Assembly (NCBI RefSeq): GCF_001886955.1 | Contig: NZ_CP016804.1 | Span: forward strand, 682,001-746,000 | Source: Halodesulfurarchaeum formicicum | GTDB lineage: Archaea; Halobacteriota; Halobacteria; Halobacteriales; Halobacteriaceae | Direction: 5' to 3' | Length of the DNA: 64,000 bases | Part shown: positions 1 to 64,000 of the stretch, in pieces | How positions within the stretch are numbered: position 1 is the first letter of the stretch | Layout: each line of letters opens with the position of its first letter | Notes under the pieces: generated by a model | Told to the model about the DNA's origin: nothing | What the model saw: only the letters and a program-made list of their open reading frames with translations | Databases searched by the model: none | Made by a program: the position numbers and the translations under genes

Positions 1-106
1 CGTCCCGATCGCCCGAGTCGGTGCTGATCGTTCGCACCTCGCCGACCTCCAGTACCTCGCCCCGGCGGTTCACGGCCATTTTATCGCGGTCCGGGCCGAA
101 AACCAT
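1..106 (-). CDS. Hypothetical protein, 5' part only
   Basis: The first 35 codons of a leftward gene that runs off the window. It starts at the ATG complementary to 104-106, with a GGGAG purine stretch a few bases upstream as a plausible ribosome site. The visible protein begins MVFGPDRDKMAV and continues with basic and valine-rich residues. I do not recognise it. It lies 15 bp after the stop of the upstream metallopeptidase gene on the same strand, so the two are probably co-transcribed. Confidence 0.5.
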   Translation of the reverse strand, partial: MVFGPDRDKMAVNRRGEVLEVGEVRTISTDSGDRD

Positions 107-121
107 GTCGCTCCCTACGTG

Positions 122-1084
122 TCAGTTGGGTGCCGTGGGTCGGACACGATCGAGCCAGCGACCCGGCGCTTCGAGTTCCGATTCGCGGGGCAGGTTCCCG
201 GGTTCGTCCCACACCGCGCCGGCCGCTTCGAGCCCCCGTTCGGCCACGATGGCGTCGAAAAATGCCCGCCCGCGTTCGTATTGCTCGCGTTTTCGATCCA
301 GCCCGAGCAGTCTCGAAACGACGGTGGAGAGTGGCCCGCCGCTCTGTCGGCGTGTGTCCAGTTTTCGTCGGAGCTCCGCCGAGGGCTTGTCGAACGCTTC
401 GTCCATGAGGAGTTCGGCGTAGCCCTCCACGACGGTCATCGCGCGATTTAGCTCCCCGTACTGGTCTTTCGGGAGCGATCCGGTAGCGAGTTCCGCGACG
501 ATTCCGGTGACTCGCTCGGCGAGGTAGGGGCGAAGCCAGGGTGCGACCCCGAACTCGGCGGCGTGAGCGACCTCGTGAAACGCGATCCAGCGCCGGAACC
601 GCTCGACCGGCACGTCCAGTTCGGCGGCGGTCGACACCAGGTTCGGATGCACGACGTAGAGACGGTGGGGTTCGGATTCGGCGAACAGAAGCGGGTCGTA
701 CTGCCCAAGGACCCGCCGCGAGAGGTAGGCCACCGAGCCGGCGATCGAGGCCGTGTTGAGGGGGCCGGTGATCCCGGGCAGCGCTCCCGGGCGGTCTGCA
801 AGCGGCTCGAAGGCGGTTTCGAGTGTTTCGAGTGTCGCCTCGATCCAGTGGTGGCGGTTCTGCACCTGTATCGTCCGTGGAAGATCGAACTCGATCCCGG
901 CTGTCGCCTGGATCTCCCGGTGGGCCGCTTGCAGATCCTCGGCGTAGGCCCCCCGAACCGAGTCGGAGAGGGCGAGGTCACCGGGGTCGGTTAATTCGTG
1001 TGCGGCCCGGCGGGCAGCCGCCCAGTCGACGCCGCCGTTCCCGTCCGCGCCCAGGAGTGCCCTGGCGCCCCCGATCGGATTCAT
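122..1084 (-). CDS. Zinc-dependent metallopeptidase-like protein (DUF2342 / F420-biosynthesis-associated type)
   Basis: A 320-residue protein with a zincin motif, HEVAHAAEF, near residue 168: two histidines and the intervening Glu as expected for metal binding and catalysis. A second helix, LNRAMTVVEGYAELLMD, follows about 50 residues later and could supply a third ligand. The length and the motif fit the actinobacterial/haloarchaeal DUF2342 family, often labelled zinc-dependent metalloprotease or coenzyme F420 biosynthesis associated protein. Real peptidase activity is not shown for most members. No signal peptide or membrane segment is visible, so it is probably cytoplasmic. The family assignment is from memory of the motif context. 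Confidence 0.75.
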   Translation of the reverse strand: MNPIGGARALLGADGNGGVDWAAARRAAHELTDPGDLALSDSVRGAYAEDLQAAHREIQATAGIEFDLPRTIQVQNRHHWIEATLETLETAFEPLADRPGALPGITGPLNTASIAGSVAYLSRRVLGQYDPLLFAESEPHRLYVVHPNLVSTAAELDVPVERFRRWIAFHEVAHAAEFGVAPWLRPYLAERVTGIVAELATGSLPKDQYGELNRAMTVVEGYAELLMDEAFDKPSAELRRKLDTRRQSGGPLSTVVSRLLGLDRKREQYERGRAFFDAIVAERGLEAAGAVWDEPGNLPRESELEAPGRWLDRVRPTAPN

Positions 1085-1153
1085 ACGACTCGTAGTCCGT
1101 GGAGGGGGGAAGGTCTTCCGGGCACTGGACCAACATCGCTTTACGCGGTGATC

Positions 1154-1166
1154 AAATATTCATTCA
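1154..1166 (-). promoter_or_regulatory. Putative TetR operator in the promoter of the regulator gene
   Basis: Reads AAATATTCATTCA on the plus strand, that is TGAATGAATATTT on the minus strand. The same 12-base core TGAATGAATATT occurs at 1800-1811 just before the ABC operon. The site ends 3 nt before the regulator's ATG and follows a box A-like TTTACG at 1140-1145, so bound protein would cover the start of a leaderless transcript. Autorepression is inferred. Confidence 0.6.
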
Positions 1167-1169
1167 GCA

Positions 1170-1769
1170 ATGGTCGAGCGACACGCGTTTCTCGAGGAGC
1201 CGTCGAACACCCGCGAGGCCATTATGCAGGCGACCTATCACGCACTCTGTGAGTACGGATACGCGGGATTGACGATCTCCCGGATCGCCGAGTTCTTCGA
1301 GAAGTCAAAGAGCCTGCTCTATCACCATTATGAGAGCAAGGACGAACTCCTCCTGGATTTTCTCGGATTCATGCTCGAGGAGTTCGAGTCGGTGCCCGAG
1401 GACCGTGAGGCGGCCGCCAACGAACGGCTGGCCGAGTTCTTCGACCAGGCGCTCTCGGACACTCACTCCAAGGAGGCGCTCAACTTCACCCGGGCAATGG
1501 TCGAGTTGCGGGCCCAGGCAGCCCACGACGACCGATTTCGCGAGCACTTCACCGACAGCGATCAGGTCTTTCACGACCGATTGGCCGACATCATCCGGGC
1601 CGGCATCGAGTCTGGCACGTTCCGACCAGTGGATCCTGACCGGGTTGCCGCTTTTCTACTGGCGACGATCAACGGTGCGATGACCCAGCAGGTCACCGCC
1701 AGGAGCGAGGACACGGATCAGGTTCGCGAGGAACTCTCGCGGTACGTCTCGTCGGTTCTGGAGCCCTGA
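1170..1769 (+). CDS. TetR/AcrR-family transcriptional regulator
   Basis: A 199-residue one-component regulator. Residues about 12-60 form the TetR helix-turn-helix (TREAIMQATYHAL, then YAGLTISRIAEFFEKSKSLLYHHYESKDELL), and the rest is an alpha-helical ligand-binding and dimer domain typical of the family in length. The start sits directly after an operator-like sequence, with no room for a leader. It lies upstream of, and in the same direction as, an ABC export operon that begins with the same operator sequence. It probably represses both itself and that operon until an unknown ligand binds. Confidence 0.9.
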   Translation: MVERHAFLEEPSNTREAIMQATYHALCEYGYAGLTISRIAEFFEKSKSLLYHHYESKDELLLDFLGFMLEEFESVPEDREAAANERLAEFFDQALSDTHSKEALNFTRAMVELRAQAAHDDRFREHFTDSDQVFHDRLADIIRAGIESGTFRPVDPDRVAAFLLATINGAMTQQVTARSEDTDQVREELSRYVSSVLEP

Positions 1770-1799
1770 CCTGGGGCCTGCCAGAAGACCTATCCATGG

Positions 1800-1813
1800 T
1801 GAATGAATATTCA
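1800..1813 (+). promoter_or_regulatory. Putative TetR operator of the ABC export operon
   Basis: TGAATGAATATTCA, containing the perfect 10-bp palindrome TGAATATTCA at 1804-1813. It lies 80-93 nt before the GTG start of the secreted-protein gene and matches, in opposite orientation, the site before the tetR gene. A shared sequence this AT-rich and long in GC-rich DNA is unlikely to be chance, and the spacing fits a promoter-overlapping operator. Confidence 0.6.
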
Positions 1814-1892
1814 GTTATGAAGATCGATGAGCTACTATTCAGTCCGCACAGCCACTGGGACGAACCTCGATACCCTCTCGGAGCGCTGAATC

Positions 1893-3347
1893 GTGCGCTC
1901 CCGTTCCGTAACTGGCCTGCTCACCCTGGTTTTGATCATCGCCGCCGTCACGGTCGCGGTTCCGGCGAGTGGTTCGATCTCGAACCTCGCGATCGAGTCC
2001 GCGACGCCGACAGTCGAGGATCCGGCCCCAGGCGAGCGGTTTTCCGTGTCGGTTACGATCGCGAATTACGACGATATGGCGGCCTTCGAGGTCACCGACG
2101 TCTACATCCGTGACGCCGGGCGAGCGAACGAACACGCCCGGGTCGAAGACGTCGGCACAGTTCGCCCCGGTGGAAGTCTTACCGTGCCTATTTCGCTCTC
2201 ATTCGAGGATTCGGGGACTCGTGACCTTCGAGTGCATACTCGGGTCGAAAACGAGAGTGGCGATCACCGATCGGTCTCCTACCCGCTCACCATCGACGTC
2301 GAACCCCCGGATGAGGCCGTTCTGCGTATCGACGACATCGACGCCGTGGCCGGACAGGAGGAGCAGGTGAACGTCACCGTCTCGAACGGTGAGGATCGCC
2401 CGCTCTCGAACGTGAGACTCGAACTCGGGGGCGATGCGATCGTCGACAACGCCGAGCGCGTTACTGCCTCGCTGGGGGCGGGCACCCAGGCCGTCCATCG
2501 CTACGATCTGACCTTCGCCGAATCCGGCAGTCAGACGGTCACCGGGACGGTGACCTACCGGACGGCCGACGGCCAGACCCGGTCGGTCGACCGGTCGATG
2601 ACTGTCGATGTTGAACCGGCCAGAACCGACCCCGAACTCACCCTGACGCCGATCCAGTCGCCTGACGGGCCCGCGCTGGAGGCGACCCTCGTGCAGTACG
2701 GAAACGCCGAACTGCGCGACGTGGAACTCCGGGCGGTCAGAAACGGGCGGATACTCGCCCGATCCGTTCTCGATGACGTGCCGGCGACGGAGTCCCGAAC
2801 GGCGACCTTCGACGGAGCGACCCTCGGGAGCGGGAACCTGACTGTCGTCGCGTCCTACACCGCGTCCGGTACCGATCGGACGATCGAAGCCAGCCGCGAC
2901 TACCAGCCGACCGACACCGCGGCGATCACACTCTCCGGAGTCGAGGTCACCCGCGAGGGCACGATCGTCACCTTGCGCGGTGACGCCGCGAACGTGGGCA
3001 GCAACGACCTCGAATCGGTTCGGGTCGCCGTCGAGCCGGCGGCGGGAGTCTCCCCCAGTTCGCCGTCACGTGATTACTTCATCGGCGGGATCGAGGCGAG
3101 CGAGTTCGGGACCTTCGAGCTTACGGCAAACGTCACCGATTCGGCCGGATCGGTGCCGATTCGGGTTGCCTACTCGGCAGGCGGCGAGCAGTTCGAAACG
3201 CGTGAGTTCGTCGAACTCGACGACGGGGCGGGCGATTCGGACGCCGAAGACCAGTCAGGAACTGGTGGGCTGGGTCTGCTCCGGCTCGGGATCGTCGGCC
3301 TCGTGGGGGCTCTGATCGGCGCGGCGCTGTATCGCTGGCGCACATGA
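1893..3347 (+). CDS. Secreted, membrane-anchored CARDB-like protein (COG1361 type)
   Basis: A 484-residue protein starting at GTG. Residues about 5-26 form a signal peptide (TGLLTLVLIIAAVTVAVPA). The body is repeated beta-sandwich modules with phrases such as FSVSVTIANYDD, EEQVNVTVSNGEDRPLSNV and TIVTLRGDAANVG, typical of CARDB or COG1361 extracellular domains. The C-terminus has an acidic linker followed by one transmembrane helix (LLRLGIVGLVGALIGAALY) and a short basic tail. It is first in an operon with a MacB-type ATPase and permease, which it overlaps by 4 nt (ATGA). It probably acts outside the membrane as a binding or adaptor part of that ABC system. Substrate unknown. Confidence 0.8.
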   Translation: MRSRSVTGLLTLVLIIAAVTVAVPASGSISNLAIESATPTVEDPAPGERFSVSVTIANYDDMAAFEVTDVYIRDAGRANEHARVEDVGTVRPGGSLTVPISLSFEDSGTRDLRVHTRVENESGDHRSVSYPLTIDVEPPDEAVLRIDDIDAVAGQEEQVNVTVSNGEDRPLSNVRLELGGDAIVDNAERVTASLGAGTQAVHRYDLTFAESGSQTVTGTVTYRTADGQTRSVDRSMTVDVEPARTDPELTLTPIQSPDGPALEATLVQYGNAELRDVELRAVRNGRILARSVLDDVPATESRTATFDGATLGSGNLTVVASYTASGTDRTIEASRDYQPTDTAAITLSGVEVTREGTIVTLRGDAANVGSNDLESVRVAVEPAAGVSPSSPSRDYFIGGIEASEFGTFELTANVTDSAGSVPIRVAYSAGGEQFETREFVELDDGAGDSDAEDQSGTGGLGLLRLGIVGLVGALIGAALYRWRT

Positions 3348-4006
3348 GCATTCTCGAACTCGAAGGGGTCATCAAGCGCTATCGGAGCGGGAGCGAGACC
3401 ATCGAGGCCCTCAAGGGCGTGGACTTTCACGCCGACCGGGGGGAGATGGTGACCGTGATCGGGCCCTCCGGGTCGGGCAAGAGCACGATGCTCAACATGA
3501 CTGGCTTGTTGGATACGCCCACCGAAGGGACCGTCCGGCTGGAAGGGGTCGACGTGTCGGGGCTCAGCGAGGACGAACTCACCGAAAAGCGACGGTCGGG
3601 AATCGGCTTTGTCTTCCAGGACTTTCACCTGCTGCCGATGCTTACTGCCGTCGAGAACGTCGAATTGCCTTCGATGTGGGACACCAGTATCGATCGCCAC
3701 GAGCGGGCGATCGACCTGCTCCGCCGGGTGGGGCTCGGTGATCGGCTCGATCACCTGCCGAGCCAACTCTCCGGCGGGCAACAACAGCGGGTGGCGATCG
3801 CCCGCGCCCTGATCAACGAGCCGAAGGTGCTCCTCGCGGACGAACCCACGGGGAACCTCGATCAGGAGACCGCCCGCACCATCCTGGCGGAACTCACCCG
3901 ACTCAAGACCGAGGAGAACATCGCGATCGTCGTCGTGACACACGATGAACTGCTGATGGACTACGCGGACCGCACCGTCGAACTGATCGACGGGGTGATC
4001 ACGTGA
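3344..4006 (+). CDS. ABC transporter ATPase, MacB/LolD type
   Basis: A 220-residue ATP-binding subunit. Walker A is GPSGSGKST (about residue 41), the signature is [15 protein letters not shown] (about 142), Walker B is [12 protein letters not shown], and the H-loop is VVVTHD. Length and the DEPTGNLD form are those of the MacB/LolD/FtsE group, which powers extrusion or mechanical work at the membrane rather than import. Its start overlaps the preceding gene and its end overlaps the permease gene (GTGA), giving a tightly coupled three-gene operon under the TetR-type operator. Confidence 0.95.
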
Positions 4007-5148
4007 GCCGGATTGCCGCGGCCCTGTGGCGGTTTCCGAGTGTCTCCATGGCCTGGCGGAATCTCGGCCGAAACCGGGTTCGAACCGCCCTCGCCGCACT
4101 CGGGGTCGTCATCGGGGTGGTCGCGATCGCCTCGCTGGGGATGGCCGGTGCAGCCCTCCAGTACCAGGCGACACAGGACCTCGGGGGGCTCGCCGACGAA
4201 GTGACGGTAACGCCCGGCGAGGACAACCCCGCCGAGGGCTTGACCGAATCACAGATCGAGGCGATCGAATCCGTCGTCACCGACGCGACGGTCGTCCCGA
4301 AGAAATCCGCGCGAACGGTGATCGAATCGGGAGGTGAACAGGCGGGCGTGAGCGTGACCGGCGTGACCGAGGCCAGTGCACTCTACGACGTGGCGTCCGG
4401 GACGGCCCCGGATCGCTTGCAATCAGGAGCCTTGATCGACAGCACGACCGCAACAGAGTTACAGCTCGGCCTGGGTGATCCAGTGGAGTACGACGGCCGG
4501 CTCTACCGGATCCGTGGCATCATCGACACCGGTGGAGGCTTCGGAGGGGCTGGCGGGAGCGGCACGCTGGTGCTCCCGGTTTCGGCCATCGACACGGAGC
4601 TTTACAGTTCGGTCAGTGTGATCGCCGCGGACGGGGAAGCGGCGACTCGAATCGCGACGGCGATCGAGGAGCGACTCAACGAACGGGAAGAAGTCGTGAG
4701 TGCCACGACCCTGGCGGACATTCAGGAACAGATCGACTCGTTTTTGCGGACGCTGAACCTCGCGCTGTTCGGAATCGGATCCATCTCCCTCGTGGTGGCG
4801 AGCGTGGCGATTCTCAACGTCATGCTCATGAGCACCGTCGAACGGCGCGGCGAGATCGGCGTACTGCGCGCAGTCGGAATCAGGCGGGGTGAAGTCCTCC
4901 GGATGATCCTGGCCGAGGCAGCGTTTCTGGGTATGATCGGTGGGGTCCTCGGTGTGCTCCTCTCGTTCGGGGTGGGACTGTTACTGTTCGAGTTCCTCGT
5001 CGGGGACGCGATGCTCGTGCTCGGGTGGCAAAGCATGCAGTATCTGTTCCTCGGCTTTGTCTTTGCGGTCGGCGCGAGTCTGCTCAGCGGTCTCTACCCA
5101 GCCTGGAAGGCCGCGAACGACCGGCCGGTCGATTCGCTTCGCGCGTAG
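4003..5148 (+). CDS. ABC transporter permease, MacB/FtsX type
   Basis: A 381-residue permease, GTG start overlapping the ATPase by 4 nt. An N-terminal helix (RTALAALGVVIGVVAIASLGMAG) precedes a large extracellular MacB-like domain (about 50-240), then three C-terminal transmembrane helices containing NVMLMSTVERRGEIGVLRAVG, the conserved FtsX cytoplasmic loop. This four-helix layout is that of MacB-type permeases. With the ATPase and the anchored CARDB-like protein it probably forms an export or envelope-stress complex. The cargo cannot be told from sequence. Confidence 0.93.
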   Translation: MSRIAAALWRFPSVSMAWRNLGRNRVRTALAALGVVIGVVAIASLGMAGAALQYQATQDLGGLADEVTVTPGEDNPAEGLTESQIEAIESVVTDATVVPKKSARTVIESGGEQAGVSVTGVTEASALYDVASGTAPDRLQSGALIDSTTATELQLGLGDPVEYDGRLYRIRGIIDTGGGFGGAGGSGTLVLPVSAIDTELYSSVSVIAADGEAATRIATAIEERLNEREEVVSATTLADIQEQIDSFLRTLNLALFGIGSISLVVASVAILNVMLMSTVERRGEIGVLRAVGIRRGEVLRMILAEAAFLGMIGGVLGVLLSFGVGLLLFEFLVGDAMLVLGWQSMQYLFLGFVFAVGASLLSGLYPAWKAANDRPVDSLRA

Positions 5149-5373
5149 TCACCGGGGCCGATCGATGTTCTTGACCCGGGATGCAAGTTTCCAGATGGCT
5201 ACGGCGAGGACGGTCGCGAATACGGCGACACCAAGCGCAGTCAACGGTGACACCGGGGGCTTGCTTCCCGGCTCCCCTGCCGGCTTTTCGACGCCGTCGG
5301 ACCGGTCGAAGAGAACCAGTTTCGGGACGGTCTCGACCTCGATCTGATCCACGTGAAACTCGACGATGCCCAT
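5149..5373 (-). CDS. Small single-pass membrane protein
   Basis: A 74-residue protein, convergent with the ABC permease gene and directly abutting its stop. Its first half is soluble and acidic (FHVDQIEVETVPKLVLFD). Residues about 45-63 form one transmembrane helix (LTALGVAVFATVLAVAIWKL), followed by a short basic tail, giving an N-out, C-in prediction. No family recognised. The reading frame is plausible in codon use, but nothing else supports function. Confidence 0.6.
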   Translation of the reverse strand: MGIVEFHVDQIEVETVPKLVLFDRSDGVEKPAGEPGSKPPVSPLTALGVAVFATVLAVAIWKLASRVKNIDRPR

Positions 5374-5463
5374 GCGTACATGTCAACGCTCCACGACGAT
5401 AGCTCTTCGGGCTTCCCCCGCCGGGATCGACCGTTTAACGTCGATGGGATCACCAGTACGGGT

Positions 5464-6528
5464 ATGGACAGCACTCAGCGCGAATTCCTCGAAACGCTGC
5501 TCGAGACGGAAAGCCCCTCGGGCTACGAGACCCCGGCGCTCCGGGCCTGGATCGACTACGTTTCAAGCTTCGCCGATTCGGTCGAGACAGACGCCTACGG
5601 GAATGCCGTCGCCTCTTTCGAGGGCGATAGCGAGGTCTCGATCGCCGTTACTGGCCACGCCGACGAGATCGGGTATGCGGTCTCCTCGATCACCGAGGAG
5701 GGCTTTCTCCGGATTATTCCGGTGGGTGGCTCGGACCCTGCTGTCTCTCGTGGGACCCAGATCGAAATCCAGACCGACGAGGGGCCGGTCAACGGCGTCA
5801 TCGCCCAGACGGCCATTCACCTCCGCGATCGAGGTGAGAGCGGTGAGGTCCCCGAGATCACGGCCCAGCACGTCGATATCGGAGCCAAAGACGGGGCGGC
5901 CGCTCGCGAACTCGTCGAGGTCGGGGACCCCGCGATTCCGGCCGTCGGCCTCCACGATCTGGCGGGCAGCCGGATCGCCGGTCGCGGCATCGACAATCGG
6001 GCGGGCCTCTGGGTCGCCGCCGAGACGCTCCGCCGGGCGGTCGAGCGAGACGTCGATGCGACCGTTCACGCCGTCGCGACCGTCCAGGAGGAACTCGGCA
6101 CGAAGGGCGCGATGATGGTCGGGACGGAACTCGACGCCGACGCTGTCGTCGCGGTGGACGTGACTCATGCCTCGGACAACCCGGCCTATCCGGAGGATCA
6201 GGCAAGCGATGTCTCGCTCGGGGAGGGCCCGGTCGTGACGCGGGGGACGGCCAACCACCCCGAGTTGGTGAACGCCGTTCGTGAGGCCGCCGAGTCCGCG
6301 GATCTCCCCGTTCAGTTGCAGGCCTCTGGACGCCGGACGGGCACCGACGCGGACGCCTTCTACACTCAGCGGGGTGGCACGCCGAGTCTCAACCTCGGCA
6401 TCCCGAACCGATACATGCACACGCCGGTCGAAGTGATCGACACCGAAGATCTCTCCCAGGCCGCTGCAGTCCTGACTGAGACGGCGGCCCAGGCCGAAAC
6501 GGGCGCGGACTTCCGGACTTCGCTCTGA
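5464..6528 (+). CDS. M42-family metallo-aminopeptidase
   Basis: A 354-residue enzyme of the M42 (glutamyl aminopeptidase / endoglucanase-like) family, which trims peptides in the cytosol as large dimetal complexes. Metal and catalytic motifs are in order: GHADEIG (His, Asp), GRGIDNRAG (bridging Asp), QEELGTKGA (catalytic Glu pair), AVDVTHASD and, near the end, YMHTPVEV (His ligand). The start MDSTQREFLETLL is preferred over an upstream in-frame ATG because a box A-like TTTAACG at 5433-5439 lies about 27 nt before it, implying a leaderless transcript. Family length is usual. Confidence 0.93.
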   Translation: MDSTQREFLETLLETESPSGYETPALRAWIDYVSSFADSVETDAYGNAVASFEGDSEVSIAVTGHADEIGYAVSSITEEGFLRIIPVGGSDPAVSRGTQIEIQTDEGPVNGVIAQTAIHLRDRGESGEVPEITAQHVDIGAKDGAAARELVEVGDPAIPAVGLHDLAGSRIAGRGIDNRAGLWVAAETLRRAVERDVDATVHAVATVQEELGTKGAMMVGTELDADAVVAVDVTHASDNPAYPEDQASDVSLGEGPVVTRGTANHPELVNAVREAAESADLPVQLQASGRRTGTDADAFYTQRGGTPSLNLGIPNRYMHTPVEVIDTEDLSQAAAVLTETAAQAETGADFRTSL

Positions 6529-6572
6529 GCGGGTTCCGGAGCGTTTAAGCGGGCCAGGGCGCTGGCTGGGGT

Positions 6573-6758
6573 ATGAGCGGGCGACCTCTCGATGTCCTGG
6601 AGGCGGCCCTCGAGGAATCGGTCACGGTCACGTTGAAAGGTGAGGAGACGTTCACCGGCGTCCTCGCGGGGTACGACCAGCATATGAACCTGGTTCTGGA
6701 AGCGGGAGAAGACACAACCGTTATACGCGGCGATAACGTCGTCTCGATAGACATATGA
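6573..6758 (+). CDS. lsm: Lsm/Sm-like RNA-binding protein
   Basis: A 61-residue Sm-fold protein, shorter than most archaeal SmAP but with both motifs: Sm1 around [27 protein letters not shown] and Sm2 at [13 protein letters not shown]. It forms a ring that binds U-rich RNA, and haloarchaeal Lsm affects sRNA and tRNA binding and motility. A box A-like TTTAAG at 6544-6549 precedes it. Its stop overlaps the start of the L37e gene (ATGA), the conserved haloarchaeal lsm-rpl37e pair. Confidence 0.95.
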
Positions 6759-6931
6759 CTGGATCCGGAACGCCGAGTCAGGGCAAAAAGAACACCAAGA
6801 CACACGTGAAGTGCCGACGGTGTGGCGAGAAGTCCTACCACGTGAAGAAGGGCGTCTGTTCGAGTTGCGGCTTCGGGAAATCTTCAAAGCGCCGCGGCTA
6901 CGAGTGGGAGTCCAAAGCGGGCGATAACTAA
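6755..6931 (+). CDS. rpl37e: 50S ribosomal protein L37e
   Basis: A 58-residue zinc-ribbon ribosomal protein: [20 protein letters not shown], then two CxxC pairs (CRRCG at about 20-24, CSSCG at about 35-39) and the basic tail [16 protein letters not shown]. The length and the motif [10 protein letters not shown] are diagnostic. It starts inside the lsm stop codon region (4-nt overlap), so the two are translated from one message. Confidence 0.97.
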
Positions 6932-6943
6932 GACCGCCTTCTC

Positions 6944-6968
6944 CTGTCGCTTTCCCGCGTAGCGACAG
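6944..6968 (+). other. Stem-loop after rpl37e
   Basis: Perfect 8-bp inverted repeat CTGTCGCT / AGCGACAG separated by 9 nt, 12 nt after the rpl37e stop. It may protect the 3' end of the lsm-rpl37e message. There is no U-run right after it, so it is not a classical terminator. Confidence 0.5.
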
Positions 6969-6991
6969 CACTGGCGCTCTGTCTCCCGCGT

Positions 6992-7011
6992 GTATCCACG
7001 TTTTTGGATAC
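6992..7011 (+). promoter_or_regulatory. Inverted repeat upstream of purF
   Basis: GTATCCA, six bases, TGGATAC: a perfect 7-bp-arm inverted repeat 73-92 nt before the purF start. The spacing of about one helical turn between arm centres suits a dimeric regulator. I cannot assign it to a known regulator. Confidence 0.45.
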
Positions 7012-7083
7012 TTTCTTACCAAAGCCGGCGAAAACCTGCACGTTCCCGATGGGTTTTTCCGGTGGGTCCGGTAATGAGGATCC

Positions 7084-8532
7084 ATGTCAACCGGCGAGGT
7101 CCCCGCCCGGGACTCAACGGGGCCGACCGAGAAATGTGGCGTCGTGGGGGTGAGCCACGAGACGGAGGGCGCCGCGCTCCCGACTTACTACGCGCTGTAC
7201 GCCCTCCAGCATCGTGGCCAGGAATCGGCCGGAATCGTCACCCACGATGGGTTCCAGCAGCACGAACACATCGGGATGGGGCTCGTTGGTGAGGCCTTCG
7301 ACCAGGGCGATATCGACACGCTGCACGGGCAGTCGGGAATCGGGCACGTTCGCTATCCGACTGCTGGCAGCGTCGATGAGTCGAACGCCCAGCCCTTTAC
7401 CGTCTCCTTCGAGGCCGGCTCGCTGGCGCTGAGTCACAACGGGAACCTCGTGAACACGGAGGCGTTGCGCTCGAAGCTCACGGAACAGGGCCACGCGTTC
7501 AGCTCCGACGGCGACACGGAGGTCATCGCCCACGACCTCGCGCGGAACCTCCTCGAATCCGATCTGGTCAGAGCGGTCAAGCGAACGATGGAGCGGCTGC
7601 ACGGCTCCTATGCCCTCACCGTCATGCACGACGATACCGTCATGGGTATCCGCGACCCGGAGGGCAATCGACCGCTGATCATCGGAGAACTGGAGGATGG
7701 GTACGTCATCGCCAGTGAGAGTGCCGCGATCGATACGCTCGGTGGCGAGGTAGTTCGGGACGTTCGACCCGGCGAACTGGTCGTCCTGGACGAGGACGGC
7801 TCCGGCTTCGACGCCTACCAGCTTCAGTCCCCCGAGCGGACCGCGAACTGCTTTTTCGAGTACGTTTACTTCGCCCGTCCGGACTCGGTCATCGACGGGG
7901 AACTGGTCTATGAGGTCCGCCGGGAACTGGGGCGGAAACTCTACGAGGAAGCGGGGGTCGAGACCGACGTGGTGATGCCGGTTCCGGACTCGGGGCGAGC
8001 CTTCGCCTCGGGGTATGCGGAGGCGGCTCCGGACGTGGAGTTCGCCGAGGGGCTGATGAAAAACCGGTACGTGGGTCGAACCTTCATCATGCCGACCCAG
8101 GAGGCCCGCGAGCGCGCGGTCCGGCTCAAACTGAACCCGATCCGGAGCACGGTCGAGGACCGCTCGGTGACGCTCATCGACGACAGTATCGTCCGCGGGA
8201 CTACCTCCCGGCAGCTGGTCGATCTGCTCCGTGAGGCGGGGGCGGAGTCGGTCCACGTCCGCATCGGTGCGCCGCCGATCACCGCGCCCTGTTACATGGG
8301 CATCGACATGGCCGATCGCGACGAGTTGATCGCCGCGGAGGGCGATGTGGGGGCCGTCGAGGAGCAGATCGGCGCGGACAGCCTGGCGTACATCTCTCCC
8401 TCGGCCGTCGCAGACTCGATCGGGACCGCACGGTCGGATCTCTGTATGGGCTGTGTCACTGGCGAATACCCCTACGACATCAAGGGGGAGGCCACCGACA
8501 GGGACGTGGCCGCGCCCGTTCTGGACGAGTGA
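7084..8532 (+). CDS. purF: Amidophosphoribosyltransferase
   Basis: A 482-residue enzyme that makes phosphoribosylamine from PRPP and glutamine, the first committed step of purine synthesis. An N-terminal stretch of 17 residues precedes CGVVGV, whose Cys18 should become the N-terminal nucleophile after propeptide removal. The glutaminase domain shows LQHRGQESAGI, and the phosphoribosyltransferase domain has the PRPP loop VTLIDDSIVRGTTSRQL near residue 365. Four cysteines suitable for an FeS cluster are present (ANCFFEY, APCYMG and LCMGCVTGEYP). The gene stands alone, with a palindrome in its promoter. Confidence 0.96.
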   Translation: MSTGEVPARDSTGPTEKCGVVGVSHETEGAALPTYYALYALQHRGQESAGIVTHDGFQQHEHIGMGLVGEAFDQGDIDTLHGQSGIGHVRYPTAGSVDESNAQPFTVSFEAGSLALSHNGNLVNTEALRSKLTEQGHAFSSDGDTEVIAHDLARNLLESDLVRAVKRTMERLHGSYALTVMHDDTVMGIRDPEGNRPLIIGELEDGYVIASESAAIDTLGGEVVRDVRPGELVVLDEDGSGFDAYQLQSPERTANCFFEYVYFARPDSVIDGELVYEVRRELGRKLYEEAGVETDVVMPVPDSGRAFASGYAEAAPDVEFAEGLMKNRYVGRTFIMPTQEARERAVRLKLNPIRSTVEDRSVTLIDDSIVRGTTSRQLVDLLREAGAESVHVRIGAPPITAPCYMGIDMADRDELIAAEGDVGAVEEQIGADSLAYISPSAVADSIGTARSDLCMGCVTGEYPYDIKGEATDRDVAAPVLDE

Positions 8533-8616
8533 GCCGGCTGGGGATTTCGGGCGAGCGAACGACCGAATAGAAGGGCTTTTACTTGGCGGGTGGCAATCCT
8601 CGGCTGCGTTCCGATC

Positions 8617-8701
<85 letters not shown>

Positions 8702-8713
8702 TTTTCAGCGACT

Positions 8714-8754
8714 CTCACCTCGCAGCGACCAGCTTGCTGTGTCGCTGCGATGAG
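8714..8754 (+). repeat. Hairpin just downstream of tRNA-Leu
   Basis: Arms TCGCAGCGAC (8720-8729) and GTCGCTGCGA (8741-8750), perfect over 10 bp, extended by CTCA/TGAG (8714-8717, 8751-8754) beyond a two-base bulge. It is the first of three hairpins in the gene-free 275 bp between tRNA-Leu and acyP. Open frames across this stretch translate tRNA-like sequence and are not credible proteins. Confidence 0.7.
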
Positions 8755-8776
8755 ATCGCGGGCGGAAATGCGGTCG

Positions 8777-8837
8777 CCGGATTCGAGCCCTGGAAACCGA
8801 GCGAAGCGAGGTTTCCTTTGGTTCGAATCCGGTCCCA
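8777..8837 (+). repeat. tRNA-Leu T-arm-ended inverted-repeat unit
   Basis: Left end CCGGATTCGAGCC (8777-8789) and right end GGTTCGAATCCGG (8820-8832) are inverted copies with one G-U-compatible mismatch. Both equal the T-arm of the adjacent tRNA-Leu, and the right end continues as TCCCA exactly like the tRNA 3' end. Between them sits the stem AAACC/GGTTT around GAGCGAAGCGA. The core GGAAACCGAGCGA ... GCGAGGTTT also occurs in the unit nearest tRNA-Ser at 23870-23948 (minus strand). Function unknown. Confidence 0.75.
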
Positions 8838-8838
8838 T

Positions 8839-8886
8839 CCCCCACTTTTTCCGAGCGGCTGGGACAGCCGCTCGCAAAACTTGGGG
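8839..8886 (+). repeat. Long hairpin after the T-arm unit
   Basis: Inner arms CGAGCGGCTG (8852-8861) and CAGCCGCTCG (8865-8874) form a perfect 10-bp stem with a 3-nt loop. It is extended outward by TTTT/AAAA and CCCCA/TGGGG with small bulges, about 19 pairs in all. It could act as the 3' boundary of the tRNA-Leu transcript or be part of the same repeat system as the T-arm unit before it. Confidence 0.65.
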
Positions 8887-8976
8887 AAAAGACCGCTAAC
8901 GGCTGTTTTAGATTAGATTACAGCGTCGTGAGTACTCCAAGGTGGATTTTAGTGCTCGCTCCAGCAAGCAACACTC

Positions 8977-9255
8977 ATGACCGACCGTCAACGAGCGCAC
9001 GTCTTCGTGTCCGGACGAGTACAGGGAGTCTTCTTCCGAGCTACCACTCGCGACCAGGCCCAGGAGCGAGACGTTGACGGCTGGGTGAAGAACCTCCCGG
9101 ACGGCCGCGTTGAAGCCGTCTTCGAGGGGCCACAAACGACCGTGGAGGAACTGGTCGAGTGGTGTCACGAGGGGAGCCCGGCTGCGAACGTCGAGAGCGT
9201 GGAGGTTCGTTGGGCGGACCCGGAGGGAATCGAGGGGTTCGAGATCAAACGATGA
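8977..9255 (+). CDS. acyP: Acylphosphatase
   Basis: A 92-residue enzyme that hydrolyses acyl phosphates such as 1,3-bisphosphoglycerate or carbamoyl phosphate. The catalytic pattern is complete: VSGRVQGVFFRATTRDQA with the phosphate-binding loop and its Arg near residue 22, and GWVKNLPDGRVEAVFEG with the catalytic Asn near residue 40. Length is standard. The last codons CGA TGA run straight into the right end of the TnpB element, so the present stop codon lies at or inside the insertion boundary. The original C-terminus may have differed. Confidence 0.95.
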   Translation: MTDRQRAHVFVSGRVQGVFFRATTRDQAQERDVDGWVKNLPDGRVEAVFEGPQTTVEELVEWCHEGSPAANVESVEVRWADPEGIEGFEIKR

Positions 9256-9400
9256 CATCCTCCCCGGCGTGAACGACGGGGTTTCCTCCGTGGGAGTCTC
9301 AGACTGTCTGAGAGTCCCCTAAGGCAACATTCCCGTCACGGTGGACGGTACTCGGGTCTGTGCGCTGTTCTTTGGGACTTTCCTGAGAGCGTGGTGACTC
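9252..9400 (-). ncRNA. Putative TnpB guide RNA (reRNA / sense-overlapping transcript)
   Basis: TnpB elements make a structured RNA from the 3' end of tnpB through the right end, and haloarchaeal IS1341 elements are known to produce sense-overlapping transcripts there. Here a strong stem, 12 of 13 pairs (9292-9304 with 9306-9318), spans the tnpB stop codon and is followed on the minus strand by the CCCCG/CGGGG hairpin. A guide would then be the flanking bases at and below about 9251, the end of acyP. The extent is inferred. Confidence 0.45.
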
Positions 9401-10651
9401 CAGCCATTCGTGGCTGTCCCACTCGAACCGCACGGGCCGTGCCATCGGCCTGACTGCTTTCTCTGTGTGCCGTCTCAGGAACGTTTCTGAGGCTGTAAGG
9501 TCGGCGTGTCCTTCAAATCCGCACGGACAGGTGAGTGTGTCCTGATGCCGTGTCGTTCGGTCTGTGCCGCCACACTGCGGGCACTCTTGACTGGTCCACG
9601 CCTCTGATCGGACCTCGACCGAGATGCCGTATTCCTCGGCGGTACAGGCCAGTCGCTCGGTGAACTGCTTGAACGCCCAGAAGTTGTGCGTCTTGGCGTT
9701 CGTCTCGACCGACCAGTGCGTTTCGAGTACGTCGGTCAAGCCACCGATATACACGGTATCGACCCTTTCGGCGTACAGCCGGTCCAGCAGGTCACGACAC
9801 AGTGCTTCTTGAGCGTGGTCACGGCGACGAGTCCGTTTCCGGTACAGCCGCCGGATACGCTCGCTACTGTACCTGCCTTCATCGAGTTTTGACTGCAACC
9901 GAGCGATCTCGCGTGTCGTCTCACGGAATCGTTGGAACAACTCGCGGCCTTTGTACAGGTATTGCGCACCGGTCGTGGTGGTACAGGCGACGAGATTGTT
10001 TGCACCAATGTCCAGAGCGGCCTTCTCGTCGGCCAGTGGAGTGTCCCGTGCATCGTCAGAAACAGTCACAGGTTGCGAAGCTCGGAAGTTGCTGTCAGTC
10101 TCGTCGTACCACAGTTCTAGTCGGCCTTGGTCTTCGTAGTCGGGCCAATTCGGGTCGCCAACTATTTCCAGACGGAGACGGCTTTTCGGGCTGTTGTGCT
10201 TGTCTCGAAGTTCTTTTCCGACGACCATCTCAAGCCGGGAGCGGTTACCCCATTCGACGCTGTATGCGTCTTTTCGGACGACGCCTTTGAGAACACGACC
10301 ATCGTCCTCGTTACCACGGAAGCCCGGCGGTTCCGGGTGTTCCGTGACTGACGTATTGGACTCGTCGTGATACGCTTTCTTGTTCTCGAAGAACGATCGC
10401 CACGCTTCGCTGTTTGCTCGCCGGACAGTTTGAGCGGTGGACGCGCCGAGAACGGCTTTGTATTTGCCTTCGAGACGCCCTGTATCGGCGTCCCATACGT
10501 CACCGTCGAAGCCGTCTTCATCGTTGTAGCGCATGAGACGCTCGTAATTAATCTCGTTCCAGAGAGCGGCGGAAGCGTCCAACAGGCCACGTAGCACCTG
10601 CTCATCATCGTCGGTGAGCGGTCGCACGACGAACGTGTTGGTACGCTTCAT
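9299..10651 (-). CDS. tnpB: TnpB-like RNA-guided nuclease family protein
   Basis: A 450-residue protein starting [18 protein letters not shown]; an upstream in-frame ATG would add 20 unlikely residues. RuvC-I is ALDIGANNL (Asp214). The zinc ribbon is [14 protein letters not shown]...CPCG (357-378), and RuvC-III is [15 protein letters not shown] (Asp384). In the RuvC-II position the protein has [17 protein letters not shown], where canonical TnpB has VxxEDL, so the catalytic Glu appears to be Gly. Family knowledge: TnpB uses an RNA from the element's right end to guide DNA cleavage that helps keep the element in place. Whether this copy cuts is uncertain. Confidence 0.9.
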
Positions 10652-10697
10652 GCCACAATTCTTTTCACGTCTCCACGTCAAATAAGTCTTGTGCGAC

Positions 10698-10922
10698 ATG
10701 ACCGTTGACACACCGCTTACGTGTTACATTTGTGGAGAGACCGACGATTGGACTACCCTTGATTTGATTGGTTGTTTCGAGGATCGACAGACCGCAGGGG
10801 AACGGTTTGAAGAAAAGCATGGGAAAGAACCGGACAGCTACCTGTTCGTCTGTCCCGAGTGCAAAGAGGAGAATCCGCACCATGCCGAAAACTGCTATGA
10901 GAAGTACGGGAAAGTCACATGA
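10698..10922 (+). CDS. Small zinc-finger protein carried by the TnpB element
   Basis: A 74-residue protein divergent from tnpB across only 46 nt. Two CxxC knuckles frame the protein: CYICGE (residues 9-14) and CPECKEE (about 52-58), with another Cys-rich tail HHAENC. Between them is an acidic segment, [20 protein letters not shown]. It probably binds one or two zinc ions. It overlaps the next small gene by 4 nt (ATGA). Not recognised as a named family with confidence. Being inside the element ends, it is likely cargo or an accessory factor. Confidence 0.7.
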
Positions 10923-11062
10923 GGCCAGCAATTGACCTTTCCTACGGATTACACGGTCGTCTGAAAGATTACGCCGAAGCAAACGACTTGGAACTTTCAG
11001 AAGCGTATGCAGAAGTGTTGGAAGCGGGTCTTGAAGCGTTGGAGACTCAAGACCAGCAGTAA
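10919..11062 (+). CDS. Small helical protein, ribbon-helix-helix-like
   Basis: A 47-residue protein: [20 protein letters not shown], then ANDLELSEAYAEVLEAGLEA. A short beta-like start followed by two amphipathic helices with the spacing LHGRLKDYAEANDLELSEAYAEVL resembles ribbon-helix-helix (CopG/VapB-like) proteins. It is translationally coupled to the zinc-finger gene before it and ends about 40 bp before the element's left-end hairpin. It may regulate the pair or tnpB. Function inferred only. Confidence 0.6.
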   Translation: MRPAIDLSYGLHGRLKDYAEANDLELSEAYAEVLEAGLEALETQDQQ

Positions 11063-11143
11063 CGCAGCGGTTTCTTACCAGAGCGTACGCGATTCACGCC
11101 CGCCGTGAACGGCGGGATTCTCTCGCTGTATCAAGATAGCTGC

Positions 11144-11882
11144 CTACTCCTCTTCGACACTCGGGTGCTGGGTGGGTGCTGCTGTATGTGGCTCGGCGAA
11201 GTATTCGTTCATCACATCCAGTGACTCGATTTCCCGGCGTTTTCGCTCCGCATCGTCGATCTCCTCGCATCCGGGCGGGACCTCTCGACCACGACCCGTG
11301 AAGTACCCCTCGGGGGCGACCCAGTCGTGGTAAAAATGGCACGTCCGAATCTTCGACGACTGCGACACCGACCGACGCACCGTGGCCCGCGACGATGATC
11401 GTCTGGTAGGGTTGCTCCGCGAGCCGACCCGCCGCGTACAATCCCGGAACGCCCGTTCGACCCCGGGTGTCGGTCTCGACGAAGTCCTTGCCCCGGTGTT
11501 TGATCTCCACGCCGTCGATGTCCGCCAGGTAATCGACCGTGTTCTTCGTCGCTGCGACGACCACGTCGGTCGTGAGAGACTCTCCAGACGCGGTTTCGGC
11601 ACGGAATCCCTGGTCCGTGGATTGCAGGTCCGTCACCGCTCCTTCGTGTCGGTCACAGCCGGCATGCTCGGCCTGTGCTGCCATCATATCGAGCAAGAGC
11701 CGGCTATTGACCCCGGCTGGAAATCCCGGGAAGTTCTCCAGGTGGGCGTTCCGGCGGAGCAGCGAGCCGCCGTCGTCCACGATGGTTGTCTCCAGGCCCG
11801 CCCGGGCGGTGAAAATCCCCGCCGAGAGGCCGGCCGGCCCGCCACCGACGATCAGCACGTCGCTGTCGGTCGTGTCTGCCAT
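11144..11882 (-). pseudogene. FAD-dependent pyridine nucleotide-disulphide oxidoreductase, frameshifted
   Basis: The start MADTTDSDVLIVGGGPAGLS gives a Rossmann FAD site GGGPAG. ENFPGFPAGV, VVVAATKNTVDYLAD and GVPGLYAAGRLAE follow, as in thioredoxin-reductase-like enzymes lacking the CxxC. After VVEDSDVPF the frame is lost. The correct continuation, YHDWVAPEGYFTGRGREVPP through QHPSVEEE, lies in the next frame. Removing one base from the A5 run at 11332-11336 (T5 in the gene) restores a single protein of about 245 residues. The uncorrected frame runs on to 11094 with a low-complexity tail. Either a real mutation or a sequencing error in the homopolymer. Confidence 0.85.
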
Positions 11883-11929
11883 AGGTTCACATCTATTGGC
11901 AATCCCAAAAACGAATGGGTCCTGGCAGG

Positions 11930-12565
11930 TCACTCCTGCTCGATGGCAATGGCTCGAACTGGCCCGCCGTCGGTCCCCAGCGGGAGCGGTTGGGCGTGCA
12001 ATTCGAACCGCTCGGGGACCGATTCGAGGTTGGTGAGGTTCTCGATGATAAGCAGTTCGGCTCCCAGCAGCGCGTGATGGGCCTGATAGCCTTCGGGCTC
12101 CGCTTGGTCGCGATTCGGTGACGGGGACGGATCCGGGTTGAGCGTGTCCGTCCCGACTGCGAGATCCCGCTTTGCACACCGGCGGGCCGTCTCGGGGGCC
12201 AGATACGGATGATCGAGGTAGCGGTCGGTCCCCCAGAACTCGTCCCAGCCAGTCTGAAAGACGACACAGTCGGCCTCGGTTTCGGGGACGCGTTCGGGTG
12301 GAATTGGCTCCCTGGCGTCCAGGTCACGACAATCGACCCGGATTGTATCGAAGACGAACCGTTCGACAGGCAAGTCAGCGAGGGGCTTCCCCTCTGGTTC
12401 GGTGTGAGACGGCGCGTCGATGTGGGTCCCGGCGTGACTGGTTCCCTCGAACCCAGTCACACGGTAGCCGTCCTGCTCGATAGTTTTTACCGGCGACACC
12501 TGGACCCCGGGATCGCCGGGAAACGTCGGCATGTCGGCCTCGAAGCGGTGAGAGAGATCCTGCAC
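11930..12565 (-). CDS. Cyclase-family metal-dependent hydrolase (kynurenine formamidase-like)
   Basis: A 211-residue protein from a GTG start giving VQDLSHRFEADMPTFPGDP, the usual beginning of the family; upstream codons read as non-native. The metal motif is HAGTHIDAPSH (HxGTHxDxPxH), and YQAHHALLGAELLIIENLTNL near the end supplies the conserved His and Glu. Members hydrolyse arylformamides, cyclic imides or isatin, so the substrate is uncertain. It lies 47 nt upstream of the broken oxidoreductase on the same strand and 40 nt downstream of a SnoaL-like gene. Confidence 0.88.
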   Translation of the reverse strand: MQDLSHRFEADMPTFPGDPGVQVSPVKTIEQDGYRVTGFEGTSHAGTHIDAPSHTEPEGKPLADLPVERFVFDTIRVDCRDLDAREPIPPERVPETEADCVVFQTGWDEFWGTDRYLDHPYLAPETARRCAKRDLAVGTDTLNPDPSPSPNRDQAEPEGYQAHHALLGAELLIIENLTNLESVPERFELHAQPLPLGTDGGPVRAIAIEQE

Positions 12566-12605
12566 AGATAGCCCTACGCTTCCGGCCCGGAAAACGCTGC
12601 GGGGC

Positions 12606-13046
12606 CTATTGCTTCGAGGCGAGCCCCATCGGGGCGACCAGACCCAGTTCACGGACCATCCCCAGCGTGTCCCAGTAGGACCAGACCTCGGCGATTTTTC
12701 CGTCTTCGAACTCGAAGACGTTCAGTCCTGTTCCGGTGAACTCCTTGCCCTGGCCTTCGATTCCGAACAGTTCCTCCGTGTGAGTCCCTTCGGAAGTCCA
12801 GCGGACCGCGACCTGATCGCCCGAGCGAAACACCGATTCGACGTGGTAGTCGATGTCGGGGAAGGCCCCGTGATACCGTTTGACGAATGCCTTGACCTGT
12901 GACGGCGATTCCAGCGTCCCGGGAGTCACACTTCGTGGTCCGTGATACCGGATGTCCTCGGCCAGTATCTCCTCGGCTACGTCCAGGGCTCCTTCGGTGA
13001 ACAGTTCCTCGTAGTATCGTTTGACGACGGTTTCGTGATCTGACAT
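12606..13046 (-). CDS. SnoaL-like ester cyclase-family protein
   Basis: A 146-residue NTF2-fold protein starting MSDHETVVKRYYEELFTEG. The family pattern is clear: LFTEGALDVAEEILAEDIRYHGP, QVKAFVKRYHGAFPDIDYHVE and VAVRWTSEGTHTEELFGI...FEDGKIAEVWSYWDTLGM. These small proteins act as hydrolases, isomerases or cyclases on small molecules, and many have no known substrate. An in-frame ATG five codons upstream is less likely. It heads a possible leftward group with the cyclase and the FAD enzyme. Confidence 0.88.
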   Translation of the reverse strand: MSDHETVVKRYYEELFTEGALDVAEEILAEDIRYHGPRSVTPGTLESPSQVKAFVKRYHGAFPDIDYHVESVFRSGDQVAVRWTSEGTHTEELFGIEGQGKEFTGTGLNVFEFEDGKIAEVWSYWDTLGMVRELGLVAPMGLASKQ

Positions 13047-13196
13047 GGGTTGTTTACACATACCAAAGTTAGGCCTGCCGATACAAAATTGGACGGGAAG
13101 CCCGTGATTTGCGCCCCTTCTTGGCGACGACCGTCGAAAACTGGCAGAGAGCGGTTGGGGCTAGCAATTCCCGATCCGAACTCCTGTTGGGCGAAG

Positions 13197-13205
13197 TTAT
13201 ATTAT
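13197..13205 (+). promoter_or_regulatory. Box A (TATA) of the universal stress protein gene
   Basis: TTATATTAT is centred about 30 nt before the ATG at 13231, the spacing of a leaderless haloarchaeal promoter. It is among the most AT-rich short stretches in this part of the window. Confidence 0.6.
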
Positions 13206-13230
13206 GCATTGCCAACAATATCTATCTGGT

Positions 13231-13632
13231 ATGTACCAGATACTAATGCCCGTCGACCGGGACGAGGACCGAAGTGCGGCCCAGGCGGAGTACATCCTGA
13301 ACTGCCCGGTCGATCACGACGAAATCGAGGTTACCGTACTGCACGTGCTCGCTCGTAAAGACGCGTCCACGGCGGACAGTGAGAACTTCGACGGAAACGA
13401 GGCGGCGATCGCAGCCGCGAATCGACTGGAGGGGGCTGGAATCACTGTCAACCGAACTCTTGGCACGGGCGAGCCTGTATCGGGCCGGATCCTGGACCGG
13501 GCCGCGGAGATCGATGCGGACGAGATCGTTATGAGCGGCCGGAAGCGCTCCGGTGTCTCGCAGGTCCTGATCGGCAGCACCGCGACGGACGTGATGCAGG
13601 CGGCCGAACGCCCGGTCGTCATGGTCGGGTGA
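13231..13632 (+). CDS. Universal stress protein (UspA family)
   Basis: A 133-residue single-domain UspA protein. MYQILMPVDRDEDRSAAQ begins the first strand with the Asp of the nucleotide site. EVTVLHVL follows, and the C-terminal ATP-binding pattern is DEIVMSGRKRSGVSQVLIGS (G-x2-R-x-G-x..GS/T) ending ERPVVMVG. The downstream ATG at 13231 is chosen because it matches family starts and the promoter spacing. A stress-related nucleotide-binding role is general to the family. Confidence 0.92.
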   Translation: MYQILMPVDRDEDRSAAQAEYILNCPVDHDEIEVTVLHVLARKDASTADSENFDGNEAAIAAANRLEGAGITVNRTLGTGEPVSGRILDRAAEIDADEIVMSGRKRSGVSQVLIGSTATDVMQAAERPVVMVG

Positions 13633-13677
13633 CCTGTTCGAACGGATCGGTTTCGGCGTTGACCGTGCTGGTCTTTC

Positions 13678-15459
13678 TTACCGGTCTTCGGCCCCCGGTG
13701 CCGGCCCCGGTTTCGGGTGATCGTATCGCCGGGGGACCATCGCCGTCTCGACGTACGTCTGGCCACCGGTATAGTCAACGCCCGGCTGAATGAACGGATA
13801 GGGTCCCTCCGCTGGCGTGTTTTGGACCCACCCCCCGGATGGTGGCGTGTCTACTCGGCCTGTCAGTTCGTACTCGACTGGCGAATTGGCTTCCAGGAAC
13901 TCAACCAGCACGGCGGCCGGAATTGCGTCCTCGACCGAGACGTTTCTGAACGGAAAGTTACAGCCTCCGAGATCTCGTTTTGCGGCGCCGGGCCGACGGA
14001 AGGTGGCCACTCGGTAGGTCTCGTCCGGATCGATCGGGGCCCCATCGATGAGGAAGGAAACGAGCCGTCGGCCCCGTTTGGCAGTCGGGTCGATGAGAAG
14101 TTCAACGTTCCCGGAGAAGGCCCGCATTCGACCGTCTTCCTGGTCGTAGACGTGCGGCGTGAAGTTGTCGATGAGCGACGTTTCGACGTGATTCCAGAGT
14201 TGCTGGCCCCAGGCGTCTCCCGCTGCCACGGGTGCGGTGACCGGGAAGAAGGTATAGATGTCCTCGAGGGTGATCTCCCCGGCCGGAATCGCCTGCCCGT
14301 ACCGGTTGCCATGCGAGATCGCGAGGTCGGCATCGAAGTACTCGACCAGCGCGTCGTTGAACAGGGTATTCCACGGGCTTTCGAGAAACGACTGGCGGGA
14401 GAGGGGGGACTTCGTTTCGCCGACGACCGTCGAGAGCGGTCGATCGAGCGTGCCGGCGCCCCGCTGGAATCCGGGATTCGACTCGAAGAAGGGTGCCCGA
14501 AGTTCCTCGACGGTCACTTCTGTGGCCGTATCCGGGGCTGGCGTGTACTCGTGTCCGTCTACGAACGTGTAGAGGACGTGTCGGAAGGCCGGACGACCGC
14601 CGTCGAACCGAACGTCGATCCGGCCAAGGGCCTCGCTCATGCCGGATTCGACGACGACCGTTTCGGTCGAGCCGATCACGATCGGCTCGTAGGTGTACTC
14701 GTGGGTATGGGCGCTGAGGGACACGTCGACACTCTCGAAGTCCTTTGCGGCCTGTACGACCCAGGGCAGCCCGATTTCGGTGACGGCCACGACGAACGAC
14801 GCGCCCGCTTCTCGGGCCGCGCGAGCGGTCTCATCCAGCAACGAGGGTGCCTTCCCGAAAGCGTACTTTCCCTCGTGGAAGGCCGGGGCCATGCGGTCGA
14901 TGTACGGGTTTGTCATGCCCACGATGCCGATGGTTACGCCACCGACCTCCACCAGGCGATAGCCATCGTATAACTGGCTGCCGGAGGCATCCGTGAGGTT
15001 CGTGGCGAGTGTCGGTGCGTCAAGCGCGTCGAACAGCTCCAGTGCGGAGCCGTCCGCCGCTCCTTCGTGACCGAAGTCCCAGTTGCCGGGCACATACACG
15101 TCCGGCTGGACGTGGGCGTTGATCGGCTCGATCATGATTTGTCCGTTCGTGTAGGTCGTCTCGGCGGTGCCGTGGAATGTATCCCCGGACATCGCGAGGA
15201 GCGTGTCGTACTCGCTCCGCAGGGCGTCGAGCTTCGATACGTGGGTGGGGAGTCCCCGAACGGGTCGAATCACTTCGTCTTCGCCCTCGAACTCGATCGG
15301 TGGTCGAGCACGGGGGTTGTCGTAGTACACCTGTTGGGACGATCCAAGCTGTCCGTGAAGGTCAGCGAGGTGCGTTAGCACGAAATCCGGGTCTCCAGCG
15401 GGTGCGTCTGTCCCATCGAAGTACGTCCATTCTCCAAGGTATTTGGTATCGATACTCAT
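13678..15459 (-). CDS. SoxB-like metallophosphatase / 5'-nucleotidase family hydrolase
   Basis: A 593-residue two-domain protein. The N-terminal calcineurin-like domain has THLADLHGQL, LLAMSGDTFHG, VYVPGNWDFGHEG and LSAHTHEYTYEP, the four metal-binding blocks. The C-terminal 5'-nucleotidase domain has ISHGNRYGQAIPAGEITLED. The TNGQ after the GDTFHG block and GNWDFG instead of GNHEFD recall SoxB thiosulfohydrolase more than periplasmic 5'-nucleotidase. No signal peptide is visible, unlike bacterial SoxB, and no soxYZ or soxAX genes are present here. It may hydrolyse nucleotides or a sulfur carrier adduct. The substrate is open. Confidence 0.8.
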   Translation of the reverse strand: MSIDTKYLGEWTYFDGTDAPAGDPDFVLTHLADLHGQLGSSQQVYYDNPRARPPIEFEGEDEVIRPVRGLPTHVSKLDALRSEYDTLLAMSGDTFHGTAETTYTNGQIMIEPINAHVQPDVYVPGNWDFGHEGAADGSALELFDALDAPTLATNLTDASGSQLYDGYRLVEVGGVTIGIVGMTNPYIDRMAPAFHEGKYAFGKAPSLLDETARAAREAGASFVVAVTEIGLPWVVQAAKDFESVDVSLSAHTHEYTYEPIVIGSTETVVVESGMSEALGRIDVRFDGGRPAFRHVLYTFVDGHEYTPAPDTATEVTVEELRAPFFESNPGFQRGAGTLDRPLSTVVGETKSPLSRQSFLESPWNTLFNDALVEYFDADLAISHGNRYGQAIPAGEITLEDIYTFFPVTAPVAAGDAWGQQLWNHVETSLIDNFTPHVYDQEDGRMRAFSGNVELLIDPTAKRGRRLVSFLIDGAPIDPDETYRVATFRRPGAAKRDLGGCNFPFRNVSVEDAIPAAVLVEFLEANSPVEYELTGRVDTPPSGGWVQNTPAEGPYPFIQPGVDYTGGQTYVETAMVPRRYDHPKPGPAPGAEDR

Positions 15460-15547
15460 TGTGCCTGCTACTCACGGGTGACGTAAAACTGCCTCCCCGG
15501 CCTCGGGCGCACAAACGTTTTGAGGGCACCGCGAGACCCTTGTAGCA

Positions 15548-16357
15548 ATGACTGACTCGTGTGCCTTGCTGGACGACATCATCGCGGACATCGACGCCAT
15601 CTTTCTGTTCTCCCCGACCCCTTCCGAGTACGAGGCGGCCCAGTCCCTGGAGGAGATCCCGGTCGTGGTCGTCGGGACGGAGAACGATGTCGACGCGGAG
15701 GTGTTTGTCGACGTTCCGCTGGAGTTCGATCGCGTTCGGGACTACATTCAGTTCGCGCTGGAGGGGGCGACAGACCAGGAGGTCGTCGAACCGGGGGACG
15801 AGGTGGCGGCCGTCCTCAGTCTGTTCAGCGACGACCGGGATATGGTCGCTCGGGTGCGCGTTCAGAGTGGCACTCACGGGATTTACGACCTGTTCACTGA
15901 ATCCCGGGCCGACCCGGACGTGATTCGGAACACCTTCGACGTGGCGATCGAACTCGGGAAGAAAGGCCAGAAGGGCAAACCGGTCGGGGCGCTGTTCGTG
16001 GTCGGCGACGCCGGCAACGTAATGAACAAATCCCGGCCGCTCTCGTACAACCCCTTCGAGAAGTCCCACGTCCACGTCGGGGATCCGATCGTGAACGTGA
16101 TGCTCAAGGAGTTTTCGCGGCTGGACGGCGCCTTCGTCATCTCGGACTCCGGCAAGATCGTCTCAGCGTACCGGTATCTCGAACCCTCTGCGGAGGGCGT
16201 GGACATCCCGAAGGGCCTGGGCGCTCGTCACATGGCTGCGGGTGCCATCACGCGGGATACCGGGGCCGTGGCGGTCGTCTTGAGCGAAAGCGACGGGATG
16301 GTCCGGGCGTTCAAGAGCGGCGATCTGGTCCTGGAGCTAGATCCGGAGGAGTACTGA
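15548..16357 (+). CDS. dacZ: Diadenylate cyclase (c-di-AMP synthase)
   Basis: A 269-residue protein of the archaeal DacZ type. The N-terminal part (1-120) is archaeal-specific. The DAC domain (about 130-250) carries LDGAFVIS (DGA motif) and GLGARHMAAGAIT (RHR-like motif), which bind ATP and catalyse c-di-AMP formation. In Haloferax volcanii DacZ is essential and its product affects osmotic behaviour. The stop abuts the ATG of an MscS-type channel gene, so the nucleotide and a channel are encoded in one operon, consistent with osmotic control. Confidence 0.92.
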   Translation: MTDSCALLDDIIADIDAIFLFSPTPSEYEAAQSLEEIPVVVVGTENDVDAEVFVDVPLEFDRVRDYIQFALEGATDQEVVEPGDEVAAVLSLFSDDRDMVARVRVQSGTHGIYDLFTESRADPDVIRNTFDVAIELGKKGQKGKPVGALFVVGDAGNVMNKSRPLSYNPFEKSHVHVGDPIVNVMLKEFSRLDGAFVISDSGKIVSAYRYLEPSAEGVDIPKGLGARHMAAGAITRDTGAVAVVLSESDGMVRAFKSGDLVLELDPEEY

Positions 16358-17134
16358 ATGGCCGAGTGGTTCGTCGGTACCGGCGTGGAGATGCGGTATC
16401 TACTGGCTGTTGCGGTGCTCGTCCTCGGGCTGGTGGCGGGGTATCTCGTCGGGCGGCTCAACCGACAGATCCTGAGCCGACTGGGCGTCGACGAGGCCGT
16501 CGAGGGCACGAGTTTAGAGCGGACGGCCCGGAACCTCAACTCGGATGTCATCTCCCTTCTGGGGAACGCATCGTCCTGGATTATTTATGTAGTTACGGCC
16601 GTCTACAGTCTCGAAATCGCGGGTCTCGTCGAGACGAGTGTCCTGCTCTCGAAGTTCGCCGACCTCCTGCCGTCCTACGTGCTCGCCGCGGTCATCGTCA
16701 TGGGTGGACTGTTGGTCGGCGACAAAGTCGAAATGTCGGTCGACGAGTGGCTCAAGGGGATCAAGTTTCCGGAGATAACCCTCGTTGGCCAACTCCTCCG
16801 GTACACGGTGATCTTCGTCGCGGTGCTTTTGGCACTCGCTCAGATCGGAGTCGCGGTCGGCGTCCTGGTCCTCCTCTTGGGGGCCTACCTGCTTGCTATC
16901 ATCGTGTTGCTCGCTTCGGCGCTTCACCAGTTGCTCGCGGCGGGCGGAGCCGGACTATTCCTCCTGCTGACCCAACCCTACACCATCGGGGATCGAATCG
17001 CGGTCGGGGAACGTGAGGGTGTCGTCCAGGAGGTCCAGCTGTTCGTGACGAAAATCGAAGAGGACGGTCGGGTGTATCTCGTGCCGAACCATCTCGTCCT
17101 CAAAAACGGCGCGACACTGGTCCTCGACGTCTAA
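16358..17134 (+). CDS. Mechanosensitive channel (MscS) domain membrane protein
   Basis: A 258-residue membrane protein with about five helices: YLLAVAVLVLGLVAGYLV, SSWIIYVVTAVYSLEIAGL, LLPSYVLAAVIVMGGLLVG, LLRYTVIFVAVLLALAQIG and LVLLLGAYLLAIIVLLASAL. A small beta domain with QPYTIGDRIAVGEREGVVQE follows, as in MscS. It ends shortly after VPNHLVLKNGATLVLDV, so the large cytoplasmic vestibule is absent. The start directly follows the dacZ stop with no gap. Likely role: ion or osmolyte release, possibly c-di-AMP controlled. Confidence 0.88.
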   Translation: MAEWFVGTGVEMRYLLAVAVLVLGLVAGYLVGRLNRQILSRLGVDEAVEGTSLERTARNLNSDVISLLGNASSWIIYVVTAVYSLEIAGLVETSVLLSKFADLLPSYVLAAVIVMGGLLVGDKVEMSVDEWLKGIKFPEITLVGQLLRYTVIFVAVLLALAQIGVAVGVLVLLLGAYLLAIIVLLASALHQLLAAGGAGLFLLLTQPYTIGDRIAVGEREGVVQEVQLFVTKIEEDGRVYLVPNHLVLKNGATLVLDV

Positions 17135-17622
17135 TCGACGGGTTCGGCTGGGACTCCTGCGACCGTCTCGCCGGGTGGGACGTCTTCTGTCACCAGCGAG
17201 TTCGCCGCGACTTGTGCATCGGCCCCGATTTCGACACCCGGGAGCACAATTGCACCGGCTCCGATCATGGCCCGTTCGCCGATCCGGACGGGACCAGTCC
17301 GGTACTCGTCCTGGAGGAATTCATGACAGAGGATCGTCGCGTCATACCCAACGATCGCCTCGGACTCGACGGTGATCAACTCCGGGAAGAAGACGTCGGG
17401 CGTCGATTCGAGGGCCCAGGTCGCCCCGGACTCGATTTCCATCCCGAGTCGCCTGAACAGCCAGTTTTTCATTCGGAGGCTGGGCGAATGCCGGGCCAGA
17501 ACGATCGCCGCGTAGTTCCGGGCCACGATCCAGAGCGGTTTGGCCGCTTGCCAGTAATGGAGTGCGTTCCGGTCTCCAGGGGTTCGGCGAGCGGTGAGCC
17601 GCTCGTGGCGTGGCTCGGACAC
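17131..17622 (-). CDS. Hexapeptide-repeat acyltransferase
   Basis: A 163-residue left-handed beta-helix protein. The repeats include TVESEAIVGYDATILCHEFL, GPVRIGERAMIGAGAIVLPG and VEIGADAQVAANSLVTEDVP, ending PPGETVAGVPAEPVD, the usual closing loop of maltose/xenobiotic O-acetyltransferases. A short helical region (ALHYWQAAKPLWIVARNYAA) precedes it and may touch the membrane. It is convergent with the MscS gene, overlapping by 4 nt. Acetyl-CoA is the likely donor; the acceptor is unknown. Confidence 0.9.
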   Translation of the reverse strand: MSEPRHERLTARRTPGDRNALHYWQAAKPLWIVARNYAAIVLARHSPSLRMKNWLFRRLGMEIESGATWALESTPDVFFPELITVESEAIVGYDATILCHEFLQDEYRTGPVRIGERAMIGAGAIVLPGVEIGADAQVAANSLVTEDVPPGETVAGVPAEPVD

Positions 17623-17662
17623 GCCAGTTTGTTGGTGGCCCCGACGCTTGAATCCTCCGTGC

Positions 17663-17827
17663 CTACACCTTGATCGGGGAGAAGGTACCAGTCACGTTCC
17701 ACTCGTGCACGCAGTAGATCCGTCCAGTTGCCTTCGCGCGCCAGGTTCCCTCGTCCTCCTGCCAGACCTCCTCTCGCCCACAGCGGAGACACGTTCGTTC
17801 CGTGGGATGGCGTATCGTAACACTCAT
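17663..17827 (-). CDS. HEWD-family small zinc-finger protein
   Basis: A 54-residue protein: MSVTIRHPTERTCLRCGREE, VWQEDEGTWRAKATGRIYCV, HEWNVTGTFSPIKV. A CLRCG knuckle plus a later Cys and His next to HEW match a small haloarchaeal family named for its HEWD/HEWN motif. It lies 40 nt upstream of the acyltransferase on the same strand. Function unknown. Confidence 0.85.
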   Translation of the reverse strand: MSVTIRHPTERTCLRCGREEVWQEDEGTWRAKATGRIYCVHEWNVTGTFSPIKV

Positions 17828-17877
17828 GCATGGTACATGGTACCAAGAGACAATAAGCTTGTAGCCACGGGCCCTGA

Positions 17878-18873
17878 TCAGGCCAGGGTGCCGAGGTCAA
17901 GTGGGACGTGTCCGTCAGCGTACCCAGCCGTCGTCCCATCGGGCCGGAGCCTGTAGACCACTGCAGGCCGGTGCCCGACGGCTGGCTTCGCACTCGAGAC
18001 GGCCTGCCACTCCTCGTTCGTGAAACTCGAACAGTCGACCATCAGCAGGACCCCGCCACCGTGTGCGTCGAGTTGCCCGTCGACTTTGGTCGCAGCCGTT
18101 TGCCTAACCGCCTCCACGGCTGAACTCACGCTGCGTCGGTGTGGCGGCGCCGGGTGGGTCACTTCGGCGAGATGGGATCCATCTTCACCTTCGACCCGGA
18201 AATCGAGGGAGTGGCCAGTCGAGACAGGGGCCTCGGGGACGAGATCGTACCCCGCCGCATCGAGGAGATAGGCCGCGTTGAACTCTCCCATCGCCGCGGT
18301 CATGCGGATCAGGTTGAGCGCCTCCGAGGTTCCGAGTTTCCCGGCCATCAGGTGTCGGTACTCGTCGAGCACGCCAGTTTCGAGGAAGGATTCGTAGAAC
18401 TCAAGGGCCGGTTCCGGGTCGTCGATCGGGAAGCCGGCCGCGTGGTCGGTGAAGAACGCCCGGGAGGTCTCACGCCCATCCTTCGAGAGAAAGACCGGGA
18501 GGAAAAACCAGGAGAGGTGTGGATACGATTCGAGCCACGGCGTCTCCTCGTGTAACTGCGCGAGCAGTTCGCGTTCGGCCCAGTCGCTGATCGGGTCCGG
18601 GACCTCCGAAAAGCCGTATTTCTCCGTCCGCCAGAGCGCTTCCGGCGTCTCCGTGTTCCCCATCCAGTAGGCGCCGTGGTCGTTCCAGGCGAAAAGCGCG
18701 ATGTCCCCGTTGTCCATCTCGAACCGTCTGGCCTCGTAGCCAGGCGGCGATGCGAACCACGGGGTCGAGGCTGTCGCACCGAGTTTCGAATTCAGTGGGC
18801 GATAGAGCCGGTCCTGGACGGTCCCTGCGGACCAGGATTCCGTCGACCGGCGAAAGCGTAACAGACTAGCCAC
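17878..18873 (-). CDS. DUF5784 family protein
   Basis: A 331-residue soluble haloarchaeal protein from a GTG start giving VASLLRFRRSTESWS. Conserved segments remembered for the family are present: RRFEMDNGDIALFAWNDHGA, WMGNTETPEALWRTEKYGF, SWFFLPVFLSKDGRETSRAF, LMAGKLGTSEALN and HGGGVLLMVDCSSF. The C-terminal third resembles a restriction-like or HEPN-like fold only in outline, so no activity is assigned. The gene is isolated between HEWD and a GNAT acetyltransferase. Confidence 0.85.
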   Translation of the reverse strand: MASLLRFRRSTESWSAGTVQDRLYRPLNSKLGATASTPWFASPPGYEARRFEMDNGDIALFAWNDHGAYWMGNTETPEALWRTEKYGFSEVPDPISDWAERELLAQLHEETPWLESYPHLSWFFLPVFLSKDGRETSRAFFTDHAAGFPIDDPEPALEFYESFLETGVLDEYRHLMAGKLGTSEALNLIRMTAAMGEFNAAYLLDAAGYDLVPEAPVSTGHSLDFRVEGEDGSHLAEVTHPAPPHRRSVSSAVEAVRQTAATKVDGQLDAHGGGVLLMVDCSSFTNEEWQAVSSAKPAVGHRPAVVYRLRPDGTTAGYADGHVPLDLGTLA

Positions 18874-18910
18874 AGCGGTAGTACGGCGTGATCCCGTATA
18901 CGCGTTCCCC

Positions 18911-19390
18911 TCAGTGATCGTCGAGTTGCCGCTCCATGACGACTCGGTGTTCCTCGTAGCCCCGACTCCGGTACCACTCCCGGGCCGTCCGGTTTTCGGC
19001 CATCGCGGAGAGGCCCACCACCTCGACCCCTCGGTCGGCGAGTTCGGTCTCGGCGTAGTCCATGAGCGCCGATCCAACACCGTTTCCGCGGGCCGACGGA
19101 ACGACGTACACGTTTTCGATGACCCCGCGGGGGACCGACTCCTCGAACAGGCCCCGATCGCGGTAAAACATCACGAAACCGATTATTTCGTCCGCGGACT
19201 CGTCCGCTGGGCGGGCCACAGCCAGCATCTCCCCCGCGATGTACTGCCCGAGGAGATCACGCGCTGCCTCCCGATTTGTTTCGCCCTCGATGTGCGAGCC
19301 GTAGGCCCGCTGCCCCTCCACGAGATCGATCCAGCACTCCAGGACGGCGTCGAGAGCATCCGATTCGGCTGGCGTAACCGAGACCCGCAT
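18911..19390 (-). CDS. GNAT-family N-acetyltransferase
   Basis: A 159-residue single GNAT domain. Motif A is VIENVYVVPSARGNGVGSALMDYAE (the acetyl-CoA pyrophosphate loop R-G-N-G-V-G), followed by VVGLSAMAENRTAREWYRSRGYEEHRVVME (motif B). The substrate is unknown; small-molecule or protein N-acetylation are both possible. The ATG overlaps the pgk stop by one base, so it is co-translated with phosphoglycerate kinase. Confidence 0.92.
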   Translation of the reverse strand: MRVSVTPAESDALDAVLECWIDLVEGQRAYGSHIEGETNREAARDLLGQYIAGEMLAVARPADESADEIIGFVMFYRDRGLFEESVPRGVIENVYVVPSARGNGVGSALMDYAETELADRGVEVVGLSAMAENRTAREWYRSRGYEEHRVVMERQLDDH

Positions 19391-20589
19391 CAGGAGTCCA
19401 GGACTTCGATAGCCGGTAAGGATTGGCCCGTGAGCATTGCGAGGGCAGCCCCACCGCCCGTGCTCACGTGGTCGAACCCGTCGATCCCGAACTTCCGGAT
19501 CGCCCGGGCCGTATCGCCCCCACCGACGACGCTGTACTCAGTGTCGGCGACGGTCTGGAACAGCCCTTTTGTCCCCCGCTGGAAGGCCGGATCCTCGAAG
19601 ACCCCGGCCGGGCCGTTGAGAATTGCGGTTCCCGTCGACTCCAGGCACTCGGCATACCGATCAACCGTCTCGCTCCCGATGTCCATGACGTCGCCGTGCT
19701 CCGTCGTCGGAAGCTCCTGGACTGGGATCTCCTGGCGCTTGCCCTCAGTCTTGACCGCGACGTCGACCGGCAACTCGATCTGGTCGCCGTGCTCAGCGAG
19801 CAACTCGGCTGCGCGGTCGATCTGGTCCCAGAAGTCCTTCTCCATGATGTAATCGGCGGCCTCCTCGCCCAGGTCGATGCCGTCGGCCATGAGAAAGACG
19901 TTCGCAACGAGACCCGAGGTCAGGATCGTATCGGCCAGTCCGGCCTCGATACCGTGTCTGATGATTCGAATCGAGTCGGGGACTTTCGCGCCACCGACCA
20001 CGTAGGCTCGTGGGGTCGGGGTCTGATCGATGTTCCCGAGGACGTCGATCTCCCGTTCCATCACCCGGCCCGCATAGGCGTCCAGTCGGTGGGAAAACCC
20101 GACGAGGGAGGGCTGGGATCGGTGGGCTGCGGCAAACGCGTCGTTGACGAACGCATCGAAGTGCGGCGCGAGCCGATCGACCAGGTGTGTCTGGGCCGCC
20201 CGGGCCGGCTCGAACTCCATGTACTCCTCGCTGTAGAATCGGGTGTTTTCGAGGACCAGCGCCTGTCCATTGTCCAGGTTGTCGATCGCCTCGCGGGCGC
20301 CGGCGGAACTCGTCGCGTCGGTGTACATTACCGGGGCGTCGAGCAGTTCGTCGAAGCGAGTCGCGTGGGCTTCGAGTGGCTCGAACTCCGAACCGCCAGG
20401 CCGCCCCTGGTGGGCCAGAACGGTCACCTTTCCGCCGCGTTCGAGGAGTTCGGAGAGTGTATCGACGTGAGCCCTGAGCCGGGCGTCGTCCGCGAGGTGT
20501 CCGTCGTCCCCGAGCGGGCTATTGATATCGACCCGAACACCGACCGAGGTCCCGTCGAGAGCCAGGTCATCGAGGGTCCGTATCGCCAT
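19390..20589 (-). CDS. pgk: Phosphoglycerate kinase
   Basis: A 399-residue glycolytic/gluconeogenic enzyme interconverting 1,3-bisphosphoglycerate and 3-phosphoglycerate. The start MAIRTLDDLALDGTSVGVRV leads into VRVDINSPL (the family's RVDFNVP). ILAHQGRPGG corresponds to the R-Q-G-R-P loop. VVGGAKVPDSI (GGAKVSDK) and the C-terminal SVVGGGDTARAIRKFG / VSTGGGAALAMLTGQSLP complete the nucleotide site. A start further upstream is excluded because it would add 31 unrelated residues. Confidence 0.96.
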   Translation of the reverse strand: MAIRTLDDLALDGTSVGVRVDINSPLGDDGHLADDARLRAHVDTLSELLERGGKVTVLAHQGRPGGSEFEPLEAHATRFDELLDAPVMYTDATSSAGAREAIDNLDNGQALVLENTRFYSEEYMEFEPARAAQTHLVDRLAPHFDAFVNDAFAAAHRSQPSLVGFSHRLDAYAGRVMEREIDVLGNIDQTPTPRAYVVGGAKVPDSIRIIRHGIEAGLADTILTSGLVANVFLMADGIDLGEEAADYIMEKDFWDQIDRAAELLAEHGDQIELPVDVAVKTEGKRQEIPVQELPTTEHGDVMDIGSETVDRYAECLESTGTAILNGPAGVFEDPAFQRGTKGLFQTVADTEYSVVGGGDTARAIRKFGIDGFDHVSTGGGAALAMLTGQSLPAIEVLDS

Positions 20590-20638
20590 GTACCCCAACC
20601 TTCGGGCCGGGGTCCAAATGCGTTTCTGTGTCGGTCCG

Positions 20639-21181
20639 TCAGACCGTGCGGCAATCCGGACAGAGAAGCTGTCCGTCCACATTCACCAGGTCCTGTGAGA
20701 ACGAACCGCATCCCTCACAGATACTCTGGTTGGCATATCCGTCCTGGACTGCCGATTCCTCGGTGCCACCGGCGGCGGTCGTCGTTTCAGTCGTCGCGGC
20801 CTGCTCGGTGCGTTTCGCTGCAGCGAGGTCTCTCGCGTCGAGGACCCCCACCACTTCGCTCCCGTCAGTGACAAGCAGGTGGGTCGTCCCCGTACCGACG
20901 AGGCGCCGGGTCGCTTCCGCAACCGTCGTCTCCGGGGTCACGGTCTCCGGATGTGGATTCATCGCGTCGGCAACGGGCGTCCGCTCCAGATCGTCGCCGT
21001 CGAGCAACCTGTCGAGGACGGTCGCTGCGGTGAGGACGCCCGCCGCGTCCTGCCCGCGGAGGACCACCGCAGCCGTCTCCCCGGCTTCCCGCATTAGCTG
21101 TACCGCGCCGAGTACGGCATCGGATTCGCTCACCCCGACGTAATCCCGTGAGAGAAGGTCCCTGACGGGGAGTGTGGTCAT
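20639..21181 (-). CDS. CBS-domain pair protein with C-terminal zinc ribbon
   Basis: A 180-residue protein. Two CBS motifs run from about 5 to 122 (VRDLLSRDYVGVSESDAV ... VADAMNPHPETVTPETTVAE ... GVLDARDLAAA). An Ala/Thr-rich linker follows, then a zinc ribbon CEGCGSFSQDLVNVDGQLLC with a closing CPDC. CBS pairs bind adenosine nucleotides, and the ribbon suggests contact with a protein or nucleic acid. Haloarchaea encode many such one-off sensors, and the partner is not visible here. Confidence 0.9.
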   Translation of the reverse strand: MTTLPVRDLLSRDYVGVSESDAVLGAVQLMREAGETAAVVLRGQDAAGVLTAATVLDRLLDGDDLERTPVADAMNPHPETVTPETTVAEATRRLVGTGTTHLLVTDGSEVVGVLDARDLAAAKRTEQAATTETTTAAGGTEESAVQDGYANQSICEGCGSFSQDLVNVDGQLLCPDCRTV

Positions 21182-21305
21182 AGTTCACAGTATCACCGGT
21201 TCGGTCTAAAAGGTATCCCCGGTAGCCTTATCCGCCGAGCCGGAGTAGTTCCTCGCTTCGTGGAAAACGAGGGATTCAACTGCCGGGACCGTTCGTTCCT
21301 ACGTA

Positions 21306-21923
21306 ATGGATCGGTCTCCGTACGCGATCGGCATCGCTGGTGGTACCGGTGCCGGCAAGACCACTGTAGCCCGGGAACTCACCGAATCCGTGGGGGAGGC
21401 CGTCACCATGATCCCGCTTGACAACTACTACGAGGATCTCTCCCATCTAGACATGGACGAACGCCGTGAGGTCAACTACGACCACCCTTCGGCGTTCGAG
21501 TGGGATCTCCTGGCAGAACAGCTTGAAACCTTGCTCGCCGGCGAGCCTATCGAGATGCCCCAATACGACTTCGAGCGTCACCTTCGGAAACCCGAACGCG
21601 TGACGGTCGAGCCCTCGGCGGTGATCGTCCTGGAGGGAATTCTCGTGCTGTATGACGAACGCATCACAGATCAACTCGATCTGAAGGTGTACGTCGAGAC
21701 CGACGCCGATGTCCGTATTCTCCGCCGCATCCGGCGTGACGTGGTCGAGCGCGGTCGAGACCTGGAGGGGGTCATCGAGCAGTACCTCTCCACGGTCAAA
21801 CCGATGCACGAGCAGTTCGTTGAACCGACGAAAAAACGGGCCGATATCATCATTCCCGAGGGTGCAAATCGGACGGCGGTCGATTTGCTGCAGGAAAAAG
21901 TCGAGGGCGAGATTGAGGGCTAG
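21306..21923 (+). CDS. udk: Uridine kinase
   Basis: A 205-residue P-loop kinase that phosphorylates uridine/cytidine for pyrimidine salvage. The P-loop is IGIAGGTGAGKTTVARELTE, LDNYYEDLSHLDMDERREVN holds the substrate-site tyrosines, NYDHPSAFEWDLL and IVLEGILVLYD follow, and the lid is VRILRRIRRDVVERGRDL. All are family hallmarks and length is normal. It is monocistronic in appearance, with the DUF5785 gene convergent 4 nt away. Confidence 0.96.
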   Translation: MDRSPYAIGIAGGTGAGKTTVARELTESVGEAVTMIPLDNYYEDLSHLDMDERREVNYDHPSAFEWDLLAEQLETLLAGEPIEMPQYDFERHLRKPERVTVEPSAVIVLEGILVLYDERITDQLDLKVYVETDADVRILRRIRRDVVERGRDLEGVIEQYLSTVKPMHEQFVEPTKKRADIIIPEGANRTAVDLLQEKVEGEIEG

Positions 21924-21926
21924 CAG

Positions 21927-22235
21927 TCAGTCTTCGGCAGTGAACTCCCAGTATCCACCCTTTCTGATCGCCTCGCCAACGGCCCGGTGAAACTCGGTTT
22001 TGGTCTCGAAAGATTTTGCGTCGACGTGTTCGAAGAGCGTGGCGACACGCTCCACACGGTGATAGTTCAGTCGGACGGGCTTCTCGCCGTGGTCGTCGAG
22101 GAACGCCTCCGTCGAGAGCGGGAAAGCCGATTTGGGGACGAATTTCGAGAGGATCGCCATGTCGAACCGGCGGAGGTCGTTGCTGCCCTCGGGACCGTCG
22201 GGATCGATGGGCCACTCGGAGCCGTCGGCGGTCAT
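21927..22235 (-). CDS. DUF5785 family protein
   Basis: A 102-residue small acidic protein: MTADGSEWPIDPDGPEGSND, then LRRFDMAILSKFVPKSAFPL, PVRLNYHRVERVATLFEHVD, and an end at GGYWEFTAED. The WPxDPDG start, the RRFDMA segment and the AIRKGGYWEF end match a haloarchaeal family of unknown function. A longer start five codons upstream exists but is not preferred. Convergent with udk. Confidence 0.85.
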   Translation of the reverse strand: MTADGSEWPIDPDGPEGSNDLRRFDMAILSKFVPKSAFPLSTEAFLDDHGEKPVRLNYHRVERVATLFEHVDAKSFETKTEFHRAVGEAIRKGGYWEFTAED

Positions 22236-22305
22236 GTGACTCTGTTTCACCCGAGTTGACTAAGGTATTCCGGGCCGGTACCGCAGTCCAGTCCATTCAT
22301 GGGTA

Positions 22306-22319
22306 CCATTATATAATGG
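22306..22319 (+). promoter_or_regulatory. Perfect palindrome CCATTATATAATGG
   Basis: A 14-bp perfect palindrome with an embedded TATATA in the 200 bp between the divergent DUF5785 gene and the DoxX gene. It could be a symmetrical box A serving both directions or an operator. It lies 117-130 nt before the DoxX start and 71-84 nt before the DUF5785 start. Confidence 0.45.
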
Positions 22320-22398
22320 ATGTCTTGGTCTATCATATTATCCCATTACGCCGTCTTGTGACGATTATTAAACCCTGGTAATCGGGGTTTACCACTTA

Positions 22399-22416
22399 TT
22401 TTAGGGTGCCCTAAAA
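22399..22416 (+). promoter_or_regulatory. DtxR/SirR-box-like palindrome before the DoxX operon
   Basis: TTTTAGGG TG CCCTAAAA: an 18-bp inverted repeat with 8-bp arms, 20 nt before the start codon. It resembles the TTAGG-N-CCTAA operators of DtxR-family metal-dependent repressors (SirR, Idr, TroR) in haloarchaea. Its position over the transcription start region suggests repression by iron or manganese status. Confidence 0.55.
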
Positions 22417-22435
22417 ACAGGTGTAGCAATCGACA

Positions 22436-22972
22436 ATGACCCAAACAATACAGGCCAACTTGCCAGGGGGCGATCTGTCCCTGGATCTCAACGGCACGTG
22501 GACGGCGTACTGGCTTTTCATTCTCAGAGTCGTCACCGGCTGGTGGATGTTCCACGCCGGATTGACCAAGGTCTGGGAGACCTACGTCCTGGGCTCACCG
22601 TTCGACGCAGCCTGGTTCATTCAGTTTGCCTCCCAGGGGACCATCCTCGAAGGTGTGCTCGCGCTGTTCAACAACTCGGCCGGCATCGCCCTCACGAATT
22701 TCATGATACCGTGGGGAGAGCTGTTGATCGGGCTGGGCATCCTGCTGGGTGCGTTCACCAGACTGGCCGCCTTCTTCGGGGGCTTTCTAATGTTTTTCTT
22801 CTACTTCGTAAACGCCGGCTGGACCCACGGGTTGTTCAACAGCGACCTGATGGCCCTGGTGCTTTTCGTCACCATCGGGATCATGGGCGCCGGACGGATC
22901 TGGGGTGTCGATCAGTACCTCGAGAAGATGGACTGGGCGCAAAATCCGATCGCCCGCGCGATACTGGGCTAG
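22436..22972 (+). CDS. DoxX-family membrane protein
   Basis: A 178-residue integral membrane protein. The DoxX/DoxD pattern is LFILRVVTGWWMFHAGLTKVW, IMDF-like NFMIPWGELLIGLGILLGAF, and four helices with FFGGFLMFFFYFVNAGWTHG and ALVLFVTIGIMGAGRIWGVD. In Acidianus DoxD is part of thiosulfate:quinone oxidoreductase, and most DoxX proteins have unproven roles in redox or membrane homeostasis. It is followed after 4 nt by a second membrane protein gene in one operon. Confidence 0.88.
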   Translation: MTQTIQANLPGGDLSLDLNGTWTAYWLFILRVVTGWWMFHAGLTKVWETYVLGSPFDAAWFIQFASQGTILEGVLALFNNSAGIALTNFMIPWGELLIGLGILLGAFTRLAAFFGGFLMFFFYFVNAGWTHGLFNSDLMALVLFVTIGIMGAGRIWGVDQYLEKMDWAQNPIARAILG

Positions 22973-22976
22973 AACA

Positions 22977-23315
22977 ATGACACAGGAACATATCACCGCC
23001 GTCGAACAGGCTGGAATGGTTATCATCGGCGCACTCGTCGTGATCGCAATGCCGGTTATCGGCTTGCTGGTCACGCTGACCGGTTCGATGAGCCCCATGA
23101 TATCGTATGCAACCGAGGACGGGACGGCGTATGCCCTGTCCCAGAGTGCGGTCCCCGAGGGTGCAGAAATCCTCGCGACGCCGCTTGTGGGGCCGAACGT
23201 GCGGGCCGCGATGCTCGCTATCGCGCTCGTGGTTCTCGGCGTCGTTGCTGTCTACCGGCTGGTTGCAGTCTCCGGTCGCAAACAGACACCCACGGCGGCT
23301 CCGAGCGGCGACTGA
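22977..23315 (+). CDS. Two-helix membrane protein in the DoxX operon
   Basis: A 112-residue protein. Helix 1 is AGMVIIGALVVIAMPVIGLL (about 11-30) and helix 2 is AMLAIALVVLGVVAVYRLVA (about 80-99). The outside loop between them is about 50 residues (SMSPMISYATEDGTAYALSQ...). The ATG at 22977 follows the DoxX stop by 4 nt, so they are co-translated. No family recognised; a small partner subunit of the DoxX protein is a reasonable guess. Confidence 0.75.
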   Translation: MTQEHITAVEQAGMVIIGALVVIAMPVIGLLVTLTGSMSPMISYATEDGTAYALSQSAVPEGAEILATPLVGPNVRAAMLAIALVVLGVVAVYRLVAVSGRKQTPTAAPSGD

Positions 23316-23344
23316 ACGTTCGATCTCGTTTTTCGCGGATTGTA

Positions 23345-24001
23345 GCGCGGTGCCTTCGGCACACGCGCTGGGTGTTGTAGAAACGGTGCGGAGGGGATTT
23401 GAACCACGCCCGAGAACCTGCGTTCCGCAGAACCTCGGTCTGATTCAAATCCCACGACACCGTTTGCTCCTCGCCTTCGCTCGTCGCAAAACGGTGCGGA
23501 GGGGATTTGAACCGGAGCCAGACGTGCTCGCTTCGCTGCGCGCGACTGGCAGGGTTCAAATCCCTCACTCCGTTCAACCTGAAGTATTGCGCGGTGCCTA
23601 CGGCACACGCGCAGAGTTTTGTAGAAGCGGTGAGGAGGGGATTTGAACCACGCCCGAGAACCTGCGTTCCGCAGAACCTCGGTCTGATTCAAATCCTCAC
23701 ACCGTTCGCTCCTCGCCTTCGCTCGTCGCAAAACGGTGCGGAGGGGATTTGAACCGGAGCCAGACGTGCTCGCTTCGCTGCGCGCGACTGGCAGGGTTCA
23801 AATCCCTCATTCCGTTCAACCTGAAGTATTGCGCGGTGCCTACGGCACACGCGCAGAGTTTTGTAGAAGCGGTGAGGAGGGGATTTGAACCAGCGCAAAC
23901 CTCGCTCGTCCCTCGCTCGGTTTCCTGGGTTCAAATCCTCACACCGTTCAACCTGAAGCGTTGCGCGGTGCCTTCGGCACACGCGCTGGGTAGTATAGAA
24001 A
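23345..24001 (-). repeat. Array of tRNA-Ser T-arm-ended inverted-repeat units, 3' of tRNA-Ser
   Basis: Fills the 686 bp between the DoxX operon and tRNA-Ser. Reading from the tRNA on the minus strand: spacer, unit E (23948-23870), spacer, D (23816-23734), 27-nt linker, C (23706-23628), spacer, B (23574-23492), linker, A (23464-23384), spacer. Each unit is 79-83 bp, ends in the last ~20 nt of the tRNA (TTCAAATCC...CACCG), and begins with its inverted copy GGATTTGAA. The spacers (53 nt) hold hairpin GCGCGGTGCC/GGCACaCGCGC. A+B and C+D are a tandem duplication of about 243 bp. No credible protein is encoded. Confidence 0.85.
23870..23948 (-). repeat. T-arm unit nearest tRNA-Ser, sharing its core with the tRNA-Leu unit
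   Basis: On the minus strand GGATTTGAACC and GGTTCAAATCC are perfect inverted ends matching the tRNA-Ser T-arm. The inside carries GGAAACCGAGCGA and GCGAGGTTT, identical to the inside of the unit after tRNA-Leu (8777-8837), although the ends differ and match tRNA-Leu there. Core conserved, ends tRNA-specific. Confidence 0.75.
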
Positions 24002-24086
24002 CGGTGAGGAGGGGATTTGAACCCCTGAGGCTATGATAGCCACCTGCTCTCAAGGCAGGCGCGTTGGGCCGCTTCGCTACCTCACC
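24002..24086 (-). tRNA. tRNA-Ser (anticodon UGA)
   Basis: An 85-nt class II tRNA. The acceptor stem is GGTGAGG (24086-24080) with CCTCACC, discriminator G at 24002. T8-A9 are present. The anticodon stem CCTGC/GCAGG has loop CTTGAGA, giving TGA. The long variable arm is GGCTATCATAGCC. The T-arm is AGGGG TTCAAAT CCCCT. No intron and no encoded CCA. Five partial copies of its 3' end follow downstream on the same strand. Confidence 0.97.
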
Positions 24087-24197
24087 GCACTCGTCTCTTG
24101 CAAGCCGAGGGGTTAAGAACTGTCGGAAGTGCACCACCGAGCTGGACACCGCGGAAAATTTAATCTGTCTCCGATTGTGCTCATTCACGTGGGGGTG

Positions 24198-24410
24198 ATG
24201 GCGGTCCGAAACGCGGTCGCACAGACGGGGGTCATGACTCTGGGGTATCTCGTGAGTTTCCTGTGCTTCCGGGCCGCTATCGTTGGGTATGCACACGAGG
24301 CGTTGATCGCGGCCCCGCTCGCGGTTGCGGCCGGGGCGATCTTTATCGTCCTCGCTGCCTACGCCCAGACCGAACTTCTCCTCGGTGACCGACTCTCCGG
24401 TTCCTCGTAG
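24198..24410 (+). CDS. Small two-helix membrane protein
   Basis: A 70-residue protein starting MAVRNAVAQTGVMTLGYLVS; a GTG just before it is an alternative. Helices are VMTLGYLVSFLCFRAAIVGY and APLAVAAGAIFIVLAAYAQT, followed by a short soluble tail. An AT-rich AATTTAATC about 40 nt upstream could be its box A. No family recognised. The gene ends 10 nt before the convergent DUF2064-like gene. Confidence 0.6.
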   Translation: MAVRNAVAQTGVMTLGYLVSFLCFRAAIVGYAHEALIAAPLAVAAGAIFIVLAAYAQTELLLGDRLSGSS

Positions 24411-24420
24411 GCCCGACCGG

Positions 24421-25167
24421 TTACGCTGTCTCGGCGCTTTGCACGACGCCGTCTTCGACCTCGATCCCCCGCTCCTGGATCACGTTCCAGAACCGCTCCG
24501 GGACGGGTTTGCCCGCCAGGTGGTCGGCTTCAATTCGGGACCGAACGGTCCGGAAATCCGCCGGGGAGTCGAGGACCGTCCGCTGCTGGACGAACCCAAC
24601 ATCGAGGTCCGCTTCCGTTGCACGCCGGGTCAATTCCTCGATCGGTCGGGTCTCGAAGGCGTCCTCGAAGTCGATCGGCTCGGCGAACCCGGCGAAGTAC
24701 ACGTCACCCCGGGCTGCTGGCCCGAGAATCACATCGTCTCGGCGGAGGTTCAACGTGGCCTCGTCGACCACCGACCGGGCCAGACGAGGCACGCAAGGGC
24801 GGAGGGCCGCTGCGGACTGCCGCCCCTCGTCCCGGACCAGATGGGTGATCGCGTTCCCGGCGATCGCCGAGAAGTTGGACCCGACCTGAGGCTCGAAGCG
24901 AACGTCGGCCAGCCGATCCGCCGACATGGCTTCGGCGGCGATCTCACGCAGGTCGGCCTCTGGGTCAGCACCTGCCGGCAGCCCCTCGGCCGTCGGATAG
25001 TTGACCAGGATGTCGATGGTGCTCCGGGCGAGGGTCTCCATCGTATCTCCCAACAGTGCCCGGTAGAGTTCAAGGCCGTCCGCCGGCGTGAGTTCCGTCT
25101 CCTCGAGAAGGCGCTGGCAAGCGATCCCTTCGACCGGTGGGTCGGCGACGAGTACAACAGTCGTCAT
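24421..25167 (-). CDS. DUF2064-like (glycosyl/nucleotidyltransferase-fold) protein
   Basis: A 248-residue soluble protein. The start MTTVVLVADPPVEGIACQRL is followed by ETELTPADGLELYRALLGDT. Mid-protein VRFEPQVGSNFSAIAGNAIT and RRDDVILGPAARGDVYFAGF resemble the LGPAxDGGYYLIG stretch of DUF2064 / TIGR04282 transferase-like proteins, a GT-A fold group related to CofC. Key sugar-nucleotide residues cannot be verified by eye. It begins 81 nt after the chorismate synthase stop on the same strand. Confidence 0.55.
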   Translation of the reverse strand: MTTVVLVADPPVEGIACQRLLEETELTPADGLELYRALLGDTMETLARSTIDILVNYPTAEGLPAGADPEADLREIAAEAMSADRLADVRFEPQVGSNFSAIAGNAITHLVRDEGRQSAAALRPCVPRLARSVVDEATLNLRRDDVILGPAARGDVYFAGFAEPIDFEDAFETRPIEELTRRATEADLDVGFVQQRTVLDSPADFRTVRSRIEADHLAGKPVPERFWNVIQERGIEVEDGVVQSAETA

Positions 25168-25247
25168 CGTCGCGGCCCTCCCTGTGCAGTCATAGATGCT
25201 GTTCGACGGTCCCGCACCTAAAACTCCGCGATCGCCGGCTTTCTCAC

Positions 25248-26393
25248 TCACTCCGGGCGACTCGGATGGTAGTCAGTGTCGTACTCGCCAGGACGACCGT
25301 CGAGGCGATCCGGGGTGATCCGCCCGGCGAGCAGCATGAAGTCCACGATCGTGATCGCGGCCATCGCCTCGATGACGGGCACGGCACGCGGGGGTAACAC
25401 GGGATCGTGGCGGCCGGTTACCTGAACCGTCTTCTCCTCGCCGGTCTCCCAGTCGACGGTCGTCTGTTCGCTCGGGATCGAGGTCGGCGCGTGGAGGGTT
25501 ACCTCGCCGTAAATCGGCTCGCCGGTGGTGATCCCGCCTTGCACGCCCCCGTGGTCGTTTTCGACCGGCGTGGGGTCCCCATCCTCGTCGACGGTCCACT
25601 CGTCGTTGCGCTCCAGCCCGGAGACCGATCCGGCCCCCCGTCCTAGTCCGATCTCGAAGGCGGTCGTCGCCGGGACGGCCATCATCGCCTGACCCAGTCG
25701 CGCCTCGACGGCGTCGAACCGCGGCGCACCGAGCCCTCGGGGAACGCCCTGGATCTCGAAACTGACTGCGCCGCCGATCGAATCGCCCTGCCGCTGGTAC
25801 TCCTCGATAACCTCCCGCATTTCCGCGGCGGTCTCGGGGTGCGCACAGCGAACGTCTGTCTCCTCGGTGTGTTTGCCCATCTCCTCGAAGGTGACCGGTG
25901 GGGATTCGATGTCGCCGATCCGACTGACGTGGGCCCGGACCTCGATGTCCTCAGTTTCGAGTATCTGCTTCGCGATCGCTCCGGCGGCGACCCAGTTGAC
26001 CGTCTCGCGAGCGGAGGAACGCCCACCGCCGCCCCAGTTCCGGGTGCCGAACTTCGCCGAGTAGGTGAAATCACCGTGACTCGGCCGCGGCGCCGTGATG
26101 AACGGCTCGTACTTCCCCGAACGGGCGTCCCTGTTCTGGATGGTGAGGCCGATGGGCGTACCGGTGGTGTAACCGTCCTGAATCCCGCTCTGGATCTCGA
26201 CGCTGTCCGGTTCGTCCCGACTGGTCGAGATGTGTGACTGGCCGGGCTTGCGACGGTCCAGTTCTGCCTGAATCGCCGCTCGATCCAGTTCGAGGCCCGC
26301 CGGGCACCCGGAGACCACGACGCCCATTCCCGGTCCGTGGCTCTCTCCGTAGGTACTGATCTGGAAGAGCCGACCGAAGCGATTGCCGTTCAT
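25248..26393 (-). CDS. aroC: Chorismate synthase
   Basis: A 381-residue enzyme converting EPSP to chorismate using reduced FMN. Signatures: MNGNRFGRLFQISTYGESHG (GESHG), DRRKPGQSHISTSRDEPDSV, RPSHGDFTYSAKFGTRNWGG (the motif with G-R-S-S-A-R-E-T following) and GGVQGGITTGEPIY. Length normal. It lies 44 nt downstream of aroA on the same strand, forming a two-gene shikimate unit. Confidence 0.97.
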   Translation of the reverse strand: MNGNRFGRLFQISTYGESHGPGMGVVVSGCPAGLELDRAAIQAELDRRKPGQSHISTSRDEPDSVEIQSGIQDGYTTGTPIGLTIQNRDARSGKYEPFITAPRPSHGDFTYSAKFGTRNWGGGGRSSARETVNWVAAGAIAKQILETEDIEVRAHVSRIGDIESPPVTFEEMGKHTEETDVRCAHPETAAEMREVIEEYQRQGDSIGGAVSFEIQGVPRGLGAPRFDAVEARLGQAMMAVPATTAFEIGLGRGAGSVSGLERNDEWTVDEDGDPTPVENDHGGVQGGITTGEPIYGEVTLHAPTSIPSEQTTVDWETGEEKTVQVTGRHDPVLPPRAVPVIEAMAAITIVDFMLLAGRITPDRLDGRPGEYDTDYHPSRPE

Positions 26394-26437
26394 GCCTGTC
26401 TGCTCGGGGGGCCACGCTTTGAGGCTTTGGAAAGCGC

Positions 26438-27721
26438 CTATTCTGTCGCCAGGTCCGCACCGAGTTGGTCCAACACGTCGAAAAAAGCAGGGAACGAAAC
26501 CGCCACGTCTTCCGCGTCTGAGATCCGAGTCTCACCGTCGGCCACCAGGCCGGCAACGGTCAGGGACATGACGATACGGTGGTCGCCCCGACCGTCGAGT
26601 GTGGCGCCTGTGAGTTCGCTCTCCCCGCCGTGGATCGTGAGTGTATCCCGCTCTTCGGTTACCGTGACGCCCATTCGCTCCAGCGATTCGGCCATGGCCG
26701 CCACTCGGTCTGTCTCCTTGTAGCGGACGTGCTCGCAGTTCTCGATGGTGGTCGTGCCCCCCGCTATTGCCCCCAGCACGGCGATCGTCGGGAGCAGATC
26801 GGGCGTGTCACCCACGTCGACCGTGATACCGGAGAGCGCCGACTGCGAGACGGTTGCTCGGCCGTTTGCCTCGTCCCAGTCGATGTCCGCACCCATGCGC
26901 TCCAGAATCTCGACGATCGCGCTGTCGCCCTGCGGGCCTGGGAACAGTCCTTCGACCGTGACCTCACCGCCGGCGACCGCCCCGGCGGCGAGCAGGTACG
27001 AGGCCGCGGAGAAGTCTCCCGGGACGGTATAGCCGTCCGCTGGGGTTTCGTACTCCTGCTTGCCGGGGACGACAAAGCCCACATCCGTCCGCTCGACGGC
27101 GACGCCGAACGCGGCCAGCACGTCGATCGTGATGTCCACGTAGGGCCCCGATTTCAGCGCGGACCGCAGCGCGATCTCGATTCCCGAGTCGGTCCTCGCG
27201 CCCGCCATCAGAAGCGAGGTGATGAACTGCGAGGAGACGTCCCCGGGAATCCGGACCGTGCCCCCGTCCGCCCAGCCTTCGACGACGATCGGGGCCTGGT
27301 CGGTGCCCCGGGTACTCCACGCGTGACCGCCCAACTGGTCGATCGCGTCGAGCATCGGCCCCTGAGGACGTGATCGAAGCGATTCGTCCCCGGTCAGCAC
27401 CGTCGCCCCGTCCACGAGGCCGGCGACGCCCATCGCCAGCCGGATCGTGGTGCCGCTGTTCGCACAGTCGATGACGTCGGCCGGAACCGCTGGCTTGTCG
27501 CCAAAGCCGGACACTGTGAGTGAATCGTCTTCCTGCTCGACTTGTGCTCCGAAGGCCTCGACAGCCCGCATCGAGGCCCGCGTATCCGCACTCACGAGCG
27601 GCCGGTGAATCTCGGTTTCGCCGCCGTACGCGCCGGCGAAGATCGCCCGGTGGGTGTAACTCTTCGAAGGCGGGGCGGCGACCGACCCCGAGACGGTCGA
27701 CTGTGACACCGTCGCGTGCAT
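26438..27721 (-). CDS. aroA: 3-phosphoshikimate 1-carboxyvinyltransferase (EPSP synthase)
   Basis: A 427-residue enzyme joining shikimate 3-phosphate and PEP. The start [20 protein letters not shown] contains [11 protein letters not shown] (PSKS substrate loop). [34 protein letters not shown] and [19 protein letters not shown] are the standard blocks, and the C-terminus has [13 protein letters not shown]. The chosen start agrees with family starts. It is divergent from an M24 peptidase gene 71 nt away, so the two promoters lie in that gap. Confidence 0.97.
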
Positions 27722-27792
27722 ACCGGGAACTCGGAGGCCGTTCACATGACGGTTCCGGAGACGTTTTGCGCCCGGCCGCCGACCGCCCCAAT

Positions 27793-28962
27793 ATGGACCT
27801 CTCCCGACTCGACGAATACCTCGATTCGGCGGACCTGGACGGTTATCTCCTCGATGCGGATTCGACGGACCCGAGCCAGTATTACCTCTCGGGTTTTGAC
27901 GCGCCGGATCCGTTCGTAACCCTCTACACACCCGCCCAGACCGCGATCCTCACCTCGCCGCTCGAGTACGCCCGGGCGAAAACGGAGAGTCGAGCCGACG
28001 CGGTGCGACGACTCGGCGATTACGACTACCGCGAGAAGCGGGCCGAACACGGCCGTGAACAGGCCAGAAGCATGGTTCTCGCCGAATTCCTCGCGGAGTT
28101 CGACGTGACCGCGGTGGGGACCAACCGCCGGTTCCCGCTTTTTACCGCGGACTCGCTCCGGGACCGACAGGTCACCGTTCAGGCGGATCCGGATGACGTG
28201 ATCGAGGAGATCCGGGCGACCAAGACGGAGCAAGAACTGGCTCACATCCGGGAGGCCCAGTCGGCAAACGAGGCCGCCATGGAGGCGGCCGAGGCCATGA
28301 TCGCGGACGCCGAGGTTGGATCCGACGGCGACCTCCAGCTCGATGGCGAGGTCCTGACCAGCGAGCGCGTGAAGGCCACCATCGAGCGGACGCTACTCGA
28401 CCGTGGGTTCGCCCTCGACGATACCATCGTCGCGAGCGGACAGACCGGCGCGAACCCTCACGACTCGGGGTCGGGCCCGATCGGGGTCGACGAGCCGATC
28501 ATCGTGGACATCTTCCCGCAGTCCAAGACCACGAAGTACCACGCGGACATGACCCGGACCTTCCTCAAGGGTGAACCGACAGCGGAAGTGGCGGACTTCT
28601 ACGAGACCACCAAGCGCGCCAAGGCGGCCGCCCTGGAGACCGTCGAGGCGGGCGTAACGGGAGCGGACGTTCACGACGCAGTCTGTGATGTCTACGAGAA
28701 CGCCGGGTACCCCACGCTTCGGGAGGACGAGTCGACGGAGACTGGGTTCATCCACGGCACCGGTCATGGAGTCGGGCTGGCCGTCCACGAGCAGCCCCAG
28801 ATCAGCCCGGACGGCGGCGAACTGGAAGCGGGCCAGGTCATCACGATCGAACCGGGGCTCTACGATCCGGCAGTCGGCGGTGTCCGGATCGAGGATCTGG
28901 TGGTCGTCACGGAGGACGGCTACGAGAACCTCACCGACTACTCGGAAACTCTGGTCGTGTAG
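27793..28962 (+). CDS. M24-family Xaa-Pro peptidase
   Basis: A 389-residue creatinase/prolidase-fold enzyme: [20 protein letters not shown] begins the N-terminal domain (1-150). The catalytic domain shows the metal ligands in [20 protein letters not shown] (Asp, Asp), [20 protein letters not shown] (His), VITIEPGLY (Glu) and [14 protein letters not shown] (Glu). It cleaves X-Pro bonds at the N-terminus of peptides in the cytosol. Whether it is an aminopeptidase P or prolidase is not decidable here. Confidence 0.93.
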
Positions 28963-29006
28963 GCCAGAGCGAATCCTTTTGTCCAGCCGCTAATTATCTG
29001 TTGTCA

Positions 29007-29732
29007 ATGGACGTGTTGATCGTCGGTGCCGGGGCCGTGGGCCGCTGGTTTGCGGGCCTTCTCGACGGCCCGGTTGCTTTTGCCGATGCGGATCGCGAGA
29101 CGGCCGTCGCGGCTGCGGGTGAGTTCGAAACCGGTTCCGTGGCGTCGCTCTCGGCGGACGATTCGTATGATGTCGTGGTGATCGCGGTGCCGATGCGAGT
29201 TGCCGAGACGGTGATCCGCGAGCAGGCACCCCGCGCAAATCGAGCGGTGGTCGACCTCACCGGGTCGATGGTCGAACCGCTTGCGGCGATGGCCGCGGTC
29301 GCCGAGGAGCGGGAACGAATGAGTCTCCACCCGCTTTTCGCCCCGGAGCATGCACCGGGCCGGGTCGCAAAGTCGGTTGGAGCGGGTGGGCCCGTGGTGG
29401 ACGAACTGAGCCGGGCGCTCGTGGAAGCCGGAAACACGGTGGTTCCAGTCGAGCCGGCGGTGCACGACGACGCGATGCGAACCGTGCAGGGCCAGGTCCA
29501 CGCGGCCATCCTGGCTTTCGGACTCGCTTCCGAGCCCGTTCCTGATGAACTTGCGACCCCGGTTTACGAGGATCTTCAGGCGCTTCGCGAGCGGGTCACG
29601 TCCGGGACGCCGGGTGTGTACGCCGACATTCAGGAGACCTTCGACGGCGTCGAGGCCCTGCAAGCCGCCGTCGACCGACTCGCCGAGGCCGATCGGGCCG
29701 AGTTCGAGGAGTTGTACCGCGATGCCCGTTGA
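29007..29732 (+). CDS. tyrA: Prephenate dehydrogenase-like protein
   Basis: A 241-residue NAD(P)-binding protein. MDVLIVGAGAVGRWFAGLLD is the Rossmann loop (GAGAVG). VVVIAVPMRVAETVI, VVDLTGSMVEP and MSLHPLFAPEHAPGR (the family's GxHPMFGP) match prephenate dehydrogenase, and HDDAMRTVQGQVHAAIL continues the helical dimer domain. It would convert prephenate to 4-hydroxyphenylpyruvate for tyrosine. Aromatic-pathway neighbours aroC, aroA, chorismate mutase and shikimate kinase lie within 8 kb. It overlaps the next gene by 11 nt. Confidence 0.85.
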   Translation: MDVLIVGAGAVGRWFAGLLDGPVAFADADRETAVAAAGEFETGSVASLSADDSYDVVVIAVPMRVAETVIREQAPRANRAVVDLTGSMVEPLAAMAAVAEERERMSLHPLFAPEHAPGRVAKSVGAGGPVVDELSRALVEAGNTVVPVEPAVHDDAMRTVQGQVHAAILAFGLASEPVPDELATPVYEDLQALRERVTSGTPGVYADIQETFDGVEALQAAVDRLAEADRAEFEELYRDAR

Positions 29733-31128
29733 CCGAACGGCGGTCCGGGACACCGCGAAGTACCTCCGGCAGATCAGGCCGATCGACCCGGCGGAAGTGA
29801 GCGAGTACGTGCCCGACCAGCCCGATCCCCGGGTCCTCCGACAGCTCCTTCGCGAGATGGCCCTGGAACTGGGGATTGCCGAAGGCCCTGACGGGCTGTT
29901 CCGGCCGGCGGCTACCGGCCCATTCAGGCGGCCCTTCGACGGTGTCGAGGGCCTGCCGGCGGCATACGACCGGGAACTCGAAGCACTCCTCGTCGAGCAG
30001 TACGGGCCGGACTGGCACCGGGGGGACAGTGGGGCGGCCATTCGCGAGCGAATCGAGCGACTCAAGGCCGATTACTTCGCGGGCCGGTCGGTCTCCTATG
30101 ATTGGGACCTCGCCCTGGCGTACGCGATCTATCACCTCGCGGATTACTACGCGAGCACCCAGTACCTGCTTGCCGAACTCTCGCGCGAGGGGCTCGTCCC
30201 CAGCCAGGCCCGGATTTTGGATGTGGGGGCCGGTGTGGGTGGACCCGCGCTGGCGATTGCGGATTTCTTCGACGTGTCGAATCGCGAGCCGGACTCGCTC
30301 CCGGTCCTGGACTATCAGGCCGTCGAACCCGCAGCGGCCGCCGATGTGCTTGAAGCGCTGCTGGGTAGCGGGCCACGAAACGTCTCGGTTTCGATCGCAG
30401 GGGAGACAGCCGAGGCTTTTGAGTCGAATGAGACCTACGATCTGATCTTCTTCAACAATGTACTCTCGGAACTGGAAAACCCGGTCGAGACTGCCGAACG
30501 CTATCTCGATTTGCTCGCTCCAGACGGCTCGCTCGTCTTAACCGCTCCGGCCGACCGCAACACGAGCATCCAGCTTCGCGAGGTGGAGCGCGAACTCGAA
30601 ACGCGTGGCGCGACCGTCTACGGGCCGACAGTCCGGCTCTGGCCGAACGAACGCCCCACGGAGGACTGCTGGTCCTTCGACAAGCAACCTGATATCACGG
30701 TACCGGGTGTCCAGGCGACCCTGGCCGAGGGGGCCGACCGCGCCGCGACCGTGAGAAACACCTCCGTCAAGTACTCCTATTCCATCCTCCGGACCGACGG
30801 TGAACGGCGTAATGACCTGGCGCTTTCCCGGTCGAACGTCGCGATGCTGGGCGAAATGGAAACTCATGTCGGGAGTCGGATCGACTTGGTCGTCGCGAAA
30901 CTCTCCCGGAACCTCGCCGAGGACGGACACCCGCTTTACAAGGTCAGTGACGGCAGCGAGTCCGAAAATCACTTCGCCGTACTGGTCAACGAGACGGAAC
31001 TGAACCAGGCCCTTCGCCGGGCGGACTACGGCGATCTGCTCTCGGTGACCAACGTGCTGGCACTCTACAACGACGACGAGGGGGCTTACAACCTGGTCGT
31101 CGACGAGGAGACCATCGTCGACACCTGA
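29722..31128 (+). CDS. Rsm22-family methyltransferase-like protein
   Basis: A 468-residue protein. Residues about 110-270 hold a SAM-binding core (ARILDVGAGVGGPALAIADF, YDLIFFNNVLSELENPVETA) as in the Rsm22/METTL17 family associated with the small ribosomal subunit. The C-terminal part is RSNVAMLGEMETHVGSRIDL and a further beta-rich region. I find only one cysteine in the whole protein, so the iron-sulfur cluster described for METTL17-type members is not possible here. It overlaps the tyrA-like gene by 11 nt. Target RNA unknown. Confidence 0.75.
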   Translation: MPVDRTAVRDTAKYLRQIRPIDPAEVSEYVPDQPDPRVLRQLLREMALELGIAEGPDGLFRPAATGPFRRPFDGVEGLPAAYDRELEALLVEQYGPDWHRGDSGAAIRERIERLKADYFAGRSVSYDWDLALAYAIYHLADYYASTQYLLAELSREGLVPSQARILDVGAGVGGPALAIADFFDVSNREPDSLPVLDYQAVEPAAAADVLEALLGSGPRNVSVSIAGETAEAFESNETYDLIFFNNVLSELENPVETAERYLDLLAPDGSLVLTAPADRNTSIQLREVERELETRGATVYGPTVRLWPNERPTEDCWSFDKQPDITVPGVQATLAEGADRAATVRNTSVKYSYSILRTDGERRNDLALSRSNVAMLGEMETHVGSRIDLVVAKLSRNLAEDGHPLYKVSDGSESENHFAVLVNETELNQALRRADYGDLLSVTNVLALYNDDEGAYNLVVDEETIVDT

Positions 31129-31167
31129 GGCGGTGTGCTTTTGCGCCGGGCCCTCCTCGACAGTCGT

Positions 31168-31938
31168 ATGTCCGGGTCCCTTGACATCCTCGTGACGAAC
31201 GACGACGGCATCGAGAGCCCCGGGATTCGAGCGCTCGCTCAGGAACTCTCGACGGTCGGGGAGGTCACCGTCGTTGCGCCCGCGGACAACAAAAGTGCCG
31301 TCGGACGGGCCAGTTCGCGGGAGGTCCGAGTTCGGGAGACCGATCTGGGATATGCTATCGAGGGGACCCCTGTGGACTGTGTGGTCGCCGGTATCGGTTC
31401 GCTCGCTCCGTATCCCGACGTGGTCGTCGCCGGGATCAACAAAGGCGCGAACCTTGGGATGTACGTCCTCGGCCGCTCGGGGACAGTCAGTGCCGCCGTC
31501 GAAGCGGCGTTTTTCGACGTGCCCTCGATCGCAACCTCGCTGTACCTGCCCGACGAGAAGTGGAAGCGCACGCTCGATATCGAGGCCTACGACCATGCGG
31601 CCCGGGCCACGAGACACCTCGTCGAGAACGCCGTGGGCAGCGGCGTGTTCGAGGAGGCGGATTACCTCAATCTCAACGCGCCGGACCCGGACGTCGAACC
31701 GCAGGGGATGCGCGTGACCCGCCCCTCCCGAGCCTACGACATGACCGCCGAACGGGACGGCGAGTGGGTGTCCCTCAAAGACCGGATGTGGCAGCGCATG
31801 GAGACCCAGAGTCTGGCCGACGGCGCTGACACCGACCGCCGGGCCGTTGTCGAGGGGCAGATAAGCGTCTCGCCGCTGACCGCACCACACACACCCGAGG
31901 GCTACGGAAAGCTCGAAGACCTGGTCGCGTCGTACTGA
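31168..31938 (+). CDS. surE: 5'/3'-nucleotidase SurE
   Basis: A 256-residue survival protein that dephosphorylates nucleoside monophosphates. The metal site is ILVTNDDGIESPGIRAL (NDDG), followed by VVAPADNKSAVGRASS (the S-G/N-x-G loop) and GTPVDCVVAGIG, VVVAGINKGANLGMYVLGRS (GxNxG). Length is normal. The start at ATG 31168 removes 11 residues of an upstream extension and matches family starts (SGSLDILVTNDDG). Confidence 0.96.
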   Translation: MSGSLDILVTNDDGIESPGIRALAQELSTVGEVTVVAPADNKSAVGRASSREVRVRETDLGYAIEGTPVDCVVAGIGSLAPYPDVVVAGINKGANLGMYVLGRSGTVSAAVEAAFFDVPSIATSLYLPDEKWKRTLDIEAYDHAARATRHLVENAVGSGVFEEADYLNLNAPDPDVEPQGMRVTRPSRAYDMTAERDGEWVSLKDRMWQRMETQSLADGADTDRRAVVEGQISVSPLTAPHTPEGYGKLEDLVASY

Positions 31939-32081
31939 TCGTGAGTCCAGTTTCGGATCCTCTCGCGGGTTTCCCGCTGCTTGTTCAGGTCCATTAGACA
32001 ATATCGATTGTGCGTTCGCGGAAATACCGCTGTGGGTAATAGTGGGCAAGAGTTTTCCAGAACCGCACCGTAGTGTGTACC

Positions 32082-32324
32082 ATGCCGAAAGTGGATGCGC
32101 GGGACATGCGAACCAACGAGACCGACGACCGAGGCCGAATCTACCTTGGGACGGAGTATGCTAACAAGCGGGTGACTGTCGCTGTCGTCGAAGTCGAGTC
32201 CGAACGACCCGACGAGGAACAATTAGCTGCTGCGTACCGCGAGGCTTCCCAGAGCGCCGGCCGCCTCGCTGCGGAGTGGGAGGGGGCGTCTGATGAGGCG
32301 TGGACGGACTCGATGGATGAGTGA
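32082..32324 (+). CDS. Antitoxin, AbrB-like, of a MazF-type pair
   Basis: An 80-residue protein: MPKVDARDMRTNETDDRGRI, then YLGTEYANKRVTVAVVEVES, matching a swapped-hairpin AbrB/VapB-like DNA-binding start (DDRGRIYLGTEYANKRV). An acidic helix-rich tail ends SDEAWTDSMDE, which would block the toxin. It overlaps the MazF-like gene by 8 nt, the usual antitoxin-toxin order. The 143 bp upstream hold no gene. Confidence 0.75.
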   Translation: MPKVDARDMRTNETDDRGRIYLGTEYANKRVTVAVVEVESERPDEEQLAAAYREASQSAGRLAAEWEGASDEAWTDSMDE

Positions 32325-32670
32325 GCGTCCCGCGGTTCGTCGGGGTGACATCGTTATCGTTCGCCTTGACCCTGCCGAAGGTCACGAGATGAAAAAGACT
32401 CGACCTGCGGTGGTCGTACAAAACGATATTGGAAATCGCAATTCGAGTACGACCATCGTTGCTCCGACGACAGGAACACACCGAGGCTACCCATTCGAAG
32501 TACTGGTCGAAGCGGATGGGTCATCGTTCGAGAAGGACTCCTCGGTTCGTCTCGACCAGATCCGTGTCGTCTCCATCGAAAAGCGGATTCAGTCGGTTGT
32601 CGGGAGTTTGAGCGACCCGACAATGGCCAAGGTGGATGAGGCACTGAAACTGAGTCTCGGTCTGGGTTGA
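32317..32670 (+). CDS. MazF/PemK-family mRNA interferase toxin
   Basis: A 117-residue protein: MSERPAVRRGDIVIVRLDPA, then EGHEMKKTRPAVVVQNDIGN, STTIVAPTTGTHRGYPFEVL, SSVRLDQIRVVSIEKRIQSV and VGSLSDPTMAKVDEALKLSL. RGDIV, KKTRPAVVVQ and LDQIR are the conserved MazF/PemK strands. Such proteins cleave mRNA at short sequences. The start inside the antitoxin gene couples translation. Confidence 0.93.
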   Translation: MSERPAVRRGDIVIVRLDPAEGHEMKKTRPAVVVQNDIGNRNSSTTIVAPTTGTHRGYPFEVLVEADGSSFEKDSSVRLDQIRVVSIEKRIQSVVGSLSDPTMAKVDEALKLSLGLG

Positions 32671-32768
32671 GTCACCGGTTTCGGGGTTGCGGTCATCTGT
32701 GAGTCGCGCTATCCGTAAACCTTGTAGACTGTGAGTGCGCGTAAGAGGCACTGGAACAATCTTTTTTC

Positions 32769-33077
32769 CTACCGGTTCTCCCGCTGTTCGACCTTGTTCA
32801 ACTCGATCAACAGCCTGAAAATCGCCTTGACCAGATTCGACTCCACGTCGTACTTCTCGGCGTTCGCACCGGCCCGATCCATTACGGCCTGCTCCTGGCT
32901 CTCGTCGGTGGTCGGAAGCCCCTGCTCGGCTTTGACCTGGGCGATCGTGTCCGCAACGTAGGTCCGTCGGGCGATCAACTCCACGATGTCGTGGTCGATC
33001 ATCCGGATCTCCTCACGGAGGTCGTCTAGTGACATGTCCTCTGTCGGCGTCTCGCCTGGAGTGTTCGATTCGCTCAT
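32769..33077 (-). CDS. Chorismate mutase (AroQ type)
   Basis: A 102-residue all-helical enzyme turning chorismate into prephenate: MSLDDLREEIRMIDHDIVEL, then IARRTYVADTIAQVKAEQGL, SQEQAVMDRAGANAEKYDVE and SNLVKAIFRLLIELNKVEQR. The motif LRxxIxxID..I..LIxRR....I...K is diagnostic. An acidic 14-residue extension precedes it. Its ATG overlaps the shikimate kinase stop by 4 nt (ATGA), so both are in one operon. Confidence 0.94.
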   Translation of the reverse strand: MSESNTPGETPTEDMSLDDLREEIRMIDHDIVELIARRTYVADTIAQVKAEQGLPTTDESQEQAVMDRAGANAEKYDVESNLVKAIFRLLIELNKVEQRENR

Positions 33078-33922
33078 TCGATGATCGCCCCCGTGTTCTG
33101 GGTCCGTGTTCGAATCGTTCGCCCATCACGTTTCCCCCACCGGTCGAGGACCGTTTCGATGGCCGACTCGTCCCCGACGGCGACGTAACTCGGTCCAGTC
33201 CCGGACAGCGAGACACCGTCCGCCTCCGGCAGCGCCTCGATCATCGGTTCGGTCGACTGCTGGAGTGCCGGGGCGAAGGCAAGCCCGTTGATGGTCATCG
33301 CAGTGGCGTACTGACCGCCTTCCGCGAGGTCTCGAACCACTTCGGCCACCGGCGCGATCCGCTGACAGCGATCGACGTCGGCGTCGGCGCTAAAGGCCTG
33401 CTCCGGCGGGATCCAGACGGCGACCGCCCACTCGACTGTATCCCGGTCGAGCAGTTGGTCCGCGGTGTTGTCCGTGATCGTCAGGCCGCCGAGCATGCTC
33501 GCGCTTGCGTCGTCGAACGCGCCCGTTACCGTCACACCGGCCTCACGGGCTGCTTCGACGCCCAGGCGGGCGGCCGCCTCGCGATCCATCGCGTCGGCCT
33601 GGCCGAGTGCCGAGAGCGTGGCCAGCACCGTGGCGTTCGCGGCCGCACTCGAACTCTTGAGTCCGCCGGCCATCGGCACGTCGCTCTCGGTTCGAATCCG
33701 CAGTCCACCAGTCTCGCCTAGCTCCGCTTGAACCGCCCGAGCGGCCGCTTCGATCAGCGTCGTGTCCGCCTCGGGGTGGCCCGCGATCTCGCCGTGGACC
33801 GTCTCGCCTTCGAGAGTGACTTCCGCGGTGACGTACTCCTCGATGGCGAAGGCCGATCCGTACCCCGTCGCCAGTGCGTTGAGCACCGTCCCGGCGGCCG
33901 GGGCCCGTGCGCGTCCGTCCAT
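33074..33922 (-). CDS. aroK: Shikimate kinase, archaeal GHMP type
   Basis: A 282-residue GHMP-family kinase, the archaeal replacement of bacterial AroK. MDGRARAPAAGTVLNALATG starts the family's substrate-binding region. The ATP loop is PMAGGLKSSSAAANATVLAT, and the C-terminal GVSLSGTGPSYVAVG is motif 3. Together with chorismate mutase downstream it forms an aromatic operon. Two short alternative starts upstream exist; the one at 33922 is chosen because it matches the MDGRARA start of relatives. Confidence 0.92.
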   Translation of the reverse strand: MDGRARAPAAGTVLNALATGYGSAFAIEEYVTAEVTLEGETVHGEIAGHPEADTTLIEAAARAVQAELGETGGLRIRTESDVPMAGGLKSSSAAANATVLATLSALGQADAMDREAAARLGVEAAREAGVTVTGAFDDASASMLGGLTITDNTADQLLDRDTVEWAVAVWIPPEQAFSADADVDRCQRIAPVAEVVRDLAEGGQYATAMTINGLAFAPALQQSTEPMIEALPEADGVSLSGTGPSYVAVGDESAIETVLDRWGKRDGRTIRTRTQNTGAIIE

Positions 33923-34005
33923 GGCGGCAGTTCTGCGAGCGGTCACTTACGGTTGCCGATCTTTCGGAACGGCGGGCTTTTGATCCCGGATGGAAAAACT
34001 CACCC

Positions 34006-34431
34006 ATGAGCCAACGCAGCGAGGTGGCCCCCGAGCCGCTCGGCGTCGAACTGGACGAGGGCGGCATTTATGTCAGCTACCAGGACAACCGCCGGGTCTT
34101 CTACAACGGCATCCCCGAACTCGTCACGGGCACACTGCGCTGTCGGCCCGGCAAGGACGTACAGGTGCTGGTCACCGACGAGTCCGAGACCGAGGGCGTG
34201 ATGACCTACGTCAACGAGTTGAAAACGGCCGACGACATTCTCGAATCCAGCGGGGTCGGCCGGGTGTATCTCGACCCGGGGGAATCGACGGAACTCTTCG
34301 AGGGAGTCGTCGCGTCCGTCGACGGCCTCGCAGTCGAGATCACGGCCGATATGGATGCCGTCGACGGTCGGGTCTTCGTCTTCGAGGAGGACGAACTCGG
34401 GGAGCAGATGTACGAACTCAGCGAGGACTGA
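34006..34431 (+). CDS. DUF5796 family protein
   Basis: A 141-residue acidic haloarchaeal protein: MSQRSEVAPEPLGVELDEGG, IYVSYQDNRRVFYNGIPELV, and the C-terminal DMDAVDGRVFVFEEDELGEQ MYELSED. The LGVEL..GI.V.Y.D.R..FY.G.P pattern is remembered for DUF5796. No catalytic motif, helix or metal site is seen. Divergent from the shikimate kinase gene and convergent with a small zinc-finger gene whose stop abuts its own. Confidence 0.85.
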   Translation: MSQRSEVAPEPLGVELDEGGIYVSYQDNRRVFYNGIPELVTGTLRCRPGKDVQVLVTDESETEGVMTYVNELKTADDILESSGVGRVYLDPGESTELFEGVVASVDGLAVEITADMDAVDGRVFVFEEDELGEQMYELSED

Positions 34432-34566
34432 TCACTGCAAGTAGGTCGGATCTTCGGCGTCGCAGTTGGCCTCGTGCTGGCGGGCGTCCTCGGGATCGTC
34501 GAACATCATTCCGCATTTCTCACAGACGTACCACGTGACCCCGTCTTTCGTGGTTTCCGTTACCAT
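34432..34566 (-). CDS. Small C2H2-like zinc-finger protein (DUF7128 type)
   Basis: A 44-residue protein: MVTETTKDGVTWYVCEKCGM, MFDDPEDARQHEANCDAEDP, TYLQ. Cys-x2-Cys and His-x4-Cys ligands form one zinc finger. This tiny haloarchaeal family (DUF7128 as I recall) is conserved in size. It ends exactly against the DUF5796 stop and diverges from the Cdc48-like gene 73 nt away. Confidence 0.85.
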   Translation of the reverse strand: MVTETTKDGVTWYVCEKCGMMFDDPEDARQHEANCDAEDPTYLQ

Positions 34567-34639
34567 ATCCCCATATCGATGCCCCGGCAGTATAGGCATT
34601 CCCCCGCCATCCTTTAACCGCTGGACGCGAAGCACGCAC

Positions 34640-36739
34640 ATGAGCGGGACTCCGGCCATCGAGGCCGTTCTGCGGGAGGCCCAGCCGCGGGATGCTGGAC
34701 AGGGAGTGATCAGGCTCTCCCGGGCCGCGATGCGCGAACTGGGGGTGTTGAGCGGCGAGTCGGTCCGGATCGTCGGCGCGGAGACGACCGTGGCACGGGT
34801 CTGGCCGGGGCGGAGCGACCTCGGACCCAACGAACTGCGGGCTGACGGAGAACTCCGGGCCAACGCCGGTGTGGCCGTCGGCGACCGCGTCAAGATCACG
34901 CCGGTCGAACTCGCGGAAGCCGACTCGGTCACGCTGGTTCCAACCGCCGACCCCGGCGTCGACCCTGGGACCCTCGAACAGGCCGTGGGCAGACGTCTCA
35001 GAAATCGCTCGCTTCGGACGTCCCAGCAGGTGAAAGTCGACTCGCTGGGCGAGTTTCGCGTGACGGCTACCGATCCCACGGGCCCGGTTCGGGTCACCGA
35101 GGAGACTGTCGTCCACCTCGGCGCGGCCGAGGACGCCGCAGCCGACGTGGGGGTCACCTACGAGGACATCGGCGGACTCGATGACGAACTGGCGGCCGTG
35201 CGCGAACTCATCGAAGCGCCCCTTTCCGAGCCCGAACTGTTCCAGCGACTCGGTATCGACGCCCCGAAGGGGGTGCTCCTCTTCGGGCCGCCGGGGACCG
35301 GCAAGACCCGAATCGCCCGGGCCGTCGCCAACGAGGCCGACGCGCATTTCATCTCGATCTCCGGGCCCGAGATCGTCACGAAGTACAAAGGCGAGTCCGA
35401 ACAGCGGATCCGGAGTGTCTTCGAGGAGGCTCGCGAGCAGGCCCCGAGCGTGATCTTCTTCGACGAACTCGACGCAATCGCCGGGAAGCGAGATGACGGT
35501 GGGGACATGGAGAACCGGATCGTCGCCCAGCTTCTCTCGGAACTCGATGGGCTTGCGGCCCGCGGTGAGGTCGTCGTCATCGGCGCGACGAATCGCGTGG
35601 ACGCGATCGATCCCGCGCTCCGGCGGCCTGGCCGGTTCGATCGCGAGGTCGAGATCGGGGTCCCCGATCGTGAGGGCCGCGAGGAGATCCTCCACATTCA
35701 CACCCGCGGCATGCCCCTGACCGAGGACGTGGACATCCCGGCGCTGGCCGAACGGACCCATGGGTTCGTCGGAGCGGACCTGCAGGCACTGGTCGTCGAG
35801 GCCGCGATGGTCGCCATGGGGCGATATCGGGACGACGAGGCGGAGCTCTCGGTCACCCGCCAGGATTTCGAAGCCGCGTTGTCGGCGGTCGAGCCCTCCG
35901 CGATGCGGGAGTTCGTCGCCGAGATGCCGGCCACCTCGTTTGCCGATATCGGTGGGCTCGAGGACGTCAAACAGGCGCTTCGGGAGGCCGTCGAGTGGCC
36001 ACGTACCCACCGCGAACTCTTCGAGGCCACGTCGACCGATCCACCGTCGGGCATCCTGCTCTACGGGCCGCCGGGAACCGGGAAGACGATGCTCGCCCGA
36101 GCCGTCGCGAGCGAGAGCGGGGTCAACTTCATCCGGGTCGCGGGACCGGAGCTTTTCGACCGCTACGTCGGGGAGTCGGAACGAGCGGTCCGCGAGCTCT
36201 TCGAGCGAGCTCGCCAGGCCGCACCCACGGTGGTCTTTCTGGACGAACTCGATGCCATCGCGGGTCGACGGGGTGACACCCAGGAGGTCACCGAGCGGGT
36301 CGTCTCCCAGCTTTTGACCGAACTTGACGGGGCGGCCGCGGATCCGAACCTGATCGTTCTCGGGGCGACCAACCGGCTCGAAGCGATCGACCCCGCACTG
36401 CGCCGCCCGGGTCGGCTGGAACGGCAGCTCCTCGTGCCCGAACCGGGCCGGGAGGCTCGCCTGGCGATCCTCCGAGTCAAAACCGAGGACAAACCGCTGG
36501 CCGCGGACGTCGATCTCGAAGCCCTCGCCGACGACCTGGCCGGGTACACGGGCGCGGACATCGATGCGCTTGTGCGTGAAGCCTCCATGCGAGCGATCCG
36601 GGAGGCGGTCGAGGAGGGCATCGAGGACGGTGGAGCGATTACCGTCACACCCGGGCACTTCGAGGCCGCGATAGCTGCCGTCGATCCGGACGGAACTGGT
36701 GGCCGAGAAAACGACACGCTCTCCCCGCAGCACTCGTAA
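34640..36739 (+). CDS. Cdc48/VCP-like AAA+ ATPase
   Basis: A 699-residue double-ring AAA ATPase. The N-domain (about 1-170) begins [20 protein letters not shown] with the double-psi fold. D1 has [17 protein letters not shown] and [14 protein letters not shown], and D2 has [17 protein letters not shown] with [15 protein letters not shown] and arginine fingers [15 protein letters not shown]. It unfolds proteins for the proteasome and other routes. It is shorter than the usual haloarchaeal CdcH of about 740 residues, mainly in the N-domain and tail, so it is probably a paralogue. Confidence 0.93.
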
Positions 36740-36747
36740 CTCGGCAT

Positions 36748-37407
36748 ATGACTTGTGCTGTCGTCTTCGACATGGACGGGGTGATCGTCGACACCGAGCA
36801 GTACTGGATCGAGGCCGAGCGGGAGATCCTGGATACTGCCTTGCCCGCCGGCCACGACGTCGATCCGCTTGACATCACCGGGATCAACGTCCACGATCAG
36901 TACGACCTGCTGGCCGAGGAGTATGACCTGCAGGTCTCCCAAGAGGCGTACTTCGATCTTTTCGATCGGGAGGCCGAGGGCGTCTACGAGCGGGCCGACC
37001 TCCTCGCCGGCTTTCATGACCTGCTCGATGCGATCCGGGCGCGTTCGGTCCCCATCGGGCTCGCGACCTCCTCGTATCCCCGGTGGATCGACATCGTCTT
37101 CGAGAGCCACGATCTGGACGGCCGCTTTGACCAGGTACTCAGCGCTGCGAACCTCGACGGTCCGGGTAAACCAGCGCCGCTGATCTACGAGACGATCGCC
37201 GAGCGCCTGGACCGGGAGCCGACCGATCTAATCGTCGTCGAGGACTCCGAGAACGGCATCGCGGCTGCCGCCAGCGCCGGGGCCTACACGGTTGCCTACG
37301 CTGCTCACGGGACAGACGACGGCACCGACCGCTCACCAGCCGACGAGGTGGTCGAGACCCCGACGGGACTCGAAGAACGCGTGCTGGCGCTTCTCGACGG
37401 CGAATAA
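36748..37407 (+). CDS. HAD-superfamily hydrolase (beta-phosphoglucomutase-like)
   Basis: A 219-residue phosphatase. Motif I is FDMDGVIVDTE, motif II is LATSS, motif III is the Lys in GKPAP, and motif IV is IVVEDSENGIAAAASAG. The helical cap (about 20-90) is the subclass I type. It dephosphorylates small sugar phosphates or similar; the substrate is not predictable. It starts 8 nt after the Cdc48-like gene stop, so co-transcription is likely. Confidence 0.93.
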   Translation: MTCAVVFDMDGVIVDTEQYWIEAEREILDTALPAGHDVDPLDITGINVHDQYDLLAEEYDLQVSQEAYFDLFDREAEGVYERADLLAGFHDLLDAIRARSVPIGLATSSYPRWIDIVFESHDLDGRFDQVLSAANLDGPGKPAPLIYETIAERLDREPTDLIVVEDSENGIAAAASAGAYTVAYAAHGTDDGTDRSPADEVVETPTGLEERVLALLDGE

Positions 37408-37416
37408 TCGGGCGTA

Positions 37417-40242
37417 TTACCAGAATGCCTTCGTCCGGGCGTACTCCCGTTCGCGCTCCAGAATGTCCCGGTAGAAGTCACTCTCCGATTCGCGGTGCCG
37501 GTTGATGATCCGTGCGGCGTTCTCGGGGCCGACCCCGCGGGCCGAGAGTGCGATGACTGCCTGCTTGCCGTGGCCCTGGACGAGGCTGGCGTTCCGGTAG
37601 GCTCGCTCGGTGAGCCGTTCCTGTTCCTCGTCCTTGTCTTGGGCTTTCAGCGCCGAGACGACGTCGTCGGCGTAGGGGCTCAGGGCGGCGATCTGGGTCG
37701 ACTCACAGTGGGGACACTGGGGCTGGTCCCGGACCCGCTTGACCGTGGTTTCGCGGTCGTACTCCAGACAGTGCAGGCAGACGAGTCGGACCTCATCCTC
37801 CTGGATGCGCTCTCTGACCGTCTCGATCACGCTCGCGTCGGCGTTCTCGGGGGTCAAAAGCTCCGACCCGCTCTGTCGCCCGCCGGTGCCGATGGCGGTT
37901 CGCTCCCCGATCGCGGCGAGTTCGACGGCCTCCGATTGAATCGCCGCGATGATTTCTTGGGCCCGGTCGATGTCCAGGATCTCGTGGAAAACTTCCCGCA
38001 CTGCCTCGTCGTAGACTGGGGTATCCTCCAGGGCGGCCATCACTCGATTCAGCGAGACGCCGTCGCCGCCCTTCCAGCGCTTGAGCGCGCCGAACTTCGC
38101 GGCCACCTGCGAGAGGGTGAACTTGAGCGTCTCGGAGCCGTTCAGACTCAACTCCAGGAGCGGACCGACGTGTTCGGGATCGGTCGTCTGGAGCACCTCG
38201 CGAACGTCGTTGGCCCTGATGCCCCGGGGAACCTCCAGTTCGATCCGGTAGGGATCCACGTCGATCCCGACCGAGGAGCCCGTCTGTTGGCCCAGCAGTG
38301 CCGCGAGAAGTCGGCCGATCGTCTCGTTACCCTTGAGCCCGCCGGCGACGTTCACGACGATCGTTCGGCCGTGTGATTCGATCAGGATCCGGTCGTCGGT
38401 CGGCAACGGCGCGCCCGACTCGACGTGGCGCTCGATCTGTCCCAAGGCGTCTTCGATGGTGTCGGTCCCGGCCGGATAGCGACTCGCGAGGTCCGCGGCG
38501 ACGGCTTCACTCGGCGCGCCGGCTTCGAGTTGGTCCGCTGTGACTCCCCGTAGCTCGCCGACTTCCTGGGCAACGGGGTAGGGGACCGGGATCTCTTGAC
38601 CCGTCCAGGATGGCACCTCGCCGGCCGGGTCCTCGATCGGCGAGACCTCGACCCGCTCTTTGTCCTCGTCGATCTCGGAGATCCGCCACATGTCCCCCCG
38701 CTGGATGAAGGTCGCCCCCGGTTCGGCGAAGTTGACGACGAATCGCTCGTCGAGGGTGCCGACCTGGGCCCCGCTGGCGATGTCAAACACCTCGTAGGTC
38801 TCCTCGTCGGGGATCATCGAGAGGTTCCGGTAGTAGTACTGCCAGGTCCCGCCGGACTTCTCGATGCGGTCTGCGGCCTCGTCGAGCCAGATGATGTAAT
38901 TCGAGTTGAGTTCCCGCACCACCTCCCTGAACGTCTCTTCCTCCAGGTCGCGAAACGGGTAGGCGTTCGTCACGATCTCGTAGGCTCCCCGGGCGGAAAT
39001 CTCGCCGGCGTCCATCGCCAGGCCGACGACCTGGTTCGCGACGACATCCAGACTCCCGTGGTGGATCTCCGCCGGTTCGACCTGCCCGTCAGTCGCCCGG
39101 CGGGCGATCGCGAGCGCTTCGAGCGTATCGTCCGGGTGTCCCGTGACGACGGTTCCCGAGGAGACGGTGTCGTGTCGGTGCCCGGCCCGGCCGACCCGCT
39201 GGAGGAGGCGGGCGACCTCGCGGGGGCTGGCGTACTGGACCACGTGGTCGATCCGCCCCACGTCGATCCCGAGTTCCATCGAGGAAGTGCAGAGCAGGGC
39301 GTCGAGTTCGCCCGCCTTGAAGCTGTCTTCGACCTCGATCCGGGCGCTCTTCGAGAGTGACCCGTGATGGACGCCGATGTTCGCGCCCATCTCCTTGAAT
39401 CGGGAGCCGAGCGCCTCGGCAGTCTGGCGAGTGTTGACAAATATCAATGTCGAGTCGTGGGTCTCGACCAGGTCGGTGATGTATCGCAGGTGACTGGCGA
39501 CCGTGGGCGTGGTCATCAGCTCCGAGGAACGGTCCCGGTCGGCGGGCGTGATCTCCGGCTGGACCACTTCGACGTCGATCTTGCTCGTCACGTCCACCGA
39601 GACGATCTCACAGCCACGATCACCGGTGAGGAACTTCCCCACCTCGCCGGGATCGCCAACCGTCGCCGAGAGGCCGACCCGCTGGATCGGGCCCGCGAGT
39701 TCGCGCAGTCGCTCCATGGCGACGGTCAACTGGGCCCCGCGCTTCGAGGCGGCGAGTTCGTGAACCTCGTCGATCACGACATAGCCCACGTCTTCGAGGC
39801 CCTCGCGGAGCGTCGAACCGGTGAGCATCGCCTGCACCGTTTCAGGAGTGGTCACCAGCACGTCCGGCGGATCTTCGGCCTGTTTCTGTCGCTGGTACTG
39901 GGTCGTGTCACCGTGTCTGACCTGCACGTCCAGGTCGAGGGTTTCGCCCCACCACTCCAGGCGGTCCCGCATGTCACGGTTGAGCGCCCGGAGCGGGGTG
40001 ATGTAGAGCGCGCCGAACCCGTCCCGATCGTCCGCGACGAGCGCGTCGAAGATTGGGAGCATCGCCGTTTCGGTCTTCCCGGTCCCTGTCGGCGCGATCA
40101 CCAGGGTGTGCTGGCCGGCGGCGATCGGTGGTATTGCCCGGCGCTGTGGCTCGGTCGGGGTGGAGAACCCTCGTTCGGAGAGGGCCGCCCGGACCGCGGG
40201 CCCGAGGGCGGCGAAGGCATCAGCACGCCCCGTCTCGCTCAT
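37417..40242 (-). CDS. lhr: Lhr-like DEAD/DEAH-box helicase
   Basis: A 941-residue superfamily 2 helicase starting MSETGRADAFAALGPAVRAA. Motif Q is PTEPQRRAIPPIAAG, motif I is VIAPTGTGKTETAM, motif II is VIDEVHELA, motif III is GLSATVGDP, and motif VI is QRVGRAGHRHD. A winged-helix and beta-rich Lhr core follows, and near the end a zinc ribbon CLHCLEYDRETTVKRVRDQP with a CPHC. Archaeal Lhr translocates 3'-5' on DNA and is linked to repair. The preceding gene on the strand is a phosphoesterase. Confidence 0.93.
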   Translation of the reverse strand: MSETGRADAFAALGPAVRAALSERGFSTPTEPQRRAIPPIAAGQHTLVIAPTGTGKTETAMLPIFDALVADDRDGFGALYITPLRALNRDMRDRLEWWGETLDLDVQVRHGDTTQYQRQKQAEDPPDVLVTTPETVQAMLTGSTLREGLEDVGYVVIDEVHELAASKRGAQLTVAMERLRELAGPIQRVGLSATVGDPGEVGKFLTGDRGCEIVSVDVTSKIDVEVVQPEITPADRDRSSELMTTPTVASHLRYITDLVETHDSTLIFVNTRQTAEALGSRFKEMGANIGVHHGSLSKSARIEVEDSFKAGELDALLCTSSMELGIDVGRIDHVVQYASPREVARLLQRVGRAGHRHDTVSSGTVVTGHPDDTLEALAIARRATDGQVEPAEIHHGSLDVVANQVVGLAMDAGEISARGAYEIVTNAYPFRDLEEETFREVVRELNSNYIIWLDEAADRIEKSGGTWQYYYRNLSMIPDEETYEVFDIASGAQVGTLDERFVVNFAEPGATFIQRGDMWRISEIDEDKERVEVSPIEDPAGEVPSWTGQEIPVPYPVAQEVGELRGVTADQLEAGAPSEAVAADLASRYPAGTDTIEDALGQIERHVESGAPLPTDDRILIESHGRTIVVNVAGGLKGNETIGRLLAALLGQQTGSSVGIDVDPYRIELEVPRGIRANDVREVLQTTDPEHVGPLLELSLNGSETLKFTLSQVAAKFGALKRWKGGDGVSLNRVMAALEDTPVYDEAVREVFHEILDIDRAQEIIAAIQSEAVELAAIGERTAIGTGGRQSGSELLTPENADASVIETVRERIQEDEVRLVCLHCLEYDRETTVKRVRDQPQCPHCESTQIAALSPYADDVVSALKAQDKDEEQERLTERAYRNASLVQGHGKQAVIALSARGVGPENAARIINRHRESESDFYRDILEREREYARTKAFW

Positions 40243-40286
40243 TGTCGGCTCTAACGGAGAGGTGAGGTTAAGCCCGTTGCTCGCCC

Positions 40287-41027
40287 CTAGATCGAGTCGT
40301 ACTGTCCCAATCGGGTGCCGTCGAGCAGGTAGGCCTGTGCGGTCGGCGCGGCGGCGGGGAGAAACGGAGCGAGGAACTCCTGGCCGGGGACGTTCACCCA
40401 CGTCCCGCCCACGAGTTCGTTGAAGGCCGGGAAGACGACGATCTCGTCCGGCCCATCGATGTCGGCGTCGTAGTGATCCTCGAAGGGAGCGGGGTCTCCG
40501 TCGCCCCGTAGCCAGACTCGCTCCACTCGACTCCCGCCGACCTCGTCTTCCAGTCTGACACAGGGGTGTTCGTGGCCGAGTGCGAGGACCGACACGTCGA
40601 GTACCGACGGATCTGGCCAGGTGTGTCCGTGGGCAAAGCCCAAGTCGCCGATGCGCACGCCGGTCCCCGGTGTGACCGTCACGTCGATGGCGTCGCCGAG
40701 CATGCCGTCGTGGTTGCCCGGAACGAGATGGACCTCCCGATCGCGCAGCCGGTGTTCGAGCTCCATGAGCTCCTCCAGCTCGGCGCCGTCGGGCTGCCCG
40801 ATGTGATCGCCCAGGTCCCCCAGAAAGAGGACCTGGACGGGGTCCACGCGGTCGAGCAAGCTGGCGAGTCGCTCCCGGCGCTCGGCCGCCTGGCTCTCGA
40901 CCTCGACGCCTTCCCGACGGTATCGTCCTTCGATGCCTGCGTGGTAATCGGCGACTACCAGGATCGGGCCCTCGGGCCCGTCCGCGACCGCGGCTGGCTC
41001 GCCCTCGATCGGTTCGATCGCCGGCAT
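40287..41027 (-). CDS. Calcineurin-like phosphoesterase, RPA-operon type (Rpe)
   Basis: A 246-residue metallophosphoesterase. The metal blocks are VVADYHAG, VLFLGDLGDHIG, VHLVPGNHDGML, AHGHTWPDPS and ALGHEHPC, all in order. In Haloferax volcanii a similar gene (rpe) is co-transcribed with an RPA and an RPA-associated protein, and the gene immediately upstream here is an RPA-associated-like protein, abutting it directly. The downstream gene is Lhr, giving a replication/repair group. Substrate unknown. Confidence 0.88.
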   Translation of the reverse strand: MPAIEPIEGEPAAVADGPEGPILVVADYHAGIEGRYRREGVEVESQAAERRERLASLLDRVDPVQVLFLGDLGDHIGQPDGAELEELMELEHRLRDREVHLVPGNHDGMLGDAIDVTVTPGTGVRIGDLGFAHGHTWPDPSVLDVSVLALGHEHPCVRLEDEVGGSRVERVWLRGDGDPAPFEDHYDADIDGPDEIVVFPAFNELVGGTWVNVPGQEFLAPFLPAAAPTAQAYLLDGTRLGQYDSI

Positions 41028-42611
41028 TCAGATCGGCTTCAACGCGTCCGCTCCGGACTCGAAGCAACGCCCACCGAGCAAGGCGTCCTCGATGGCGTTC
41101 TCGATGGCGTCCTCGCTCAGTCCGTGGCGGTCTTCGAGGGTTTCGATCAGTTCGGGACGAGGGACCCCGTCGCCGTCTCCGAGTTCCTGGAGCGTGTTGA
41201 CGACGAGGTTCTGCACCTCGCCCTCGGAGAGGTTCGCCGCCTGTGGGTATCCTGCATCCGTTTCCTCCTCGATCTCCTCGTCCGTCTCGTCCGTTTCCCC
41301 CTCCGTCGCCTGCGTGTCGGCCTCGTCTGCTTCCGTATCCGTGTCCGTGTTCTCCTCAGCCTCCGGATCTGCCTGGTCTGTGTCCGTCGTGTCCGGCTGT
41401 TCCTCCGATACATCTTCGGCTGCCGAATCTTCCTCCTCGGCGGCAACCCCCTGTGTCTCTTCGGGCGTTTCCGCGCCCTCGGAGGGCTCGAACTCCGCAC
41501 CGCTCTCGAATCCCACGTCGAAGTTCTCCTTGACTTCAGCGCGTTCCTCCTCGGAGAGTTCGTAGAGTTCGTCCTCTTCAGCCTCGTCTGTCGGTGGCTC
41601 GGACACGTCCGACTCTGCTTCGGGGGCTGTGTCCGCCATCGTGGTTTCGGCGGCTTCCGTTTCCGGCTCCGTGGCTGGGGTGTTCGGTGCCGCTTCGTCG
41701 GCCGTTGCAGCTGCTGGCTCGGTTTCGGGCTCGGCTGCCGGTTCCGAATCTGTGGTCGGCTCGATCGGATCGGCTTCGCCCGTCTCGGTAGCGGCCGGGG
41801 CGTCCGTCGGCTCGGTCGTTCCGGTGTCTGCAGGTTCGGACGATTCGGTGTCCGACTCCTCTACCGGTTCGGCGATCGAATCGCCCAGCGTGATGTCCGT
41901 AAATCCGGTCAATACGGTTCCGTCGCCTCCCTCGTCGGGGGCGAAATCGACGCTCTCGACGGCATCCGTTTCGCCGGCCACCATTTCGACGGCAGAAAGC
42001 GCCATCTCCTGGACCGCTTCGAGGTAGCCGGTCGTCGGCTCGTAAGCCGAAATCGCGCGGGGAATGCCCGCCGCGAGTGCCGGACTGGCTCCCGCATCGA
42101 TCAACCGGGCTTCCAGTTCGTCGCCGCGCTCCGGTGCGTCGAGGGCCATCGCCATGAGTCCCGTCCGTTCCAGAGTCTGCACGGCGGTCTGGACGATCCA
42201 GCTGTCTCGGGTGTTCGCGTCGACCTCGTTGACGCGTTCGGGGCGTAGCGACGTGAAGATTCGATCCGAGTCCTCCGGTTCGAAGGTCCGGGCCTTGCCC
42301 GTGAGTGCGACGAACATCGGCGGCTCGGCCGCCTCGAAGAAGGCCAGGGCGTCGGGCTGGTACTGGCCGGCATAGCAGACAAAGGCCCCGGAGGGATCGA
42401 CGATCCGCGCGCGAAGCACCCCATCGCTCACCTCCTCGGTTTCGGTGAGTGCGCCCACGACGAACACGCGGTTCACCCGTGCGCCCGTCGGCGTGACGAG
42501 GTACTGTGGGGCTCGCTCCTCGTCGCTCTCGGCGTACGTGTACGTGGCAGCCTCGAATTCGTCGGCGAAGACCCGGTAGGCGACCTCGCGGGTCGGGGCG
42601 GCCCCGCTCAT
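41028..42611 (-). CDS. RPA-associated protein (Rpap, COG3390-like) with long acidic linker
   Basis: A 527-residue protein. Residues 1-240 form an OB-fold region typical of RPA-associated proteins (MSGAAPTREVAYRVFADEFE, VNRVFVVGALTETEEVSDGV, LRARIVDPSGAFVCYAGQYQ). Residues about 240-445 are an extremely acidic Glu/Asp/Thr-rich linker. The end is a winged helix (LSEGEVQNLVVNTLQELGDG, RHGLSEDAIENAIEDALLGG). Such proteins partner RPA in haloarchaea, but no RPA gene is adjacent upstream here. Its ATG overlaps a 32-codon ORF (ATGA). Confidence 0.85.
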   Translation of the reverse strand: MSGAAPTREVAYRVFADEFEAATYTYAESDEERAPQYLVTPTGARVNRVFVVGALTETEEVSDGVLRARIVDPSGAFVCYAGQYQPDALAFFEAAEPPMFVALTGKARTFEPEDSDRIFTSLRPERVNEVDANTRDSWIVQTAVQTLERTGLMAMALDAPERGDELEARLIDAGASPALAAGIPRAISAYEPTTGYLEAVQEMALSAVEMVAGETDAVESVDFAPDEGGDGTVLTGFTDITLGDSIAEPVEESDTESSEPADTGTTEPTDAPAATETGEADPIEPTTDSEPAAEPETEPAAATADEAAPNTPATEPETEAAETTMADTAPEAESDVSEPPTDEAEEDELYELSEEERAEVKENFDVGFESGAEFEPSEGAETPEETQGVAAEEEDSAAEDVSEEQPDTTDTDQADPEAEENTDTDTEADEADTQATEGETDETDEEIEEETDAGYPQAANLSEGEVQNLVVNTLQELGDGDGVPRPELIETLEDRHGLSEDAIENAIEDALLGGRCFESGADALKPI

Positions 42612-42706
42612 CGTGGCACCTCCGGCGTGCGTTCTCGACTGACTCGGCCGTCCTCGCGCGGCGTGGTTGCCCCGCCTGGGCCGGGGGTTCGTCCCTGGGT
42701 AGTCAT
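42608..42706 (-). CDS. 32-residue small ORF coupled to the RPA-associated gene
   Basis: Encodes MTTQGRTPGPGGATTPREDG RVSRERTPEVPR, stopping in a 4-nt overlap (ATGA) with the next start. A box A TTTTACC (minus strand, 42737-42731) lies about 28 nt before its ATG, so a leaderless transcript would begin with this ORF. Whether it is a translated leader or an RNA without a protein product is undecided; the sequence is disordered and basic. Confidence 0.35.
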   Translation of the reverse strand: MTTQGRTPGPGGATTPREDGRVSRERTPEVPR

Positions 42707-42797
42707 CGTGGGAGAGTACTGCCGCCCGACGGTAAAAGGGTATGGACGACCGGTCACAGTCGAAAGCGTTTCCCCGACGGCTGGCGATCGCTCTTGC

Positions 42798-43460
42798 ATG
42801 TACGTGGCCGTGAACGCCGCCATGAGCGTCGACGGGAAACTGGCCTCCCGCGAGCGCGAGCAGCTGGCTATCAGCGGACCCGAGGACTTTGCCCGGGTCG
42901 AACGCTTGCGCGCCGAATACGACGCCATCATGGTCGGCGTCGGAACGGTCCTCGCGGACGATCCCTCGCTGACACTCGATGACCCCGCGGCTCACGGCGA
43001 GCCGCCTGCTGACCACCCGACCCGAATCGTCGCGGATTCACGGGCACGGACCCCGCCCGACGCGCGGGTCCTCGATGAGACGACTGAAACCTACGTACTG
43101 GTCAGCGAGGCCGTCCCGACGGACCACGTGGACAGCCTGGAGCGTGCCGGAGTTTCGATCCTGGAAGCCGGGACCAGCCAGGTGGACCTGGCGGCCGCAC
43201 TCGACAGGCTGGAAGCGACGGGGATCGACAGCCTCCTGGTCGAGGGCGGCGGCGAACTCATCTTCTCGCTGGTCGCGGCCGGGTTGGTCGACGAACTCAG
43301 CGTCTTCGTTGGCTCCATGCTGATCGGCGGCCGTGATGCCCCAACGCTGGCTGATGGGACGGGCTTTACTGAGGACTACCCGTCGGTGAACTTGCAGTCG
43401 GTCAGCGAGCTAGACGACGGTGTGCTTCTGGAGTACGAAGTCGACTGCGAGAACCCTTAG
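42798..43460 (+). CDS. 2,5-diamino-6-ribosylamino-pyrimidinone 5'-phosphate reductase
   Basis: A 220-residue reductase of archaeal riboflavin synthesis (ArfC/RibD C-terminal type). MYVAVNAAMSVDGKLASRER, then AEYDAIMVGVGTVLADDPSL, DHPTRIVADSRARTPPDARV, GIDSLLVEGGGELIFSLVAA and LSVFVGSMLIGGRDAPTLAD match the NADPH and substrate loops of the family. A start 57 codons upstream is rejected because the added region has no similarity. Convergent with a small acidic-protein gene overlapping by 4 nt. Confidence 0.9.
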   Translation: MYVAVNAAMSVDGKLASREREQLAISGPEDFARVERLRAEYDAIMVGVGTVLADDPSLTLDDPAAHGEPPADHPTRIVADSRARTPPDARVLDETTETYVLVSEAVPTDHVDSLERAGVSILEAGTSQVDLAAALDRLEATGIDSLLVEGGGELIFSLVAAGLVDELSVFVGSMLIGGRDAPTLADGTGFTEDYPSVNLQSVSELDDGVLLEYEVDCENP

Positions 43461-43744
43461 TGGGAGTGGCCGGTCGCCTCGGCGTAGCTCACACCGAAGC
43501 GGTCCTCGAACGCTTCGAGCATCTCGCTCTCGATCGCTTCGAGGTCCACCTCCGTGGCCTCGTCCTCACTGTGGTGGGCGAGCGCGTGAGCGCGCTCGGT
43601 GAAGGCCATCACGAGCATGTCCGCGGCGATCATGGCGTCTGTCTCCTCGGGTTCCTCTCGGTAGAGATCAATAACGTCCAGGGGGAGAGTGATCTCGTCC
43701 GTACCAGTTTCGGTCTCGACGGTTACCGTAATCGAATCGGCCAT
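43457..43744 (-). CDS. Hypothetical acidic haloarchaeal protein
   Basis: A 95-residue protein: MADSITVTVETETGTDEITL, PLDVIDLYREEPEETDAMIA, ADMLVMAFTERAHALAHHSE and the end SYAEATGHSH. A short beta sheet region precedes two helices with a histidine-rich turn (RAHALAHHSE). It looks like a small conserved haloarchaeal family whose number I do not know. No catalytic motif is visible. Confidence 0.7.
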   Translation of the reverse strand: MADSITVTVETETGTDEITLPLDVIDLYREEPEETDAMIAADMLVMAFTERAHALAHHSEDEATEVDLEAIESEMLEAFEDRFGVSYAEATGHSH

Positions 43745-43786
43745 GGATGGCCTTGGCCGAGACCACTTGTAAAGCTGCCCATCGAG

Positions 43787-44875
43787 TCAGTCGTCGGCGG
43801 TGACTGGCTCGGATTCCGGCGTCGCTGGGGCTTCCTTCGCGAGCCACTCGTCCACGTCCAGGGCTGCCTGGCTGCCCATCCCGGCGGCCGTGACCGCCTG
43901 CTGGTAGTGGAAGTCGACCACGTCGCCCGCGCCGAAGATGCCCTCGACGTCGGTCATGGTCTGGTTGCCGCCGCGGCCGCCCTGCGTGACGATATAGCCC
44001 TCGTCGTCGAGTTCGACGCCCGTGTCCACCAGGTAGTCCGTGTTGGGGGTGTGGCCGATCGCGACGAACACCGCGGCCACGTCCATCGTGTCCTCCTCGA
44101 CGTCCTCTCCAGCATCGAGTTTCTCCTTGGGGTGCCCATCCGGGTGGGAGACCACGTGAACGTGGTCGACGCCATCCTCGGGACTCCCGTGGATCTCCGT
44201 GAGCTCCGTGTTCTTCACGAGCTCGATGTCCCCTTCCTCGACGTTCTCCATGGTACGGTCGATCCAGTAGTCCTCCGCGCGGAACTCCTCGCGACGGTGG
44301 ACCAGGTAGACGGTGTCGGCGAACTTCGTCAGGAAATCGGCCTCCTCCATCGCGGCGTCGCCGCCACCGACGACGATCATGTCCTCGCCCTGGAAGAACG
44401 CGCCGTCACAGGTCGCACAGGTCGAGACGCCATACCCCATCAGCTCGTCCTCACCCTCGATGCCCAGCAGTCGGGCACTGGCTCCGCTCGCGGCGATTAC
44501 GGCGTCCGCGGTGTAGACGGTGTCATTCGAGAGCGTGAGTTCGAAGGGGTAGGTCGAGTCGTCGACGGACTCGACGATCCCGTGTTCGATCTCGGCCCCG
44601 AACTTCTGGGCCTGCTTGCGCATCCGGTTGATCAACTCGGAGCCGTTGATGCCGTCGGGGAATCCGGGATAGTTGTCGACCTCCGTCGTGAGCGTGAGCT
44701 GGCCACCCGGCTCGTCGCCCTCGATCAGGAGTGGGTCGTTGTTGGCCCGTCCCGCATAGATGGCCGCTGTCAGTGCTGCGATCCCCGAGCCGACGATGAC
44801 CAGTCGCTGGTGTTCGGCCGTCGATTCCTCGGTTTCCTCGCCGATCGACGACGTATCCGTTTGTGGGGCTTCCAT
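43787..44875 (-). CDS. trxB: Thioredoxin-disulfide reductase family protein
   Basis: A 362-residue flavoprotein. The FAD site is VIVGSGIAALTAAIYAGRAN, the redox motif STCATCDGAFFQ holds the CxxC pair, the NADPH site is MIVVGGGDAAMEEADFL, and ATGDV-like GIFGAGDVVDFHYQQAVTAA closes FAD binding. It reduces thioredoxin with NAD(P)H, although some archaeal members prefer other donors. A 20-residue acidic start precedes the core. AT-rich TAAATAG (minus strand near 44912) is a plausible box A about 30 nt upstream. Confidence 0.93.
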   Translation of the reverse strand: MEAPQTDTSSIGEETEESTAEHQRLVIVGSGIAALTAAIYAGRANNDPLLIEGDEPGGQLTLTTEVDNYPGFPDGINGSELINRMRKQAQKFGAEIEHGIVESVDDSTYPFELTLSNDTVYTADAVIAASGASARLLGIEGEDELMGYGVSTCATCDGAFFQGEDMIVVGGGDAAMEEADFLTKFADTVYLVHRREEFRAEDYWIDRTMENVEEGDIELVKNTELTEIHGSPEDGVDHVHVVSHPDGHPKEKLDAGEDVEEDTMDVAAVFVAIGHTPNTDYLVDTGVELDDEGYIVTQGGRGGNQTMTDVEGIFGAGDVVDFHYQQAVTAAGMGSQAALDVDEWLAKEAPATPESEPVTADD

Positions 44876-45013
44876 ACAATATCAAAGTGACTGAAGTCCC
44901 TATTTACCTTGCGCCATCGGCCGCAGTTGTCCGTTTCCGTGCCGTTTGTGGCCATCTCACGCACTCTCAGGCTTGTCGGCACGTTTAGGACCGTCGCCGT
45001 CCTCGCTCCGGTC

Positions 45014-45310
45014 ATGCCTGCGGACCTCCAGGAGAAGACCGATCGGTACGAGTCACTGCTCGAAGCGGCGGTCGAGGCTGCCGAGCCGGTGCCCGCACAG
45101 GGAACGCCGCTTGAGACCGTCGCGATGGAGTTCATGGAAATGGCGGTTTCGTACCTGGAGGACGGCCGCCACTTTCGGGCGACCGACGACCCGGTCAACG
45201 CTCTTGCAGCATTCTCCTACGGTCATGCGTGGCTCGACGCCGGCGCGAGACTCGGGGTCTTTTCGGTGCCGGCGGACACGGAGCTTTTCACCGTCGAGCC
45301 CACCCGCTGA
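45014..45310 (+). CDS. DUF357 family protein
   Basis: A 98-residue helical protein: [60 protein letters not shown] and [18 protein letters not shown]. The ending [16 protein letters not shown] is the family hallmark. Function unknown. A box A-like TTTAGG about 28 nt before the ATG supports this start. The gene precedes the L21e-rpoF operon by 50 nt. Confidence 0.88.
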
Positions 45311-45341
45311 ACGGGAACGTGCGTTTTTTAACTGTCACCGG

Positions 45342-45357
45342 TGTATCGACTGATACA
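45342..45357 (+). promoter_or_regulatory. Promoter region of rpl21e with an inverted repeat
   Basis: An AT-rich GTTTTTTAACT at 45323-45333 is a box A candidate 28-38 nt before the ATG. Immediately before the start lies TGTATC GACT GATACA, a 6-bp-arm inverted repeat. The latter may be chance. Confidence 0.4.
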
Positions 45358-45360
45358 ACT

Positions 45361-45654
45361 ATGCCGTCGTCCAATGGACCCCTCGAAGGCACCCGGAACA
45401 AACTCTCGAACCCACCACGCGAGCGCGGAACCTCCCCGCCCCAGCGATCCGTCGCGGAGTTCGACGAAGGACAGACCGTCCACCTGCGAATCGACCCGAG
45501 TGTCCCTGACGGTCGCTTCCATCCCCGGTTCAACGGTCTCACTGGCGAGGTCACTGGAACCCAGGGCACCGCCTACAAGGTCGCGATCTCCGACCGGGGC
45601 AAGGAGAAGACCCTCCTCGTCGGCCCCGCCCACCTCCACGAGCAGACCGAGTAA
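45361..45654 (+). CDS. rpl21e: 50S ribosomal protein L21e
   Basis: A 97-residue protein: [94 protein letters not shown]...G.PH.RF.G.TG and A..V.V.D.GKEK match L21e throughout. It heads a translation/transcription operon with rpoF one base overlapping. Confidence 0.96.
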
Positions 45655-46010
45655 TGTCCCTGTTCAAAGAGACTCTCGACGAGGAGCTACTGACGATTCC
45701 CGAGGCCAAAGAACTCCTCGCCGATGTCGAGGCCGAACGGGCAGGCGACGAGGACCGCGAACTCCGCTACGAGCTGGCCCGCGCCATCGACCACGTCAAC
45801 CGGTTTGCCGTGCTCGACGTCGAGGAGTCCCGGGAGCTAGTCGCGGAGCTTTCGGAGCTGGAGTACGTCGAGGAGCCGGTCGCCTACAAGGTTGCAAATC
45901 TGCTCCCGCGCACGCGAACGGAGCTTCGCTCGGTGTTCGCCCAGGAGCGGTATGCGCTCGACGGCGAGGAACTCGACGCGATCCTCGACATCGTTTCGAA
46001 GTACGCCTGA
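45654..46010 (+). CDS. rpoF: DNA-directed RNA polymerase subunit F (Rpb4)
   Basis: A 118-residue subunit of the RNA polymerase stalk, partner of Rpb7/Rpo[61 protein letters not shown] and the end LDGEELDAILDIVSKYA, with YKVANLLPRTRTELRSVFAQ, match archaeal RpoF. ATG overlaps the L21e stop by one base. Confidence 0.95.
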   Translation: MSLFKETLDEELLTIPEAKELLADVEAERAGDEDRELRYELARAIDHVNRFAVLDVEESRELVAELSELEYVEEPVAYKVANLLPRTRTELRSVFAQERYALDGEELDAILDIVSKYA

Positions 46011-46069
46011 GCTACCGGGGGTCCGTTTTTCGATCTACAGGCGGAGCAGGCCGAGTGCCTCGGGATCGC

Positions 46070-46088
46070 CGGAAGACGGAGTCTTCCG
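46070..46088 (+). other. Short hairpin between rpoF and DUF655
   Basis: CGGAAGAC GGA GTCTTCCG: an 8-bp perfect stem with 3-nt loop 60 nt after the rpoF stop. It lies in the 180 bp between rpoF and the DUF655 gene and may mark the 3' end of the L21e-rpoF message. The rest of the gap holds only a box A for the next gene (TTTAAG at 46162-46167). Confidence 0.4.
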
Positions 46089-46190
46089 GGATGACGAGAT
46101 ACCTTCGATCTCTCGAACCACTTGCCCCCGAGGCGGTTCACCCGCCAGTGGAGACCACCGTTTAAGTTCCGCCTTCACGTAGGCCGGGAC

Positions 46191-46760
46191 ATGACCGAGG
46201 ACAGTGCCGAGTCGGATGTCGCCCACGGTGTCGTACTCGATTTCCTCCCACACGGTCGGAGCGACGCCGAGGAACCCCAGTATCGACGGTCGCCGGTGAT
46301 CTACGCGGTCGGCACCGAGCACTTCTCGCTTTACGAACTGACACTTGGGGACGACGCGGACGTCTCGATCGGCGACCGGGTTCAGCTCCGACCTGACTTC
46401 GATTCGGGTATCCAGCGGGGTCGGCAGGTCGAGTACGAGGACCTCTCCGATGGCGCACAGTCCGAACTGGAGTACGTCATCGAGGAGATCGTCACCGACG
46501 AGGAACAGCGTTTCGTCGACTTCTTCACCGAGGCCCAGCCCGTGAGCCTCCGGATGCACCAGCTCAACTTGCTCCCCGGAATCGGGGACAAACTCCGGGA
46601 TAACATTCTCGATGCGCGCAAGCGCGGCCCCTTCGAGTCCTTCGAGGACCTCGAATCGCGGGTGTCCGGCCTCCACGATCCGAAGTCCATCGTCGTCGAT
46701 CGGATCCGGGCCGAACTCACCGACGAGGATCTCAAATACCGGATTTTCGTCGGCTCGTAA
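46191..46760 (+). CDS. DUF655 domain protein (helix-hairpin-helix nucleic-acid-binding)
   Basis: A 189-residue archaeal protein: VLDFLPHGRSDAEEPQYRRS, VIYAVGTEHFSLYELTLGDD and then an HhH-like stretch LRMHQLNLLPGIGDKLRDNI, LDARKRGPFESFEDLESRVS. LLPGIGxKL...I...R...PF.SFEDL is a DNA/RNA-binding HhH. Part of the conserved archaeal neighbourhood L21e-rpoF-DUF655-KsgA, suggesting a ribosome or RNA role. TTTAAG 24-29 nt upstream supports the start. Confidence 0.92.
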   Translation: MTEDSAESDVAHGVVLDFLPHGRSDAEEPQYRRSPVIYAVGTEHFSLYELTLGDDADVSIGDRVQLRPDFDSGIQRGRQVEYEDLSDGAQSELEYVIEEIVTDEEQRFVDFFTEAQPVSLRMHQLNLLPGIGDKLRDNILDARKRGPFESFEDLESRVSGLHDPKSIVVDRIRAELTDEDLKYRIFVGS

Positions 46761-46792
46761 GGGGTAAAGCGCTCGCCCCGTAACTCCGGCCA

Positions 46793-47617
46793 ATGACCAC
46801 ACGAGACCCGGACCGACTCGTGGCCGCCGCCGGCCGCGGCGACCCGAACCAGGACCAGCACTTCCTCGTCGACGACCGGGTCCTCGACCGAATCCCGGAG
46901 TACGCCTCGGCGTTCGACCTGTCTCACGTGCTGGAAATCGGTCCGGGGGCCGGCGCACTTACTGATCGCCTGCTTGCCGTTTCGGATCACGTAACCGTCA
47001 TCGAGCGTGATGCGGCCCTGGTCGCGTTTCTCGAAACGGAGTTCGCCGAGGCGGTCGCCGACGGCCGACTCACGATCCTCGAAGGCGACGCCATGGAGAT
47101 CGACCTCCCCGAGTACTCCGTCTGTATCTCGAATCTCCCCTACGGGATCTCCACGGCGGTGACCTTCCGGTTACTTCGCCGTCAGCGGCCCGCGGTGCTC
47201 ATGTTCCAGGCCGAGGTCGCCGAGCGACTGGTCGCCACGCCCGGGACGAGTGACTACGGGCGACTGTCAGTCGGGGCCCAGCACTACGCCGACGTGGAGA
47301 TCGTCGAACCCGTTCCACCGGAGGCCTTCGACCCCCAGCCCGCGGTGGACAGCGCGATCGTCACCGTCACGCCCCGGACCCCCGAGTACGAGGTGCCGGA
47401 CGACCAGGCCTTCCTCGATCTCGTCAAGGCGCTTTTCACCCAGCGGCGCAAGACCGTGCGGAACGGGATTCGAAACACCGTGCATATCTCCGGGATCGAG
47501 CACCCGGAGGCGGTGATCGACGCCCTTCCAGACTCGATCGTGGGGAAGCGCCCCGACGCCCTCGAACCGGCCGAGTTCGCCGAAATCGCCGTCACCGCCG
47601 CTCGGATCGATGCGTGA
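46793..47617 (+). CDS. rsmA: 16S rRNA dimethyladenosine transferase (KsgA/Dim1)
   Basis: A 274-residue methyltransferase that dimethylates the two adjacent adenines near the 3' end of 16S rRNA. GDPNQDQHFLVDDRVLDRIP (QhFL motif), HVLEIGPGAGALTDRLLAVS (SAM loop), VIERDAALVAF, LEGDAMEIDLPEYSVCISNL (NLPY begins) and RRKTVRNGIRNT are family hallmarks. It overlaps the next methyltransferase gene by 8 nt. Confidence 0.96.
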   Translation: MTTRDPDRLVAAAGRGDPNQDQHFLVDDRVLDRIPEYASAFDLSHVLEIGPGAGALTDRLLAVSDHVTVIERDAALVAFLETEFAEAVADGRLTILEGDAMEIDLPEYSVCISNLPYGISTAVTFRLLRRQRPAVLMFQAEVAERLVATPGTSDYGRLSVGAQHYADVEIVEPVPPEAFDPQPAVDSAIVTVTPRTPEYEVPDDQAFLDLVKALFTQRRKTVRNGIRNTVHISGIEHPEAVIDALPDSIVGKRPDALEPAEFAEIAVTAARIDA

Positions 47618-48194
47618 CCTGGCCGACCGACGGGGGATCGAGACGGAGATTTACGAGGCCGCCGAGGATTCACACCTGCTTCTGGAGGCGGCCCGTTCCG
47701 AGATCGAGGCCAAGGATCTGGTGCTCGAAGTGGGGACGGGATCGGGCTACGTCGCGAGTGAGATCCGTGACGAGACCGGGGCGACGGTCATCGGATCGGA
47801 CGTCAATCCACACGCCTGCCGCCGGGCGCGGGATCTCGGAATTCAGACCGTGTGTGCCGACCTCGTCGCGCCCTTCCAGGACGGGGTGTTCGACGCGGTC
47901 CTGTTCAATCCGCCCTACCTGCCACGCGTCGAGATGGCAGCGCGAGACGATTGGGTCGAAGACGCGCTGACTGGTGGCGAGGCCGGCCGGGAGGTGATCG
48001 AGCCGTTCATCGAAACCGTCGGGCGCGTGCTTGCTTCTGGCGGGGCCGTGTATCTGGTCGTGAGTACGCTTACCGGGCCCGAGGCGGTCGAATCGCAGGC
48101 CCGATCGGCGGGGTTCGAGGTGCAGGCCGTTCGCGAGGCGTCGTTTCCGTTCGAGAAGTTGTTGGTGTTGGAACTGACCCCGAAACGAAGTTGA
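47610..48194 (+). CDS. HemK/PrmC-related methyltransferase
   Basis: A 194-residue SAM-dependent methyltransferase. IYEAAEDSHLLLEAARSEIE, LVLEVGTGSGYVASEIRDET (SAM loop) and DAVLFNPPYLPRVEMAARDD, where NPPY is the catalytic motif for N-methylation of glutamine, asparagine or adenine. This short HemK2/Mtq2-like type methylates release factor Gln in archaea and eukaryotes. It is translationally coupled to rsmA, which fits a translation-termination role. Confidence 0.92.
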   Translation: MRDLADRRGIETEIYEAAEDSHLLLEAARSEIEAKDLVLEVGTGSGYVASEIRDETGATVIGSDVNPHACRRARDLGIQTVCADLVAPFQDGVFDAVLFNPPYLPRVEMAARDDWVEDALTGGEAGREVIEPFIETVGRVLASGGAVYLVVSTLTGPEAVESQARSAGFEVQAVREASFPFEKLLVLELTPKRS

Positions 48195-48197
48195 GGA

Positions 48198-49511
48198 TTA
48201 CTGGGGGGCAGCGGGCTGTTGAGCCAGCCCCGTCTCGCGCAGGAGTTCGTCTCGCAGCGGTCGGAGCTCTTCGATGGAGAGGGATCGGGTAGAGATCATG
48301 AGATGCTTTGCATCGTAATCGTCCCAGCCATCCGCCTCGACTGTTATCTCACCGTTCTTGGCGAGTTCCCGGTACCCGGTCCCCGGATACGGGGTGGTGT
48401 ACGCCAGTGAGAGGTCTGCGCCAAGCTCGTGCAACTCTTTCATGAACTCGATCTGTGCCCTGATCGTTCGCTCCGTATCTGAGGGGTGGGGGAACATGAA
48501 AGACGCCAACACGTCGAGATTAGCGGCGACGGCCTGCTCGACCGACTCGCGGATGTCTTCGGTCGTAATCCCCTTGCCGATGGTCTCCAGCATCTCTTGT
48601 GATCCGGCCTCAACTCCGAACTGCACCCCCGTGGCGCCGGCTTCGGAGAGCCGTTCGAGAAGATCCTGATCCACCAGGTCGACACGCGTTGCCACCGTGA
48701 AACTCCATGGCTGAGAGAGTTCGAGACTCGACAGCCGATCGAGCAGTTGTTCGGTCTTCGGTCGGTGGAGCGTGAACACGTCGTCGGCGAAGTTGAGATG
48801 GTCGATCCCGTAGCCCTCGACGAGTTCCCGAATCTCCTCGACGACTCGGTCCGGCGAGTGGAACCGTCGGCCGCCCTCGTCCCAGATCGAGTTCACCGCA
48901 CAGAAGTGACAGTTGAACGGACAGCCACCTCTGGAGAACAACAGGTTCCCGGGCGAGCGATACAGATGCAACGGGAAGAGGTCCCGTGCAGGCGGTGGGA
49001 GGGTATCCGGATCCTCGATGAACGGCCGTCGGCCGGTGAATTTCACCCCATCACCGGTCTCGAATGCGACTCCCAGTATGTCGGTCGGTCTTTGACCTTC
49101 GATGGTGGATTCGACTAGTTCCACCATCGTCCGGTCACCTTCCCCGACGACGACGTAATCGACGGCTGGCTCCGTCGCCGTCGATTCGTAGGTCACGGAT
49201 GGATGAGCCCCGCCCATGACGACTGTCGTCTCTGGGTCGAACTCCGTGACGATAGCGGCGATATCCAGTCCACGCGGATATGTCTCCGTGTGCGCAGAAA
49301 TCCCCACGACTGCCGGCTCGGTCCGAGACAGGGTTGCTCGGAGTCGCTGCTCACTTAATCCCGAGATGTTGAAATCGATCGCCTCCACGGCGAATCCCTG
49401 CTCTCGAAGCGCGCTCCCGATATACGCCAGTCCGAGTGGTGGGTTGAGACTCGCGTGGGCGTCGCTCCCGACACTCGCTGCCGGTGCGTTGACGAGGAGG
49501 ACATCGGCCAT
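48198..49511 (-). CDS. B12-binding-domain radical SAM protein
   Basis: A 437-residue enzyme. The N-terminal B12-binding fold begins MADVLLVNAPAASVGSDAHA with PPLGLAYIGSALREQGFAVE, but lacks the DxHxxG histidine pattern in an obvious form. The radical SAM cluster is RGGCPFNCHFCAVNS (CxxxCxxC), and SIEELRPLRDELLRE ends the domain. Its reaction is unknown. It is last in a same-strand run of five genes with a tungsten oxidoreductase (5 bp gap to the cytochrome gene), so a maturation or modification role for that system is possible. Confidence 0.88.
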   Translation of the reverse strand: MADVLLVNAPAASVGSDAHASLNPPLGLAYIGSALREQGFAVEAIDFNISGLSEQRLRATLSRTEPAVVGISAHTETYPRGLDIAAIVTEFDPETTVVMGGAHPSVTYESTATEPAVDYVVVGEGDRTMVELVESTIEGQRPTDILGVAFETGDGVKFTGRRPFIEDPDTLPPPARDLFPLHLYRSPGNLLFSRGGCPFNCHFCAVNSIWDEGGRRFHSPDRVVEEIRELVEGYGIDHLNFADDVFTLHRPKTEQLLDRLSSLELSQPWSFTVATRVDLVDQDLLERLSEAGATGVQFGVEAGSQEMLETIGKGITTEDIRESVEQAVAANLDVLASFMFPHPSDTERTIRAQIEFMKELHELGADLSLAYTTPYPGTGYRELAKNGEITVEADGWDDYDAKHLMISTRSLSIEELRPLRDELLRETGLAQQPAAPQ

Positions 49512-49516
49512 CGGAG

Positions 49517-50398
49517 TCAGTCTTCCTCTCGTCCCCCGTCACTTCGAGTTCGCGGGAGCCAATTTGGATGATGTTTTCGGGCGTAGGATTCGGGGATCCA
49601 GCCGGTGATCTGTGAACGGAGCAGTTGCAAATGGGATGGGATGAAGACGATACCCACGTGGCCGACGAACAGTAGGACCGCGAGGAGGGCAAACACCTCG
49701 TGGACCGTCGTCATCGCACTCTTGAGCCCGCCACTAATCGCCCAGACGTAATCGGCGGCCTTGAGCAATCCCGAAATCGTCAGCACCCCGATAACACCGG
49801 CCCAGGCGAGATAACTCACCCGCTGAATCGGCTTGTACTTTCCCGCGTCGGGTTGTTCGTTCAACCGCAGGTAATGGCCAATGTCCCGGACAGCATCCCC
49901 GAAGTCACTCGTCGAGGGAACCAGCTCCCTGTGATCGCCAATGATCAACCCTCCGAGATGGTAGGAAATCGCGAAGAGTGCGAGTATCGTGCCAGCCCAG
50001 TGGACGTTCAGGGCCAGGCCGATCGACTCGGTTCCTGTGGCTAACTGTGGCACGAACAGGAACCCAAGCCAGATTCCGGAGAGTATAAGCACGATCATGC
50101 CGGCTGCGATCGTCCAGTGTTCCAGGAATCCACCGAACGCGTCGTGTCGTTTCACTTTTCCATCTGCCACTTCTGGCTGTCCCTCATCTCTCGACGCCCG
50201 AATGGCCCCGAAGAGCAACCCCGCCGAAATCGACGTTGGAAGGAGCCAGGCCAGGTTTTCGAACAGCAAGTCGAACGTGTAGGAGCCTGATTCGAAGGTC
50301 TGCCAGAGGTACAGCTGTGAGGCATCGCTTGCAGCCAGATACCCCGCGATGACCGCGACGGCGATGGCGAGCGCGATGAGTGGCCGTTTCCACCTCAT
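49517..50398 (-). CDS. Cytochrome b-type membrane subunit (formate dehydrogenase gamma-like)
   Basis: A 293-residue integral protein with about six helices: LIALAIAVAVIAGYLAASDA, LLFENLAWLLPTSISAGLLF, HWTIAAGMIVLILSGIWLGF, HWAGTILALFAISYHLGGLI, VSYLAWAGVIGVLTISGLLK and VHEVFALLAVLLFVGHVGIV. Histidines in LEHW, NVHWAG, SYHLGG, TVHEVF and GHVGI are candidate heme b ligands. It would connect the FeS protein to the menaquinone pool. Located in the AOR operon. Confidence 0.85.
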   Translation of the reverse strand: MRWKRPLIALAIAVAVIAGYLAASDASQLYLWQTFESGSYTFDLLFENLAWLLPTSISAGLLFGAIRASRDEGQPEVADGKVKRHDAFGGFLEHWTIAAGMIVLILSGIWLGFLFVPQLATGTESIGLALNVHWAGTILALFAISYHLGGLIIGDHRELVPSTSDFGDAVRDIGHYLRLNEQPDAGKYKPIQRVSYLAWAGVIGVLTISGLLKAADYVWAISGGLKSAMTTVHEVFALLAVLLFVGHVGIVFIPSHLQLLRSQITGWIPESYARKHHPNWLPRTRSDGGREED

Positions 50399-50402
50399 AG
50401 TC

Positions 50403-50777
50403 TTAGCGCTCCTCGATCTGTTCGAGGCGTTCTTTCAGCAGTTCCTTGATGGGTTCGATGCGGTCCTTGTAATTGTCGTGGGCCTCGATCTCGGCTTCGA
50501 CTGCGGCGGCTAACTCTTCGTCTCCCTGGACGGTAGCGAGCCACTCCACCAGCGCGTTTGGGTCCACGTAGTGGATCATCCCCTTCGTTCCGTACTGTTG
50601 GAGCGCCTCCATCGGGGCCATGCCGATGAATTCGGCGACCTCCGCCAACGTGTAGAGGTTCACCTGCTCGTTCCCTTTGTGGCCGTGCATTTTGACCCCG
50701 ATCAGTCGGTCGTCGAACTCGGCTCTGGATTGATGGGCCGCTGCGGTTTCCGTGTCGGGCTGGGTTAGGCTGGTCAT
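50403..50777 (-). CDS. Small protein of the AOR operon, unknown function
   Basis: A 124-residue soluble protein: MTSLTQPDTETAAAHQSRAE, FDDRLIGVKMHGHKGNEQVN, LYTLAEVAEFIGMAPMEALQ, QYGTKGMIHYVDPNALVEWL. The middle resembles a small winged or HTH-like fold (LYTLAEVAEFIGMAP), and the end is a coiled-coil-like helix (RIEPIKELLKERLEQIEER). No cysteine; no signal. Position between AOR and cytochrome b suggests an assembly chaperone for the complex. I do not recognise the family. Confidence 0.75.
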   Translation of the reverse strand: MTSLTQPDTETAAAHQSRAEFDDRLIGVKMHGHKGNEQVNLYTLAEVAEFIGMAPMEALQQYGTKGMIHYVDPNALVEWLATVQGDEELAAAVEAEIEAHDNYKDRIEPIKELLKERLEQIEER

Positions 50778-50780
50778 CTT

Positions 50781-52853
50781 TCAGGCCTCCTGTGGGAGTT
50801 TTCCGTGTGCTTCCAGTTCGTCCGCGACATACCCGAGGTCGTGGGCTTCGAGTGCATCACGCGTTGGCCAGCCGGTCTCCGGGTCCCAGTTCTCTAGCTC
50901 GTAGTAGATCGTCTTCCACTCGTTGAACTTCTCCTTGTCAATGGTTCGATCCGAAACGTCCTCGTAGGTCCACTCGCCGTCCTTCCGGACCGGCATGTAG
51001 TGTGGCCCGACGACGCCACTGGAGGGGATTCCGCTCTTCGAGGTCACTCCGTAGGTGTACTCGGCGAACTCCTCCTGGTCACGGTGGCGACCCTGGAGGG
51101 TCCAGATCGCCCGGTCGAGGTTCCAGATCCGGTTCCCGAGTTCGATCCCGTCCTCGAAGGAGAAGTCTGCACCGGTGACCGCGTTGAAGATCCGCGGTTC
51201 GCCCTCCGGGGTGAGTCCGGACATGTCCTCCGTGTTCGGGTTGACGAAGTCCGTGTACGCCCAGTCACAGTACTGGACACTCTGCTTCCAGAACCGGGTG
51301 TAGGACCGATGCCAGGAGACGAGTTCGGCCATGTCCTCCGAATAGATGTTCTCGTCGCTGTAATCCGGCTTGACGTTGTGGGGCGGCGTCGCCTCCATGG
51401 TGTATTCCGCCAATGTCTCGGCGTCGATCAGTGGGTCCGCACCCCCGAGATACATCAAGGTCGGCTGCCAGTACATCGGCCAGTTGAAGTCGTGTTCGTT
51501 GATGTCTCGGGCACCGAGAATACTCCCGTAACCCCACTCGACTTCGGTTCGGGCGTCGTAGTGATGGGGGTAACCCCAGTACTGGAACCCGAGTGTCCCA
51601 TCGGCGATGTCTTCTTCGAACCGGCCCCATTTTTCGGCCGCTCGTGGGAACCCTTCGGCCAGGTCTTCACCGATCCCGTCCCGGTTGATGATCTTCTCGA
51701 CCAGCGCCTCGACGAACTCCGACTCGCCGAGCATATTCCAGGGCAGGTCCGCCTCGATCTCCCCGTCGGGCCCGAGGATTCCCCGCTCGTGCAGGGTTTC
51801 GAGATAGGGGATCCCGTTACTGAGCGAATACGCGTTGATCCCCATCTGATTCGTGATGTCCGCGGCCTTCGCGGACTCCTTTGTAATTCCGCCGTGGGCG
51901 GCCTGGTCGAAGGAGTTGTAGAACACCGCCTCGACACACTGGCTCTCGTTACCGACGGAATCGGCGTACCGTTTCCGACAGTTCTTGTGACAGCCAACAC
52001 AGCCCTGGGCCCTGGCTTTGCCCGTCGGGAATCCGTCCAGGTCACCGGAGCCCGGAGTGGAGCCAAAGCCCCAGAATCCGCCAAGCGGGATGTCCTCGTC
52101 TTCGCCGTAGGCGTAGTTCTCTTCGGCCCAGAGGCGTGCCTCGATCGTGTCGCTGGGATTGGCCATCTCGATGCTCCCGGTGCCGAGGAAGCTGATGGCT
52201 TTGAGGTTCTTGAACCCAAGAACGCTCCCGAAGCCGGCGTTTCCGGCCGAGTTGCCGGCGTCGTGCTGAATGCTCCCGAATCGAATCTCCGCCTCGCCAG
52301 CGGGACCGATGGTCGCGATAGCGGGCTTCTGGGTCGTTTCGCCCGTGTCTCGTGGACTCTCGGTCGCCATCCAGCCCGAGGTTCCGATCTGACTCCAGAT
52401 CTCTTCCTGGGTTTCCCACGTGCCAAGTCCCCAGAGATTCGAGGCATCCTCGAAGCTAACCTCGTCGTCCACGACGTTGACCCACACCGGCTCCTCGGCT
52501 TTTCCTTCGATGACAACCCCGTCATAGCCGGCGTACTTCATCATCGCGGAGAACCGCCCGCCGAAGTTGCTTCGCGTGAACCACTCTGTCGGGTACGGCT
52601 GGGGACTGATCCCCTGAACTTCGGTTCGTGAGGAGGCGGCTGGAGCCAGTGTCCCCGCCAGGGGCGTACTCATCATCGTGATGACGTTCTCCTCGGAGAA
52701 CGCGCCCACGGACTTGTCATCCACCAGGTCGAAGAAGATGGCCGACCCCATGCCGTGGCCGCCGACCCACTCCTCGTACTCGCTCGTGTCGATTGTCGAA
52801 ATTTCGCGATTCGTCAGGTCCAGTCGAAGGATCGTCCCCATGTGTCCTTTCAT
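50781..52853 (-). CDS. Aldehyde ferredoxin oxidoreductase-family tungstopterin enzyme
   Basis: A 690-residue AOR/WOR-family protein. MKGHMGTILRLDLTNREIST and EEWVGGHGMGSAIFFDLVDD begin domain 1, and TPLAGTLAPAASSRTEVQGI and WFTRSNFGGRFSAMMKYAGY are pterin-binding stretches. CVGCHKNC (about residue 283) with a later SVQYCDW Cys binds a 4Fe-4S cluster. It oxidises aldehydes or reduces acids or related substrates with a tungsten bis-pterin. Co-encoded FeS and cytochrome b subunits make it a membrane-coupled type, unlike soluble ferredoxin-linked AOR. Start TGATG-coupled to the FeS gene. Confidence 0.92.
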   Translation of the reverse strand: MKGHMGTILRLDLTNREISTIDTSEYEEWVGGHGMGSAIFFDLVDDKSVGAFSEENVITMMSTPLAGTLAPAASSRTEVQGISPQPYPTEWFTRSNFGGRFSAMMKYAGYDGVVIEGKAEEPVWVNVVDDEVSFEDASNLWGLGTWETQEEIWSQIGTSGWMATESPRDTGETTQKPAIATIGPAGEAEIRFGSIQHDAGNSAGNAGFGSVLGFKNLKAISFLGTGSIEMANPSDTIEARLWAEENYAYGEDEDIPLGGFWGFGSTPGSGDLDGFPTGKARAQGCVGCHKNCRKRYADSVGNESQCVEAVFYNSFDQAAHGGITKESAKAADITNQMGINAYSLSNGIPYLETLHERGILGPDGEIEADLPWNMLGESEFVEALVEKIINRDGIGEDLAEGFPRAAEKWGRFEEDIADGTLGFQYWGYPHHYDARTEVEWGYGSILGARDINEHDFNWPMYWQPTLMYLGGADPLIDAETLAEYTMEATPPHNVKPDYSDENIYSEDMAELVSWHRSYTRFWKQSVQYCDWAYTDFVNPNTEDMSGLTPEGEPRIFNAVTGADFSFEDGIELGNRIWNLDRAIWTLQGRHRDQEEFAEYTYGVTSKSGIPSSGVVGPHYMPVRKDGEWTYEDVSDRTIDKEKFNEWKTIYYELENWDPETGWPTRDALEAHDLGYVADELEAHGKLPQEA

Positions 52854-53584
52854 CAGATATCACCCGCGTAGAGTCCGAGTTGTTCCCACTGTTCGTCCCG
52901 GAGGTTCACCTTGTAGCCCTCGTCGTCGTACTGGGTCGGGATCTCGTCGGTGAACTGAATCGCGCCGACCGGACAGACCTCGACACAGGCCTGTGACCCG
53001 TCCGGGCCACCCTCCTGGTCCCAGTGTGGGGTGTCCGCACAGAGATCACACTTCATCGCGTACTCCCGCTCGTGGTTCCAGGTGTTCCGATGGGGCGTGT
53101 ACGGACAGGCCTCCAGACAGCGCTGACAGCCCACACACTTGTCCTCGTCCACCATCCGGACGTTGCCGTTCTCCGGGTCCGCTTCGAGCGCGCCCGTCGG
53201 ACAGGCCTCGACACAGGCTGCATACGTGCACTGGCGGCACTGCTCCTGGTTGATGTCGTTCGGGAACCCCTCGAAGGGGTTCTGCGTGATCTGGATTCGC
53301 GCCAGTGAGTGGCTGGCTTTCCCCTCGTGAGCGGTCGAACAGGCGATCATACAACTCGTACAGCCGGTACACTTGGCCGGGTCCACGAGCAGATACCCCT
53401 CCGAAGCGGGGATGGCCTTCGCGGACTCGCCGGTGTCCTCGTTGTTCAGCGCGAGGACCCCCGCGGTGGCCCCCGTGCCGACGACCCCGGCCCCGACGGC
53501 GGCCCCTTTCAGGAAGTTCCGCCGCGAGGTCCCGTCGTCCGGTACTGACGGCTCGGCCTCATCTCGTGTGTTGTTCTTTCCCAT
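52853..53584 (-). CDS. Tat-exported 4Fe-4S ferredoxin-type electron transfer subunit
   Basis: A 243-residue protein. The twin-arginine signal is TSRRNFLKGAAVGAGVVGTG (residues about 19-38). Four cluster motifs follow: CTGCTSCMIAC, CRQCTYAACVEAC, CVGCQRCLEAC and CDLCADTPHWD with a later ACVEVC, as in DmsB/HybA. It would sit on the outer face of the membrane and hand electrons between the catalytic AOR and the cytochrome b. Because AOR itself has no signal, it might be co-exported as a partner. First gene of the operon. Confidence 0.92.
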   Translation of the reverse strand: MGKNNTRDEAEPSVPDDGTSRRNFLKGAAVGAGVVGTGATAGVLALNNEDTGESAKAIPASEGYLLVDPAKCTGCTSCMIACSTAHEGKASHSLARIQITQNPFEGFPNDINQEQCRQCTYAACVEACPTGALEADPENGNVRMVDEDKCVGCQRCLEACPYTPHRNTWNHEREYAMKCDLCADTPHWDQEGGPDGSQACVEVCPVGAIQFTDEIPTQYDDEGYKVNLRDEQWEQLGLYAGDI

Positions 53585-53622
53585 ACACTAGTGAATGGGG
53601 GCTTTCAGCGGTTAGCTGCAAT

Positions 53623-53688
53623 TCTTATACACAACGGTACTTTTTAAAGCGATAAGCTGTCCTTTTCCCCGCCTCAAAACGATAAGCT
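53623..53688 (-). promoter_or_regulatory. Promoter and repeat region of the AOR operon
   Basis: Two identical CGATAAGCT repeats at 53650-53658 and 53680-53688, 30 bp apart (about three helical turns), lie upstream of two box A candidates on the minus strand, TTTAAAAA (53648-53641) and TATAAG (53629-53624). The FeS gene starts at 53584. Direct repeats at this position are a likely activator-binding region, and the adjacent HTH-10 gene is the obvious candidate. Confidence 0.5.
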
Positions 53689-53692
53689 CCCG

Positions 53693-54313
53693 TTATCCGT
53701 TGATAGACTGTTCGGGAAAGAGCAGGCCTTCGAGTAGTTTCTGCTCGGCGGCGTGCAGTCGTTGGGACATCGCGGACTGGCTGATGCCCCGTTTCGCTGC
53801 GAGTTCCGAAATAGAAATCTCTCGAGGCTGTTCGTAGTAGCCGGCCTTCACGGCGTCTTCGATCGCCGTTTGCTGCTTGTCGGTCAAGACATCCAGGTCA
53901 ACGGAGCGTCGAGTGGCGGCTTCCTCCGTGGGCGTCTCGGAGATCCACTTCACGGCGAGGGTTTCGGAGACTTGATTCAGGCCCGCGAGCAGGTCCGAAA
54001 TCGACTCCCGATTCGGCGGATGGGTGACGACCAAAAGCGACTCGTCTTCGACCCCTTCGATGTTCGGCACACAGTCATGTTCCATAAACGTCAGGGCCGG
54101 GCAGGGCTCTTGGCCGTCGTGATAGCCGTGAAAGGTCTCCCTGTTCTCGGTCTGGGAATCGGCGAACACGATCTCACACTGGAGTCCATCCTCGTGGGCG
54201 TGGTGGCGGACGTCGGTGACCTCCTCGCTCAGTGTCCTCACTGGACAGTTCTCCTGTGGCTGGACGGCGACTCCCAGTTCGATCGACCGGCGTGACTGAT
54301 GGTTTATTGGCAT
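53693..54313 (-). CDS. HTH-10 (bacterio-opsin activator type) transcriptional regulator
   Basis: A 206-residue haloarchaeal regulator. The N-terminal sensor-like region contains CPVRTLSEEVTDVRHHAHED and ECEIVF-like QCEIVFADSQTENRET. The C-terminal HTH-10 domain begins LTDKQQTAIEDAVKAGYYEQ, followed by PREISISELAAKRGISQSAM SQRLHAAEQKLLEGLL. Cysteines in NCPVR, GLQCEI, EPCPAL and HDCVPN could sense redox or metal. It lies just upstream of the AOR operon on the same strand and likely activates it. Confidence 0.92.
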   Translation of the reverse strand: MPINHQSRRSIELGVAVQPQENCPVRTLSEEVTDVRHHAHEDGLQCEIVFADSQTENRETFHGYHDGQEPCPALTFMEHDCVPNIEGVEDESLLVVTHPPNRESISDLLAGLNQVSETLAVKWISETPTEEAATRRSVDLDVLTDKQQTAIEDAVKAGYYEQPREISISELAAKRGISQSAMSQRLHAAEQKLLEGLLFPEQSING

Positions 54314-54426
54314 CGAATGTGGTGTCCCAATTGCCGGTAAGTGCTGCCGCCTTCTAAGCGTTGCTCCGAAGTGGAGTCACCAGGCGCTACTCGATCTCGA
54401 ACTGAACGCCGAAAAAGCGATGCCGA

Positions 54427-54882
54427 TTACTCGTACAGCCAGGCTTCGTCGATGCGCTCGTAGTCCTCGAGCTCCTCCTCGTCGAAGAACAGCTCGATCT
54501 CGCGCTCGGCGGAGCCGGGTTCGGTGTCGGAGCCGTGGATGACGTTCCGACCCATGTCGAGCCCGAAGTCCCCCCGGATGGTGCCCGGGGCGGATTCAGC
54601 GGGGTCGGTCGCGCCCATCATTGTCCGAACCTGGGCGATCGCGTCCTGGCCTTCCCAGACCATCGCGAGGACTGGGCCCGACGTGATGAAGTCGGTCAGG
54701 TCCTCGAAGAACGGCTTGTCCGTGTGTTCGGCGTAGTGCTCTTCGGCGAGTGCTTGATCGATCCGCATCAGCTTCGCGCCGACGAGCTTGAGCCCGCGGT
54801 CCTCGAATCGGGCGATGATCTCGCCGATGAGGCCCCGCTGGACGCCGTCGGGCTTGACCATCACGAACGTGCGCTCGGTCAT
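54427..54882 (-). CDS. ndk: Nucleoside diphosphate kinase
   Basis: A 151-residue enzyme balancing NTP pools. [20 protein letters not shown] is the classic start, and [20 protein letters not shown] follows. The active histidine is in [17 protein letters not shown], preceded by GDFGLDMGR. An upstream in-frame ATG lies inside the L24e gene and is not chosen. The gene overlaps L24e by 4 nt, giving the common haloarchaeal order L7Ae-S28e-L24e-ndk. Confidence 0.97.
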
Positions 54883-55058
54883 TCGCCGTCGCCCTGGCCG
54901 GCCCACTCGAGGTCGCGGGGTTCACGACCCAGACCGGCGTTCTTCTCACACTTCGAGGAGCAGAAGTACATCGTCTCGCCGCTGACCTTGACGTACATCG
55001 TGCCCGTCCCCTGGTCGATCTCGTCGCCGCAGTAATCACAGGTGCGTGTCTGTGGCAT
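54879..55058 (-). CDS. rpl24e: 50S ribosomal protein L24e
   Basis: A 59-residue zinc-binding ribosomal protein: [59 protein letters not shown]. Cys-x2-Cys and Cys-x3-Cys form the zinc site ([15 protein letters not shown]), and [16 protein letters not shown] is the family core. Overlaps S28e by one base and ndk by four. Confidence 0.97.
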
Positions 55059-55282
55059 TATTGACCCCCAATCGAGTCGGCTTCGCGGGCCGTCTCGCGG
55101 AGCTGCAACACGTCCCCGACCCGAACGGGGCCGAGGGCGTTCCGCGTGATGATGCGGCCCTGGTTGGACCCTTCCTTGATTCGACACTTGACCTGCATGG
55201 CCTCACCGTGCATGCCGGTCTTCCCGACGATCTCGATGACCTCGGCGGGTGTCGAGCCTTCTGTCGATTCCTCGGCGCTCAT
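55058..55282 (-). CDS. rps28e: 30S ribosomal protein S28e
   Basis: A 74-residue OB-fold ribosomal protein. [40 protein letters not shown] and [18 protein letters not shown] contain the diagnostic GRTGxxGE.xQV..R.....GR.I.RNV.GPVR.GD.L.L.ETEREA pattern. Sits between L7Ae and L24e. Confidence 0.97.
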
Positions 55283-55284
55283 CG

Positions 55285-55647
55285 CTATTGCAGGTCCTCG
55301 ACCTTGGTTGCGATGTCCTCGACGTCGGCGTCAGCCTCGCCGGCGTCGACGATGGCGGCGGCCGCGCTCCCGACTTCGAGACCACAGGCGTGCCCGATGT
55401 CGTCCTGGGTGTCCACGAAGACACAGGCGATGCCCTTCTCCTCGGCGAGTTCGGGGAGGTGCATGACGATTTCCTCGGGGGAGACGTCCTCGGCCACGAA
55501 GACGAGTCCGGCGTTCCCGCGCTCGACAGCCTTGGTCGTCTCGTTTGTCCCTTTCTTGATGCGTCCGGTGTCGCGGGCGACCTCGAGAGCCTCGAGGGCT
55601 CGGTCCTGAAGGTCACCTGGTACGTCGTAGTCTACGTATACTGGCAT
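55285..55647 (-). CDS. rpl7ae: Ribosomal protein L7Ae
   Basis: A 120-residue RNA-binding protein that recognises kink-turns in rRNA, box C/D and H/ACA guide RNAs and RNase [61 protein letters not shown] and [20 protein letters not shown] match the family throughout (KKGTNE.TKAVERG is the RNA-binding face). First gene of the operon, divergent from tmcA. Confidence 0.97.
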
Positions 55648-55789
55648 AGTGTATCACCGCTCCCACAGAGGGGCTTTCGCTCCCCCGCCGATCGTTCCTG
55701 AGGCTGGAAGCATCATCGTCCCCTGTGAGGTGTACTGCAAGGTGAGCACCCCGTGCTTAAAAGCGTGTCCAAAGCCGGGAAGCTCCTGG

Positions 55790-58072
55790 ATGGAAACGCC
55801 CTTGCCGCGGGGCGTGCAGCACTCTCCCATGGACTGGGGCGTGGCCGGTGGGCTGGCAGCGGAGGCCGGACGCTTTGACGAGCGACGCCTCCTCGTGCTC
55901 GCGGGCGGGCCGGATTCGGAGCCACTGGCGGCGGCCAGACAGGCCCTGGATGCAGCAGCCGTCCCGATGGCCGAAACTTCCTACGTCGGGCCTGAATCGG
56001 CCCTTCCCTGTGAGCATGTACCCTTCGACCAGGCGGATTCGCTGCTCGGGACGACCCGGGATGCGGTGGTCCTCGACTGCCGGACGGCTTGCCGACCCAA
56101 CGTTCTTGGAACCGTGGTCGGTGCCGTCGACGGTGGCGGCCTCCTTCTCCTGCTGACCCCGCCACTCGATGACTGGGCGAGACGGCGAGACGACTTCGAC
56201 GAGACGCTGGCTGTTCCACCGGATTCGCTCCAGGACGTGACCGGCCACTTTCGCTCGCGACTCGTGCAGACCCTCCGTGTGCACCCCGGTATCGCCATCC
56301 TCGACCTCGATACGGACACGGTTCAGCAGGATGGGCTCACAGATTCAGCGCCGCGCTTGCCACCCGACCCGATTCAGCGACCACCCGGGGCCGAGGCCGT
56401 GCCCCAGGCGATCGTCGACGCCTGTGTGACACAGGACCAGGTCGATGCCATCGCCGAACTCGCCGCGCTTCGATCCGGGCCGCGAGCGGCCGTGCTGGAG
56501 GCCGACCGCGGACGGGGCAAATCGAGCGTCGCCGGTCTGCTGGCGGCCTGGTTCGCTGCCGAGGGCGAACGGATCCTCGTCACGGGACCCAGCGAGCGTG
56601 CGGCCGAGGCCTTTTTCGACCGCGTCGAGGACCTCCTGGGGGTTCTCGATCCGGAATCCCCGTCATCGAACGCCGGCGATCGAACTTTCGAGACGACTAC
56701 AGGGGGGTGCATTCGGTTCGTCTCCCCCACCTCGCTGTCGGAGCACCTGGAGTCCGCAGACGTCCTCTTCGTCGAGGAGGCAGCCGCGCTCCCCGTTTCG
56801 ATCCTCGAATCGACGCTGGCCGTCGATCGGCTCGTGTTCACGACGACCGTCCACGGCTACGAGGGTTCGGGTCGTGGATTTGCGGTTCGGTTCCGGGACA
56901 GCCTCGAGCAGGCTCGCCACGACCTGCAGGAGGTCTCACTCGTCGAACCGATTCGATACGCTGCCGGCGATCCGATCGAGTCCTGGGCCAGCCGGGCGCT
57001 GCTGCTCGGGGCCGGCCCGGTTCCCGGTTCGGTTATCGAAACCGCCTCGCCCGAGTCGGTGTCCTACCGCTCGCTCGACTCCGAAACGCTGCTGGCCGAG
57101 GAGCAACTCCTCCGGGAGGTCTTTGGCTTGCTCGTCTCCGCTCACTATCGGACCGAGCCGGACGACCTGGCGCGACTGCTCGATGGCTCGAACCTGGCCG
57201 TTCGGGCGTTGCTTCAGGACGGACACGTCGTGTCGGTGGCGCTCGTGGCCCGGGAAGGTGGACTTCCGAAAGCGACCCGAGAACAGGTCTCACACGGCGA
57301 GCGGATTCGTGGGAACATGCTCCCGGACGTGTTGATGAGCCAGCTCAGAGACGAGGACGCTGGTGGCCCGGTGGGGATTCGAGTGGTTCGAATCGCAACC
57401 CACCACGCCGTCCGGGGACGGGGGCTCGGAAGCCATCTCCTGGACGAACTGGATGTGGAGTTCGCCCCAGTCGTCGACTGGATCGGTTCCGGATTCGGCG
57501 CGACCCCGGAACTCGTCAGGTTCTGGCGGGAGAACGGGTTTCGCGCGGTCCACCTCTCGACGGGCCGAAACGAGCGGAGCGGCGAGCATTCGGTGCTGGT
57601 GATCCGCGGCACGTCCCCGGTCGGCCACGAGATCGAAACCGCCCACGGCTCCTGGTTTGCCGGCCGCATCCGGGGAGTCCTCCGTGACGCACTCTCCGAG
57701 GTCGATCCGGACGTGATCCGAGCGACCCTGGCCGCGACGGCCCAGCCGCCCCCGCTCTCGATAACGCCACACCAGTGGCGGGTCATCGCCGGCGCTGCCT
57801 TCGGCCCCGGACTCTACAGCGTGGACCCGGAGCCGTTCCGGAAACTAATCGCCCACGCGCTGATCGACGGCGGGGTCGACCTCTCGGACACGAGAGAGCG
57901 ACTGCTCGTCGAGGGATTGTTGCAGGGCCGTCCCTGGGAGCAGGTGGCGACCGACCTGGAGTACGTCTCGCGGGCCGCGGCCATGCGGGCACTCGGCCGG
58001 GCGTTACAGCCGCTCGTGCGTGAGTACGGAAGCGATGTGGCTCAGTCGGAACGGCGGCGCTACGAGAACTAG
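55790..58072 (+). CDS. tmcA: tRNA(Met) cytidine acetyltransferase
   Basis: A 760-residue enzyme that acetylates cytidines in RNA (wobble C34 of tRNA-Met in bacteria; many sites in archaea). The helicase-like module has the P-loop LEADRGRGKSSVAGLL and VLFVEEAAALPVSIL (Walker B). The GNAT module has RIATHHAVRGRGLGSHLLDE. A C-terminal tRNA-binding tail follows. The start at 55790 fits a leaderless message from box A CTTAAAAG (55755-55762); ATG 55829 (MDWGVAGGL) is an alternative closer to relatives. Confidence 0.93.
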   Translation: METPLPRGVQHSPMDWGVAGGLAAEAGRFDERRLLVLAGGPDSEPLAAARQALDAAAVPMAETSYVGPESALPCEHVPFDQADSLLGTTRDAVVLDCRTACRPNVLGTVVGAVDGGGLLLLLTPPLDDWARRRDDFDETLAVPPDSLQDVTGHFRSRLVQTLRVHPGIAILDLDTDTVQQDGLTDSAPRLPPDPIQRPPGAEAVPQAIVDACVTQDQVDAIAELAALRSGPRAAVLEADRGRGKSSVAGLLAAWFAAEGERILVTGPSERAAEAFFDRVEDLLGVLDPESPSSNAGDRTFETTTGGCIRFVSPTSLSEHLESADVLFVEEAAALPVSILESTLAVDRLVFTTTVHGYEGSGRGFAVRFRDSLEQARHDLQEVSLVEPIRYAAGDPIESWASRALLLGAGPVPGSVIETASPESVSYRSLDSETLLAEEQLLREVFGLLVSAHYRTEPDDLARLLDGSNLAVRALLQDGHVVSVALVAREGGLPKATREQVSHGERIRGNMLPDVLMSQLRDEDAGGPVGIRVVRIATHHAVRGRGLGSHLLDELDVEFAPVVDWIGSGFGATPELVRFWRENGFRAVHLSTGRNERSGEHSVLVIRGTSPVGHEIETAHGSWFAGRIRGVLRDALSEVDPDVIRATLAATAQPPPLSITPHQWRVIAGAAFGPGLYSVDPEPFRKLIAHALIDGGVDLSDTRERLLVEGLLQGRPWEQVATDLEYVSRAAAMRALGRALQPLVREYGSDVAQSERRRYEN

Positions 58073-59823
58073 GGGTGGGTGAAGTAGGTCACCGTCTCCT
58101 CGCCGTCTCGGCCGTCGATGCGGGCGAAGCCGACCCGTTCGAACTGGACCAGGTCGTCGGGCTCGTACTCCCGGAGACCGGGTTCGGCCCACCCGCGGAC
58201 GACCCCTTCCATCGTGTGCATTCGGACGGGTACTGACTCGGCCGCCGGCACCCAGTGCACGACGGGCACGTCCCCGTCGGTGACGACCTCCAGCCCGTCA
58301 CGGGTCGCGACGAGCCGGTCGCCCTCGTTCCGGACCGCGCCGAATCCCTTCAGCCAGACTCGCTCGCCCTCGGCGGGGCGATCTGATTCTTCCAGCCGGA
58401 CTGCGTCTCCCACGGGGATCTCCCTGGTGCCCCGATCCTCGTGGTCGGGATGCAGCGGCGGTTTGGCCGTGTCCGGGCCGCCCTCGATCGGAAGCGTGAC
58501 CGCCGAGACCGGCTCCGGGTCACCGTCGGGGTAGGCATCAACTGACTCGCGGACGAAAAACCGCCGGTCGGTCTCGTCGTCGATCAACTCCCGATTTCGT
58601 GCATAGACCGTGCTCATCGAGAGGTCGACGTTGCTCGTCGAGGTCCCCAGATCGACCATGGCCGAGACGATGGCCTCCCCGCGAATCCCGCGGCGTTTGA
58701 CACTCCGGATCGTCGGGGCGCGCGGGTCGTCCCAGCCGTCGAGGTCTCCGGCGTCGATCCGTTCCTTGATCGTCGAGGTGCTCATCGACACGTCGTACTC
58801 GTCGATCTGGACGTGTCCCCAGTGGACGACTTCGGGGTACTCCCAGTCGAAGTAGTCATAGACGAACTGCTGGCGTTTGGCCGAATCCTGGAGGTCGATC
58901 CCCCGGATGATGTGGGTGACTTCGGTGAGATGGTCGTCGATGCCGGACTGGAAATCCAGCATCGGCCAGCAGCGGTATTCGTTCGCGGCCTCGCGGGGGT
59001 GTGGGGTGTCGATCATCCGGAAGGCGACCCAGTCACGCAGCGCGGGGTTCTTGTGAGTGATGTCCGTTTTCACCCGGAGAACCATCTCTCCGGAGTCGTA
59101 CTCGCCATCGACCATCGCCTCGAACTCCTCGTGAACTGTCTCTGGATCCTTCCCCCGGTGTGGGCAGGCTTCCCCGGCGTTTTTCAGCTCCGAGAACTCC
59201 TCCCCGCCGCAGGAGCAGGTATACGCGCCGCCGGCGTCGATGAGCCTTCGGGCGTGGTCGTAGTAGGTTTCGAGTCGATCGCTGGCCCGGAGGACTCGGT
59301 CCGGCTCGAACCCCAGGTACTCGATGTCGGCCAGGATCTGGTCGTAGGCCGTGAGGTCCGGTCGCTTGGTCTCCGGGTCGGTGTCGTCGAAGCGACAGAT
59401 GAAACTCCCGTCGTAGCGCTCCTTGTACGACCCGATCACCGCGGGCATGCGGGCATGGCCCAGGTGCCAGGGGCCGTTGGGGTTCGGCGCGACTCGCATC
59501 CGGACCGTACCGTCCTCGGCGTTGGGCAAGTCGGGCAGCGCGTGTTCGTCGGTTTCGTCCTCGGCCTCGAGTTCCTCGATCGCCGCCGGATCGAGGGCTT
59601 CGAGGCGGTCGCGTTGCTCGGCCTGGTCGAGGTCGTTGACCGAATCGAGGATCGGGCCGGCGATGGCTGGGATTTCGTCGCCATACTCCCGGAAATCCGG
59701 GTTCTCTCCCATGAGCGGGCCCATGATCGCGCCGACCTGGGCCGCACTCTCGTGTTTCAGTGCGTTGTGGAGGGCGTGTTTCTCGATTTCCCGTTCGATT
59801 CGGGCACGAAGCTCGTCGTCCAT
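58069..59823 (-). CDS. gltX: Glutamyl-tRNA synthetase, archaeal type
   Basis: A 584-residue class I synthetase of the archaeal GluRS/GlnRS-like type: MDDELRARIEREIEKHALHN, RVAPNPNGPWHLGHARMPAV (HLGH for HIGH), FICRFDDTDPETKRPDLTAY, EYDVSMSTSTIKERIDAGDL (SMST for KMSKS) and a beta-barrel anticodon domain at the end. With an archaeal GatDE it would support both tRNA-Glu and mischarged tRNA-Gln. It lies upstream of, on the opposite strand to, tmcA, overlapping by 4 nt. Confidence 0.96.
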   Translation of the reverse strand: MDDELRARIEREIEKHALHNALKHESAAQVGAIMGPLMGENPDFREYGDEIPAIAGPILDSVNDLDQAEQRDRLEALDPAAIEELEAEDETDEHALPDLPNAEDGTVRMRVAPNPNGPWHLGHARMPAVIGSYKERYDGSFICRFDDTDPETKRPDLTAYDQILADIEYLGFEPDRVLRASDRLETYYDHARRLIDAGGAYTCSCGGEEFSELKNAGEACPHRGKDPETVHEEFEAMVDGEYDSGEMVLRVKTDITHKNPALRDWVAFRMIDTPHPREAANEYRCWPMLDFQSGIDDHLTEVTHIIRGIDLQDSAKRQQFVYDYFDWEYPEVVHWGHVQIDEYDVSMSTSTIKERIDAGDLDGWDDPRAPTIRSVKRRGIRGEAIVSAMVDLGTSTSNVDLSMSTVYARNRELIDDETDRRFFVRESVDAYPDGDPEPVSAVTLPIEGGPDTAKPPLHPDHEDRGTREIPVGDAVRLEESDRPAEGERVWLKGFGAVRNEGDRLVATRDGLEVVTDGDVPVVHWVPAAESVPVRMHTMEGVVRGWAEPGLREYEPDDLVQFERVGFARIDGRDGEETVTYFTHP

Positions 59824-59868
59824 TACGCGGAGGAACTCGACGGTCGCTCAAAGTGATTGGGATTTGCC

Positions 59869-60921
59869 CTAGTAGGACCGTTCCACGAGGTAGTTGCCGA
59901 TCTGTGCGAGACGCGTCCGGGCCTCGGTTTCGGGCAGCACGTCGAGTTCGTCGATCCCCTCTGCAACCAGGTCGGCGGCCATGTTTCGGGCGTAATCGAT
60001 CGACCCCGCGGCTTCGAGTGTCTCGACGGCGGCGTCGATCTCCCGATCCGTGACTGCTTCGGGGTCGTTGGCGTCGATCAGCCCATCGACGTCCACGCCC
60101 TGTTCGCGGGCGTGCTGGGTGATCAGGGTTCGCTTCCCTTCGACAAGGTCGCTGCCTCGCTGTTTCCCGAGTACACTACTGGGGGTCGTCAGATCGAGCA
60201 CGTCGTCCTGGATCTGGAAGGCACGACCGATCGAGCGGCCGTATTCGGTCAGCGCTTCTGTGACTTGGGGGTCCGCGCCGAGAAGCACGCTCGGGATCGA
60301 GGCGGCGGCCGCGTAGAGCACGGCCGTCTTTCGGTCGATCATGTCCAGGTACTCCTCGCTGGTGACCGTCTCGCGCTCCTCGAATCCGATGTCGAGGGAT
60401 TGGCCCTCACAGATACGGGTGCAGGTCGAGGCCAGCGTGTCGACCGCTTCGAGGGCGCGCTCGGCGGGGGCGCCCGTATCGAGCATGATCTCGAAGGCCT
60501 TCGAGTACAGGGTATCGCCCGCCAGAATGGCCGTATCCGAACCGAAGGCGACGTGGACCGCCGGTTCGCCACGGCGCATCCGGTCGTCGTCCATGATGTC
60601 ATCGTGGATGAGCGTGAACGACTGGATGACCTCGACGCTTATCGCCGCGGCGAGCAGGTCGATCCGGTTCTCGTGCTCGACGAGGGTCGGGAACTCCCGG
60701 TAATCCGTCGTGCCCGGGTCGGTCTCGGTCAGGGCCTCGCCGGCGACCAGGAGGATCGTCGGGCGCAGGCGTTTGCCGCCGGCCAGGAGGACGTGCCGGG
60801 AGGCCTGGTAGAGCCGTTCCGGATCGCCCATCGGGAGGTAGTCGTCGATGTGGGTGTTGACGATCTCCCGACGGTGTTCGATCGCGTCCTCGACCGTCTG
60901 GGCCCTGGCCTCGGGATCCAT
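59869..60921 (-). CDS. idsA: Polyprenyl synthetase (geranylgeranyl/farnesylgeranyl diphosphate synthase)
   Basis: A 350-residue isoprenoid chain-elongating enzyme. The first Asp-rich motif is FTLIHDDIMDDDRMRRGEPA (DDxxD), with HVLLAGGKRLRPTILLVAGE before it (GKRLRP); the second is IQDDVLDLTTPSSVLGKQRG (DDxxD-like, QDDVLD). Product C20 or C25 is set by residues before the first motif and cannot be judged here. It feeds archaeal lipid synthesis and lies directly after the RNase J gene on the same strand. Confidence 0.95.
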   Translation of the reverse strand: MDPEARAQTVEDAIEHRREIVNTHIDDYLPMGDPERLYQASRHVLLAGGKRLRPTILLVAGEALTETDPGTTDYREFPTLVEHENRIDLLAAAISVEVIQSFTLIHDDIMDDDRMRRGEPAVHVAFGSDTAILAGDTLYSKAFEIMLDTGAPAERALEAVDTLASTCTRICEGQSLDIGFEERETVTSEEYLDMIDRKTAVLYAAAASIPSVLLGADPQVTEALTEYGRSIGRAFQIQDDVLDLTTPSSVLGKQRGSDLVEGKRTLITQHAREQGVDVDGLIDANDPEAVTDREIDAAVETLEAAGSIDYARNMAADLVAEGIDELDVLPETEARTRLAQIGNYLVERSY

Positions 60922-60922
60922 T

Positions 60923-62269
60923 TTACTCGACGAGCTGGATCCGGTTGCCGTTCCGGGTGATGTGCAGGTCCCGTCCGACCTTGTAGCCCTCGCTCTCGGC
61001 CAGGTTTACGTACGGTGCATAGCCCTCCATCTCCTGGTGGGCCGGAATGACGTGTTTGGGGTTGAGCGCCTGGAGCATCTGGTAGTGGCCCTCCTGGTTG
61101 AGGTGCCCCGAGACGTGGATCTCGTCGTAGATGCGGGCACCCTGCATGCCCAGCAGCTTCTCGGCCTGGTAGCGCTGGCCCACGTTCGTCGGTTCGGGGA
61201 TGACCCGGGCCGAGAAGACCACCTTGTCGCCAGATTCGAGTTCGTAGGGGGTCTCGCCGCGGGCCATCCGGGTAAGCATCGCGCGTGGCTCGCCCTGGTG
61301 GCCGGTGACGACCGGCAGGAACCGATCCTTGCCCTCGTTCATGATGCGCTTGAACGCCCGATCGACGGACTTGCGGTGGCCGAACATCCCCAGGTCGTCG
61401 GGGAAGTCGACATAGCCCATCCGCTCGGCCGCGCCGGAGTAATGCTCCATCGAGCGCCCCAGGAGGATCGGCTGGCGGCCGATCTCCTTGGCGAACTCGA
61501 CGAGGCTGCTCACCCGCGAGATGTGACTGGAGAAGGTCGTGGCGACGATGCCGCCGTCGTAGTCCTCCATGGACTGCAACGCGTCCTTGAGATGGGTGCG
61601 GGCGACGGATTCACTCGGGGTGCGGCCCTTCTTCTGTGCGTTCGTGGTGTCCTCGATGTACGCCAGGACGCCCTCGCCCTCGCGGCCGATCTCGCGGAAC
61701 CGCTGCATGTCGATCGGGTCCTCGAGGACCGGGTTGTGGTCCAGGCGTTTGTCCAGGCCGTAGACGATCGCGCCCTCGGGCGTGTGCAGCACGGGGTTGA
61801 TCGCGTCGATGATCGAGTGGGTAACGTGAACGAACTCCAGTTCGAGACCGTTCCCGATCTCCATGGACTCCCCGCCCGACATCTTCACCAGTTCGTTGTC
61901 GACCCCGAACTTCTCCTCGCCCTCGATCTGGCCTTTGACCAGTTCGATGGTAAACGGCGAGGCCACGATCGGCGCGTCATAGCGGTGGGCGAGTTTGGAG
62001 ATCGCACCGATGTGATCGAGGTGGCCGTGTGTCGGCACGATGGCCTTCACGTCGCCCTCGAGTTCGGACATGACTCGGTCGTCCGGAATGGCCCCCATGT
62101 CGATGAGGTCCAGGCTGTGCATTCGCTCGGTCTCGACGTTGTCGTGGATGAGGACCTTCGACAGGTTCAGCCCCATGTCGAAGATCACCACGTCGTCGCC
62201 GGCCCGCACTGCCGTCATCTGCCGTCCGACTTCCTCGTAACCGCCGATTGTCGCAATTTCGATTTCCAT
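60923..62269 (-). CDS. rnj: Ribonuclease J
   Basis: A 448-residue beta-CASP metallo-beta-lactamase nuclease. The MBL motif is [13 protein letters not shown] (HxHxDH). Beta-CASP motifs A-C include [29 protein letters not shown] and [10 protein letters not shown] (the distinctive GHxxxEG). It trims RNA 5'-3' exonucleolytically, as shown for euryarchaeal RNase J. Conserved place between ipk and idsA. Confidence 0.95.
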
Positions 62270-62440
62270 TGTGGATCACTGAAAGCCCGAATGGGCCCGC
62301 TCAGTACTGAAACACACCGGCGAGTCGCCACCGTCCCATCCGGCGTCTTGCAGCCGTGACGGGTCAGCGGGTTCTACCCACCGGTGCCAGTTACGTGGAC
62401 TAATACTCCCATCTCCTATAAAGCACCTGATCCTGACGGG

Positions 62441-63202
62441 TCACTGCGAGGAGCCGTCGATTCGCGTGCCTGGAGCCCCCGAGCCGAGGAAGGCGGCCAG
62501 TCCGTCGGGGTCGAAGATCTGGGCGGGGGTGTCCAGGTCGAGCAAGGCCCGGACTTTGCCGGCCATTCCGCCAGTCACGTCGGTGGCGTCGCTTCCCGAG
62601 AGCACTCCTTCGACGGCGTCGAACCGCTCTATCTCCGGAATCACGTCCTCGTCCTCGTCCAATACTCCTGGAACAGTGGTGCACAGCCCGACCGACTGGG
62701 CGGCAAGCGACGCCGCGAGGCTGACCACGAGTTCGTCGCCGCTGACGATGGTCGCCCCGGCGTCGACGGTGGTGAACACGTCCCCATGGAGGACCGGCAC
62801 GAATCCCTCTCCGAGCATCGTCTCGATTGCGCCCGTCGGTTGCACGACTGCACCCGACTCATCCCGGTAGCCTGCCGAGAAGGGGCGAACCGGAACGGCG
62901 GGAACTCCCGCCTCGTGGAGGGCGTCGAGGACTGCCTCGTTGAGTCGGCCCATCGCGGCGTGAATTTCGCTGATCGCAGTCGTGTCGTGGGTTCCACTCG
63001 CCAGTGAGACCCCAGCCTGCGCGGCCGCTGGATGGCCGAAGGAGCCACCCCCGTGGACGATGACCAGCGAATCGACGGCCGCCTCGCCGATCGTCGCGGC
63101 CACGGCGTCGAGTTTCGACTCGTCCACCGTCTCGGGCTGGTCCTTTCGTGTGATGACACTCCCGCCGAGTTTGAGGACGACTGGTCCGGCGCGCTCGCTC
63201 AT
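62441..63202 (-). CDS. Isopentenyl phosphate kinase
   Basis: A 253-residue amino-acid-kinase-fold enzyme turning isopentenyl phosphate into IPP in the archaeal mevalonate pathway. VVLKLGGSVITRKDQPETVD (GGS), IVHGGGSFGHPAAAQAG (with the catalytic His following), GEGFVPVLHGDVFTTVDAGA, ATIVSGDEL and DVTGGMAGKVRALLDLD are the substrate and ATP loops. Its start overlaps the mevalonate kinase stop (ATGA). A longer upstream reading is excluded as it overlaps mevalonate kinase. Confidence 0.95.
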   Translation of the reverse strand: MSERAGPVVLKLGGSVITRKDQPETVDESKLDAVAATIGEAAVDSLVIVHGGGSFGHPAAAQAGVSLASGTHDTTAISEIHAAMGRLNEAVLDALHEAGVPAVPVRPFSAGYRDESGAVVQPTGAIETMLGEGFVPVLHGDVFTTVDAGATIVSGDELVVSLAASLAAQSVGLCTTVPGVLDEDEDVIPEIERFDAVEGVLSGSDATDVTGGMAGKVRALLDLDTPAQIFDPDGLAAFLGSGAPGTRIDGSSQ

Positions 63203-64000
63203 TGTTCGCGGCACACTCCCTCGGTGTCGAGTTCGGCCCGGAACGCCTCGGCACAGGCCGGGGAGTACTTTAGGGCCGTCTCGGTCGCGTCTGTCTCGTC
63301 GAGAGCGACGATACACCCGCCGCCGCCGGCCCCGGTAAGCTTCGCGCCCGCTGCACCGGCATCCCGGGCAGCCCAGACCATCGCGTCGAGAGAGCGGGAT
63401 GAAACGCCGAGTGCGGCGAGCAGGCCGTGATTGAAGTTCATGAGTCGACCGAGTTCCGTCGTGTCCTCGGCTTCGAGGGCGTCGATGCCCTGCTCGACCA
63501 GGTCGCCGATCGACTCGACGGTGTCGGCCGCGAATGGGTAGGTCTCGCGAAGCGAGCGCACGCCCGAGACGAGCGCACCCGTGTCTCCTGCACCGCCGTC
63601 GTAGCCGACCACGAAGGGGAGGTCTGGTGCTGCGATCCGCTCACAGTTGTCGCCCTCCACGAGCACGGCGCCGCCCATCGTGGAACAAAAGGTGTCCGCC
63701 CTGGAGGCCTGGCCGTCCTGGACGGTATGCTCGACCTGGTAGGCCCGGTCGGCGATCTCCTCGCGGTCGAGTTCGACCCCGAGTGCTCGCGTTGCGGCGT
63801 CGATGGTCGCGACGACGACGGCCGCCGAGGAGCCCAGGCCGGCCCCCAGCGGGATCGAACTCTCGACGTGCACGTCGAAGCCCGCATTCGGGGCGTCCGC
63901 GGCGTCACGTGCCTGGGCGATGGCCTCGTCGACGTAGCCCATCGCGGCTTCCACGAGGTCCTCGGTCACGTCCACTTCCGGGGTGCCCGCCGTCGAGCCG
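63199..64000 (-). CDS. mvk: Mevalonate kinase (5' end beyond window)
   Basis: The C-terminal part, about 266 residues, of a GHMP-family kinase. The ATP loop is IPLGAGLGSSAAVVVATIDA, DTFCSTMGGAVLVEGDN and VVGYDGGAGDTGALVSGVRS are typical, and KLTGAGGGGCIVALDETDAT is the third motif. The N-terminus lies past base 64000, where the frame is open without a start. It begins the mevalonate-to-IPP branch and is translated with ipk. Confidence 0.93.
   Translation of the reverse strand, partial: GSTAGTPEVDVTEDLVEAAMGYVDEAIAQARDAADAPNAGFDVHVESSIPLGAGLGSSAAVVVATIDAATRALGVELDREEIADRAYQVEHTVQDGQASRADTFCSTMGGAVLVEGDNCERIAAPDLPFVVGYDGGAGDTGALVSGVRSLRETYPFAADTVESIGDLVEQGIDALEAEDTTELGRLMNFNHGLLAALGVSSRSLDAMVWAARDAGAAGAKLTGAGGGGCIVALDETDATETALKYSPACAEAFRAELDTEGVCREQ

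Follow-up and report, generated by a model that had tools for sequence, protein, structure and literature searches.

The closest known case to the repeats analyzed here is that of the 178-bp repeats in the tyrT/tyrV locus of Escherichia coli (rttR / rtT RNA). In strain K-12 (locus L472, NC_000913.3:1286200-1287400), three exact copies of the 19-nt tRNA-Tyr 3' end occur at offsets 159, 337 and 515 in tyrV/tyrT, and each unit holds an inverted partner of the tRNA-Tyr end, GGGGAAGGAT, which matches at 10 of 11 nucleotides (shuffle frequency 0.0012). In CRISPR arrays, a duplicated block is repeated and growth takes place beside the leader. The outer core sites of integron attC sites follow the consensus GTTRRRY / RYYYAAC. 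Casposase integration at tRNA 3' ends gives rise to duplications of 14–15 bp (PMC6977970). The short mobile repeats (SMRs) and PATEs of Haloquadratum are short, non-coding palindromic repeats of ∼80–110 bp with unexplained mobilisation; they are scattered among other mobile elements and, as described, have no link to tRNA genes and produce no target duplication (PMC3119063).

In Halodesulfurarchaeum formicicum, the window (the whole stretch of 64,000 nucleotides analyzed here) carries an array of hairpin units behind a tRNA-Ser gene, for which no earlier description was found in the open-access literature. As in the E. coli tyrT repeats, the units are arranged in tandem directly 3' of a tRNA, their tail copies start in the T-loop, and each unit includes an inverted partner. 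The E. coli units, examined at one locus, are identical and 178 bp long, whereas the haloarchaeal modules occur at hundreds of loci, have a median length of 113 bp, and carry varied cores that are common to several tRNAs; neither the 178-bp period nor the rtT RNA sequence family was found among them.

The likeness to the other systems is also partial. As in CRISPR arrays, a block is repeated (here the tRNA tail) and the copy proximal to the tRNA is the freshest (in 64 arrays versus 10, a gradient that gene conversion could mimic), but the inserts are not unique pieces of captured DNA: cores and spacers reappear at different tRNAs, and a comparison with 50,697 phage records gave no match. The tail block present beside the inserts may correspond to the duplicated target of casposons and CRISPR arrays, the empty sites being those given by congener comparison; unlike the casposon duplications, the block measures about 20–22 bp and lies wholly within the tRNA, and the modules have neither terminal inverted repeats nor genes. 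With the attachment sites of tyrosine integrases the modules share a block of identity that spans the T-loop through the discriminator, and a regenerated tRNA, but they are ∼110 bp in length, contain no integrase, and their block follows the host tRNA. They resemble the SMRs and PATEs, as described, in size and palindromes, and differ in that 25 of the 26 strict matches in the genome are at tRNA 3' ends. By inspection, the attC core site was absent from the units, which have GTTCAAAT or GTTCGAAT, with C at the fourth place.

Organization of the tRNA-Ser(UGA) array

The host gene, tRNA-Ser(UGA), occupies 24002..24086 of the minus strand (ARAGORN; Rfam RF00005, 59.2 bits), and its 3' block (24002–24021) served as the reference for scoring tail mismatches. 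The five units that the first-pass annotation had claimed 3' of this gene are real, and all of them lie on the minus strand. Each terminates in a 20-nt copy of the host tail, which runs from the TTC of the T-loop as far as the discriminator G and shows 0–1 mismatch per 20 nt in all five; this bears out the statement that every unit ends as a tRNA does. In addition, each unit carries in its 5' arm an inverted partner of the T-loop (its reverse complement), and every unit therefore folds into a long hairpin.

Adjacent to the gene is spacer 1 (23950..24001, minus strand, as are all parts below), with the hairpin GCGCGTGTGCCGAAGGCACCGCGC at 23963–23986. It is followed by the tRNA-proximal unit E (23870..23949; 5' arm 23930–23948), which has the core CCCAGG..GCGCTGG and an exact tail copy at 23870–23889. 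A GCGCG-type spacer hairpin (23831..23854) lies between E and unit D (23734..23816; 5' arm 23797–23815); the latter contains the core CCCTGCCAG..CTGGCTCCGG and a tail copy with one mismatch (23734–23753). Units D and C are separated by a spacer of a second type, TTTTGCGACGAGCGAAGGCGAGGAGCGAA (23705..23733), which recurs 242 bp away in near-identical form between B and A. Unit C (23628..23707; 5' arm 23688–23706; core TCAGACCGAGG..GGGCGTGG) again possesses an exact tail copy (23628–23647), and the GCGCG-type hairpin between C and B is found at 23589..23612. Unit B (23492..23574; 5' arm 23555–23573) has the same core as D, and the distal unit A (23384..23463; 5' arm 23444–23462) the same core as C; their tail copies (23492–23511 and 23384–23403, respectively) each contain one mismatch. 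A leftover GCGCG spacer hairpin (23345..23368) lies past unit A.

The division of the cores into three types (A=C, B=D and a separate E) was thus correctly recognized at the outset. The hairpin GCGCG..GGCAC had been assigned to every spacer, and its four copies were indeed located (at 23963, 23831, 23589 and 23345), but it is absent from some spacers: the GCGCG type alternates with the second type, and the fourth copy is the leftover past the final unit.

Distribution within the genome

Comparison of the tRNA-Ser array with its own genome by BLAST (2.09 Mb, one contig) placed nearly all matches 3' of tRNA genes, and the same arrangement, considered at a single locus in the first-pass annotation, recurs behind a large share of the tRNA genes of this genome. 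The strict pattern was detected in 26 places, 25 of which are 3' of a tRNA gene, including the intron-containing tRNA-Trp. The remaining match carries the tail of tRNA-Arg(TCG) but is located ∼55 kb from that tRNA, beside a tyrosine integrase, and the module appears to have been displaced by an integrated island. This putative island of ∼55 kb in tRNA-Arg(TCG) (G000:C1:1166560-1221320; loci L470 and L471) has a tyrosine integrase of 371 aa at 20 bp from its far end and a 13-bp attachment block, CCTGCAACGCCCA, at both ends; the displaced module also carries this block.

A further single module of the family was identified in the window at 8702..8842 of the plus strand, 3' of tRNA-Leu(GAG) (8617–8701). 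The tRNA-Ser(CGA) that ARAGORN predicts at 8749–8842 (plus strand) is a false call on this hairpin module, and a similar false call was observed in a congener behind tRNA-Ala(GGC) (L127). A second repeat of ∼77 bp (CCACTTTTTCCGAGGGGC...GGGGAAAAAGACCGCTAGCGGCTG; about 8841–8908 in the window) is present in nine copies in the genome, all of them 3' of tRNA genes, and acts as another spacer type.

Distribution across the Halobacteria

The inverted T-loop pattern was present in 382 of 392 Halobacteria genomes, a strict-pattern count that includes a few self-matching tRNA-Ser genes (e.g., L099 and L101), while a reversed-pattern control gave 0 in all of them. In the other Halobacteriota, the inverted T-loop pattern was found at chance level only. 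Within a class-wide sample of pattern matches, most loci were 3' of a tRNA and none were 5'. A core-only pattern, built on a single core and free of tRNA sequence, was searched for in 84,980 species. The matches listed were all from Halobacteria, but for one contig that bears the label Bacteroidetes. Of 81 places among the matches listed, 71 were situated 50–343 nt downstream of a tRNA, on the same strand and in one orientation; the unit-D core type was, again among the matches listed, spread through the Halobacteria. The exceptional contig (QS_9_68_14, locus L257) contains a tRNA-Val with a typical haloarchaeal module and is probably misbinned.

A virus-borne origin was considered and rejected, there being no match in the 50,697 phage records and one plasmid match. 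In viral contigs, most matches were class II tRNA-Ser genes, whose own sequence satisfies the pattern, and some of the class-wide counts consequently include tRNA-Ser genes. One true unit was observed beside tRNA-Glu in a viral contig (L355, IMG/VR contig 3300000875_000004), perhaps a provirus edge with host DNA.

Host-matched arms and shared cores

The sequences flanking the cores follow the host tRNA. For the 12 nt that follow the T-loop, the 168 units compared agreed with their own tRNA at 11.0 of 12 positions on average, versus 5.3 for other tRNAs, and this 3' arm was perfect in 120 of them. The T-loop variants AAAT, GAAT and AATT are mirrored in the 5' arm by ATTTGAA, ATTCGAA and AATTGAA, respectively, and the acceptor part of the 5' arm matched the host tRNA above all permutations. 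The complement of the 5' arm covers the acceptor, the discriminator and then the T-run after the tRNA, such that the parts follow one another as tail, spacer hairpin, inverted tail, core hairpin and tail. The cores themselves are shared between hosts: the 40-nt unit-E core recurs unchanged at tRNA-Pro(TGG) in the same genome, and the core TCAGGGAGGAGCTTTGCTCCGACCGTGG is identical at tRNA-Lys and tRNA-Arg(CCG). Since the tail block follows the host although the cores are shared, the block is copied from the target and not carried in.

The edges of the copied block are sharp. Over 294 copies, agreement with the tRNA was 94–99% in the stretch that starts one nucleotide ahead of the T-loop and ends with the discriminator, versus near chance (about 20–33%) upstream, beyond the last 1–2 nt, and ∼50% in the T-rich stretch after the discriminator; T-rich runs are common both after tRNAs and after tail copies.

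On the basis of these sequence comparisons, we consider at about even odds (a probability just below one half) that the modules are miniature non-coding hairpin cassettes of Halobacteria, inserted at tRNA 3' ends with target duplication and then multiplied by recombination. Each cassette would be built of a spacer hairpin, then a 5' arm with the complement of the tRNA end, and, after the core hairpin, a tail that repeats the tRNA end directly. It would enter at the T-loop/3' end of the tRNA gene and duplicate its target, which would restore the tRNA and leave the tail copy as a mark of the far edge of the cassette. New cassettes would arrive beside the tRNA, while older ones would be displaced away from it and decay; the repeated tails and hairpins would then recombine with one another, and cassettes would be duplicated, swapped or deleted in this way, the 245-bp duplication in the tRNA-Ser array being a candidate example. 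Neither the IS200-type (Y1) transposases nor the tyrosine integrases could be retained as partners, as both are found with and without units, and their counts do not track unit number.

Target duplication alone leaves unexplained why the 5' arm, placed as it is between two mobile parts, also matches the host. For the T-loop covariation, selection for pairing by compensatory change was examined as an explanation and rejected, because compensation is not visible: at 60 positions where the tail copy has drifted, the 5' arm retains the host base at 47 and goes with the copy at 5, some of these being indel shifts. Four loci first taken as compensated (L254, L257, L258 and L267) were left uncounted; at L257, the variant of the supposedly compensated unit is also present in the host T-loop. 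The retention of the host base under drift indicates that the T-loop covariation reflects how the units arise, and the tRNA seems to serve as the template for both arms at that time.

Such templating favors the main rival to insertion, which involves no dedicated enzyme. Replication would stall at the tRNA gene, and the nascent strands would fold back at hairpins and copy the tail twice, first inverted and then direct, to give the chain of tail, spacer hairpin, inverted tail, core hairpin and tail; homologous recombination and gene conversion would then spread and homogenize the pieces. Host-templated arms that later drift without compensation, and a 5' arm whose complement takes in the acceptor, the discriminator and the T-run, are in agreement with this course of events. 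On the other hand, the presence of the same core types at many tRNAs across families, strictly on the 3' side and in one orientation, is not readily explained by it, nor are identical 40-nt cores at unlinked tRNAs where the flanking homology amounts to ∼8–11 nt only. Fold-back copying is accordingly held here to be a tentative alternative, rather less likely than insertion.

Growth and turnover of the arrays

The proposal that A+B and C+D derive from a segmental duplication was substantiated: a tandem duplication of 245 bp spans 23345..23831, and its halves (23345–23588 and 23589–23831) are 95.1% identical with one gap, the inner 194 bp being 99% identical. The accompanying suggestion of recent duplication and stepwise growth also agrees with the data, in that the duplication is real, the copy number differs in a congener (two units at the tRNA-Ser locus versus five here), and proximal copies are fresher. 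In 112 arrays with at least two copies, the tRNA-proximal tail copy had 0.74 mismatches on average and the most distal one 2.27; the proximal copy was fresher in 64 arrays and the distal copy in 10 (p=9e-9). This gradient could also be obtained by gene conversion from the tRNA.

Among 40 orthologous tRNA genes in two congeners, modules were present in both species at 13 and in one species only at 12. At tRNA-Gly(TCC), a module is found in one congener and none in the other, with flanks that are 94% identical; precise empty tRNA sites of this kind are known solely from congener comparison. The same core was common to both congeners at 8 of the 13 doubly occupied loci, versus 8% between different tRNAs, which means that the arrays persist and, together with a tandem duplication that is clearly operating, suits fold-back copying as well. 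Arrays of identical modules elsewhere show pure tandem growth. At L195 (G012:C1:1877000-1879600), at least six near-identical modules with a period of 111 bp are aligned behind tRNA-Gly(TCC), and at L205 (G329:C2:1034500-1036400) four near-identical modules of ∼86 bp follow tRNA-Leu(CAA).

The polarity of the arrays also admits a more specific version of insertion, which we regard as unlikely, namely a leader-polarized process like that of CRISPR without immunity. An integrase would write small single-stranded DNA hairpins beside tRNAs, with the tRNA as the leader and its tail of 20–22 bp in the role of the repeat. The tyrT repeats of E. coli would, on this view, be what is left of the same reaction in a bacterium.

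Folding and strand preference

Insertion with target duplication, the preferred mechanism, leaves the nature of the inserted molecule to be considered. Relative to shuffled sequences, the five tRNA-Ser units of the minus strand gave z-scores of −3.5 to −5.5 when folded as DNA and −3.0 to −5.8 as RNA. A comparison of the two strands in 246 distinct cores gave an advantage of 2.3 kcal/mol to the folded tRNA strand over its complement (170 cores versus 75; p=5e-12); the significance of both the strand bias and the loop type is inflated, since the cores are related by descent. Of the 246 cores, 171 contain a C-GNA-G loop flanked by a complementary pair, whereas shuffles gave 36 and the mirror motif on the other strand 15; none of the 246 cores has an apical GNRA or UUCG loop. 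Minihairpins of the d(GCGAAGC) type are extremely stable as DNA, with a Tm of 78 °C (PMC4686876). The prevalence of C-GNA-G loops and the lack of GNRA and UUCG loops point to single-stranded DNA rather than RNA and, together with the strand bias, may hint at a single-stranded DNA substrate in which one strand folds.

The same strand preference, the excess of G.U over A.C among the inner pairs (135 versus 6) and the RNA z-scores of the units would be expected if the units were RNAs, produced by read-through from the tRNA promoter and released or capped as hairpins by tRNA processing enzymes, in the manner of E. coli rtT RNA. This reading is improbable, given the loops favored by DNA (PMC4686876) in place of GNRA or UUCG, the T-rich runs that commonly follow tRNAs and copies, the uncompensated drift of the arms, and the lack of any Rfam family besides tRNA above cut-off for the units. 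It is further opposed by the missing 5' half of the T-stem, and on this point the initial view that the unit ends would be read by RNase Z or the CCA enzyme was abandoned as the main reading: the copy begins 1–2 nt before the T-loop, agreement upstream falls to about 20–33%, and a proper T-arm usually cannot form. The complete T-arm and acceptor stem that tRNase Z recognizes were not found in the units.

That spare tails are kept as decoy or relief attachment sites for the tRNA-targeting integrases of viruses and islands is very improbable, for although the putative ∼55 kb island sits between tRNA-Arg(TCG) and its module, and island edge and module both carry CCTGCAACGCCCA, the island used the tRNA and not the copy (one case), and a decoy would need neither hairpin cores nor host-complementary 5' arms. 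Both the RNA and the decoy functions are less well supported than insertion or fold-back copying.

Implications

The modules constitute a repeat family that resides beside many tRNA genes in nearly every sampled genome of the Halobacteria. The family seeds false tRNA calls in annotations, as at 8749–8842 of the window. It also provides hundreds of natural examples of tRNA-tail copying and array growth, and makes the tyrT repeats of E. coli testable as a general process.
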